46,106 bases of DNA from an uncultured bacterium (GTDB lineage Bacteria; Planctomycetota; UBA1135; GCA-002686595), in assembly GCA_938030175.1 (NCBI GenBank), contig CALHGQ010000190.1, forward strand, positions 1-46,106, written 5' to 3'. The first letter of the stretch is position 1. Each line of letters opens with the position of its first letter. The notes beneath the pieces are model-generated. The model did no database searches and was not told where the DNA came from. It saw only the letters and a list, made by a program, of their open reading frames with translations. Positions 1 through 46,106 of the stretch are shown piece after piece. The translations under genes were made by a program, and so were the position numbers.

Positions 1-210
1 ACCGTGCTGCACAGCGTGCGAGTGGCCCCTAGCTGCCCGTAGAAGAAGTCCGCGCTATCCAACTGCGTCCATCGGAGTCCTGACAAGGCGCTTGAAGCCA
101 CCCATAGCGAGCTATTCGGGGCCCTTCAAGCAACGCAGTCAGGGCTTCGAGGGGCGCTGGTGGGTAGTGCGGCCTTCTTCAACGGGCTGCTAGAGCATAG
201 GCGCTGCGCG

Positions 211-1815
211 CTACTTGAGCGGGTCTTCGAAGAGCGCGAATTCCAGCAGGTGGGGCGTGATGTCGAATTCCTTCGGTAGCCGCCTCTCGATGAACTCCGC
301 CTCAACGCGGAGCAGGGTCCAAGGATTCCCCGAGAGAGGGCCCAGACCAGGAAGCGCGAAGTAGGACGTCACCAGTTCTCCCGGCTTAGCTTTTCGGGGC
401 TGCGTGCGGAAGATCGTGATCTCCCCGGTCACGTCATCGCGCGCCTCGTAGTGAATGCGAAACGAGACGAGGTGGGACAGCCCACTACGAAGGCTCAGCT
501 TGATCCCGTGGAAGTCCGTCGAGGGTTGCTCAAAGGCTCGGGAGCGCGTCTTTCGGGTCTCGGGCACGGGCTCGAGACCTTCCATCACGTCCAGAACGGT
601 GGCTTTTGGTCGCCGACTGCGGAAGGTCCACTGCTTTTGCTTGGCGCCCATCGGCGACTGGTACTGCGCCACCTTCAGCTCATAGTCGTTCGTGTTGACC
701 AGGAAGAAACTCGGTTGTTTCGGACCATTCGCGCCAGCGAAGAGAAACTTGACGCCCTCGTGGGTCTCCTCTTTGTAGCCCACGCCGTCTCCACCGAAGA
801 TGAGGTCTGCGTCATTCTCGGCTGCGACCTTGAAGAGCCGCTCGCGGTCGTATCTTGAGGGCGTGTTCGCGCCCCCCAAGAAGATCACGCGAAACTCGGA
901 CTGACTCGACTGAAGGGACTCTTCGAGCCACTTGTATTGGGCCTTGCTCATCGCTTTGGTCATGGGGCCGTACGCGAATGCGAAGAACTCCACGTTGCCG
1001 CGAACGAATGAGTAGAACGGAAACCTTGGGTCGGCGAAATCCCTGGGGAAGAGGGTGCGGAAGAAGGAGTAGTCGACTTTCCTTCGCTCAGGGAAGCTGA
1101 TCTCGTGGTTCGCCGCCGTGAGATAGATGGGGCGCTCAGCGAAGACCTCCCGGAACACGTCGAAGTAGAGCTCCTTGTAGCTCGCCTCATTCGTATAGAA
1201 GCATGCGTCGCCGGTGCAGAGGAGGAAGTCCGGGTCCACGTCGTGCAGGGTGGCGGCGAGCATCGAAGTGGGGTAGTCGAACGCGCCCATGGTTCCGCCG
1301 GGGTGACCAAAAACGGCGAAGCGCATCGGGCCCTCTTCCTGGGGTGTCCTGAACGTGCCCGGGAATCGCCCGTCGATGAGGTAGCGGTAGGCCGTGCCAG
1401 GTGCGAGGTCCAGCGCTTCGATGCGGTGGTGCCTGCTTTCCGACTCTTCCGTGAGGGTCCGTGCCCCATCGGGGCCGAAGAGTTCCAAAGTCCCGGCGCT
1501 GGGCTCCTTCGTAAGCCACGCCATTACGACACGCTCGGGGTCCAATTCGAAGACACGGGGCGCGACCTCCACCGGTCTGTGGGTCGGAGTCCGCACCGCT
1601 CCGCCGGAGGCATCAGGGACCGTACCACTCGTGATTGAGCGCGCTGGTGGGGCGGCCTTCCGCGGGCTCTTTGCTTGGGGCGCGGCCTTGGCGCTAGTCC
1701 TTTGGCTACCCTTGTCGTCGGCGTTCTTGCTGCTGCGTTCGCGCAGCTCGAGGAACGCGACCGAGGACACAGCGATGAGTCCCACGGCAAGGACGGGCTT
1801 GAGGGGGATGGCCAT
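211..1815 (-). CDS. Metallophosphoesterase / purple-acid-phosphatase-like secreted protein with N-terminal signal anchor; metal-site motifs look degenerate
   Basis: ORF 211..1965(-); ATG at 1815 gives MAIPLKPVLAVGLIAVSSVAFLEL (signal/anchor). PAP-like order: Fn3-like 'AWLTKEPSAGTLELFG', 'FAVFGHPGG', 'CTGDACFYTN', 'TAANHE', 'FLGGANTPS', 'IFGGDGVGY'. Confidence 0.7.
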   Translation of the reverse strand: MAIPLKPVLAVGLIAVSSVAFLELRERSSKNADDKGSQRTSAKAAPQAKSPRKAAPPARSITSGTVPDASGGAVRTPTHRPVEVAPRVFELDPERVVMAWLTKEPSAGTLELFGPDGARTLTEESESRHHRIEALDLAPGTAYRYLIDGRFPGTFRTPQEEGPMRFAVFGHPGGTMGAFDYPTSMLAATLHDVDPDFLLCTGDACFYTNEASYKELYFDVFREVFAERPIYLTAANHEISFPERRKVDYSFFRTLFPRDFADPRFPFYSFVRGNVEFFAFAYGPMTKAMSKAQYKWLEESLQSSQSEFRVIFLGGANTPSRYDRERLFKVAAENDADLIFGGDGVGYKEETHEGVKFLFAGANGPKQPSFFLVNTNDYELKVAQYQSPMGAKQKQWTFRSRRPKATVLDVMEGLEPVPETRKTRSRAFEQPSTDFHGIKLSLRSGLSHLVSFRIHYEARDDVTGEITIFRTQPRKAKPGELVTSYFALPGLGPLSGNPWTLLRVEAEFIERRLPKEFDITPHLLEFALFEDPLK

Positions 1816-1967
1816 CGCCGTACGATAGCCTCGGAGCGCCGCCTCCACCACCGCCGCGCGCGGTGGTGCCGGACAACGCTCCGTTCCAGGGGACCACCGT
1901 GGCTCGCGCCTCAAGGAATCGATATCTGCCACTCCAATCTGGGGCACCGCGTATGCTACCGGCACGA

Positions 1968-3866
1968 ATGGATACGACGAGTGAGCGGCCTCAAAGGAGC
2001 ACGGAAGTCACTTGGACGCTCTTCCTGGCGTCGCTCCTGGGTGCGATCGCTAGCTACCTGGTCTTCCGCGACTTTCTCTTCGAGGACGCGTACATCACGC
2101 TCCGGTACGCCGAGAACCTCGCCACCGGCCAGGGACTTGCCTTCCAGTCGGGTGAGGCTGTGCTCGGCACTTCGTCGCCCCTCTGGGCCATGGTCTTGGC
2201 GCTCATGATCGCCCTAGGGATTCCCCCCGAGCTGAGCCTTAACCTCGGCTATGGCGCTGCGCTCGCCGGGCTCGGACTTACGGGCGGGGTGCTCTTGGCG
2301 CGACTTGTCGGCGGATCGTCGGCCCGGGGTTGGGCAGCGACGTTTCCCGTGGCGATCGCCCTAGGCTTTGCGCGTTTGCATTCGTACTGGGGTATGGAGA
2401 CGCCGCTGTTCCTTGCGCTTCTGTTCGGCGCGTGGGTGCTGGTTCTGGATCGCCGCTACGTCGGGTGCGGGCTCGTGCTTGGCTTGGCATGCCTGACGAG
2501 GTACGAGGGCTACGGGTTCGCGGCCGCGTTGGCCTGCATGCTCCTCGCGGGGCGCGCCATGGGCGCCTTGCGCTCGGGTGGAATTGCGATCGCCGCGGTG
2601 ACCGTGCCATGGCTCGCCACGGCTTGGGCTTACTACGGCAGCCCGATTCCATCGACGGCGGGCGCCAAGGCGGGTCACGTCTCCCACCTGCGCTACCTCG
2701 AGCGTTCGTTCCAGGACCTTCCCCAGAACCTAGCTTGGCCCGTTCGATCCGGAAGCGAGCCCTACATCATCGGGTGGATCTTGGCGGTCCTCGTGGGGAT
2801 CTTTGGACTGGTTGGCGTGGTGCGGCTCGTCAAAGCGCGGGCGATGGTCGCGCTGGCGCTGCCCCTGGGGGCGCTGTTCGTGTTCGCCGGCCTCATCTAC
2901 CTCGCACCGGGTCCCATCTTCGCCTGGCACCGGGCGCCGCTGCACTACGTCGCGTTGCTCCTGGCGCTGGTCGGACTTGGCGCCGTGCTCGAGCGAAGCC
3001 CATGGAAGCGAGTTCCGGCCGTGATCACCCGGGGCTGGTGGCTGCTCGCTCTTCTGGCGGCCGTCCCCACCCAGCGCGCTGCACACCGCCAGCTCAGCCG
3101 TACGTTTCAGTACGCGGGACGTGAGGCGGCCTACGGCGAGATCGCCGCTTTCCTCCGGGGAACGGGCCTCCACGAACTCACCCTCCTGACGTGGGAGCCC
3201 GGTTACCTCGCGTTCCAATCGGGCACCCGCGTACTCGATCTCGTGGGGCTCGTCACCAAAGCCCCGGACTTCACGAAGAGAGCGATGTCGACCTGGGACA
3301 GTGAGTTCCCGCCCGAGGCGGACCTTGTGCTCCTCCGCGCGCCCTATCGCCCCGAGGGCTTCGAACTTGTCTTCCAAGGGACGATGGGGGCATGGCTCTT
3401 CGTTCGAACCAGTTCGCTGCCCCCTTACGAAGAGTCCATCGAGGCCTACCGAGCCGTGACGTCCGCTTGGAACCCCGATCTTGCGCCCCAGCCGATCAGC
3501 GCCGAGCCCGCCATGCTTGAGCCGTCGTTCGACGGCCCGCCCTTCATGCGGGAGGGTCCTGGGGATCTCGTTCGCATCGACCCGGAGCAAGAGCAGATGT
3601 CGCTGACCGCGGAGACGCCGCTCTTTGTCGTCGATGTGCCCGCACTTAGCACCCAGTTCCAGTCTTCCTCGCCGGGGGAGGCGCAGCTACAGCTCGTGGT
3701 TCGCGGCGAGGTGGTGCTAACCACCGACGGGAGCCTCGATCCAACGGCGACCTCCGTCGAGTGGGACGTTTCCCCGTGGCTTGGACGCGCGGCGCGCGTG
3801 CGTGTGCTGGTGCTTGCGGGGCGAGGAGCCGTGGCGACCTTCGGAAAGGTGGCTCCGCTGGACTAG
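1968..3866 (+). CDS. Polytopic membrane protein, GT-C-like glycosyltransferase
   Basis: ATG at 1968 (MDTTSERPQ...). Early 'FEDAYITLRYAENLATGQGLAFQSGEAVLGTSSPLWA' motif typical of GT-C membrane glycosyltransferases; about 9-10 hydrophobic segments and a soluble C-terminal region. Confidence 0.7.
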   Translation: MDTTSERPQRSTEVTWTLFLASLLGAIASYLVFRDFLFEDAYITLRYAENLATGQGLAFQSGEAVLGTSSPLWAMVLALMIALGIPPELSLNLGYGAALAGLGLTGGVLLARLVGGSSARGWAATFPVAIALGFARLHSYWGMETPLFLALLFGAWVLVLDRRYVGCGLVLGLACLTRYEGYGFAAALACMLLAGRAMGALRSGGIAIAAVTVPWLATAWAYYGSPIPSTAGAKAGHVSHLRYLERSFQDLPQNLAWPVRSGSEPYIIGWILAVLVGIFGLVGVVRLVKARAMVALALPLGALFVFAGLIYLAPGPIFAWHRAPLHYVALLLALVGLGAVLERSPWKRVPAVITRGWWLLALLAAVPTQRAAHRQLSRTFQYAGREAAYGEIAAFLRGTGLHELTLLTWEPGYLAFQSGTRVLDLVGLVTKAPDFTKRAMSTWDSEFPPEADLVLLRAPYRPEGFELVFQGTMGAWLFVRTSSLPPYEESIEAYRAVTSAWNPDLAPQPISAEPAMLEPSFDGPPFMREGPGDLVRIDPEQEQMSLTAETPLFVVDVPALSTQFQSSSPGEAQLQLVVRGEVVLTTDGSLDPTATSVEWDVSPWLGRAARVRVLVLAGRGAVATFGKVAPLD

Positions 3867-3886
3867 CCGCGAGATTCGCCTGGAAC

Positions 3887-4456
3887 CTACGCGAGTGGAA
3901 GGAAGCACTCTTCCGAGCTGCACGCCGCGCAGTAGCGCATGTGTCCCGTGCCCTCGATCTGTCCGCCGCACAGGGGGCAGCTCTCGAACGCGACTGGCTC
4001 GAAGCCCTCGAGGAGCTTCGCCCTGGTGGGGATCGGGCGGTGACGGAGGCTCCACACAGCCGCCGCGATCGCCATCGCGCCCGTGACGCTCCGCAGGAAC
4101 CACAGCGGGGTGTCGTCTTGCTCAAGCGCAACGTCCTTGCGCATTGGACGTCGTTCGGGCTCGCGCGCGAAGCTCCCGAGGAACGCCACGGCGAGGAACA
4201 CCGCGATCGCGATCTTGACGCCCAGTCGAGTCCTCGGCGTTGCGGCCGTCGGTTCGCCGCAGTCATCGCATAGCCAGCGGTTCCTGAAGCCCACCGGAAG
4301 GACGGGGATCCAAAGGACGGTGATCCAAATCCAGGAGCGCACGCGCTTCGCGACGACCACCGCCTCGTCGTGGCGGCAGTGATCAGATCGGAACGCGCTT
4401 GCCTTGCGCCCTAGGTACTTGTAGCCGACGGATCCCATCGCTGGATTGCACCACAT
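3887..4456 (-). CDS. Membrane protein with N- and C-terminal zinc-ribbon-like Cys motifs
   Basis: CDDCG, CPLCGG and CAAC motifs around hydrophobic segments WIWITVLWIPVLPVGF and VKIAIAVFLAVAFLG. Confidence 0.6.
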   Translation of the reverse strand: MWCNPAMGSVGYKYLGRKASAFRSDHCRHDEAVVVAKRVRSWIWITVLWIPVLPVGFRNRWLCDDCGEPTAATPRTRLGVKIAIAVFLAVAFLGSFAREPERRPMRKDVALEQDDTPLWFLRSVTGAMAIAAAVWSLRHRPIPTRAKLLEGFEPVAFESCPLCGGQIEGTGHMRYCAACSSEECFLPLA

Positions 4457-4550
4457 TTGACGGCTGGCCTGCTGCTTGGGGCCCGGTACTGTTGTGGGGG
4501 ACCGTCGCAGAATTGCTGTGACCGCGGCCCCACGGATTCACTAGACCAGC

Positions 4551-6578
4551 ATGGACACCCGAGCCCCCTCGATTCGCCTCGCATCGCTGAACCCTGGCTC
4601 CTTGGGCACTGGTTCGCTGGGGACTGGCTCTCTGGGCATTGTCTCGCTGGGCATGGGCCCCGCGCTTGCGCTCCTGGTGGCGCTGCTTCTCCTCCCAGCA
4701 TGCGGGGGCGGCTCCAGAGCTTCCCAGGGCCCACCTTCACAGCCCGGGGCGTTCGTCGCTTCGACGGAATCCCTCGCGGACGGGGACCTTTGGCAGCTCA
4801 ATCGGGCGATCACGATCCTGACGAACCGAGAGCTCGACTTTGGGTCGGTGCACACCGAGAGCGTGAGCATAGAGCCGCTCCAAGGGGGGCCGTCCGTTTC
4901 GGGTACCTATGGTCCTGGCCTCGACCCTGTGACCGGCGTATCGGATCCCACGTCGGTTCGGTTCCAGCCCGCCTGTCCGCTCTTGGACGGTGGCCCCTCC
5001 GGCTTCGCGCAGGGCGTCGAGTACGTCTTGACGGTGCGCGGGGCCGACACCTCCAGCTTTCCGATGCGTTCGACGGCGGGGGAGGAGCTGGAGACGACCT
5101 TCGAGATCACCTTTTCGACGCCCGTGGGCGACGACCCAGCGGTCCTCTTCTACGACGCAGTCCCTGGTCCTCCTCGCGTGTCATTCCGCGGGCAGTCAGG
5201 GGTCCCGCTGGATGATCCCGACACGACGCGGATCGAGCACGGCGGGTTCTTGCCGGTGTCGGTGCTGCTGCGACGCAGCCCCTCCGGACAGGTGGAGGTG
5301 GATCCAGACTTCAGCTCCTTGCTTCCGTTCGGGCTGCCTCTCAATCACTACATCGTCCCAGAGAACCGCATCGCGATCGTGCTGGAGTTCGATCAGCCGA
5401 TCTTGCTCAGCAGTGGCAATCTCGCCCGTATCGGCATCGACTTCTTCGATTTCTTCGACGGCACGTGGCGACCGATCCCAAGCCGCGCCGAGCCCGTGGC
5501 CAGCTGTGGCCGCCGCGGCTCCGCGGTGCGGTTGAAGCTGATCGGTAGCCTCCCGCCGACGCGTCCGTTGCGGCTGCGCCTGGATCAAGGCTTCGCGGAC
5601 CTCGTGGGTCAGTCGCTGCCCGCAGCCACCTACGAGGAGCTCCCGCTGCAGGGCGCGTCGGACGCGAACCTGGTTGGCAGTCGCGTCGATGCGATCTACG
5701 AGAACTTCTTCCTGAGCGGCGACGAGCCGGGGTCCATGGAGGACACGGTTTCGGTGCTCGATGCCCCCCGCGGATTCTGGGGTAGCGGGCTGATCGCCGG
5801 CGTCGAGACCCCGAGCGGCGTCTCGGTGGTGCGCTCCAAGTGGTACCCCATTGGGCGAGCAGGGCACGACGGCGTGGGAACGCCCCAGACGCCCACGTTC
5901 TATTTCACCGGAACGGATGCAGCCGGCGTCGTCCGCGCCGAAGGCGGCACCGTGGTGCTCGATCCTCCGTCGCTTGGGCCGTTGGCGCCCGTCGCGATCA
6001 GCAGCAGCGGTCTGACCCTATCCTTCGGAGATCTCTTGGAGCCAACGGCGCTCTACGCGGCCCAGCCGTCACTGCTGACAGGTGACCGCATGCGCATTCG
6101 CCCGGACCCTGAGCCAGGCACGGAGTTCAGCACAAGGATCCTTGGGGCGATCGCGGGGGAGACATCCGTGGACGTCGGAGTCGGGAGCGGCTGCTACCTC
6201 CCGGGGCTCTTTGGCGACTGCGTGCCCTGGGATCTCACGGCGCTGTTCCCGAACCTCGCCAGCACGAGGGTCGAGGTGGTTTCGCGCTCCTTTGAGGTGT
6301 ACACGTGGGTCACGCGCGATCTTCACAGCCTAGATCATCGAGTGACGATCACCTTCGATGCAGCTCGAGCAGGTGCGGACGGAACGGCGGACGCATCCAC
6401 CGCGTTTTCACTGGGCGGCGGCTGGACCCCCGAAGTGTCCGACCTATCGGGTCAGCCGTGGGACTTCCTGCGCTTCGAGGTCCGGTTCGAGCTGGACGTC
6501 TCCGGCGACGGCTACGACCCGCTTGAGCGCTCGCCGCTCCTGAACTTCATCAAGGTGCCCGTCGACTTTCGGCGCTGA
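4551..6578 (+). CDS. Lipoprotein, Ig-like/SbsA-like surface protein (start may be 4653)
   Basis: MGPALALLVALLLLPACGGGS signal peptide and lipobox beginning at ATG 4653; upstream in-frame extension consists of GSLGT-type repeats. Long extracytoplasmic body. Confidence 0.65.
   Translation: MDTRAPSIRLASLNPGSLGTGSLGTGSLGIVSLGMGPALALLVALLLLPACGGGSRASQGPPSQPGAFVASTESLADGDLWQLNRAITILTNRELDFGSVHTESVSIEPLQGGPSVSGTYGPGLDPVTGVSDPTSVRFQPACPLLDGGPSGFAQGVEYVLTVRGADTSSFPMRSTAGEELETTFEITFSTPVGDDPAVLFYDAVPGPPRVSFRGQSGVPLDDPDTTRIEHGGFLPVSVLLRRSPSGQVEVDPDFSSLLPFGLPLNHYIVPENRIAIVLEFDQPILLSSGNLARIGIDFFDFFDGTWRPIPSRAEPVASCGRRGSAVRLKLIGSLPPTRPLRLRLDQGFADLVGQSLPAATYEELPLQGASDANLVGSRVDAIYENFFLSGDEPGSMEDTVSVLDAPRGFWGSGLIAGVETPSGVSVVRSKWYPIGRAGHDGVGTPQTPTFYFTGTDAAGVVRAEGGTVVLDPPSLGPLAPVAISSSGLTLSFGDLLEPTALYAAQPSLLTGDRMRIRPDPEPGTEFSTRILGAIAGETSVDVGVGSGCYLPGLFGDCVPWDLTALFPNLASTRVEVVSRSFEVYTWVTRDLHSLDHRVTITFDAARAGADGTADASTAFSLGGGWTPEVSDLSGQPWDFLRFEVRFELDVSGDGYDPLERSPLLNFIKVPVDFRR
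4596..4655 (+). repeat. Four tandem 15-bp imperfect repeats (GSLGT/GSLGT/GSLGI/VSLGM)
   Basis: ggctccttgggcact / ggttcgctggggact / ggctctctgggcatt / gtctcgctgggcatg; the ATG ending the 4th unit is the better lipoprotein start. Confidence 0.85.
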
Positions 6579-6631
6579 GGCAGCCGCTGCGCGAACGGTG
6601 GCGGCCTAGCCGGCCGTTGATCAACTGCCTG

Positions 6632-7924
6632 CTAGGCTTCGGGTCGTTCGGCTTTCGCGAGCAGCTCGGCCGCGCGCTCGGGTCCGAAGCTCACTCCAGG
6701 CGTGTCCACGCGCCACTGGTAGAGCTGATCGACCGCGTGCCATTTACGCTCGCCCTGTTCCATGTGCGCGAGGTGTAGCGGCGCATTCAGCAACGTAGCT
6801 TCCACCCGTGCCCCATCGATGTTGTGCACGACGAACCAGAGCTGTTCGACATGGTTCGGTGGAAGCTCGGCGCCCTCAGGCTCGTACCCGAGTCCCACCT
6901 CAAAGCGCCAGCCGGGTGCGCTGCCCTTGAGCTTGAAGGCCCGCCGAAAGTCGGCCCAGTGCTTGGAGGCGAGCATCGACGTGCGCGCCATCTCGGATTT
7001 CGTGGCGTACCAACGCGGCGTGTCCATCAGAACGGGCAGGAGGCTCGTGATCGGGTGCAACTCGGTGTCTTCCCCAGAGCCGGTGGCCCGGAACAGCGAG
7101 GCCACGAGTCCACCGCAGCCGGCTCTGTGCCCCGGGGCCCCGAGCGAGCCCGCTGGACGATCGGGGTAGGCGGCATCCCATCGGACCCAGGCCACTCGGA
7201 TGCTCGGCCCCAGATCAAAGGCTTCGTTCTCGTCAGGGTCGCGGGCTTCCGTCAGTCGTACCGCAGCGATACGCAGGAGTCGCCACAGCGCCTCCGTCTC
7301 GGCGCCGCTCATCTGTCCTTGGACCTCCAACTCGATGGCGCCGCAGCGGATGAGCCCTTGGGTGTGCATCCAAACCCAGCCGTCCTCCTCAAGGACCCGA
7401 ATCGAGAAGAGCTGCTCGGGGGACGGCAGCGCCCGGTTGACGGCGGCCGTTCGAATCCATGCGCGGGTCATCCAAACGGCGCGGGCCGAGTCGTGCACCG
7501 CAAGGGCTTCTGGAATGAGGTGGCAGATCAGCTGCAGCACCATGTGGAATCGGCGCAGCACCGGATAGTCGTACATCACCTCGATGGTGAGGAACTGCTC
7601 CGAGGACGACAGTGACTTCGCGAGGTCCGCGTCGAGTGGAGGCTCGGTGCACGCCTCCCGCGGGTCGACCCTGAGGGTTCCGCCGTGCAGGAAGAGGTAG
7701 AGGTCGTTGAAGCGCAGCTTGACGGCCCCTGGCCGCTCCGAATCGACCTCTTCGAGTTGGAGGCCCATCACCCTGCCGCGCTCCATCAGCGAGTAGGGTG
7801 TCAGCGACGCGGCGCCCTCTGGAACCGGACAAACGAACGCGCTGCGCGGGCGCCATCGGGCATTCTGGAGGTCTAGAAAACGAGCTTCGTCGAAGGGCGC
7901 GAAGGTTGAGTCTGGAATGGACAC
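6632..7924 (-). CDS. DUF4026/DUF2314-like protein
   Basis: 'HLIPEALAVHDSARAVW' and C-terminal 'EQLWFVVHNIDGARVEATLLNAPLHLAHMEQGERKWHAVDQLYQWRV' resemble DUF4026-DUF2314 proteins; family assignment from memory. Confidence 0.55.
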   Translation of the reverse strand: MSIPDSTFAPFDEARFLDLQNARWRPRSAFVCPVPEGAASLTPYSLMERGRVMGLQLEEVDSERPGAVKLRFNDLYLFLHGGTLRVDPREACTEPPLDADLAKSLSSSEQFLTIEVMYDYPVLRRFHMVLQLICHLIPEALAVHDSARAVWMTRAWIRTAAVNRALPSPEQLFSIRVLEEDGWVWMHTQGLIRCGAIELEVQGQMSGAETEALWRLLRIAAVRLTEARDPDENEAFDLGPSIRVAWVRWDAAYPDRPAGSLGAPGHRAGCGGLVASLFRATGSGEDTELHPITSLLPVLMDTPRWYATKSEMARTSMLASKHWADFRRAFKLKGSAPGWRFEVGLGYEPEGAELPPNHVEQLWFVVHNIDGARVEATLLNAPLHLAHMEQGERKWHAVDQLYQWRVDTPGVSFGPERAAELLAKAERPEA

Positions 7925-8050
7925 GGCATCGCTCCTGGGATAGGGAACACGACTTCTGTGCGGGCGTCGATAGAAGACAACGAGTTGCTTCTTTGGCCCA
8001 GCGCCGTTCGCCCGAAATGGGTGCCTTTGGGGTATCCTCTAGGTCTAAAT

Positions 8051-9361
8051 ATGTCCTACGAAGTCCAACTTCTTTACGGCCGCGCGCCTCTGCGCGTCTC
8101 GCTGCCCCACGGGTGTAAGCCCGTCCTCATCGAGAAGCCGAACATGCCGATCCCTTCGGATCCGGTGGCGCTCATCAAGGCCGCACTCGACGCCCCCGTC
8201 GGCGCGTCTGGACTTGACGCGCTCGCGGGCGACGCGCAAACCGCCTGCATTCTCGTCTGCGACATTACCCGGCCCGTCCCGAACGGTCTGTTCCTTCGGC
8301 CACTGATCGAACGCCTGCTCGCGGCGGGCGTCCCGCGGGGTGGCATCACCGTGTTGGTGGCGACCGGGTTGCACCGTCCTAACGAAGGGGACGAGCTCGC
8401 CGAGCTTGTGGGCGATCCTTGGGTGCTCGAGAACGTTTCCGTGGTGAACCACTTCGCCCGTGACGACGAGGGCCACGTGCTCGTGGGCACGACGCCGCGC
8501 GGGACGGTCGTCCGGTTGGACCGACGCTTCGTCGAGGCCGATCTGCGCATCGCAACCGGCTTGGTGGAGCCCCACCTGATGGCGGGCTACTCGGGGGGTC
8601 GCAAGGTGATCGCCCCCGGGATCGCCCACGCGGAGACGATCACGACGTTCCACAACCATCGTTTCATGTCAGATCCAGCGGCGACCAACTGCCGCTTGGA
8701 AGGCAACCCGCTGCACGAAGAGCTGCTGGCTATCGTCAAGATGGTGGGCGGTTCACTGGCGCTGAACACCGTGATCGACGATCGCCGTCGCCTAGCGTTC
8801 GTGAGCTTTGGTGAGATTGTCGAGAGCCACCTCTTGGCGGTGGACTTCGTGCGTGAGTACGCCGAAATCACACTCCCGCGACGCTTCCGCACCGTCCTCA
8901 CCAGCGCCGCCGGCTACCCCCTCGACGCGACCTACTATCAAACCGTCAAGGGGATGGTCGGCCCCCTCGACATCCTGGAGGAGGGCGGTGATCTGATCAT
9001 CGCGTCCGAATGCTCTGAGGGCCTCGGCTCGCCTGAGTTCGCTGAGGCGCAGCGACGCTACATCGATGAGGGGATGGACGCCTTTCTCGACGCGATCGCC
9101 GCCAAGAGCCACGCATCCATTGATGAGTGGCAGACGCAGATGCAAACACGCCCGCAGTCCCGCGCCCAGATCACGCTCTACAGCACGGGCCTCTCCGAGC
9201 ACGACCGCGCCTTGACCGGCGTGACGATGGCGGAGTCCATCGAAGCCGCTATCGCCCAGAGCATCGCGCGCCAGGGCGACCACGAGATCGCGGTCATCCC
9301 AGAGGGTCCGTACGTGATTCCGTTTGCGGTGAAGGAATCCGCCGCTGCCGCGCCGAGGTGA
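8051..9361 (+). CDS. larA-like: LarA-like nickel-pincer-dependent lactate racemase family protein (DUF2088)
   Basis: ATG at 8051 (MSYEVQLLYGR). Signatures 'CDITRPVPN', 'VATGLHRP', 'EPHLMAGYSGGRKVIAPGIAHAETI', 'HNHRFM'. Confidence 0.85.
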   Translation: MSYEVQLLYGRAPLRVSLPHGCKPVLIEKPNMPIPSDPVALIKAALDAPVGASGLDALAGDAQTACILVCDITRPVPNGLFLRPLIERLLAAGVPRGGITVLVATGLHRPNEGDELAELVGDPWVLENVSVVNHFARDDEGHVLVGTTPRGTVVRLDRRFVEADLRIATGLVEPHLMAGYSGGRKVIAPGIAHAETITTFHNHRFMSDPAATNCRLEGNPLHEELLAIVKMVGGSLALNTVIDDRRRLAFVSFGEIVESHLLAVDFVREYAEITLPRRFRTVLTSAAGYPLDATYYQTVKGMVGPLDILEEGGDLIIASECSEGLGSPEFAEAQRRYIDEGMDAFLDAIAAKSHASIDEWQTQMQTRPQSRAQITLYSTGLSEHDRALTGVTMAESIEAAIAQSIARQGDHEIAVIPEGPYVIPFAVKESAAAAPR

Positions 9362-9578
9362 TTGTGCCCGCGGGTCCCACGGGGCTGTCTTGCGCTTGTG
9401 GGTTACCTGCGCGGCCGCGACTCCATGGTGGCCGGGGCCCCAAACTGACCGAGGTTCGAGGGAGGCGTGCTCTGCGTTGCCTCACCGGCGCTCCTCGACC
9501 CGTCGACGCCCGAGTGGCACCGAACCGGATTGCACCGAACTATGCAACAATCCCACGGTCGGGGGTCTCCGATTCGCT

Positions 9579-9602
9579 CTGGCACGGCTCGCACCGTGCC
9601 AG
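9579..9602 (+). other. Perfect 9-bp hairpin (CTGGCACGG-CTCGCA-CCGTGCCAG)
   Basis: Read directly; lies between larA-like stop (9361) and GSDH start (9701); no following T-tract. Confidence 0.6.
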
Positions 9603-9700
9603 CGCAGGATGCCGTGACGCTTTCACCGCGGCGGGGTCTTCCCCGTCAGTGCGCCCTGTCCCGGGCGTACCTTCCCGAACATCCCTGGAGAGTGAATTCC

Positions 9701-11254
9701 ATGATCGCCACGCTCGCACTAGTTCTCTGCGCCCAAGAGCCCCTCGTCTTCGAACGAATTCTGGTTCCCGGTTCTGGCCCCACTCTCCTGCAGGCGGTGG
9801 GTGTGACTGGACGAAGCGGAGACGATCGTCTCTTCGTGACCGAGATCGGCGGGACAGTTCGCATCGTGCGCGACGGAACCGTAGAGGCCGCGCCCTTCGC
9901 GGACGTCTCGGCGCTCGTGATCGCCACGGGGCTCGCGGGGCTTAGGGCCACTGCTTTTCATCCGGACTACGACGCCAATGGGTTCTTCTACCTGTGGTAC
10001 GACGCGCCTGACGCCGCGGCGGGGATCGACTTGATCTTGGCTCGGATGACGCGCGATGCGGCGGATCCCAACCGCGTGGATCCCGCTTCCCACGTCGAGC
10101 TCCTTCGCATTCCCCAGGACGTACGCGGTCACGGCGGCGGAACCCTCGCCTTCGACGCCGACGGAATGCTGTGGATGGGGGCTGGTGACGGCGGCGCACA
10201 GCACGATCCGAACTGCCGCTCACAGGACCCAGGGTCGCTCCTCGGCAAGGTCTTGCGGATCGACGTGGATGGCGGGTTCCCCTACGTCGTGCCGCCGGAC
10301 AACCCGTTTGTGGGAGTGGCTGGGTATGCGCCCGAGATCGCGCACGTGGGCTTTCGTCACCCCTGGAAGTGGAGCTTCGATCGCCTCACGGGGGACCTGT
10401 GGATCGGTGACGTGGGCCAAGAAGAGCGGGAGGAGGTGAACTTCGCGCCGAGTGGCGTGCTGGGGATCAACTACGGCTGGCCCGTGATGGAAGGAGAGCT
10501 TTGCCACGCGAGTGCGGGCTGCGTTCCGTTGGCGCCGCTCTGCGGCGACGCGATCTACACCGCTCCCGCGTTCGCCTACGGACATGACGTTGGCTGCTCG
10601 GTTACAGGCGGCTACGTGTACCGCGGGGCGGACGTGCCCGAGATGGTGGGCAGCTACGTGGCGACGGATTTCTGCACGCGGCGCACCTGGACGATCACCC
10701 AGGGCGCTAGCGGGTTCGAAACGGTGGAGCGGTCCCTTGAGCTGCGTCCGTCGGGCGCTCCGCCGATCACTTCGTCGACGTTCGGGGAGGACGCCGATGG
10801 CGAGCTGCTGCTCATGGACCATGGGAGCGGCACGATCTACCGGATGATCCGCGACTGCGGCGCGGCCACCACGTGCTTCGGAGAAGCCAACGCGACGGGT
10901 GGCCCCGCCGTCCTACGCTTCAACGGATCGACGTCGCTCGCCGCCAACGACGTCTCGATCGGTTTGGCCACGCTGCCGGCGCTCACGCCAGCGCTCCTTT
11001 TCATGGGCCCGGAGACAGTGGACGTTCCAGTGGCCGACGGACGCCTCTGCGTAGGGGGCGGCATCATCCGGCTCGGGGTCAAGTTTGCTGGGCCGACGGG
11101 GAGCACGGCGTTCCCCCTCGACCTCGGTGCGCCGCCGTTCGTGAGCGGCCCCGGCGCGATCGAAGCAGGTACCACGATGACGTTCCAGGCCTGGTACCGC
11201 GACGGCGCGAGCTCGAACTTCACGAGCGCCACGACGACCACGTTCTGTCCCTGA
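9701..11254 (+). CDS. PQQ-dependent glucose/sorbosone dehydrogenase family protein with recurring C-terminal domain ending TFCP
   Basis: ATG 9701, MIATLALVLCAQEPLVFERILVPGSGP; beta-propeller motifs 'GHGGGTLAFDADGMLWMGAGDGG', 'LLGKVLRIDVDGG', 'GFRHPWKWSFDRLTGDLWIGDVGQEEREEVNF', 'NYGWPVMEG'. Confidence 0.85.
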   Translation: MIATLALVLCAQEPLVFERILVPGSGPTLLQAVGVTGRSGDDRLFVTEIGGTVRIVRDGTVEAAPFADVSALVIATGLAGLRATAFHPDYDANGFFYLWYDAPDAAAGIDLILARMTRDAADPNRVDPASHVELLRIPQDVRGHGGGTLAFDADGMLWMGAGDGGAQHDPNCRSQDPGSLLGKVLRIDVDGGFPYVVPPDNPFVGVAGYAPEIAHVGFRHPWKWSFDRLTGDLWIGDVGQEEREEVNFAPSGVLGINYGWPVMEGELCHASAGCVPLAPLCGDAIYTAPAFAYGHDVGCSVTGGYVYRGADVPEMVGSYVATDFCTRRTWTITQGASGFETVERSLELRPSGAPPITSSTFGEDADGELLLMDHGSGTIYRMIRDCGAATTCFGEANATGGPAVLRFNGSTSLAANDVSIGLATLPALTPALLFMGPETVDVPVADGRLCVGGGIIRLGVKFAGPTGSTAFPLDLGAPPFVSGPGAIEAGTTMTFQAWYRDGASSNFTSATTTTFCP

Positions 11255-11390
11255 GCGAACGTTCATCTGATGGCCGTTGGGAAGGATCCAAGGTCGTAGC
11301 CCGCGAGCTTTTCGGGGGATGGGTGGCGCCCCCGTCGTGCTCCGTTTAGAACCACGCGGACTCGCTTACCACTCTCCGTACGATCAGACG

Positions 11391-13499
11391 ATGCTTAAAG
11401 CTCTAGCTCCCCTCGCCGGTTCCGGCGCTCTCCTGGCCGCGCTTCTCTCGACGACCTCCGCAGCGCCTGCGGTGGACCCGGTCGACGAAGGCATGTGGCT
11501 CTTTACCAACCCGCCCGCTAAGGAGCTGGCTGAGCGCTACGGCTTTGAGATGACGCCGGAGTGGCTTGAGCACGTGCAGAAGTCAGCCGTGCGCGTTTCG
11601 ACCGGCGGTTCTGGCTCGATCGTCTCGGACCAAGGCCTCGTGATGACGAACCATCACGTCGCGTCTGACGTGATCGAGAAGCTCTCCACGGCAGAGAGCA
11701 ACCTGCTGGAGAACGGCTTCCACGCCGTAGGCCTCGAGGACGAGCTGGTCTGCCCTGACGTGCACGTCGACGTCCTGTGGACGATCGAGGACGTGACCGC
11801 CAAGGTCAACGCCGCGGCGGACGGCCTCGGGACGGCCGAGGCTGGCGCGGCCAAGCGCAAAGCACTGACGGAGATCGAGGACGCGGCCAAGGCCGAGACC
11901 GGTCTGCACGCGGAAGTTGTCACGCTCTACCAGGGGGGCCAGTACCACCTGTACCAGTACAAGCGCTTCGAGGACATTCGCTTGGTCTTTGCGCCCGAGA
12001 AGTCGATCGCTTTCTACGGCGGCGACAACGACAACTTCGAGTACCCGCGCTTCTGCCTCGACGTGACGTTCCTGCGGATTTACGAGGACGGCAAGCCGTT
12101 CGTTCCGGAGCACCACCTGACCTGGAGCCAGGACGGCGTGTCCGATGGCGAGCTTGCCTTCGTGGCTGGACACCCCGGCCGCACCCAGCGCCTGAACACC
12201 GCATCGCACCTCGAGTACCTGCGCGATACGAGCGTGCCGGACTCGATGACGAGCCTGATGCGCAGCGAAGTCATGCTGCAAATCTTCTCAGGCAAGAGCG
12301 CGGAGCACCGCCGCCGTGCGGAAGGCATGCTCTTCGGTGTCCAGAACAGCCGCAAGGTCTACGTGGGGCGTCAGAGCGGCCTGCTCGACCCTGCGATCTT
12401 CGAGGCGAAGCGCGCGGAAGAGGCTCGTCTCCGGGCGGCCGTCGACGCGAACCCCGAGTGGAAAGCGGCGTACGGCGACGCATGGGACCAGATCGCCCAG
12501 GCCCAGGACGCAGCCCGTGAGATCCGCGAGCCGTACATTGCGGTGGGCGCGTCGACCGTGAGCCTCGGCGGACAAATGGGATCCATCGCGGCGACGATCG
12601 TGCGCCTGGCCGACGAGCTCCCGAAGCCGAGCGCGGAGCGTCTGCGCGAATTCGGAGACGCAGGTCTTCCGGCCCTCTACCAGGGTCTCTACTCACCAGC
12701 GCCGATCTACCAGGACTTCGAGATCATGCAGCTTGAGAGCGCGCTGATGGCCATGGCCGAGCGTCTCGGCGCCGACCATGAGTTGGTCGTCGCAGCCCTC
12801 GCCGGCAAGTCCCCCCGCGCCCGCGCGGAGGAGTGCATCCTGGGTTCGAAGCTGATGGACATCGACGAGCGCAAGCGCCTCGCCGAGGGTGGCGCCGACG
12901 CCCTGAAGGACTGCGGCGATCCGCTGATCGCGCTTGTTCAGTCCCTCGACGCACCGGCCCGCGCGCTGCGTATTCGCTACGAGAACGAAGTTCGTTCGGT
13001 GGAGAACGAGGCCTACGGCAAGATCGCTGCGGCGCGCTTCGCCGTCTTTGGCGACGGTGTCTATCCCGATGCGACGTTCACGCTGCGTCTCTCCTACGGA
13101 GCGATCAGCGGCTACACCCAGGGCGACGAGACGATTCCCCCGTTCACCGAGTTCGGCGGCGTCTTCAAGAAGGCCAGTGAGCGCGAAGGCGAAGAGTGGT
13201 ACGACCTCCCCGAGTCCTGGACGAAGGCGGCCGAGACCATGGACATGTCGACTCCGTTCAACTTCGTCTCGACCCACGACATCATCGGCGGCAACTCCGG
13301 CTCGCCCGTGATCGACGCGGAGGGCGAGGTCGTGGGTCTCATCTTCGACGGCAACATCCAGAGCCTGATCGGCAACTACGCCTACTCGGACGCTGAGGCC
13401 CGGTCTGTGTCGGTGGACAGTCGTGGGATCATGGGGTCCCTGGAACAGGTCTACGGGGCAAAGCGCATCGCGGCCGAGCTCCGCGGCTCGAAGGACTGA
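11391..13499 (+). CDS. S46 family dipeptidyl peptidase (DPP7/DPP11 type)
   Basis: ATG 11391, signal MLKALAPLAGSGALLAALLSTTSAAPA; 'DEGMWLFTNPPAKEL', 'GSGSIVSDQGLVMTNHHVA', 'GGNSGSPVIDAEGEVVGLIFDGN'. Confidence 0.93.
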   Translation: MLKALAPLAGSGALLAALLSTTSAAPAVDPVDEGMWLFTNPPAKELAERYGFEMTPEWLEHVQKSAVRVSTGGSGSIVSDQGLVMTNHHVASDVIEKLSTAESNLLENGFHAVGLEDELVCPDVHVDVLWTIEDVTAKVNAAADGLGTAEAGAAKRKALTEIEDAAKAETGLHAEVVTLYQGGQYHLYQYKRFEDIRLVFAPEKSIAFYGGDNDNFEYPRFCLDVTFLRIYEDGKPFVPEHHLTWSQDGVSDGELAFVAGHPGRTQRLNTASHLEYLRDTSVPDSMTSLMRSEVMLQIFSGKSAEHRRRAEGMLFGVQNSRKVYVGRQSGLLDPAIFEAKRAEEARLRAAVDANPEWKAAYGDAWDQIAQAQDAAREIREPYIAVGASTVSLGGQMGSIAATIVRLADELPKPSAERLREFGDAGLPALYQGLYSPAPIYQDFEIMQLESALMAMAERLGADHELVVAALAGKSPRARAEECILGSKLMDIDERKRLAEGGADALKDCGDPLIALVQSLDAPARALRIRYENEVRSVENEAYGKIAAARFAVFGDGVYPDATFTLRLSYGAISGYTQGDETIPPFTEFGGVFKKASEREGEEWYDLPESWTKAAETMDMSTPFNFVSTHDIIGGNSGSPVIDAEGEVVGLIFDGNIQSLIGNYAYSDAEARSVSVDSRGIMGSLEQVYGAKRIAAELRGSKD

Positions 13500-13520
13500 T
13501 CCCAGGGTCTGCGTGGAAAA

Positions 13521-13547
13521 ACCGGATTCCGCCAAGGCGGGTCCGGT
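13521..13547 (+). promoter_or_regulatory. Hairpin between S46 peptidase and MNIO cluster
   Basis: ACCGGA-tt-CCGCC-aa-GGCGG-g-TCCGGT, preceded by an A-run; could be a terminator or a 5' leader element. Confidence 0.4.
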
Positions 13548-13614
13548 GCGTGGCGTCGATAGGACAGACGGGAGGACGTATCCGACACGGAGATGCGCTC
13601 CTGGGGAGCCACAC

Positions 13615-14406
13615 ATGCATAGACGACGATTTCTCAAGTTGACGGGGGTGTCCCTCGGGGCCGCAGGCGCGGCCCTTGGGGCCCAGGCTGAAGCAGGTTC
13701 CAAGGGCCGCGGGCAGGCGTTTCGCGAAGTCTCGGAACGAGCCGACGAACGGGGCAAGCCCCTCGTCCTGATCCCGGTCTCCGCGGCTGGGTCCGACGTG
13801 GACGAGCTTCAGCGGGTCTGGGGCGAGTTGTTCTCGACCGTCAACGACGAGCATCTTGGCCTGTTGGCCCTGTTCGAATTCGTCTTTGCGGAGACGCCCA
13901 GCGGGGCCGAGTTCCAGGCCGAGGCTCACTGTGCGATCGTCCGGATCTCGTCGAGTCAGGGGTGGCGACCGATTCCGTGGGCGAAGGGCGAAGAGCTCAC
14001 CGCGGAGAGGCTCTTTCACTCGCTCCGCGAGACGCTCGTCGCCACCCCAGACCAGCAGTCGGATTTGGTTCAACGGCTCTACCGCGGGAGAGCGGGCTAC
14101 GGGCGAATGATGCGCATCGGGAACGCAGGGCCCCAGACGGCACCGCGCCTCAAGATCTCCGAGGCAGACGCTGGCGCCGCGTTGCTGTACCACGGGATCC
14201 AGAACTCATCGGACGACGCCTACAAGAGCTGGGCGAGCGGGCTCTTGGCATCGGCCGCCGCCCTGCGTCTCTACGAGAACAACCCCGTGGGGGCCCACTG
14301 GGCTGATCACTACCCCGAGGTTGACCCCTGCCCACCGTGTGGAATGGCCGTGGTCATGCCCACGTCGAGGCTCTTCCTCGACGCGTATACCGCCGAGGGT
14401 CGCTAG
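13615..14406 (+). CDS. Tat-signal exported protein with C-terminal CPPCGM motif; putative MNIO substrate
   Basis: ATG 13615, MHRRRFLKLTGVSLGAAGAALGAQAEA (twin-arginine signal). C-terminal '...HYPEVDPCPPCGMAVVMPTSRLFLDAYTAEGR*'; 9 bp upstream of the DUF692 gene. Confidence 0.8.
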   Translation: MHRRRFLKLTGVSLGAAGAALGAQAEAGSKGRGQAFREVSERADERGKPLVLIPVSAAGSDVDELQRVWGELFSTVNDEHLGLLALFEFVFAETPSGAEFQAEAHCAIVRISSSQGWRPIPWAKGEELTAERLFHSLRETLVATPDQQSDLVQRLYRGRAGYGRMMRIGNAGPQTAPRLKISEADAGAALLYHGIQNSSDDAYKSWASGLLASAAALRLYENNPVGAHWADHYPEVDPCPPCGMAVVMPTSRLFLDAYTAEGR

Positions 14407-14415
14407 CCGGTCGCG

Positions 14416-15321
14416 ATGGGCGTCGCCGTTGGTTTTTCGCTCCAGCCGGACGAGGCGTTCCTCGAGCTGTTAGATCCTGTGCTCCGCACAGAGCCGGACT
14501 ACTTCGAGATCGCGCCCGAGACCACGTGGCGTGGCCGCCTCGGGGATGGCGAGGAGGGCCCGTTCGCGTCGAACGGATTCGCGGACCGCTTCCACCGATT
14601 AGGCCAAGAGCTCTCGAAGCCGTTCGTGGCCCACGGCGTGGGTCTTTCGATCGGAACCCGCGAGCCCGATCCCGTGCGAAGGCGACGCTGGCTAGATTCG
14701 ATTCGTCGCGACCAGGCGCGGTTCCAGTACGAGTGGTACACGGACCACCTCGGAGCGAGCGTGCTCGACGGGATCGAGGTCACCATGCCCATGGCGGTTC
14801 CGCAGACGGAAGAAGCGGCTCGGGCAGTGCGCGCCTCGCTAGAGCAGCTGCGCGCCCACGTTCCCGACGTGGGCTTCGAGAACACCGCGTTTCTTTACTT
14901 CCTCGGGGATCCGTTGAAGGAACCCGCCTGGATCTCAAGCTGCCTGACGGGCCCGCGGACGCACCTGCTGCTCGATGTGCACAACCTCTACGCGAACGCG
15001 CTCAACGCCGGCTTCGATCCGTACGAATACCTGGATCTCCTTCCGCTTGATCGCGTGATCGAAGCCCACGTTTCCGGTGGTAGCTGGTCGGAGGACAAAT
15101 GGCTTGCCTCGGGCATGCAGCTGCGTCTTGACAGCCATGACGGTGCTGTCCCTGAGGAGGCTTGGAAGCTCTTGGAGACCGCGTTGCCGCGCTGTTCCTC
15201 CCTGCGCGGTGTGACGCTGGAACGCATGTATGGAACCGTCGAGCCCGGCGATGTGGCCATCCTGCGCGAGGAGCTGACTCGCCTACGCGCGACGCTGGGG
15301 AGGCGCCATGTCGGGCGATAG
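14416..15321 (+). CDS. DUF692 / multinuclear non-heme iron-dependent oxidative enzyme (MNIO; MbnB/TglH-like family)
   Basis: 'PDYFEIAPETTW', 'VAHGVGLSIGTREP', 'GFENTAF', 'LLLDVHNLYANALNAGFDPYEYLDLLPLDRVIEAHVSGGSW', 'DSHDGAVPEEAWKLL', 'VTLERMYG' match the DUF692 motif series. Confidence 0.93.
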   Translation: MGVAVGFSLQPDEAFLELLDPVLRTEPDYFEIAPETTWRGRLGDGEEGPFASNGFADRFHRLGQELSKPFVAHGVGLSIGTREPDPVRRRRWLDSIRRDQARFQYEWYTDHLGASVLDGIEVTMPMAVPQTEEAARAVRASLEQLRAHVPDVGFENTAFLYFLGDPLKEPAWISSCLTGPRTHLLLDVHNLYANALNAGFDPYEYLDLLPLDRVIEAHVSGGSWSEDKWLASGMQLRLDSHDGAVPEEAWKLLETALPRCSSLRGVTLERMYGTVEPGDVAILREELTRLRATLGRRHVGR

Positions 15322-15658
15322 CTCCCGCCGCAAGGGTCTCGGGAACGCGCACTGGGAATCCCTGCTCGCGGATGCGCTTCTCGACTCCGACCCCGCCTCA
15401 GCGCTTCAGGCTGCGGGCGGCTTGGAAGCGGTGGACCATGACGGACTTCGCATGGCGGCTCTCCTGGTGGTCAAGCTCCGATTCGAACGCTTAATTGCCG
15501 GCTCGTCACGCGCGGCGTCGCTGTTCGAAGAGGACCCCGGTGGCTTCGCCGCCCTATTTCGTCGCTACCATGCGGACGTCAAGCCGACGTCGCCGATGCC
15601 CCAGGACGAGCAGCGCCTGTTCGAAGCCTGGTTGTCCGGTGACAAGCACTCGGAGTGA
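15308..15658 (+). CDS. Short MNIO partner protein, DUF2063/HvfC-like
   Basis: Overlaps the MNIO gene by 14 bp; 'LRMAALLVVKLRFERLIAGSSRAASLFEEDPGGFAALFRRYHADVKPTSP...EQRLFEAWL' resembles the N-terminal DUF2063 pattern. Confidence 0.6.
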   Translation: MSGDSSRRKGLGNAHWESLLADALLDSDPASALQAAGGLEAVDHDGLRMAALLVVKLRFERLIAGSSRAASLFEEDPGGFAALFRRYHADVKPTSPMPQDEQRLFEAWLSGDKHSE

Positions 15659-15663
15659 GTCCG

Positions 15664-16110
15664 CTACGCGCCGGAGCTTCGTACGGTTTCGAGGAGTTCG
15701 CTGATCTTCGTGCCCAGCTCGGCGGTGTTCTTCTTTCCCTTTGTGATGAATCCGGCCACGGCTGGATGCCCAAGCGCCCGCTCGCGTTCATCCGGATGCT
15801 CCGAAGAAGACATCACGATCACCGCGCAGCGCCCGTAGTCCCCGTGCTTTTCCTGAAGCAGCGCGAAGCGCTCGAGGAAGCCGAAACCTGAAAGGCGCGG
15901 CATGTTGATGTCGAGGAAGATGATCTCTGGGGGGAAGCCGTCGTTTCCGTTCCCTTGGTGCGCCTCGAAGTCTTCAAGGAACGCGAGCGCATCGAGTCCA
16001 CCGCTGAACTCAACGACGTTGACGTCGATCCCCGTCTTCTTCAGATCGTGCCTGAACAGGTATCGATCGAGCTTCTCGTCGTCGATGATGAAGATGTTGG
16101 CCTTGGTCAT
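15664..16110 (-). CDS. Single-domain response regulator (CheY/Rcp1-like)
   Basis: 'FIIDDEKLDRYLF', 'IIFLDINMPRLSGFGFLE', 'VIVMSSSEHPDER', 'FITKGKK'. Confidence 0.92.
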   Translation of the reverse strand: MTKANIFIIDDEKLDRYLFRHDLKKTGIDVNVVEFSGGLDALAFLEDFEAHQGNGNDGFPPEIIFLDINMPRLSGFGFLERFALLQEKHGDYGRCAVIVMSSSEHPDERERALGHPAVAGFITKGKKNTAELGTKISELLETVRSSGA

Positions 16111-16478
16111 GCGATCGGCGCTGGGGAAAGTGCTGCCAAGAGCGGGGGGACGGAGAGATCGAGCTATGGGGCGGTGCGACGGGTCTTCGGTCAGGAAGCA
16201 CCGAATTCTGGGGCGTGGGGCGCCGCTCCCCAGTGTAGCGCGACGGATGCGTAGCGCGAGGAATGGGACCTCCTTCGTTGGACTGCTGGCGCATCGGATC
16301 GCGGGCCCGGGAGGCTCTGGTTCGAGCCGCCCTTGCGAAACGCGATTTCGTTCGGGTTCCTAGTGAACGGAGAGCCAAGTCTTGGCCGATAGAAAAGGAG
16401 AGCAACGGCTGGATCTACGTGTGAACCGGTCGCGCCAGCCCGCCGTCGAACTCCCTGCCTGATCGTTCAGCCCATCCC

Positions 16479-17642
16479 ATGCCCGTTCAATGGACACTGA
16501 TTCTGCCCGCCCTCGCGGGCAAGGAACCCCAGCAGATCGAGCTTGCTGGAACGATGAAGGTGGGCCGCGCCAGTCGCAATGACATCCTCGTGGACGACGG
16601 TAGTGCCTCGTCGAGTCACGCCACCATCGAGGTTCGCGGCGATGCGCTGTTCGTTCGCGATCACGGGAGCACCAACGGTACGACCGTCGATGGGGGCCCG
16701 CGCTTGGTCATGGGGGAGTGGAACTCCGTTCCGAACGGGGCCTCCCTGCGCTTCGGGGTCGTTGGGACTCGGATCGTCGGCAAGGAGGTGGCTGACCCAG
16801 CTGGCGGCCCAGCTGACGAACTAGCTGACGACTCAGCCAGCACGAGTCCCCATCACGCGGGCGGGGAACCGGATTCCGCCGCAGCCGCCGCGAGGATGGA
16901 CTCCGATCAAGCCGCGGTCGCGCCCGTTGCACCGGCGAGCCCGCGAAGAGTCCCCAGGGCTCCCGCGCTCGAGCAGATGGGGGCGCGCCTGATCCTCTTG
17001 GATGAGGCCAATCCCCGAACGATTCGTCTTACGGAGCTGAACCACAGCATCGGCCGCTCGATGTCCGTCAGCTGCCGCATCGACAACAAGCTGGTTTCCA
17101 GCGAGCACGCGGCGCTCTCGTACTCGACCTCGACCCAAGCGTTCGAGATCCAAGACCTCGGCAGTTCGAACCACACGGTGCTCAACCGCGAGACGCTGCG
17201 GCCCAACATCGCCCATCGCTTGGAGCTCGACTCTGCGCTTCGCTTTGGCCCGATCGAAGCCGTCTTCCGCGTCGATCACAACGTAGACGGCACGCGGGTC
17301 CCCGCGGCATTCGACCTCCAAGTGGCCGATGCGCTGATCCTTGCCGGCAAGCTCACCAACGCCGACGTGGAGTCCGCCATGGTTCTTGCGAAGGAATCCT
17401 CGGGCTTCCTCGGCGACGAGCTACTCGCCAACGGGACGGCGTCCCCGAATGACTGGGCCGACGCGGCGCGCTCTGTCCGACAGTTCGCTCCGATCATGTC
17501 CTACCGGGCAGCCACCTCCTCGGGTTGGATGCCCAAGCTGCTCGCCTTTGCGCTCATCCTTGCTCTCGGTGTCGCAGCGCTCTACCTCTTTGGATCGGAA
17601 GAGTGGGTCGCCAAGCTGCCTCGGTTCAGTGGCGGCGAGTAG
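16479..17642 (+). CDS. Double FHA-domain protein with C-terminal transmembrane segment
   Basis: FHA1 'KVGRASRNDILVDDGSASSSHATIEVRG..VRDHGSTNGT'; FHA2 'HSIGRSMSVSCRIDNKLVSSEHAALSY..IQDLGSSNHTVLN'; TM 'LLAFALILALGVAALYLF'. Confidence 0.9.
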   Translation: MPVQWTLILPALAGKEPQQIELAGTMKVGRASRNDILVDDGSASSSHATIEVRGDALFVRDHGSTNGTTVDGGPRLVMGEWNSVPNGASLRFGVVGTRIVGKEVADPAGGPADELADDSASTSPHHAGGEPDSAAAAARMDSDQAAVAPVAPASPRRVPRAPALEQMGARLILLDEANPRTIRLTELNHSIGRSMSVSCRIDNKLVSSEHAALSYSTSTQAFEIQDLGSSNHTVLNRETLRPNIAHRLELDSALRFGPIEAVFRVDHNVDGTRVPAAFDLQVADALILAGKLTNADVESAMVLAKESSGFLGDELLANGTASPNDWADAARSVRQFAPIMSYRAATSSGWMPKLLAFALILALGVAALYLFGSEEWVAKLPRFSGGE

Positions 17643-17800
17643 GCGCGGCCCTCTTCAGGCCTAGGCGGATCGCCGTCGGGAGCGCACGTTCCGTTCCGCC
17701 GGAAGGCTAGCGCCCACGGGAGAAGCCTCAAATCTGGCGCTTCGACGGCGGGGGTGAGTTTGGAGTTGCGGATCAGCGGGATCTAGGCGCGAATAGGGCT

Positions 17801-19141
17801 ATGAACCACGACGTCCAAATCTCGCAGCTTGGTCGCATGCGCCGGTTAGCTCCCGCCGCCGCACTCGCCTTCTTCCCATCCATTGCCTTTTCCCAGGTGT
17901 CGGGGGACGAGCGTCCCCGGCGCACCGGTCCCAGTGCGACGGCCCCAACGCTGGGTCCCGTCGGAGGCCTGCTCCAAGGAGCCGACCGGTCTTTGCCCCC
18001 GGTCCCCGTCACGTCTAGCGCCACCGGCTCGCGTCCCGTCATCCTCGTCACCGGCTATTGGCCGCCCACGAACGAAGCGGTGCGCCGGTTCAGCCAGGAC
18101 CCGGCGAAGAACCCCGGCGGCTGGGAAGGCTCAGACTGGATGGGGAGCGGCTACGACATCGTTTCGTACTTCCCGGAGTTCGCGAACCCGAACTGCAGCA
18201 ACTGCGGCGTTGGCTTCGGCGACCTAGAGGTGGACTACCAGGACACCACCGCGGACTTCGAGGTCATCACCGACCTCCACCGTCCGATCGCGATCCTGAC
18301 CCTGAGCCGCGGCTTTCCCGGCAACAGCTGGGAAGTGGAGTCCAACCAGTTCAACCGCAACGTTTGGTTCGACGACTTCATCGTCCCTCGCCAGCCGGAC
18401 ATGACGCCGCCTGACTCGTCGCTTGATGCGGACGCGCTGCGCCTCACGGCGCTTCCTACCCAGGAGATCGTGGACGCCGTGGCCGCCGCCAACGTCGGGG
18501 TCGCGCCGTACATCTGCTACACTGCCAGCGGAGGCGGCTTCCTCAGCGAGTACATCGCGTACCTCGGTGTTTGGTACCAGGCGCGCAACAACGACCCGAC
18601 GCTGCCGGACTGGTGCGTTACCGCGGGCCATGTCCACGTGGGAGTCAACGTGACCTGGCCGGCGGCTAGCGACGCGGTCGACGTCACGCTGGCGACCATC
18701 GTGGACTACGTGGACCGCGTCCGCTCCTGCCCGCCGATCGTTCCGTACTGCGAGGGCTTGCCGAACAGTGAAGGCTTCGGAGCGCAACTCTCTGCGATCG
18801 GTAGCCCGTCGATTGCGGCGGATGAGCTTGAGCTTCTCGTGCAGCGAGTGCCCCGCAACACCGCAGGCATTGCGTTCTACGGACCGTCGCGCGCGAACGC
18901 TCCCCTCGGAAACGGGCTGCTGTGCGTCGGGGGCGGACTGTACCGCCTCCCGATTCCCGGTCTTGCGAACAACGTGACCGCGATGATCTTGCCCCTCGAC
19001 TTCAGCAGCGCGCCGCTCGCGAGCGGACCCGGCACCGTCACCGCGGGCTCGACCTGGGGTATCCAGGTTTGGTATCGCGACGTTGGGCTTGGCGCGGGCA
19101 CAAACACGACGAACGCGCTCGAGATTACGTTCTGCCCCTGA
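17801..19141 (+). CDS. Secreted protein resembling pyroglutamyl-peptidase I (C15) with Cys-to-Ser at the expected nucleophile, plus recurring C-terminal domain ending TFCP
   Basis: 'VILVTGYWPPTNEAVRRF..NPGGWEGSDW', 'AILTLSRGFPGNSWEVESNQFN', 'CYTASGGGFLSEYIAYLGVWYQ', 'VTAGHVHVG' follow the C15 motif order; C-terminal 'LLCVGGGLYRL...IQVWYRD...ITFCP*'. Confidence 0.6.
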   Translation: MNHDVQISQLGRMRRLAPAAALAFFPSIAFSQVSGDERPRRTGPSATAPTLGPVGGLLQGADRSLPPVPVTSSATGSRPVILVTGYWPPTNEAVRRFSQDPAKNPGGWEGSDWMGSGYDIVSYFPEFANPNCSNCGVGFGDLEVDYQDTTADFEVITDLHRPIAILTLSRGFPGNSWEVESNQFNRNVWFDDFIVPRQPDMTPPDSSLDADALRLTALPTQEIVDAVAAANVGVAPYICYTASGGGFLSEYIAYLGVWYQARNNDPTLPDWCVTAGHVHVGVNVTWPAASDAVDVTLATIVDYVDRVRSCPPIVPYCEGLPNSEGFGAQLSAIGSPSIAADELELLVQRVPRNTAGIAFYGPSRANAPLGNGLLCVGGGLYRLPIPGLANNVTAMILPLDFSSAPLASGPGTVTAGSTWGIQVWYRDVGLGAGTNTTNALEITFCP

Positions 19142-19204
19142 GCCGACTTGGGGTAGCGAGCGGGCGAGGTTCTTCCTTGCCCACTCGCCCTTGGCCCAGG
19201 GAGC

Positions 19205-20098
19205 TCAGGTTTGGAACCGCCCGAAACCGTCTCGATGCAGGTCGACGACGAGTTCCTGCACGAGTGCATGATCCGGCCGCTCCGGAAGGGTGGATGAGCG
19301 CATGAGCTCGGGGAGCTGTGCGCTGCGGCGCTCCGCTTCCTCCACGACCTTCTCGAAGCTCCACTCGCCCTGTCGAAGGGCCAGGAGTTCCTCTGCGTCA
19401 GGTCGTTGCACGAGGACCTGACCCTCCGCGAGAATCTCGTGCCCCATGCGGAGGAGGCGGATCAGGTGCACCGCGTGCTTGGTGTCGTAGCCGTGGTCGG
19501 CCTCGAGCTTGGCCCTGGCCTCGTTGCGCTCCTTGCGCCAGGTGACGAAGTGGTTCCAGTGTTTCTGGGCGGCGTCGAAGGCCTTGCGTCGGCGCGGGTC
19601 CAGGAACTTGATCTGCCCGCGGACCACCTCGGCTCCGTACTCCATCGGGTCCGGGGCGGACGTAGGTGGGTTGGTGAGCCACTTGCGGTGACGCTCCAAC
19701 CTGCCCATCTGCGACCGCGCGTAGCCGCCGAAGCGTTCCCCTGCGAGCCGGGACATAAAGAGGCTCCTCGCGGAACGAAGGCGCTCACCCAGCTCATCCA
19801 AGTGCAGTACATGCTCGGTCGGCGTGAACAGGGTCTCGATGATATTGGGGTTCCCCTGGAGCGCCAGGCGCGCGAACTTCGCGAGGGAGTAGGTCACGTG
19901 GTCCTTGAACTCAGACTCGTGCTGCTCGAACTCGTCCAGACCGAGAAGGAAGCGCTCGGGCAGGACGCAGACGCCCCGGGAATCCTCATCGCTGTTGTCG
20001 AGGGAAATGCCGTAAGCCCGGGACCCCGTACGCACCCTAAGGATGAGGCCGGTCTCCCAGAACGCGTCTGCGTCGGAGGTCAATGGTTCGTTGGACAT
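19205..20098 (-). CDS. Predicted nucleotidyltransferase, DNA polymerase beta superfamily (COG3541-like)
   Basis: 'GSRAYGISLDNSDEDSRGVCVLP' is the GSxxYG...SDxDxxG nucleotidyltransferase signature. Confidence 0.85.
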   Translation of the reverse strand: MSNEPLTSDADAFWETGLILRVRTGSRAYGISLDNSDEDSRGVCVLPERFLLGLDEFEQHESEFKDHVTYSLAKFARLALQGNPNIIETLFTPTEHVLHLDELGERLRSARSLFMSRLAGERFGGYARSQMGRLERHRKWLTNPPTSAPDPMEYGAEVVRGQIKFLDPRRRKAFDAAQKHWNHFVTWRKERNEARAKLEADHGYDTKHAVHLIRLLRMGHEILAEGQVLVQRPDAEELLALRQGEWSFEKVVEEAERRSAQLPELMRSSTLPERPDHALVQELVVDLHRDGFGRFQT

Positions 20099-20240
20099 AG
20101 GGATCTAGCTCTCTTTCTCCCGTCGGATTCGAATGAGGTAGTCGTTGAGTTTGCCCGTCAGACGCATGTCTTGGGGCGGCGAGCACGGAGCCGATGCGGC
20201 ATGCCGCGGAACCGCGGGGCGAATCCGTGGAGACAAGAAA

Positions 20241-20272
20241 ACGCCGCTGGGCTCCGAGGAGCCCAGCGGCGT
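20241..20272 (-). terminator. Intrinsic (rho-independent) terminator for the minus-strand gene 20292..21164
   Basis: ACGCCGCTGGGCT-ccgagg-AGCCCAGCGGCGT, 13-bp perfect stem; followed on the minus strand by TTTTCTTGTCTC; about 20 bp past the stop codon. Confidence 0.93.
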
Positions 20273-20291
20273 CGTTCGATGTCCTGACGGC

Positions 20292-21164
20292 CTACACGTT
20301 GTAGATCGCGGTGTACTGGCGGGTCTTGCCGGTCTTCTTGTCGGAGAGGATCAGCGTGAACGGCTTGGCGTCGTCGTCTTCCTTCATCTCCTTGACCGAG
20401 TCGTTGGAGACGTCCTTGATGTCCTCAAGCTGGTGAACGTCTTGGTCCACGAGTTCGCCCGTCGTGATGTCGGTGAACATCACGCCTTCGCCGCTGGGGA
20501 GCGGGACGATGCCAATCATCGTGCTCTCAGGGATGTTGGTGGCCTGGAGAGTGCGCACGGGCTCCGCGGCAATGGGCTCGGCGGCGATGGGTTCGGCGGG
20601 GGCTGACTCCCTTACCGGGGGCTCCTCAGCGGCGACGTCCTCCGCGGCAACGTCCTCCGTGGCGCGCTCGACAGGCTCCGTTTCCGGGGCCTTGCGCGAC
20701 GGGACGACCGCCTGGCCAGGCTCTTCCGCAGCCAGGGCTGCGACCTTCGCGGGGTCGGCATCCACAGCGGCAGCCCGGTGCTCGATCCCGTGTTCGTTCG
20801 CGTAGGCCTCGGCGCGGGCGATGGCCTTTTTGCGCGAGCTTGCGCTGACGGCAGCCGCTGCGCGTTCGGCCGCTTCACGCTCGGCCGCGCTGGCCTGGCG
20901 GCTCGCTACGAGGCGTGCCTCGCGCTTCTTCTCGACGTTGAAGCCAATCGCGGCTCCGATTCCGGCTCCGATCACGGCGCCAACGATCGTCGACTCCGTG
21001 TCGCCGCCGGCGGCCTGACCCAGGCCCGCACCGAGCAGGCCACCAATGGCTGCGCCCGATGTAGCGTTGCAGGATCCAAGGGGTAGCACGAGCGCAGCAG
21101 CCACCGGAAGCAAGATCGGAAGACGGGCGAAGGGGCGGTTCTGGGCGGGGTGGTGGAGGCTCAT
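20292..21164 (-). CDS. Glycine-zipper lipoprotein with Ala/Glu-rich repeats
   Basis: ATG on minus at 21164, MSLHHPAQNRPFARLPILLPVAAALVLPLGSCNATSGAAIGGLLGAGLGQAAGG...; lipobox LGSC; 'EDVAAEDVAAEE', 'AEPIAAEPIAAEP' repeats. Confidence 0.8.
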   Translation of the reverse strand: MSLHHPAQNRPFARLPILLPVAAALVLPLGSCNATSGAAIGGLLGAGLGQAAGGDTESTIVGAVIGAGIGAAIGFNVEKKREARLVASRQASAAEREAAERAAAAVSASSRKKAIARAEAYANEHGIEHRAAAVDADPAKVAALAAEEPGQAVVPSRKAPETEPVERATEDVAAEDVAAEEPPVRESAPAEPIAAEPIAAEPVRTLQATNIPESTMIGIVPLPSGEGVMFTDITTGELVDQDVHQLEDIKDVSNDSVKEMKEDDDAKPFTLILSDKKTGKTRQYTAIYNV

Positions 21165-21385
21165 GAGGCTGGGGGAATGGGCATTCCTCAAAGGGTCAGG
21201 CAGGCGTGATTCCTCACGGTCCAAACAGGCAATCTTTGATCGCGGCAACAGGATAACGCACGGGCGAGTGCTGCCCACGGCTTCCTCTGCTCTTCGGTCC
21301 GATGCTGAGATCCTGAAGAGCAATTCCAGCTTCGTGTGTAGCATGGGAGCCCAACTGCCCCTGCTGGATAGACCTATGGCGCTCA

Positions 21386-24064
<2,679 letters not shown>

Positions 24065-24089
24065 CTCTCGCAGCGCACGTCGGCCAGCC

Positions 24090-26156
24090 ATGCAAGAGAT
24101 CAAAGTTCAGCTTCATTCGAACCTCGATGGGGAGGGCACCGAGCAGGTGTTCCCCGCCGGGCGGGTCGTGGTGGGGCGTCGCATGGACTGTGATCTGGTG
24201 CTTGATCCGCGGCACGCGCTCGCTTCGGGTCGGCATCTCGTCATCGAGTATGACGGCGTCAACCTCTTCGTCGAGGACCTCGACTCCACCAACGGAACGA
24301 TCGTGAACGGGGCACGGCTCACCGGTCGAGTCGCGATTGAGCCCGGTGACCGCGTGGTCATTGGAAAGGGGGGCCCGGTGCTCGCCGCCGAGCTGGTCGG
24401 GCCGCAGGTGGATCTGCTCGAAACGATCGACGGCGAAGGGCTGAACCTGGAGACGACTTTTCCGGGGACCGTGGCGATCCCCGACCCGCCTGCTCACCGC
24501 GAGGCCAAAGACAGCAACGCAACGACCAGCAGCTTCCCGAGCATCGAGGTGACAAAGCCCGCGTCGGTCGAAGGACCGCCGGCCCCGGGCGCTGCTCCGG
24601 CTCCTCGGCCGCGATCCAGCGCGCCGCCATCGAAAGTCGAGCCCGAACAGCCGCCGAAAGGCAAGTCGGAGAAGAAGCCCGTCGGTCTCCGCACCATGAG
24701 CAGCATGGTGCAGGCGGCCGCCAAGCGGGAGCGGCGACTGGCCATCGCGGTTGTGCTGCTGATCGTGGCCTTTGGCGCTGCGAGCTTCTACTTCCTGCGC
24801 CGCGAGGCGCGGGACTCGGCCGAGCTGGCTGAGATCCGAACGGAGACCGGCCGCTTGGCGGCAGACGCCTCACGGGCCAAGGCTCCTACCGATGACTTTC
24901 AGGCGGTCTTGGAGTCCGTCGCCGAGTCGGTCTACGTCGTGATCAAGCGCACCGAGCGCGAGGGGGACAGCACGCGGATCGTCGAGAGCGGCAGCGGCAC
25001 CGCGTTCTCGATTCGTCAAGGGTTCCTCGGCACGAACGGCCACGTCGCGGACCTCTTCCGTTCGCTCGCGCCGGGCGAGACGCTCATCGCGCGCTCGAAC
25101 GCGCTGCCCTCGGTGGATCTACGCATCGTAGGCGTCAAGGTCCACCCGGGATACAAGGGCTTCTCTGACCTCGTCGCGCGCATCCGTCCGTACGACAAGA
25201 GCAGCAGTGAGGTGCTGACGCTGCCCCCGGCCTACGACGTGGCGCTGTTCGAGGTCCACCCAGACGACGTACAAAAGCAAGCCGCTCCGCTGCCCCTCGC
25301 GCCGGACGAGCGCGTCTATGCGCTCCGCGCGGGCCAGCCCGTGGCGTTCGTGGGCTTCCCCGCAGAGGGATTGATACGCGGTGGAACCGACCTCGTTCGC
25401 CCCTCGGCGAAGACCGCTCTCGGTTCGATCAACCGCGTCATCGACCCGTTCTTTGGGCGGGCCGACGACGTGTCGTTGGCCCACTGCCTTGAGTACAACA
25501 TCGAGGTGGTCGGCGGCGCGAGCGGTAGCCCCATTGTGAACGCCCGCGGCGAGGTCGTGGGCCTGATCAACGCGGGCGACGTCATTTCGGAGCTGGAGAG
25601 CGGGCGCGTGGGGATCGGCGGGACGTCCTACGGTCCTCGCGCCGACACGATTCGCGCCCTCGTCGAGGGCCGCGCTGATCTTGCTTGGACCAAGCTTCGG
25701 CCGAGGATCGTGGCTCGCATGCTCCAGATCTTCCAGGACGGCAGCGGGGAGCTCGAAGAGCACGCGGATCAAGTGGGCATCAAGGTGCTAGAGATCGCGG
25801 CCGCCTCGATCGACTTGCCCACGGAAGGCCACTACAGCCGGACGTTCAGGGGCGAGGTCGAGCTGAGGAAGCCCGGCCGTCAGTACCTCGTCATCCCGTC
25901 CGGCGACAAGGGCCTGCGCGCCATCGTCGCCGTGGCGAACGGAGTCCCCATCGGCTTCCAGATGAAAGGCAGCGCCCGCGTGGACCGCGAGCGCCTCATA
26001 GATCGCTTTGACGCGAATGAACCGATCTCCACGGTCGACGTGCGTCTCATCGATCCAAACGTCGCGGGCGAGACCCTCCGCATAGAATTCCAGAGTGCCG
26101 CAGACGAGTTCTTCGAACCCGGCACCGTGTCCGTCTTCGTGCTCCGCGTGGACTGA
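24090..26156 (+). CDS. FHA domain - TM - trypsin-like (HtrA/Do-type) serine protease fusion
   Basis: FHA 'VVVGRRMDCDLVLDPRHALASGRHLVIEYDG..EDLDSTNGTIVNG'; TM 'LAIAVVLLIVAFGAASFYFL'; protease 'SGSGTAFSIRQGFLGTNGHVAD', 'AYDVALFEV', 'VVGGASGSPIVNARGEVVGLINAG'. Confidence 0.9.
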   Translation: MQEIKVQLHSNLDGEGTEQVFPAGRVVVGRRMDCDLVLDPRHALASGRHLVIEYDGVNLFVEDLDSTNGTIVNGARLTGRVAIEPGDRVVIGKGGPVLAAELVGPQVDLLETIDGEGLNLETTFPGTVAIPDPPAHREAKDSNATTSSFPSIEVTKPASVEGPPAPGAAPAPRPRSSAPPSKVEPEQPPKGKSEKKPVGLRTMSSMVQAAAKRERRLAIAVVLLIVAFGAASFYFLRREARDSAELAEIRTETGRLAADASRAKAPTDDFQAVLESVAESVYVVIKRTEREGDSTRIVESGSGTAFSIRQGFLGTNGHVADLFRSLAPGETLIARSNALPSVDLRIVGVKVHPGYKGFSDLVARIRPYDKSSSEVLTLPPAYDVALFEVHPDDVQKQAAPLPLAPDERVYALRAGQPVAFVGFPAEGLIRGGTDLVRPSAKTALGSINRVIDPFFGRADDVSLAHCLEYNIEVVGGASGSPIVNARGEVVGLINAGDVISELESGRVGIGGTSYGPRADTIRALVEGRADLAWTKLRPRIVARMLQIFQDGSGELEEHADQVGIKVLEIAAASIDLPTEGHYSRTFRGEVELRKPGRQYLVIPSGDKGLRAIVAVANGVPIGFQMKGSARVDRERLIDRFDANEPISTVDVRLIDPNVAGETLRIEFQSAADEFFEPGTVSVFVLRVD

Positions 26157-26182
26157 GCGAACTTCCGCCTTACCGAACCACT

Positions 26183-29100
26183 ATGTCTGCCTCACTCCCG
26201 GGGAGTCACGACTCCGACCCCATCGACGCGCTCGTCAGCCACGTGTGCGATCAGCTCATGGAGCCGCTTGAGCTTGAGCCGAGTAGTCTCGGGCGTTCGG
26301 TCTTTGCGCGCAAGCTGCGGGAAGCGATCCTGAACCCAGGCCTGAGCGGCGCGGAGCAAGACATCGTCGACGGGCTCTCGAACGTGAGCCAGCCAGGGGA
26401 CATGGATCGCATCCTGACGGCGCGCATCAAGCGGGCTTTGATCACGGCCTGCGAAGCGACCGGCCTCGACTCCAATGAGCTCGCGAACCGCTTCGCTCGC
26501 AACGTCGTGGTCGCACGGGGCGACGGAGTTCGTTCAACGATGCCCGACGACGCCGACTTGGACTCCCTTGGAACCCTCACGCTGACCCAGACCATCTCGG
26601 AGGAGTCGCTCGCCGCCGACGAGCTGCCCCACGTGTTCACCAATCGTGGCGGCAAGCTGGAGATCGAGCAGACCCAAGACGTCGACGTGGAAGACAAGTC
26701 GTCTCGACTGACGGACTCTTCCGCCCCGGTGGACCCGTCGCGCCCGAGCGCCACGATTTCCGCCGGTGGCTCCGAAGCCTCGGTTCCGGTCTTCGAGATG
26801 ACCGGCGCCCTTGAGGCACTCGAAGAGCACGTCCTCGAAGCGGCCCCCGTCGAAGCGAAGGCCAAGCTCGAGTCCCTCGCCCGCGGCGACGACCTGATCG
26901 ACAAGACGCTCAACGGCAAGTACCTGATCACGGGCCGACTCGGCAAGGGCGGCTTCGGCACCGTGTACCAGGCGATCGACCTCGGTTTCGCTGAGGAGCT
27001 CGGCGAGTCCAGCGGCGCCAAGGTGGCGATCAAGGTCCTGAACTCGAACATTCAGGGCAGCAAGAAGGCGATCAAGAGCTTCCTGGCGGAGGCGAACCGG
27101 CTCACGCTCCTGAGCCATCCGAACATCGTCCAGTGGATGACGTTCGACAAGACAGCCGAGGGCATCCACTACTTCGTTATGGAGTTCCTGGAGGGCCGCG
27201 AGCTGGCGGACATTCTCAAGGAGGAGAAGCAGCTTCACCCGATGCGCGTCGGCAAGATCATGCTCGACGTGCTTGCGGCGCTGCAGTGTGCCCACGAAGT
27301 CCCCGACGGGCGCGCGCTCCTGCACCTCGACCTCAAGCCCCAGAACGTCTTCATGCTCGGCGCCGCCGAGCGCGGGGCCGAAACGGCGAAGGTCATCGAC
27401 TTCGGCATCGGCCAGAACGTCAGCAATGAATTTGCGGACGTCGGACAGACCGTCGCCGAGGACACGGTGCAGGGCGAGGAACTCCTGGAGCGGACGATCT
27501 TCCCAGCGCCGCGCGGCGGGCTGTCTGAGTCGGGCACCGGCGACGCGACGCTCCCCGAGGCAGGACGTTCGCGCCCGCAGGAGTCGGAGGCGGCGACCGG
27601 GAGCCGCTTGGGCACGAGCGGCGAGGGCAAGGTCCGGCGCGCGAAGGGCGGCACCGTTCTCTATTCTTCCCCAGAGCAGTGCAAGCACCTGCGCAAGGAC
27701 AGCGACATCGAGAACCTCGACGGCCGCTCTGACATCTATTCCCTCGGGGTCGTGGGCTTCAAGGCGCTCACGGGAACCTATCCGTTCGCCAAGAAGGCGA
27801 CGTCGCTCAAGGAGGCCTACCGGCAGCACCTGGCGGAGCCCCCTCGCAAGGTGCGCGACGTCCGGCCCAAGGTGCCGCGGCGCCTCGCGGGCGTCGTCGA
27901 TCGGTGCTTGGAAAAAGACAAGGAGCGGCGTTTCCAATCGGCGGCGGAGGCCCGGGAAGCGCTAGAGCGCGCAATGCAGCCGCTCGTTTCGAAGTCGTTC
28001 CTGATTGCGGCCCCGGTGATGCTTCTGCCCCTGATCGCCCTGGCGCTCTACGCGGTGTTCAAGGCGCCGGACTACGACCAGATCAACTACGTTGAGATCG
28101 AGAGGGTGGCCGCGTCAGAGGACTTCTCCGGGGCCGCCGGAACGGCGACTCGAACGGACTCCCTCGGCGGATTCGCAGGTGGCCAAGCGCTACACCTCGC
28201 GCTCGACAACCTCGGCAGCACCGCCGCGCTTGGATTCGGTGGCAAGGAGGCGCCGAAGGGAACGCCCGAGCTCTTCCGCGGCGAGGGCCCCGATGACCCG
28301 GACGCCAAGCCCCTGGGGGATGTCATTCTCAAGGAGATGGATGGGCGCTTCGTCTTCCATGTCCTGGGGTCAGAGCCGCTGCCCCGGACGGACGTCTTTG
28401 TGCGTTGGTCCAGCGCCCTGCAGGCCACGCCGCCCTTTCGGCTGACGACGACGGCCGCGCTCCCGCGCGTGCCGGTCGAGTTCAAGCTCAAGAGTCCTGA
28501 GGGTGACGAGATCAAGCTCGACAGGGGCGAGAACCTGCTCCTTTGGGCGGATACCAGCCACTCCATCGAGGCCGAGGTGTACGGGGACCTCTCGCGCATC
28601 GCCATGGTCGGCTTCCTCGACCACGAGACGGGCGAGCGGCTGCAGCTCGCGCCCCTCTTGGCCAAGGACAAAGCAACGGTCACACTGCGCCCCAAGACGC
28701 TCCCCATGGAAGCCGCCGAGCAGGGCGTCGCGGAACGCGAGCTCCAGGTGATCATTGAAGATCGTGCTGGCCGAATCGTCCAGATGGGCGCGTCCCTGCC
28801 CGTGGCTTTCACAAAAGCCGCGTCGACGATCGAGATGGACTCCATCGAGCTCATTCGCGTCGAGAACGGTGCATCGGAGGGGCTCGCCCCCGTTCCGCTT
28901 GGGACCAGGCGAAACCAGCGGGTGCCATTGACCGGCGAAGTCGACCGCATTCAGGTGTCGGGGCGACTGTGCGAATGGGCTAACGAGCGCTCCGTGGAAG
29001 TGGAGTTCACGGGTCTTGGCAAGCCGCAGTCGGCGAAGGTGACGGACGGACGCTTCTCATTCTCTGTGCCCTACAGTGAACTCGGTGGCGGCGAGGGGGC

Positions 29101-31342
29101 TGACGGAGCACGGGGGGTCACGGGCAAGAGCTTCGTCCTCGGGCTCGAAGTGCTCGATGCGGGGGTGCTGCCCAAGGGAGAGGGCGTCGGCGCTCGCTGG
29201 ACGAGCACGGTGAACTTCTTCCGCGTCGGCGACGCGGTGGCGATCTCGTTGGAGGGGCCCCGCGGCCAGTCGCAGCCCTTGCCCCTGCAGGCTGCTGCCT
29301 ACGTGATGGGCGGACGAACGACCCTGAAGATCTCGGAGTCGCATCCTAGCTCGCACTTTGGCCTCTACCGCATCACGGAGGAGTTCCCATCCGGTGTTCT
29401 GGAGGGCGCCGTTTTTGGCGCGGCGCCAGACCGTCGCATCGTCTTCGACGTGGACTCCGATCTCCGCGGCGAGCTGACCTACGAGTTGCGCCAGTTCGAG
29501 AGCAACAGCCTCGGGCCCAAGGCGGCCCAAGGGGGCCTCGAAGAGTCGAAGCTATCAGAAATCCTGAGCGGGCCGGATTGCCCGACGCCGATCGTGACCT
29601 CGAAGCTGGCGGTGAACGTGGTGGCCGATGTTGCGGTCGATGATTGCCGCTTCGACGTGACCCAAAGCGTCCGGATCGATCAAGCCAAAGTGACGGAGGA
29701 GCTGCTTCCAAAGCTCGTCGTTCGGCTGGCCGAGCCGGAGTCTCTGCACTGCATCAAGGTCCGGTTGCGGAGGAACGATCAGTACGCCGAGACCGCAGTG
29801 TTGAAGCTGAACGAGCTTGAGGGCGAGAGTCGCGACGGCGCATGGATCCTGTCCCCCGACCTTTGGGCCGGGATCATGCTCAAGAATGCCCAGTGGGAAG
29901 ACGGGCGCTACGAAGTGCTCGTGACGCTGGAAGACAAGGCGGGCAACCAGTCTGTCCGGGAGGCAGGAGCCTTCTCCGTCGCGGCGCAGCACCCGGTGCT
30001 CGACAACCTCAAGGTGTCCGCAGAGGGGTTCGAGGTGGTGACAGCGAGCTGTCGACTGTTAGACGCCAACGGAATCGCTTGGCCTCCGTCAGCGACCTTG
30101 GTGGTCGACGGGGAAGATCAGCCGATGCCGCTGGTCTCCGAGGCACCGGACGGAGCTTCGGTCCAGGACGCCCAGGTTGAGTTCGCGCTGCCGCTCGATC
30201 GCAGCTGGTCGCGCAAGTCCGTCAAGGTGCTGGTCGCCGTGGCGAAAGCGGACGACCAGACGATGGTGACGGAGCGCGAGGTCATTCTGAACATCGGTCG
30301 AGTTCGGCCCGCCATGTTGGCGACCTTGCCCGCCGGAGAGGAGCTCAAGGGCAGCACCATGCGCCTGATTCGCGGACCCAGCTCGTCCGAGAACTACGTG
30401 TTCGCGGAGGGCGGGACGGGGCCCACGGGGGAGCTCCTCGCGAAGATGCGCGCGACGGGGGTGCCCTACCTCGTGGACGACCGGCCTTACCGCGACTACC
30501 TCGACGAACAGGCGACGTTCTTCCGCACCGAGAAGAGCATCCAGATCCATCCAGACGAGCTGCTCGACTACTACCTCGACGAGACCGAAGTGACCCAGGC
30601 GCAGTTCCTGGAGTTTGTCGAGGCCAACGACGGGTACCGCGAGATTCAGAATTGGCCGTTCCTGTCGAGCATCGCGGACTCACCGACCGCGAAGAAGATC
30701 CAGTCGCGCAGGACCCAGTGGCTGAGCTTGCGCCAGGCGACCGAGCGCGACAAGACGCCCGTGACGGGGGTGCTCTGGGAAGAGGCCATGGCCTACGCCC
30801 AATGGGCCGGCAAGCGTTTGCCCACGCTCCTTGAATGGGAGTACGCCGTGCGCGGCGAAGGGGGACGGATCTTCGCGAGTGAGCCGAGCGACCAGCCGGA
30901 TGCTGCGCGCGCTTACCTCACTCAGGCAGGTGAATTTGCTGAGGTCGATGACCCCGCGTACCGTTCGCCCGAAGGCCTCTATCATCTCGGCGGCAACGTG
31001 GCCGAGTGGACCCAGACGCCGTACTGGACGTCGCAGCCGATGCTTCCCTTCAAGTCGGACAGCGCCGCATTTTGCGCCCAACATGTTAACGGCGGCGTCA
31101 CGATCGAAGATCTTCTGAAGATGTTCTCACCAGAGCGCGGCGGAATTTACGGCACCGGCGGTCCGCTCTTCTTTGTCGCGGGCGCAGGTTGGGCCCCTGG
31201 GGGCGGCAAATGGAAGGGATACAAACTGGTCATGCCTCCGCACGACTACCGCGTCGTTGATCGTCTCCAACTGAGAGAGTCTTGGCAGCTCGCGCCATCC
31301 GCGCCCAGAGTGGGATTTCGCTGCGCGAAGTCCTCACACTGA
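26183..31342 (+). CDS. Giant Ser/Thr kinase - TM - Ig-like-like extracytoplasmic region - FGE-sulfatase (SUMF1-like) domain
   Basis: Kinase 'LGKGGFGTVYQA', 'VAIKVL', 'LLHLDLKPQNVFM', 'VIDFGIGQ', 'GGTVLYSSPEQ'; TM 'FLIAAPVMLLPLIALALYAVF'; C-terminal 'YYLDETEVTQAQFLEF', 'PVTGVLWEEAMAYAQWAGKRLPTLLEWEYAVRG', 'GLYHLGGNVAEWTQ', 'RVGFRCA'. Confidence 0.92.
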   Translation: MSASLPGSHDSDPIDALVSHVCDQLMEPLELEPSSLGRSVFARKLREAILNPGLSGAEQDIVDGLSNVSQPGDMDRILTARIKRALITACEATGLDSNELANRFARNVVVARGDGVRSTMPDDADLDSLGTLTLTQTISEESLAADELPHVFTNRGGKLEIEQTQDVDVEDKSSRLTDSSAPVDPSRPSATISAGGSEASVPVFEMTGALEALEEHVLEAAPVEAKAKLESLARGDDLIDKTLNGKYLITGRLGKGGFGTVYQAIDLGFAEELGESSGAKVAIKVLNSNIQGSKKAIKSFLAEANRLTLLSHPNIVQWMTFDKTAEGIHYFVMEFLEGRELADILKEEKQLHPMRVGKIMLDVLAALQCAHEVPDGRALLHLDLKPQNVFMLGAAERGAETAKVIDFGIGQNVSNEFADVGQTVAEDTVQGEELLERTIFPAPRGGLSESGTGDATLPEAGRSRPQESEAATGSRLGTSGEGKVRRAKGGTVLYSSPEQCKHLRKDSDIENLDGRSDIYSLGVVGFKALTGTYPFAKKATSLKEAYRQHLAEPPRKVRDVRPKVPRRLAGVVDRCLEKDKERRFQSAAEAREALERAMQPLVSKSFLIAAPVMLLPLIALALYAVFKAPDYDQINYVEIERVAASEDFSGAAGTATRTDSLGGFAGGQALHLALDNLGSTAALGFGGKEAPKGTPELFRGEGPDDPDAKPLGDVILKEMDGRFVFHVLGSEPLPRTDVFVRWSSALQATPPFRLTTTAALPRVPVEFKLKSPEGDEIKLDRGENLLLWADTSHSIEAEVYGDLSRIAMVGFLDHETGERLQLAPLLAKDKATVTLRPKTLPMEAAEQGVAERELQVIIEDRAGRIVQMGASLPVAFTKAASTIEMDSIELIRVENGASEGLAPVPLGTRRNQRVPLTGEVDRIQVSGRLCEWANERSVEVEFTGLGKPQSAKVTDGRFSFSVPYSELGGGEGADGARGVTGKSFVLGLEVLDAGVLPKGEGVGARWTSTVNFFRVGDAVAISLEGPRGQSQPLPLQAAAYVMGGRTTLKISESHPSSHFGLYRITEEFPSGVLEGAVFGAAPDRRIVFDVDSDLRGELTYELRQFESNSLGPKAAQGGLEESKLSEILSGPDCPTPIVTSKLAVNVVADVAVDDCRFDVTQSVRIDQAKVTEELLPKLVVRLAEPESLHCIKVRLRRNDQYAETAVLKLNELEGESRDGAWILSPDLWAGIMLKNAQWEDGRYEVLVTLEDKAGNQSVREAGAFSVAAQHPVLDNLKVSAEGFEVVTASCRLLDANGIAWPPSATLVVDGEDQPMPLVSEAPDGASVQDAQVEFALPLDRSWSRKSVKVLVAVAKADDQTMVTEREVILNIGRVRPAMLATLPAGEELKGSTMRLIRGPSSSENYVFAEGGTGPTGELLAKMRATGVPYLVDDRPYRDYLDEQATFFRTEKSIQIHPDELLDYYLDETEVTQAQFLEFVEANDGYREIQNWPFLSSIADSPTAKKIQSRRTQWLSLRQATERDKTPVTGVLWEEAMAYAQWAGKRLPTLLEWEYAVRGEGGRIFASEPSDQPDAARAYLTQAGEFAEVDDPAYRSPEGLYHLGGNVAEWTQTPYWTSQPMLPFKSDSAAFCAQHVNGGVTIEDLLKMFSPERGGIYGTGGPLFFVAGAGWAPGGGKWKGYKLVMPPHDYRVVDRLQLRESWQLAPSAPRVGFRCAKSSH

Positions 31343-31518
31343 TATCATTGGGAGGCGAGCGTGCATCGCTCCCGGGTCCCAGACCGCCTTCCCGATCTTC
31401 CAAGGGTACTCCTGTAGGAACTCCGATTTCGTTTGGAGAAAGGCCGTAGGGGCCGTCGCGAGCCTCCCCTCCTCTGGAGTGCTCGCCTACTGCCAGCCTG
31501 CAATCCCTGCCTTCTCCA

Positions 31519-33048
31519 ATGACTCACCGTCTCTCCCTACCGGCGTCTATCCACTGGCTGGTGCCCTGCGCCGCCATGGCGTTCTCCTCGTGCGCTTCCT
31601 ACACCACGGATCGCCCGGAGAAGATGGTCGACATGCCCGCCGACTGGCAGCCGCTGCCGTACCACGTGGCAGTCGTTCCATTCGACTCCTCGAAGGTGGA
31701 GGCGCTCCCCGATGGCAAGGATCGCTCCGGCGCGCCGTTCTCGTTCGACTTCAAGCCGCTCAGCGCCGACAGCGAAGCCGATCGCAGTGACTTCGACCTC
31801 CTGACAGAGCGCCTCGAAGGGGTCCTTGAGACCAACGCGTTCCGCAAGGTGACCGTGCTCCCCCGACCGTCTGCCGTCGAGTACGACGCGCTCTTCGCCG
31901 CGGGGCTGCTCCCGAGCTACTGGGTGGCGGCGGCCCGCGAGGCGGAGGCTGACCTCTTGCTCGACATCGACTCATTCAGCTACCCGGTCAAGCCCAAGAG
32001 CCGCGCCGAGCTCCTGAGCTTCGCGCTCTTCCTCGCGGGTCCGGTCGAGCTGCTGTTCCCGGATCGTGAGTACTACTTCGAGGGCGTGAACCTTGAGGCG
32101 TCGCTCTACGACATCGAGGGCCTCGACGCGCCCCGCTACCGTGACCGGCGCCACCTCTTGAAGACGGTCGAGCTGGCCGGCTCGGACGCCGCGGACGGCG
32201 CCGTCGCAAGCGACGCGTTGGCCACCGCCTCGGACTTCCAGTTCGAACCGATCCAAGGCGGCGCGATCCAGGGCACGCTGCGCCAGTTCATCGTGTCGCC
32301 CCCGTCCATGAAGTTCCGATTCGGCGACCGTCTGGGCGGCGGTCCGGGTCGACTGTCGTTCTGGACGTCGGTGTTCATTCCCTCCGCATGGCTCCAGCGC
32401 GACTCCGATGCGTTCGCGGAGCGTCTGACGGATGACACGGCGATCGCGCTGGCCCAAGACCTCGCGCGCGAGATCGTCGAAGGCGACTACGCGTACATCG
32501 TGGGCCCGGCGCGTTCGGCGACCGGCCTGCTCTTCGACGCCAAGACCGCGAACCTGCGCGCTTCCGAGACCATGGAGGGTGTCCTCGAGCTCACCGCTCG
32601 GATTCGGCGCCCAGCCACGGCCTTCGACCGACCCCAGGTGCGCGTGATGGGTCGAACCTACTCCATTGCCTTCCAGGCCGACCCGCTTCCTCCCGGCGCG
32701 GCCCTGCAAAAGATGGTGATCCAGCGTGCCGGTGACGAGACCGTCCTGGGTTCCATGGTGCCTGTCGGCGATTCTTCTGAGGGTTTCGACCAAGCGATGA
32801 CGCTGTACTTACCGGCCCCCATGGAGGTCGGCGCGTACTCCGCCAGCTTTGCGGATCTTTCCCCCCTCGTTCCCATCGACTCCGTTCAGCTCAGTCTCGG
32901 TGAGGACCTCGGCAGCCGCGGCTTCCGCGAGAAGTCGTGGACCTTCGACCTCGCCGCCGTGTACTCGGAAGACGAACTCGAAGCGCTTCAGGCGGGCCCC
33001 GTCTTTGATACCAGCTCGACTCTTCAGGCTCCGGTGACAGGGCAATGA
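31519..33048 (+). CDS. Putative lipoprotein of unknown function
   Basis: MTHRLSLPASIHWLVPCAAMAFSSCASYTT (lipobox-like FSSC); no family recognised. Confidence 0.6.
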   Translation: MTHRLSLPASIHWLVPCAAMAFSSCASYTTDRPEKMVDMPADWQPLPYHVAVVPFDSSKVEALPDGKDRSGAPFSFDFKPLSADSEADRSDFDLLTERLEGVLETNAFRKVTVLPRPSAVEYDALFAAGLLPSYWVAAAREAEADLLLDIDSFSYPVKPKSRAELLSFALFLAGPVELLFPDREYYFEGVNLEASLYDIEGLDAPRYRDRRHLLKTVELAGSDAADGAVASDALATASDFQFEPIQGGAIQGTLRQFIVSPPSMKFRFGDRLGGGPGRLSFWTSVFIPSAWLQRDSDAFAERLTDDTAIALAQDLAREIVEGDYAYIVGPARSATGLLFDAKTANLRASETMEGVLELTARIRRPATAFDRPQVRVMGRTYSIAFQADPLPPGAALQKMVIQRAGDETVLGSMVPVGDSSEGFDQAMTLYLPAPMEVGAYSASFADLSPLVPIDSVQLSLGEDLGSRGFREKSWTFDLAAVYSEDELEALQAGPVFDTSSTLQAPVTGQ

Positions 33049-33170
33049 CCCACGATCCCTCCTATCGCGCGACGCGCGGCGCAGTCCCGAACCAAGCGAC
33101 TGCCCCTGACCCCGCCACGTTGCCCCCAGGCCCGCTCCTCGGCCGCCCTCCTCTCGACTCCTCAGACGAC

Positions 33171-35318
33171 ATGACCACTTCCAACCACACCCAACCGATT
33201 CGCTCACTCGGCGGATCCGCCTTGCTCGCCGTGGCATCCGTCGCCATCGCGGCTCTTGGCGCAAGCTGCGGCGCCGGCCTCGCAGGTGGAGCGAGTGCAG
33301 CCTCGTCCGGTGACGACCCCCAGCCAGAGGGGGCCCGGCTCGACCTCGATGGTTCACTGCCCGTGCTGTCGTTGACCCAGTTCCAGGAGCCCACACGCGC
33401 GAACGAGGTCATCCCCGGGGCGGTCCCGGCGGAGCCCTCCAACAAGCTCGTGCTGCAGTTCTCGGACGCGATCCAGGGCAACTTCTCATCCAACGCCATC
33501 GGCGTGGAGATCAAGCGTCCGGGGGGCGCTTTCATTCCAGTCGAGGTGGTCGAAGCTAGGGCGATGGGCTCGAACGCGGTCGAGGTGACTCTCAGCGGCG
33601 ATACGCTTCACAACAGCCTGTATCGCGTGCGAGTCGCTGGCCTGATGTCTTCGGGCGGCGCTGTCCAGGTGCCGACGACCAACGCGTACTTTGTGGTCCG
33701 TGACGGCGAATGGCAGCAGCCCGAGTTCATTACGGCGAGCGGGGGAGGCTTCTCTGGTGGCGTCACGATCGCGGGGGACCTGGAGCACTATTCGACGCTC
33801 GAGAGCTACGAAAACTACGAAGACAGCCCCAGCGGGCAAGGCAAGGTGTGGGGAGCTTACCTCCTTTCTGCGGAGTTCGGCTCTCCTTGGCTGAGTCCTC
33901 CTCAGGTCTATGGACGCATCGCCGAGGAGCCAGATGAGCGCGGACTGCAGCCCCAGACCGGCTCCCTCGTTGCTTTCGACGAGGTGGGCATGATTCGGGT
34001 TCACGAATCCCATCCCCTCGGCCCGGAGTCGATCAACAAATCCAGCTACTTGCGCGTGGCGGTGGGCCCGTATCTGGACAGCTCCTTCTCGGAGGACGTG
34101 CGCGGGTACCAGTTCGGCCCGACCGTGGAAGTCACTTCGAAAGATGACCCCACGGGCCTCGTGGACCGCCCCGGCGCCGCATTCGGGCCGACGACGGATC
34201 ACTTTTCCTTCAACGGCACCTTCGCTGCGGACGGTCGGAATGTCGCCGCTAGTTTTTGGGCTCTGACCGAGCTCGACGGCAACAACGAGTACACAAAAGC
34301 CAAGGTGTATGCGAACGCTGCAAGTGTCGCGCCCTTCAATGTTGGTGACAGCCTTAGCTCGATCGACTGGGCCGTCTGGGATCCCGCCGTGGAGCTCTCG
34401 GATCCTGGCGAGGATTTCAACTCGTGGCCCCTGCTTCGACAGCTTCCGGATGGACGCGCCATTGCTATGTGGTGGTCCGCTTCGTCGTTGCAGAACGTTC
34501 TCGAAGGGACGATCGAGAAGTACTGGCTCACATCTTGGAGCGCGACGGGCGGCTGGAGCCCTGCTGTCGATGTCTCTCCATCGACGACTGGGCCACTGGG
34601 CATGATCACCGACCTGCGCTACGTGGCGGGCCCAAATGGCACCGAGCTGGTGGTGTTTAGCCGCTCGCTCACGGGCCCAGCTGCTACGCACCTTGACCTC
34701 ACGAGCATGACGTGGGGCATAGAGTCGAGGCCTATGGGGACGACGTCGATTCCTGAATCGCCGACCTTCGCCAACTTCTCCACCCGGGCTGCGGAAGGCC
34801 GGTACCGAAATCTTCTCGGGGACATCCGTCGCACGACACCGAAGGCCACCTCCATCGGCAACGGTGAGTTCATTGTGCGCTGGATCGACAGCCAATCCGG
34901 GGGGATCTTCGCGAGCATCTACAAGCCAGCGACGACCACTGGCATGTCGTGGGACACCCCGGTGGACCTCACCATGGTTCCCGTCATCGATCCCACGGAT
35001 CCGGTGGAGTCCGCCGTCGATCTATTGGTGGATACGAACGGCTGGGCTACCTTGATCTACCGTCAGCGTCAGACTCCGGGCATGGCTTCCTCGCCGTTCG
35101 AGGTCTATGCGCGCCGCGCGAACCTCGCAGTGAACAGCGCAGGCGCGTCCGCTTTCGCCACGGCCTCGACGGAAGTGCGAGTCAGCCGAGAGGGAGATAG
35201 CGTGTCGTTCCCGTCGGCGTCCAACGTGCACTCCTCTGGCGCATTCAGTGTCGTCTGGAGCTTTCAATCGCAGTCTAGCGGGAGCGGAGTTGGCTCCTCG
35301 TTGGCTCGTTTCCGGTAG
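33171..35318 (+). CDS. Putative surface lipoprotein with SbsA/Ig-like N-terminal domain
   Basis: ATG 33171, MTTSNHTQPIRSLGGSALLAVASVAIAALGASCGAG (lipobox); 'NKLVLQFSDAIQGNFSSNAIGVEI' SbsA-like; ORF opens upstream at 33045. Confidence 0.65.
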   Translation: MTTSNHTQPIRSLGGSALLAVASVAIAALGASCGAGLAGGASAASSGDDPQPEGARLDLDGSLPVLSLTQFQEPTRANEVIPGAVPAEPSNKLVLQFSDAIQGNFSSNAIGVEIKRPGGAFIPVEVVEARAMGSNAVEVTLSGDTLHNSLYRVRVAGLMSSGGAVQVPTTNAYFVVRDGEWQQPEFITASGGGFSGGVTIAGDLEHYSTLESYENYEDSPSGQGKVWGAYLLSAEFGSPWLSPPQVYGRIAEEPDERGLQPQTGSLVAFDEVGMIRVHESHPLGPESINKSSYLRVAVGPYLDSSFSEDVRGYQFGPTVEVTSKDDPTGLVDRPGAAFGPTTDHFSFNGTFAADGRNVAASFWALTELDGNNEYTKAKVYANAASVAPFNVGDSLSSIDWAVWDPAVELSDPGEDFNSWPLLRQLPDGRAIAMWWSASSLQNVLEGTIEKYWLTSWSATGGWSPAVDVSPSTTGPLGMITDLRYVAGPNGTELVVFSRSLTGPAATHLDLTSMTWGIESRPMGTTSIPESPTFANFSTRAAEGRYRNLLGDIRRTTPKATSIGNGEFIVRWIDSQSGGIFASIYKPATTTGMSWDTPVDLTMVPVIDPTDPVESAVDLLVDTNGWATLIYRQRQTPGMASSPFEVYARRANLAVNSAGASAFATASTEVRVSREGDSVSFPSASNVHSSGAFSVVWSFQSQSSGSGVGSSLARFR

Positions 35319-35384
35319 TTACCTGAAGGACTGATTCTCTTTCGCTGCCCCCCCTGCATCTCTCGCCTGCCGCGAACCGCTGCC

Positions 35385-36062
35385 ATGACCGAAGAGTCCG
35401 AAGAACTTGTAGATCCGCTCGAGCAAACGTTCGACGGCAGGCCAGCGCTTAGCGGCATCATGCCCGTTGCGGAGCGCGCGCAAGCCGGCGACGCGGAAGC
35501 GCTGAACCAGCTGTTCCAGCACTTCCAAGAGCCGCTGCGCCGCATCGTGCGCATGCGCCTTGGAAAGCAGCTCCGTCACGCGAGCCAAATGGACTCGATG
35601 GACTTCGTCCAGAACACGTTCGTGAAGGCCCACGACAAGTTCGGCGCGTTCGAGCTGCGGCACGAGTCGGGGATCATCGCGTGGCTCGCTCGCATCGCCG
35701 AGCGCCAAATCAGCGACGCCCATTCCCACGCCAACGCCAGCAAGCGGGATCACAGCCGCCTGGCCCGTCTCGACGATCTTTTGGGTTTTAGTGACAGCAG
35801 CTTCGACCCCGCTTCGGATGAAACGCTGCCCGAGGGCCGTGCGTGGCGCGAAGAAATGCGCGGCATCGTTGATGAGTGCGTAGAAGAGCTGAACGACGAG
35901 TACCGCGAGATGATCCTCCTGCGCGACTACGCGCAAGCGGACTGGGCCACCATCGTGGAGGCCACCGGCGCACCGACCACGGGTGCGGCTCAAACCAAGC
36001 ACGTCCGCGCCCGCGCGGCACTGTCCGTCAAGATGGCGCGACGCTTCCCCGACGGCTTCTAA
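35385..36062 (+). CDS. RNA polymerase sigma factor, ECF-like sigma-70 family
   Basis: 'AERAQAGDAEALNQLFQHFQEPLRRIVRMRLG..MDSMDFVQNTFVKAHDKFGAFE' (region 2), 'VDECVEELNDEYREMILLRDYAQADWATIVEATG' (region 4). Confidence 0.88.
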   Translation: MTEESEELVDPLEQTFDGRPALSGIMPVAERAQAGDAEALNQLFQHFQEPLRRIVRMRLGKQLRHASQMDSMDFVQNTFVKAHDKFGAFELRHESGIIAWLARIAERQISDAHSHANASKRDHSRLARLDDLLGFSDSSFDPASDETLPEGRAWREEMRGIVDECVEELNDEYREMILLRDYAQADWATIVEATGAPTTGAAQTKHVRARAALSVKMARRFPDGF

Positions 36063-36074
36063 CCGGCTGGTCCC

Positions 36075-37949
36075 ATGTCCAAAGACGCAAAACGAACCAC
36101 GACGACCGCTGACGGTATTTCGATCAGCTCGAGCACCGCCAGCTTCGGACACATCAGTCGGGCGGAGTCGACGGCGGCTCCCAGGTCCGTTGCCGCACTG
36201 TCCGAGCTCAAGGTGACCCTGGAGGTGGGCGGCAAGGAGCCCATGCGCCGGACGTTCGGCCCAGGCGAGGTCCTCGTGGGGCGCCGGCCCAGCAACGACC
36301 TTGTCATCGACGGGGAAGGGCTCAAGGTGGTCTCGGGCTTCCACCTGCGCTTCGCGTTCGAGAGCGGACGCTGGTGCATAGAGGACAAGAACTCTACGAA
36401 CGGTACGTACATCAACGGTCTTCGCACCAAGGGCCTTCAGGCCGTGCGTGACGGCGACGTGGTCGAGCTGGGTCGCCCTCGCAAGCAAGGGACGTACCGG
36501 GCGGTCAAGCTGACGCTGGGTCTGACCGGTGCCGCGGCAGCCCAGGCCACCGCGGACTTCTTGCCCCCGAAAGACGCGAAGGGTCCGAAGAAGGCCGCCG
36601 AGACGCCGAAGACGGCTGCGAAGGCGCCGACCGTGCCGCCTGCACCCCCGACGGTGGTAGCTGCACCCGACAAGGTTCCTTCGAAGGCGTCCGTGAATGG
36701 GTCGGCGAGCAAGCCTTCGAACGGGTCGGTCAACGGGCCAGCGAGTGGACCAGCCAACGAACCAGCGAAGACGCTCGAAACGGCCACCAACGGCGTCAAG
36801 GCCAACGGCAGTGGGCCCACCAACGGGGCGCCGGTCAAGGAGCCAAAAGGGCCTTCGAAGCCCGCCCAGCCGAGCCCTCCGAAGGGGAAGCAGAAAGCCG
36901 CGGAGCCAGCACCGACGCTGAACATGCCGGCTCCGAAGTCAAAGGGCGCATCGGTCTCCTCGGTGTCTCCTCCCGCGGCTTCCGCCCCGGCGGCAGCCAA
37001 GAAAGTGCCCGCCGTTCACCCGAGCGGGATCCGCGCGCTCATCGGCCAGGTCCAGGACAAGAGCCGACGCCTCGGCGAAGTGTCCTACCGCCTCGACGCC
37101 TACGTCGACGACCTCGCCTCTGCGGCCGTCGAGCGCCACGTCGCGCTCGGGATCGCCGACGTGCCCGGCGGCACCGCTGTCATCGACCTGATCGCCAAGG
37201 AGGAGCGGCTGAACGCAACGCTGAAGTCGCTGGAGACCGAGCTCCCCAACGTTCGAGCACGTCTTGTGGACGAGCTCACCCCGCTGGAACGCATCGCTGG
37301 CGAAAGGAAGGAAGCCTCCGACCAGGCCGCCGCTCAGTTCAAGCGATCGGCCAAGCGTCGCGACGAGGGCCTCGCGGCCCTCAAGGCGGCCTTCACCGAC
37401 GCGACGTCTGCACTGCGCACGACCCTCGCCCCGGTGACGGAAGTGATGGACGAGACGCGCGGGGCCGAGCTCAGCGCTTCCCCGGAAGCCTCACTGGATC
37501 CGGCAACCGACGAACCCGTTTGGAAGTTCTGGTCGGTGGCTCTCCAGAGCGGCCTCGAGGAGATCAATGCGCGGCAAGAAGAGCTCGGCGCCATCCGCGC
37601 TGAAGCTGCCGACGCCGACGATCTTGCGAAGACCGCCCAAGCCGAGGCGAAGGACGCCGAGGCCAAGTGGACAGAGGCCCGCAAAGAAGCCGACGACCGG
37701 CGCATCGCCATCGAAGCGAGCGTGACCGAGAAGGAAGCGATCTTCACCGGAACCACCGCCGAGATCGGTGCGGTGCGGGACTCGATGGGCGCGACAGCGA
37801 AGGAGTTCATCCTGAGCATCCTCGGCGCGCCTGAGAGCGCCGCAGGTAGCCTCGGTTCCCTGGCCGGCATGAAGGACGCGCGCCAGCTCTTCCAAGAGGT
37901 GGAGGTGCTGCGACAAGAGCTCTCCGACCTCGAGTCTGGCGCGTACTAG
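36075..37949 (+). CDS. FHA domain protein with Pro/Ala/Asn linker and C-terminal coiled coil
   Basis: 'VLVGRRPSNDLVIDGEGLKVVSGFHLRF..IEDKNSTNGTYING'; low-complexity linker; charged heptad-rich C-terminus. 12 bp downstream of sigma factor. Confidence 0.9.
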   Translation: MSKDAKRTTTTADGISISSSTASFGHISRAESTAAPRSVAALSELKVTLEVGGKEPMRRTFGPGEVLVGRRPSNDLVIDGEGLKVVSGFHLRFAFESGRWCIEDKNSTNGTYINGLRTKGLQAVRDGDVVELGRPRKQGTYRAVKLTLGLTGAAAAQATADFLPPKDAKGPKKAAETPKTAAKAPTVPPAPPTVVAAPDKVPSKASVNGSASKPSNGSVNGPASGPANEPAKTLETATNGVKANGSGPTNGAPVKEPKGPSKPAQPSPPKGKQKAAEPAPTLNMPAPKSKGASVSSVSPPAASAPAAAKKVPAVHPSGIRALIGQVQDKSRRLGEVSYRLDAYVDDLASAAVERHVALGIADVPGGTAVIDLIAKEERLNATLKSLETELPNVRARLVDELTPLERIAGERKEASDQAAAQFKRSAKRRDEGLAALKAAFTDATSALRTTLAPVTEVMDETRGAELSASPEASLDPATDEPVWKFWSVALQSGLEEINARQEELGAIRAEAADADDLAKTAQAEAKDAEAKWTEARKEADDRRIAIEASVTEKEAIFTGTTAEIGAVRDSMGATAKEFILSILGAPESAAGSLGSLAGMKDARQLFQEVEVLRQELSDLESGAY

Positions 37950-37982
37950 CGGCCTGGTTCTTCGAGCGCGGGTCAGCGACGG

Positions 37983-38008
37983 GCGCGCTGCGGCTGGGCA
38001 CAGCGCGC
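37983..38008 (+). other. 8-bp hairpin GCGCGCTG-(10 nt)-CAGCGCGC downstream of FHA gene
   Basis: Read directly; no T-tract follows. Confidence 0.45.
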
Positions 38009-38016
38009 AAGGGTTC

Positions 38017-38180
38017 GGACCTGGTCCCCAACGCTGGGCTCAGCGCGTCGGAACCCCTTGTCGCCGTTGCCTTTCCATCGCTCCCGGCTCGACCATGGCC
38101 CGCGGGCCCGATAAGCAACCGAAGCTTCGCCCCACGAACGGGTTGCGCCGCTACGAGCCCAGCGTTGGGGACCAGCCCGG
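38017..38180. mobile_element. MITE-like inverted-repeat element: perfect 21-bp inverted repeats with flanking 8-bp direct repeats
   Basis: Arms ctggtccccaacgctgggctc (38021-38041) and gagcccagcgttggggaccag (38155-38175) are exact reverse complements; AAGGGTTC flanks at 38009-38016 and 38181-38188. Confidence 0.55.
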
Positions 38181-38220
38181 AAGGGTTCCGCTCCGAGGGC
38201 GGTGCTGCTACGGTTCGCCC

Positions 38221-39156
38221 ATGCTCAACTCCCTCTTCCCGGCTACGTTGATCACGTCCGTCGCACTCGTAGGCTCGCTATCTGCGCACTCGACCCAGGA
38301 CGCTTCGAACCGCGCTCCTCGCCCTTCTGCCAAGCAGGCGACGCCGGACGTACGTCTGCCCATCGCCCAGTCGTCGATGCCAGAAGCCAAGGCGCCCGAG
38401 GTGGCGGCGGAACTGCAGGTCCTCTGGGACGGGCGAGTCATGTCTGGCGAGGAGGTCTTGTTCAACCCGCTGAAGAGCGACGAGCGCAAGGCGCTACGTG
38501 CGTGGCTGAGCGCCGAGGCTGGCAAGATGAAGTCGAGAGTCTTCCCAGGGCTCGAAGAGTTCGGTGAGTTGACCGAGGGCATCCTGCTCTTGCACCTCGA
38601 TGCAACGGCCGGGATGAACCACGTCCAGAACCTCATCTCGGACTGCGCCGTGACGGAGCCCCCGATCTGGCGCCTGCACCAATCGACGATCTACGTTCAT
38701 AACAAGGGAGAGAACGGCGAACAGCGACACGGCCGTCTGGACCTGTCGCTGATCCGGGTCCCGGACCAGCCGGTGAAGGCCGAGGCTGATGCTGCGGACC
38801 AGCGCATCCTAGAGGAGCCGGCTGCCATGGAGGTCACCATCAAGGTGCGGAACCCCGGCACGAAGCTGAGCGCTCCCATGGGGGAGCCGTGGAGCGGCAA
38901 AGCTCTGGACTCCTTCTACTTCGACCGCAGCACCCGCCAACTCGTGTTCGCGCTGGGACCGCGTCGTATGGGGACCGCGTCCGAGCTGAGACACACCCTC
39001 CAGGAACTCTCAAGAGCGGCCCGGCTTGGCAAAAAGCGCCTCGCGCCTCTCAGGATCGACCCGCGGGAGGGAACCACCGTCGCTGACTTTACGTTGGTGA
39101 AGGACATGGCACTGGAAGCGAACTTCCGGGACTTCAGCTTGACGGCGGCCGAGTGA
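38221..39156 (+). CDS. Secreted protein with possible ExbD-like C-terminal segments
   Basis: ATG 38221, signal MLNSLFPATLITSVALVGSLSA; 'LRIDPREGTTVADFTLVKDMALEANFRDFSLTA' resembles ExbD/TolR periplasmic pattern. Confidence 0.5.
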   Translation: MLNSLFPATLITSVALVGSLSAHSTQDASNRAPRPSAKQATPDVRLPIAQSSMPEAKAPEVAAELQVLWDGRVMSGEEVLFNPLKSDERKALRAWLSAEAGKMKSRVFPGLEEFGELTEGILLLHLDATAGMNHVQNLISDCAVTEPPIWRLHQSTIYVHNKGENGEQRHGRLDLSLIRVPDQPVKAEADAADQRILEEPAAMEVTIKVRNPGTKLSAPMGEPWSGKALDSFYFDRSTRQLVFALGPRRMGTASELRHTLQELSRAARLGKKRLAPLRIDPREGTTVADFTLVKDMALEANFRDFSLTAAE

Positions 39157-39250
39157 TCCGGGGATCGACGCCGCTGCGTTGGCATTGGGTCATCCGGCTG
39201 GCGCAGATTTCTTCGAATACCCCAGTGGAAGGCGAGTAGGGCCCTGCTCC

Positions 39251-40150
39251 ATGGCGATTCACCTACTTTCCTGCGGCACCTGCAAGCGGCAATTCGACGT
39301 CACGTCTCTGCGGCTCGGCGACGAGATCCGCTGCGTCTGCGGTACCGTTCTGAACGTCGGCCACCCAAGGGTGGTAGAGACGCGCGGGACGGCCTGCGGG
39401 CACTGTGGCAGCAGAGTGGCCAATGGGGACACCGATTGCTCGTCGTGTCACACAAAGCTCTCCGCACAGGACAAGGTGGAGGCGCAGATCTGTCCGTCGT
39501 GTGACGCACGACGGCTCGACGACTCGGGCCACTGCGAGGGATGCGGCAGCACACTTCACCCGTCCGCGTTGCCGCCCGTTCCACGGGACGGTCGCTGCCC
39601 ACGCTGCGATGGCGATCTATGCGTTCATCTCGGCAGGGAAGCGGCCGTCATCGAGTGCACAGGCTGCGGCGGGATCTGGGCGCAGCGCGATGCTCTCGAC
39701 CACCTCATCGGCGGAGCCTCGGCCCCCAGTGATCAGAGCCCGTCCCGTGCAACGATCGGAGCGCACGCAGAAGAACCAGAGGACTCGCCGAGCGAAGACC
39801 GACTTCCATGTCTTACCTGCGGCGTGGAGATGAAGCGGTTCTACTTCCGGCACGCTGGGCTCACGAGCAACATCGTCCTCGACGCCTGTCGACGCCACGG
39901 AGTCTGGTTCGACCACGACGAGCTGAGGCGGTCCGTCGAGTTCGCTATGGATCCGGGCGCAGGCTTCAACCCCGAGAGCGCTTTTCTCGCCGCCCATCCG
40001 GGCGCTCTCGAGCCCATCGTGACTCGAAAGAGCGCCCTGCGGGAAGCCGTTGAGGAAGGGTGCGCAGAAGGCGTGGTGGAACTGCTCTTTGACGGAGTCC
40101 ACTCGGCCGGCAGCGCCGTTGGATGGGCGATCTTATCCTTGCTTGAATAG
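39251..40150 (+). CDS. Multi zinc-ribbon protein with TFIIB-type zinc-finger-like modules
   Basis: ATG 39251; CGTC, CVC, CGHCG, CSSC, CPSC, CEGC, CPRC, CTGCGGIWAQRDALDHL, CLTCGVEMKRFYF..DACRRHGVWFDHDEL. Confidence 0.75.
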   Translation: MAIHLLSCGTCKRQFDVTSLRLGDEIRCVCGTVLNVGHPRVVETRGTACGHCGSRVANGDTDCSSCHTKLSAQDKVEAQICPSCDARRLDDSGHCEGCGSTLHPSALPPVPRDGRCPRCDGDLCVHLGREAAVIECTGCGGIWAQRDALDHLIGGASAPSDQSPSRATIGAHAEEPEDSPSEDRLPCLTCGVEMKRFYFRHAGLTSNIVLDACRRHGVWFDHDELRRSVEFAMDPGAGFNPESAFLAAHPGALEPIVTRKSALREAVEEGCAEGVVELLFDGVHSAGSAVGWAILSLLE

Positions 40151-40534
40151 CGCGCCCGTTCGAAGGCCGAGTGGAACTCCGGTGTCCTTGAAGAGCCGAA
40201 CCGTCACGCCGTCGCTGAAGCTGGACGTTGCGAGCGGGTTCGCGTCCCTGTGCCACGCTTGGAAGTACCACCGCTCGCCGAAGGCCGGAACGATCGGTCC
40301 GTCGGGGCTAGGCAGCGAGCTAGGGTCGATCTCTAGCGAGAGAACACCGGTCGTGCCTGAGCTTCCGGTCTGCCCCGGAGCCACAAACCGTCCGATCGCG
40401 CCACCGAGGCAAAGGTGGCCCTGGGAATCGCCCGGCGTGGCAGCGAATCCGCCCGCCGGGGACGCAAGGAAGAAGCCAAAGGTGGAGAGGGGAAGGCCGC
40501 TTGCCTGGAGCGTGGCGGGAAGTGCCTGACCCAA
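40133..40534 (-). pseudogene. Orphan fragment of the recurring C-terminal '..LCLGG..FQAWHRD..' domain
   Basis: 'GHLCLGGAIGRFVAP...LSLEIDPSSLPSPDGP...FGERWYFQAWHRDANPLATSSFSDGVTVRLF' aligns by eye with C-termini of 9701..11254 and 17801..19141; lacks a catalytic N-terminus, in-frame TAG just upstream, terminal FCP missing and tail read-through into the opposite gene's 3' end. Confidence 0.6.
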
Positions 40535-40654
40535 GACGGCCTAATCCGTCGTGCAGGGCCCATGCCAAGGCAGCGCTGCGAAGGGCGAGGGGTGGCTTCC
40601 GTTCGATCTCGGCCAGGTGAGCGACTCACCTAGGTTACGATCGTGGTGCAAGCC

Positions 40655-42319
40655 ATGAGCGAAGACAGTGACGACCAGCTTCTCGAGGACGCGGGGGAGG
40701 TGTACGCCGATTGGCGCGTCGCGGGGCATCAGCCGTCCGATGGGCCGGCCTTCGAGGCACTCTGCGTCCAGCACCCGATGCTCGCGACGTACCTCAAGCG
40801 GATTCGCAAGCTCGACGTTGGCACTCGGCGCATCGCTCAAGAAGAGGGCGCGGCGGCCGGCGGCCTCGCGTTCGGTGAAGGCCTCGATGTGAATCGTACG
40901 GCGATCGGTGATCGCACGAATCGCCCCGGCAAGGAGGCCGAGATCCGCGCCCGCGCGATGATGGAGAAGGTCCGTCATCGCAAGCTGATCTTTGGCAAGT
41001 ACCACCTGACGGGACTGACGAGCGACTGGTCGCAGATCGGCAAAGGCGGCGCAGGCTCGGTGTATCGCGCATGGGACGAGGACCTCATGCGGCAGGTTGC
41101 GCTCAAGCTCCTGCACAAGAAGTACGTCGACCCGGTGGACGGCGTTGACGCGGGCCAGCGACGGCGGGCGCAAGCGCGCTTTGTGCACGAGGCCCAGCTA
41201 ACGGCGCAGCTCGACCACCCGGGGATCGTTCCTTTGCACGACTTCGGAAGCACGTCGACCGGGCGCCCGTACTTCACGATGAAGATGGTGAAGGGCAAGA
41301 CCCTCGGCGAGGTCATGGAGCTGATGCATCGGCGCAGCGGCTCTTGGAATCTCGCGCGCACGCTCGGCGCCTTCATCAAAGCCTGCGAGGCGATCGCGTA
41401 CGCACACGACAAAGGCGTGATTCACCGCGACCTCAAGCCCGCCAACATCATGGTGGGCAAGTTCGGCGAGGTCTACGTGATGGACTGGGGGCTGCTCAAG
41501 CGCGTGGAGCGCGACGAGCGCCAGGTTTCACCGGCCATTACCCAGTTCGCCGACCTGCCGGCGAGCCCGGACCTCGACGCGCGGGCAGGGGACGGCATCA
41601 CGGACCAAGGCGACGCGCTCGGAACCGCCACGTACATGTCGCCGGAGCAGGCGGTGGGCGACCTCGATGCGGTGGATCGCTGCAGCGATATCTATGGGCT
41701 GGGCTCGATTCTCTATCACATCCTGAGCGGCTCAGCGCCCTTCATGGCGAACGGTGAGAACCCGCGCGTGATGGCGATCATCGAGGCGCACCGAAACGGG
41801 GACGGCCCCGAGTCGCTGGACGTCGTCGCGCCGCGTGCGCCCAAGGAACTGCGCCGCATTGCGGCCAAGGCCATGGCCTACCGGCCTGACGACCGCTACG
41901 CCACCGCGACCGACCTCGCTGGCGAGGTCATCGACTTCATCGAAGGCCGCGTCGGCAAGGAGTGGGCGTCGAGCCCAGTGCGCAGCTCGCTGCGCTGGGC
42001 GCGGCACCGGCCGAGCGCGGCGGCACTCGCCGTACTGACGGTGGTCCTCGGCGGCGTGTCCTTCTTCAAGGCGCTGCGAACACCCGAGACCTATAGCCGT
42101 CCTGTGTTCGCGGGCAGCCAAGTACGCGCCGCGGTGGGGGATTGGGTCCAAGAGAACGGGGAAGAGGAGCTGCCCGAGATCCTCAAGCTGGTGGACGAGT
42201 TGGTGGAGGCGAAGGACGGCGCGCGGGACGCCATCGTCGACCAGATCTCCGAGCGCGTTCGCAGCCGGACGAATCCATCGGATGAACCTCAGCTTCCTGG
42301 GGACGAAGGGAGTCGATAG
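40655..42319 (+). CDS. Ser/Thr protein kinase with C-terminal TM segment (alternative GTG start 40643)
   Basis: 'IGKGGAGSVYRAWDED', 'VALKLL', 'VIHRDLKPANIMVGKFGEVYVMDWGL', 'GTATYMSPEQA'; TM 'AALAVLTVVLGGVSFF'. Confidence 0.92.
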   Translation: MSEDSDDQLLEDAGEVYADWRVAGHQPSDGPAFEALCVQHPMLATYLKRIRKLDVGTRRIAQEEGAAAGGLAFGEGLDVNRTAIGDRTNRPGKEAEIRARAMMEKVRHRKLIFGKYHLTGLTSDWSQIGKGGAGSVYRAWDEDLMRQVALKLLHKKYVDPVDGVDAGQRRRAQARFVHEAQLTAQLDHPGIVPLHDFGSTSTGRPYFTMKMVKGKTLGEVMELMHRRSGSWNLARTLGAFIKACEAIAYAHDKGVIHRDLKPANIMVGKFGEVYVMDWGLLKRVERDERQVSPAITQFADLPASPDLDARAGDGITDQGDALGTATYMSPEQAVGDLDAVDRCSDIYGLGSILYHILSGSAPFMANGENPRVMAIIEAHRNGDGPESLDVVAPRAPKELRRIAAKAMAYRPDDRYATATDLAGEVIDFIEGRVGKEWASSPVRSSLRWARHRPSAAALAVLTVVLGGVSFFKALRTPETYSRPVFAGSQVRAAVGDWVQENGEEELPEILKLVDELVEAKDGARDAIVDQISERVRSRTNPSDEPQLPGDEGSR

Positions 42320-42336
42320 ACTGCAGCCTCCTTCCT

Positions 42337-43287
42337 ATGCAGCTCAAGATCACTGAAGAGGGACACGAGCCAATCCTGGTCGTTGTTCCGAGCCCTGAGG
42401 TGTCCCCCGTGGTCACGATCGGGCGCGGCGAAGACAACCACGTTGTCCTGAGCCAGTCGTTCGTCAGTGGGCAGCATGCGCGGCTCTTCGCGGGGACGAT
42501 GCTCGAGGACTGCCGCTCCCGCAACGGTACGTTCGTGGGGGGCAAGCGCATCGACGGGCCGACGCTTCTCGGTGGACGGCGGTTCACCCTCGGGGGCCAC
42601 ACGCTGACGGTTCAGCCGGTGTTCGAAGAGTCAGACGGCTTGGCGGGCACGATGGCGTCTAGCGTCGCCGCGCTTTGGAAGGACGGGGGCGGGCCGAGTA
42701 CGCGCGGCGCGACGCTCGTCACCGGGGACGAATCGCCGCTCCTCGGGACCCTGGTGGCCGAGGACTTCGAGAAGACCGAGGTGCCCAAGGGCTCCACGGC
42801 CACGGACCTGTATATCTACGAGGCCTTCCAGTTCATCCGCAACGCGGAGCGCATCATCTCGAAGATCGCGGGCGGCCTCACGAAGGAGTTGAGCAACCAA
42901 ACCGTGCTACCGGACGCCGACAAGAACTTCCGCACGCACATGGCAGAGCTGATGGTCCAGCGCCAGGACCCGGCCACCCGCGCCGAGCTGCACGCCTACC
43001 TCAACAAGGTCTTCGAGTGGCTTTACGCCGCGGTGCACTGCTACCAGAAGGCCGCCATCGCCGTGGTCGAAGAGCTCAAGCGCGAGATCAACAAGGGCGC
43101 GCTGCAGCGCGTTGATTCGATTCCGTGGCATGCCCGCATCCGCGGCCTAGAGCGCGCGGTTCTGTGGGACCGCGCCGAGGCGCGTCTCGATGACTGGACG
43201 CAGAACCATGTGATCGATCGCCTAGAGGCCCAGGTCTCGTCCGCCGCGAAGGTCTTCCGCCTGGCGAAGGACTTCGATGACCTGTGA
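42337..43287 (+). CDS. FHA domain protein with C-terminal helical domain
   Basis: 'VTIGRGEDNHVVLSQSFVSGQHARLFAG..EDCRSRNGTFVGGKRI'; C-terminal 'YEAFQFIRNAERIISKIAGGLTKE...'; 17 bp downstream of the kinase. Confidence 0.85.
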   Translation: MQLKITEEGHEPILVVVPSPEVSPVVTIGRGEDNHVVLSQSFVSGQHARLFAGTMLEDCRSRNGTFVGGKRIDGPTLLGGRRFTLGGHTLTVQPVFEESDGLAGTMASSVAALWKDGGGPSTRGATLVTGDESPLLGTLVAEDFEKTEVPKGSTATDLYIYEAFQFIRNAERIISKIAGGLTKELSNQTVLPDADKNFRTHMAELMVQRQDPATRAELHAYLNKVFEWLYAAVHCYQKAAIAVVEELKREINKGALQRVDSIPWHARIRGLERAVLWDRAEARLDDWTQNHVIDRLEAQVSSAAKVFRLAKDFDDL

Positions 43288-43301
43288 CTCACATTAAGCC
43301 G

Positions 43302-43405
43302 ATGATCATACGGCCGTAAAGAAGCATCGATTCCGCGGGGAGTCCCCGCGCATTCATCCCTTCTAGCCTTGGGGACGTGCCCTCTCACGTCACCCGTCCC
43401 CAAGG
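43302..43405 (+). promoter_or_regulatory. Palindrome-rich 5' leader: ATGATCAT, ACGGCCGT, CGCGGGGA-g-TCCCCGCG, and 11-bp inverted repeat CCTTGGGGACG...CGTCCCCAAGG ending just before an AGGAGG Shine-Dalgarno
   Basis: Read directly from 43301-43420; start codon ATG 43420. Confidence 0.65.
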
Positions 43406-43419
43406 ATCAGGAGGAGGCC

Positions 43420-44115
43420 ATGTTTCATCTTATTCGGCTCGTGCAATCCGTCGCGCCCTATTGCGGGCTCTTTGCTGGCGCCTGCGCGCTCGCGACGACG
43501 TCCCACACCGCCCTCTTTGGCGGCGAAGATCACCCCAGCCGCGCGTCCATCGACTCGGTGCTAGTAGGTCAAGAGCACGGCCAGTGGCTGACGCTTGAGA
43601 AAGGAACGCTCTTGATGACGGAGCTCGTCGTCGATACCCAGGTGGCGAACGGTTCCGGCATCGCCTCGCCGATCGCCTACCTCGTCCCCTACGTCTCTGA
43701 GGCCGTGGCTGGGCCGACACCCGAGTCTTCCCCCAAGGCCAAGGGCCCCGAGTCACTCGCCGTGGTTCGATTCATGCCGGAGGACTTCAAAGCACGCTTC
43801 CCCGAGGCCCATGCCCTCGTCAGCGAGGATGGGGAGCTCGATGAAGGGCTCCTCGACGTCGTGTTCGACCGTCGGCCCTGCGAGGTGCTGCGAGCGGAGG
43901 CATCGGACCTCTCGCCCCATGTCCGTCACTTTCTGTTGGACCGCTGGGGCATCAACGACAGCGCGCTCTTGCTCTTCAACGCTGGCGCAAAGCCCATGTC
44001 GCGCGTCGCCGCCGTGGCCCTGGCGTCCGTGGGTCTAGGGCTGCTCCTCGCGGCTTGTTTCGTCCTTCTGCGTCGCCGCGTGAAGCATCAGGCCGCGGCT
44101 CCCAGCGCCTGGTAG
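43420..44115 (+). CDS. Membrane-anchored protein of unknown function (N- and C-terminal TM segments)
   Basis: 'caGGAGGaggccATG' strong SD; N-terminal hydrophobic 'VAPYCGLFAGACALATT' and C-terminal 'VAAVALASVGLGLLLAACFVLLRRRVK'. Confidence 0.75.
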   Translation: MFHLIRLVQSVAPYCGLFAGACALATTSHTALFGGEDHPSRASIDSVLVGQEHGQWLTLEKGTLLMTELVVDTQVANGSGIASPIAYLVPYVSEAVAGPTPESSPKAKGPESLAVVRFMPEDFKARFPEAHALVSEDGELDEGLLDVVFDRRPCEVLRAEASDLSPHVRHFLLDRWGINDSALLLFNAGAKPMSRVAAVALASVGLGLLLAACFVLLRRRVKHQAAAPSAW

Positions 44116-44122
44116 TCCCGAC

Positions 44123-44896
44123 TCAGGGCAGCTTGCGAATCCGCAGGTTGCGGAAGGCGATGGGCGCGCCCTCGGCTTCGAGGGCCAAGTAGCCTGTGGC
44201 GGGAGAGCAGTCCTTGCCACCGTTGACTTCCTTTCCGTTCACCCACAGTCGCACCTCGCCGTTGATGGCGCGGATGTAGTAGTGGTTCCACTCCCCGATG
44301 CCGTGGGTCAGGCGCTCCGTCGGAAACGAGCGAGGGTTGTTCGGCTTGCCCACGTGGTAGCTCGTGCCGTCCGGGGCCTCGTAGTCGATCTCCGGCGTGA
44401 AGGCCGTCATGGACGAAGGGCCCACGGGGAAGACGTCGCCGTGGCTGGTGAACCAGTCCGAGTGCTTGCCGTTCTTCTCAAGGTGATTCGTCTCGTAGCC
44501 GAGGTCAAGGACCTGGACTTCGATACCGCTCCGCGGAAGCGTACCGGGCGGCAGGTCGGTGAACGCAGACTCGGGGCACCAAAGGAAGACACCTGAGTTG
44601 CCCGCGTGAACGGTGTGCTTCCACTCCAAGACCAGCTCGAAGTTCGTGTACGACTCCCGCGACCGAGCGCCGCCGATCGGCCGGCCGCTGCACAGGATCT
44701 CGCCGTTCTTTTCCCGCCACGTTGACTCGTCGCCGTTGACGTTGACGAAGTCCGCGAGCGTTAGCGTCGTCCAGCCCTCGCCGGTGATCGCGGCGGACTT
44801 CAGGCCCGGTTCGCTCTTCAGCCAGTTGGCAGAGATGAGCACGAGGCTCGAAAGGAAGAATGCTGCGGGCAGAGCCGCGCGGAGGGAGATCGCCAT
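44123..44896 (-). CDS. DUF1080 / 3-keto-disaccharide hydrolase-like secreted protein
   Basis: 'SYTNFELVLEWKHTVHAGNSGVFLW', 'GIEVQVLD', 'GEWNHYYIRAINGEVRLWVNGKEVN', 'GYLALEAEGAPIAFRNLRIRKL'. Confidence 0.93.
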   Translation of the reverse strand: MAISLRAALPAAFFLSSLVLISANWLKSEPGLKSAAITGEGWTTLTLADFVNVNGDESTWREKNGEILCSGRPIGGARSRESYTNFELVLEWKHTVHAGNSGVFLWCPESAFTDLPPGTLPRSGIEVQVLDLGYETNHLEKNGKHSDWFTSHGDVFPVGPSSMTAFTPEIDYEAPDGTSYHVGKPNNPRSFPTERLTHGIGEWNHYYIRAINGEVRLWVNGKEVNGGKDCSPATGYLALEAEGAPIAFRNLRIRKLP

Positions 44897-44908
44897 CGGG
44901 GAGGTACG

Positions 44909-46106
44909 CTAGTTGAGGTCGAGAAGGCCTTTGCCGTTCCCGAGTAGAGTACCAGTCACCTCAAAGTAGGGGTTAGCGTGGGCCGCCGGGGTTCGCCACG
45001 GAAGCCGCGTGGCCTCGCAAAGGAGGCCGAGGCCCACGATGGCGAACGCGCGGGCGGCGGTGGCCTGGCTGGTGTCGTTGAGGAGCTCAAGGAGCGGTGC
45101 GGCCGCGCGGGAGTCGCCAACGCGGCCAAGGGCGGCGGCAGCTGCACCGCGGCTCGCGGAACTCCGGGCCTTCTCCAGCGTGTCGATGAGGGTGGGGATC
45201 ACCGTCGCATCGCCGCTGAGAATCAGAGCGACCGATGCGCTCCAGAGTAGCTCCGGCTGAAAGCGCGAGGAGTCGAGGAGCTCCACGAGATCCTTGCGCG
45301 CGGGCTCGTAGTCTAGGAGTCCAAGGGCGATCGCGACCTGGCCGCGCGCCCGCGGGTCCCGGGTCCGGCGGAAGGCGTTGTGTACCTGGACACCCGCTTT
45401 CTCCAGTGCACTGTCGGTGGCGCCCTGGTGCACAAGCCCGCACGCGATGGCGTACGCGCCCACGAAAGCGGCGCTGCGCGTGGTCCTGATCTTCTCGCGC
45501 ATCGCGGCTGCCACCGTTGGGTTCCACGGAAGGCCGGCACGCTGCAGGTGCCAGTTCTGCACGCCGAGGGCGAGGGCAAACCACGGCATGGAGTCGGCGC
45601 GACCGCGGGCGAGGTGGCGCATGAGCGCGCGGCGGCCGAGTTCGAGGCCCTCCCAACCCGCCGTGTTGTCCTTGAACGCCCGGTCGAACTGTGGGTCAAT
45701 CGGGAGACTGCCGTCGTCGACCAGTGGCCCGTTGCCCTGGCGCGACGTGGCTTCGGCCAGCGCGATGGCGGCGAAGTGGCGCTCTAGGACTTGGCCAGAA
45801 CGAACCACGTTGACGAGGCTCCGCAAGCCCTCGCGGTCGACAGGATCGGAACCGGCCGTGAGGCCCTCGCCAAGACCCATGAAGGATGCGGTGCGAAGAT
45901 TGACGCGGCTCTGCCGCGACGTGGCGAGATCTGTGAGCGCTTCAAGCGCTGCGCTTCGCACGTCGAGCTCGGCGTCTTGGACCAAGCGTCCGAGCGCGAC
46001 GGCGGCGTGGGTACGCACCACAGGCGGAAGGCCGTCTGTGCCCCGTCGCTGCGTCGCCAACAGCTCGGTGAACCACCGCACCTGGGCGCGCCGCGACACG
46101 ACCTGG
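44909..46106 (-). CDS. HEAT-repeat protein, probably 5'-truncated by the window end
   Basis: Repeated helical 'THAAVALGRLVQDAELDVRSAALEALTDLA', 'SRGAAAAALGRVGDSRAAAPLLELLNDTS'; ORF runs to 46099; 12 bp upstream of DUF1080 gene. Confidence 0.8.
   Translation of the reverse strand, partial: QVVSRRAQVRWFTELLATQRRGTDGLPPVVRTHAAVALGRLVQDAELDVRSAALEALTDLATSRQSRVNLRTASFMGLGEGLTAGSDPVDREGLRSLVNVVRSGQVLERHFAAIALAEATSRQGNGPLVDDGSLPIDPQFDRAFKDNTAGWEGLELGRRALMRHLARGRADSMPWFALALGVQNWHLQRAGLPWNPTVAAAMREKIRTTRSAAFVGAYAIACGLVHQGATDSALEKAGVQVHNAFRRTRDPRARGQVAIALGLLDYEPARKDLVELLDSSRFQPELLWSASVALILSGDATVIPTLIDTLEKARSSASRGAAAAALGRVGDSRAAAPLLELLNDTSQATAARAFAIVGLGLLCEATRLPWRTPAAHANPYFEVTGTLLGNGKGLLDLN

Follow-up and report, generated by a model that had tools for sequence, protein, structure and literature searches.

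Most of what is known about MNIOs concerns their action on peptides, as RiPP enzymes. The product that characterizes the ChrH lineage shows a mass shift of -4 or +10 Da and contains a macrocycle and a hydantoin. ChrH-type MNIOs turn the motif CPxCGxG into these two groups (PMC10214503, PMC12636315). In the precursor ChrA, mutation C66S, affecting the second Cys, abolishes activity while C63S is still partly processed, so the chemistry was proposed to begin at the second Cys (PMC10214503). Seven tail residues on GFP suffice for modification, CPPCGMG is accepted and an embedded CPACGMMM is modified (PMC12636315). Large MNIO substrates also have precedents (PMC12636315, PMC12452194). MelH modifies the 34-kDa secreted MelA1, provided that the separate MelHc is present. 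The preprint that describes this appeared in November 2025 and already set out the principle of an MNIO modifying a large exported protein at its CPxCG tail; its ChrH network includes Planctomycetota members, mentioned without detail (PMC12636315). An oxazolin MNIO needs its partner for the active mixed-valent di-iron state (PMC13419390). The main text of a broad MNIO survey makes no mention of Tat signals or Planctomycetota, and its filter for signal-bearing precursors below 200 aa would miss the substrates described here (PMC12452194).

The window (the whole stretch of 46,106 nucleotides that was analysed, from a planctomycete MAG) contains an operon with each of these elements, tail, MNIO and partner, in homologous form. 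Three co-directional genes are tightly packed, with a 9 bp gap and a 14 bp overlap, at the coordinates already reported in a first-pass annotation. The first (13615..14406, + strand) encodes the putative substrate, a protein of 263 aa with a recognizable Tat twin-arginine signal (residues 1 to about 26); in the ORF translation, the N-terminus consists of the Tat motif MHRRRFLKLTG and a hydrophobic stretch. It is followed by a thioredoxin-like domain without CxxC (about 30-142), a helical domain (145-221) and a conserved tail (14290..14403, +), which comprises the G226-x-x-W229 strand, the CPPCGM loop (239-244) and the F254-L255 strand. The protein has cysteines at 106, 239 and 242, the codons of C239 and C242 being located at 14329-14331 and 14338-14340 (+). 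CPPCGM ends 19 residues from the C-terminus; the tail reads CPPCGM-AVVMPTSRLFLDAYTAEGR, that is, the motif is embedded and the precursor does not end exactly in the CPxCGxG of ChrH substrates. The second gene (14416..15321, +) encodes the MNIO (DUF692, PF05114), of 301 aa and without signal peptide, and the third (15308..15658, +) the partner, of 116 aa. The arrangement recurs in dozens of genomes and is thus far from chance. An S46 peptidase gene directly upstream (window 11391-13496, +) and a response regulator gene beside the operon are not conserved neighbours in the relatives.

The operon resembles the MelA1/MelH/MelHc system of Melainabacteria, from the ChrH subfamily (PMC12636315), in its large secreted substrate with a CPACGM-type tail, its MNIO without C-terminal domain and its separate small helical partner, which MelH requires for activity. 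However, MelA1, a TPR protein, carries an ordinary secretion signal and ends exactly in CPACGMG, whereas the window protein has a Tat signal, a thioredoxin-like domain and a motif embedded at the distance given above, after which comes a conserved FL strand. The partner has 116 aa versus about 70, and the MNIO belongs to a different clade. With ChrA/ChrH (chryseobasin) and DybA/DybH (PMC10214503, PMC12636315) the operon shares the CPxCG motif, the MNIO lineage and the homologous C-terminal helical domain, and the essential second Cys of ChrA (PMC10214503) matches the universal second Cys of the window family. ChrA and DybA are, in contrast, small peptides ending in CPxCGxG, and those systems feature lipoprotein signals or the membrane protein ChrI. 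In bufferins and oxazolins (BufABC, HvfABC; PMC12452194, PMC13419390), exported precursor, MNIO and partner come in the same order and the target is likewise Cys-Gly, but they have Sec precursors with EGKCG or DUF2282, DUF2063-RRE partners, DoxX and an MNIO of another clade. TglA/TglHI pearlins and MbnABC methanobactin likewise use an MNIO of the same fold and a partner on Cys, although their precursors are small, their partners are of RRE type and no folded exported protein with a CPxCG tail is involved.

As the first-pass annotation proposed, the MNIO is intact. It matches PF05114 (MbnB_TglH_ChrH) with E 1e-35 and 123.8 bits (gathering cut-off 25) and keeps the metal-ligand motifs (HGVG, TDHLG, GFEN, LLLDVHN, HVSGG, RLDSHD and TLER); residues H73, H111, E155, D187, H189, N190, H218, D239, H241 and E269 are invariant across the clade. 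The TIM barrel predicted for a fused homologue matches TglH, MbnB and 3bww; the matched structures include 8hi7, 7fc0 and 7dz9. The curated models do not decide the lineage, since their scores are near-equal: HvfB 103 bits, ChrH 100 and BufB 98. All are below the equivalog cut-offs (360 for HvfB, 310 for BufB and, for ChrH model NF050165, 99.9 bits against 600), and no protein in 392 planctomycete genomes exceeds the cut-off of NF050165. The tree is what decides. It separates 41 window-type MNIOs, five ChrH-type MNIOs and L034 (47 rows) from 30 bufferin/oxazolin-type and other MNIOs with bootstrap 100 and SH-aLRT 98, the ChrH-type rows being planctomycete and myxococcal proxies with no Chryseobacterium sequence among them, so that the ChrH-lineage placement rests on proxies. 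The label ChrH-type denotes NF050165 scores of 200-351 bits and precursors ending in CPACGRG, CPGCGRG or CTACGRG (CPPCGRG for L034); no precursor was found for one of these rows, L143. The AU test gave p 0.51 on strict monophyly of the window clade beside the long-branched ChrH group. By its sequence, the window MNIO belongs to the ChrH lineage in the wide sense, as a separate clade. MbnBC and TglHI, initially taken as the nearest models, are ruled out as nearest relatives by model scores and by the tree, which puts the closest relatives at ChrH/MelH-type MNIOs. Elsewhere in the same class, L035 and L036 carry ordinary bufferin/oxazolin-like precursors (ACKGQGGCK repeats) beside other MNIOs. 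At L130 and L142, very Gly-Cys-rich tails (GCGGGGCGGCGG) lie directly before other MNIOs and resemble TIGR04222-type candidates.

The partner is either separate, downstream of the MNIO, or fused as its C-terminal domain in about twelve relatives, as in ChrH. The initial label of DUF2063-like had to be abandoned: no Pfam family, DUF2063 (PF09836) included, matches the sequence of the window partner or of 18 relatives; a structural likeness may still exist. Profile-profile comparison of these 19 partners with five small proteins or domains found at the ChrH C-terminal domain/MelHc position in ChrH-type loci gave a probability of 94%, P 1e-7 and a score of 42.9, with controls at 16.4 or less in 400 column shuffles and 19.8 for the reversed profile. 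On this profile evidence, the partner is a homologue of the ChrH C-terminal helical domain/MelHc. In one relative, the fused protein is predicted (pLDDT 86.5) to combine a TIM barrel with an all-helical domain, without an RRE-like sheet. PDB sequence searches with the partner and substrate profiles returned only Tat signals.

For the window substrate, AlphaFold2 with 60 rows predicts (pLDDT 78.6, pTM 0.77) an alpha/beta domain, a helical domain and the tail, where strands 227-230 and 254-257 would flank the CPPCGM loop; the loop itself is poorly determined and of low confidence. The best PDB matches of the model are thioredoxin folds (DsbD gamma, AGR2 and PDI b') at E 0.14 or worse, so this assignment is tentative. 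A viral fold library gave thioredoxins only, weakly.

Conservation concentrates in the tail. C242 and G243 are the only invariant columns in 60 substrates (18% mean column identity), an alignment from which three array members known to be without CG were left out. Columns above 90% are R3, R4, G226, W229, F254 and L255; the RR pair occurs in 90% or more of the rows, which were trimmed at RR where one was found. Among 90 distinct homologues, 82 have the CG tail, followed by M in 59, T in 11, R in 5, L in 4, I in 2 and A in 1. The other eight include three cut by contig ends or frameshifts, two whose genes are not near an MNIO of this kind and three array members that are intact but have a decayed tail. 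The spacing between the two cysteines is 3 (CPxC, as in the window) in 17 proteins, counting an entry from L076 that was moved to CPPCGM on visual inspection, and 4-54 in the rest, with a mode of 15-18 and usually a GCG context. Of the 65 proteins with this long form, 51 contain a pair of CG sites. Both forms are found together in seven arrays, where one MNIO presumably handles both. Cys242 and Cys239 are not equivalent: the former is universal, the latter is shifted in most relatives. Some relatives are reduced to little more than the tail: L090 (99 aa) has a membrane signal, a linker and DNCPACGMAV, L078 is an 81-aa frame ending in DDPCPACGRGHVPAISRRFLDAYT, and L008 has about 140 aa. All three mini-substrates keep signal and tail and have lost the thioredoxin-like domain.

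A search of 154 genomes of the class found the MNIO clade in 21, at 200 bits or more and 39-59% identity, the next match scoring 110 bits. About 40 MNIOs of the clade lie directly downstream of an exported protein, present once or in tandem up to nine times, with a C-terminal tail like that of the window protein; the partner comes next or is fused. The longest arrays have nine substrates (L097) and six (L099). Class, phylum and species-level collection searches place the clade in Planctomycetota and some Myxococcota, beyond the class of the window. Of 26 named relatives in the species-level collection, all but four are Planctomycetota (one Myxococcales, three unclassified). The distribution is patchy: the search covered eight further genomes of the window's genus, and none of them has substrate or MNIO. 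No transport, metal, DoxX or peptidase gene recurs beside the operon in 27 loci, nor does any DUF2282 or EGKCG gene in the neighbourhoods examined. Viral contigs contained no relatives and the PHROGs phage families gave no match. At L101:5661-10087 (G012:C25), on a contig other than that of the genome's MNIO operon, four CGT-type tail proteins share the identical end TRVLVDATDLD (4/4 copies), as though gene conversion had kept them uniform. At L094:5980-6060 (= L014, G009:C183), the MNIO frame starts with MACGMGHIPVGSQRYLALCDELL, matching the substrate-tail consensus CGMGxxPxxSxRFL, by chance or fusion. A tail-enzyme fusion through the N-terminal ACGMGHIPVGSQRYL of this L094 MNIO was set aside as a curiosity, for this segment aligns with the normal MNIO start.

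Substrate and MNIO co-occur. In the class, 20 genomes have both, three the substrate only, two the MNIO only and 129 neither (Fisher p 6e-20, with G149 counted as MNIO-positive on a partial match of 108 bits). In the phylum (392 genomes) the counts are 14, 2, 1 and 375 (p 1e-22); both p values are partly circular, as the substrate profile was built from MNIO neighbours. For phylum genomes outside the profile set they are 6, 2, 1 and 375 (p 5e-11). These tests treat close relatives as separate although such genomes are not independent. The two genes need not be adjacent: the MNIO-partner pair and a CPPCGM protein lie on separate contigs in G009, G012 has its extra CGT array on another contig than the MNIO, and G039 has a second CPACGM protein elsewhere in the genome. 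L172 (G307) and L178 (G343) have WCGT-tail substrate relatives, in tandem in L178; the two planctomycete genomes belong to one genus, are about 90% complete and contain no detectable MNIO. G132 likewise lacks the MNIO, and its substrate tail is without CG.

The first-pass annotation had proposed that MNIO and partner act on the Cys tail of a large exported protein, and the invariance of C242-G243, the co-operonic co-occurrence and the mini-versions argue for it. The tail CG motif and the adjacent MNIO gene do co-occur among homologues. Homologues that keep the DUF692 neighbour do not, as a family, lack the conserved C-terminal Cys, so the idea of tail modification stands. Given the conserved Cys-Gly in the tails of about 80 relatives, the MNIO very probably rewires the tail Cys of a whole exported protein. 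We think it probable that the operon represents a protein-modifying branch of the ChrH lineage, in which MNIO and partner oxidise Cys242 before Tat export. The helical partner would activate the MNIO, and the flexible CPPCGM loop of the folded 263-aa protein would enter its di-iron site in the cytoplasm, where Cys242 would be oxidised. By analogy with ChrH, DybH and MelH, Cys242-Gly243-Met244 could become a rearranged heterocycle, with a thioether-type cross-link to Cys239 in the window protein (about -4 Da). The finished folded protein would then be exported. Tat carries folded proteins, and its use would fit a modification that depends on O2 and takes place in the cytoplasm before export. 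The rest of the substrate would be a variable carrier and the tail the part that is recognised and matured.

Against this explanation stand the score below the NF050165 cut-off of 600 bits, the MNIO-less genomes G307 and G343 and the three intact array members without CG. Moreover, the first Cys is distant from the second in most relatives and residues other than Met can follow CG, hence the ChrH ring cannot be copied exactly. It could tentatively be proposed that one MNIO per operon modifies families of folded Tat-exported proteins, the oxidised Cys-Gly being linked in most of them to a Cys 15-18 (up to 54) residues away. To our knowledge, an enzymatic protein staple over 15-54 residues is not known from any MNIO. 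A product specific to this clade, in which oxidation starts at Cys242, the cross-link goes to the distant Cys (long form) or to nothing and the tail becomes a large stapled loop, is suggested by the cysteine spacings, by the single MNIO presumably serving short and long forms in seven arrays and by the position of the loop between two predicted strands. We regard it as unlikely: the window itself has ChrH-like spacing, and DybH is known to tolerate ring changes of one residue, as far as tested (PMC12636315).

There are two further readings. The motif CxxCGM resembles known copper sites, and a bufferin/oxazolin-like MNIO could make a 5-thiooxazole of Cys242, perhaps also of Cys239, giving a Cu(I)-chelating exported protein. 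EGKCG oxazolins, too, are targeted at a Cys-Gly dipeptide (PMC12452194, PMC13419390), most long forms have two CG sites, and the HvfB, ChrH and BufB models give the window MNIO equal scores. We find this doubtful, as the tree groups the clade with ChrH-type MNIOs, apart from the bufferin/oxazolin-type ones, no DoxX, DUF2282, EGKCG or metal genes recur nearby and there is no PF09836 partner. That the exported protein is an unmodified metal-site or redox partner, the MNIO acting elsewhere, would account for the array members without CG and for genomes that keep the protein without MNIO. It is nevertheless highly improbable: the tail CG alone is invariant and mini-versions drop all else, tandem arrays would be difficult to account for if the protein were a single accessory, and the ChrH-type DybH modifies a tail on GFP (PMC12636315).

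Modification of the tail by a ChrH-lineage MNIO is thus the reading we prefer. We could not find described a separate clade of this kind, Tat thioredoxin-like carriers, arrays of up to nine, an embedded motif with a closing FL strand or the wide Cys spacing (4-54 versus 3). An entire clade of MNIOs seems to be devoted to folded proteins destined for export, each enzyme having as many as nine different carriers. Since there are multiple carriers, mini-versions delimiting the tail and a natural series of Cys spacings, the minimal tag, ring size and envelope role are directly testable, and the tail suggests itself as a tag by which any chosen protein might be modified at its end. Elsewhere, the window encodes an RlaP-type nucleotidyltransferase (PF10127, an RNA repair pathway family; 19205-20098, - strand) and a very long open frame of 1719 aa (26183-31342, + strand).
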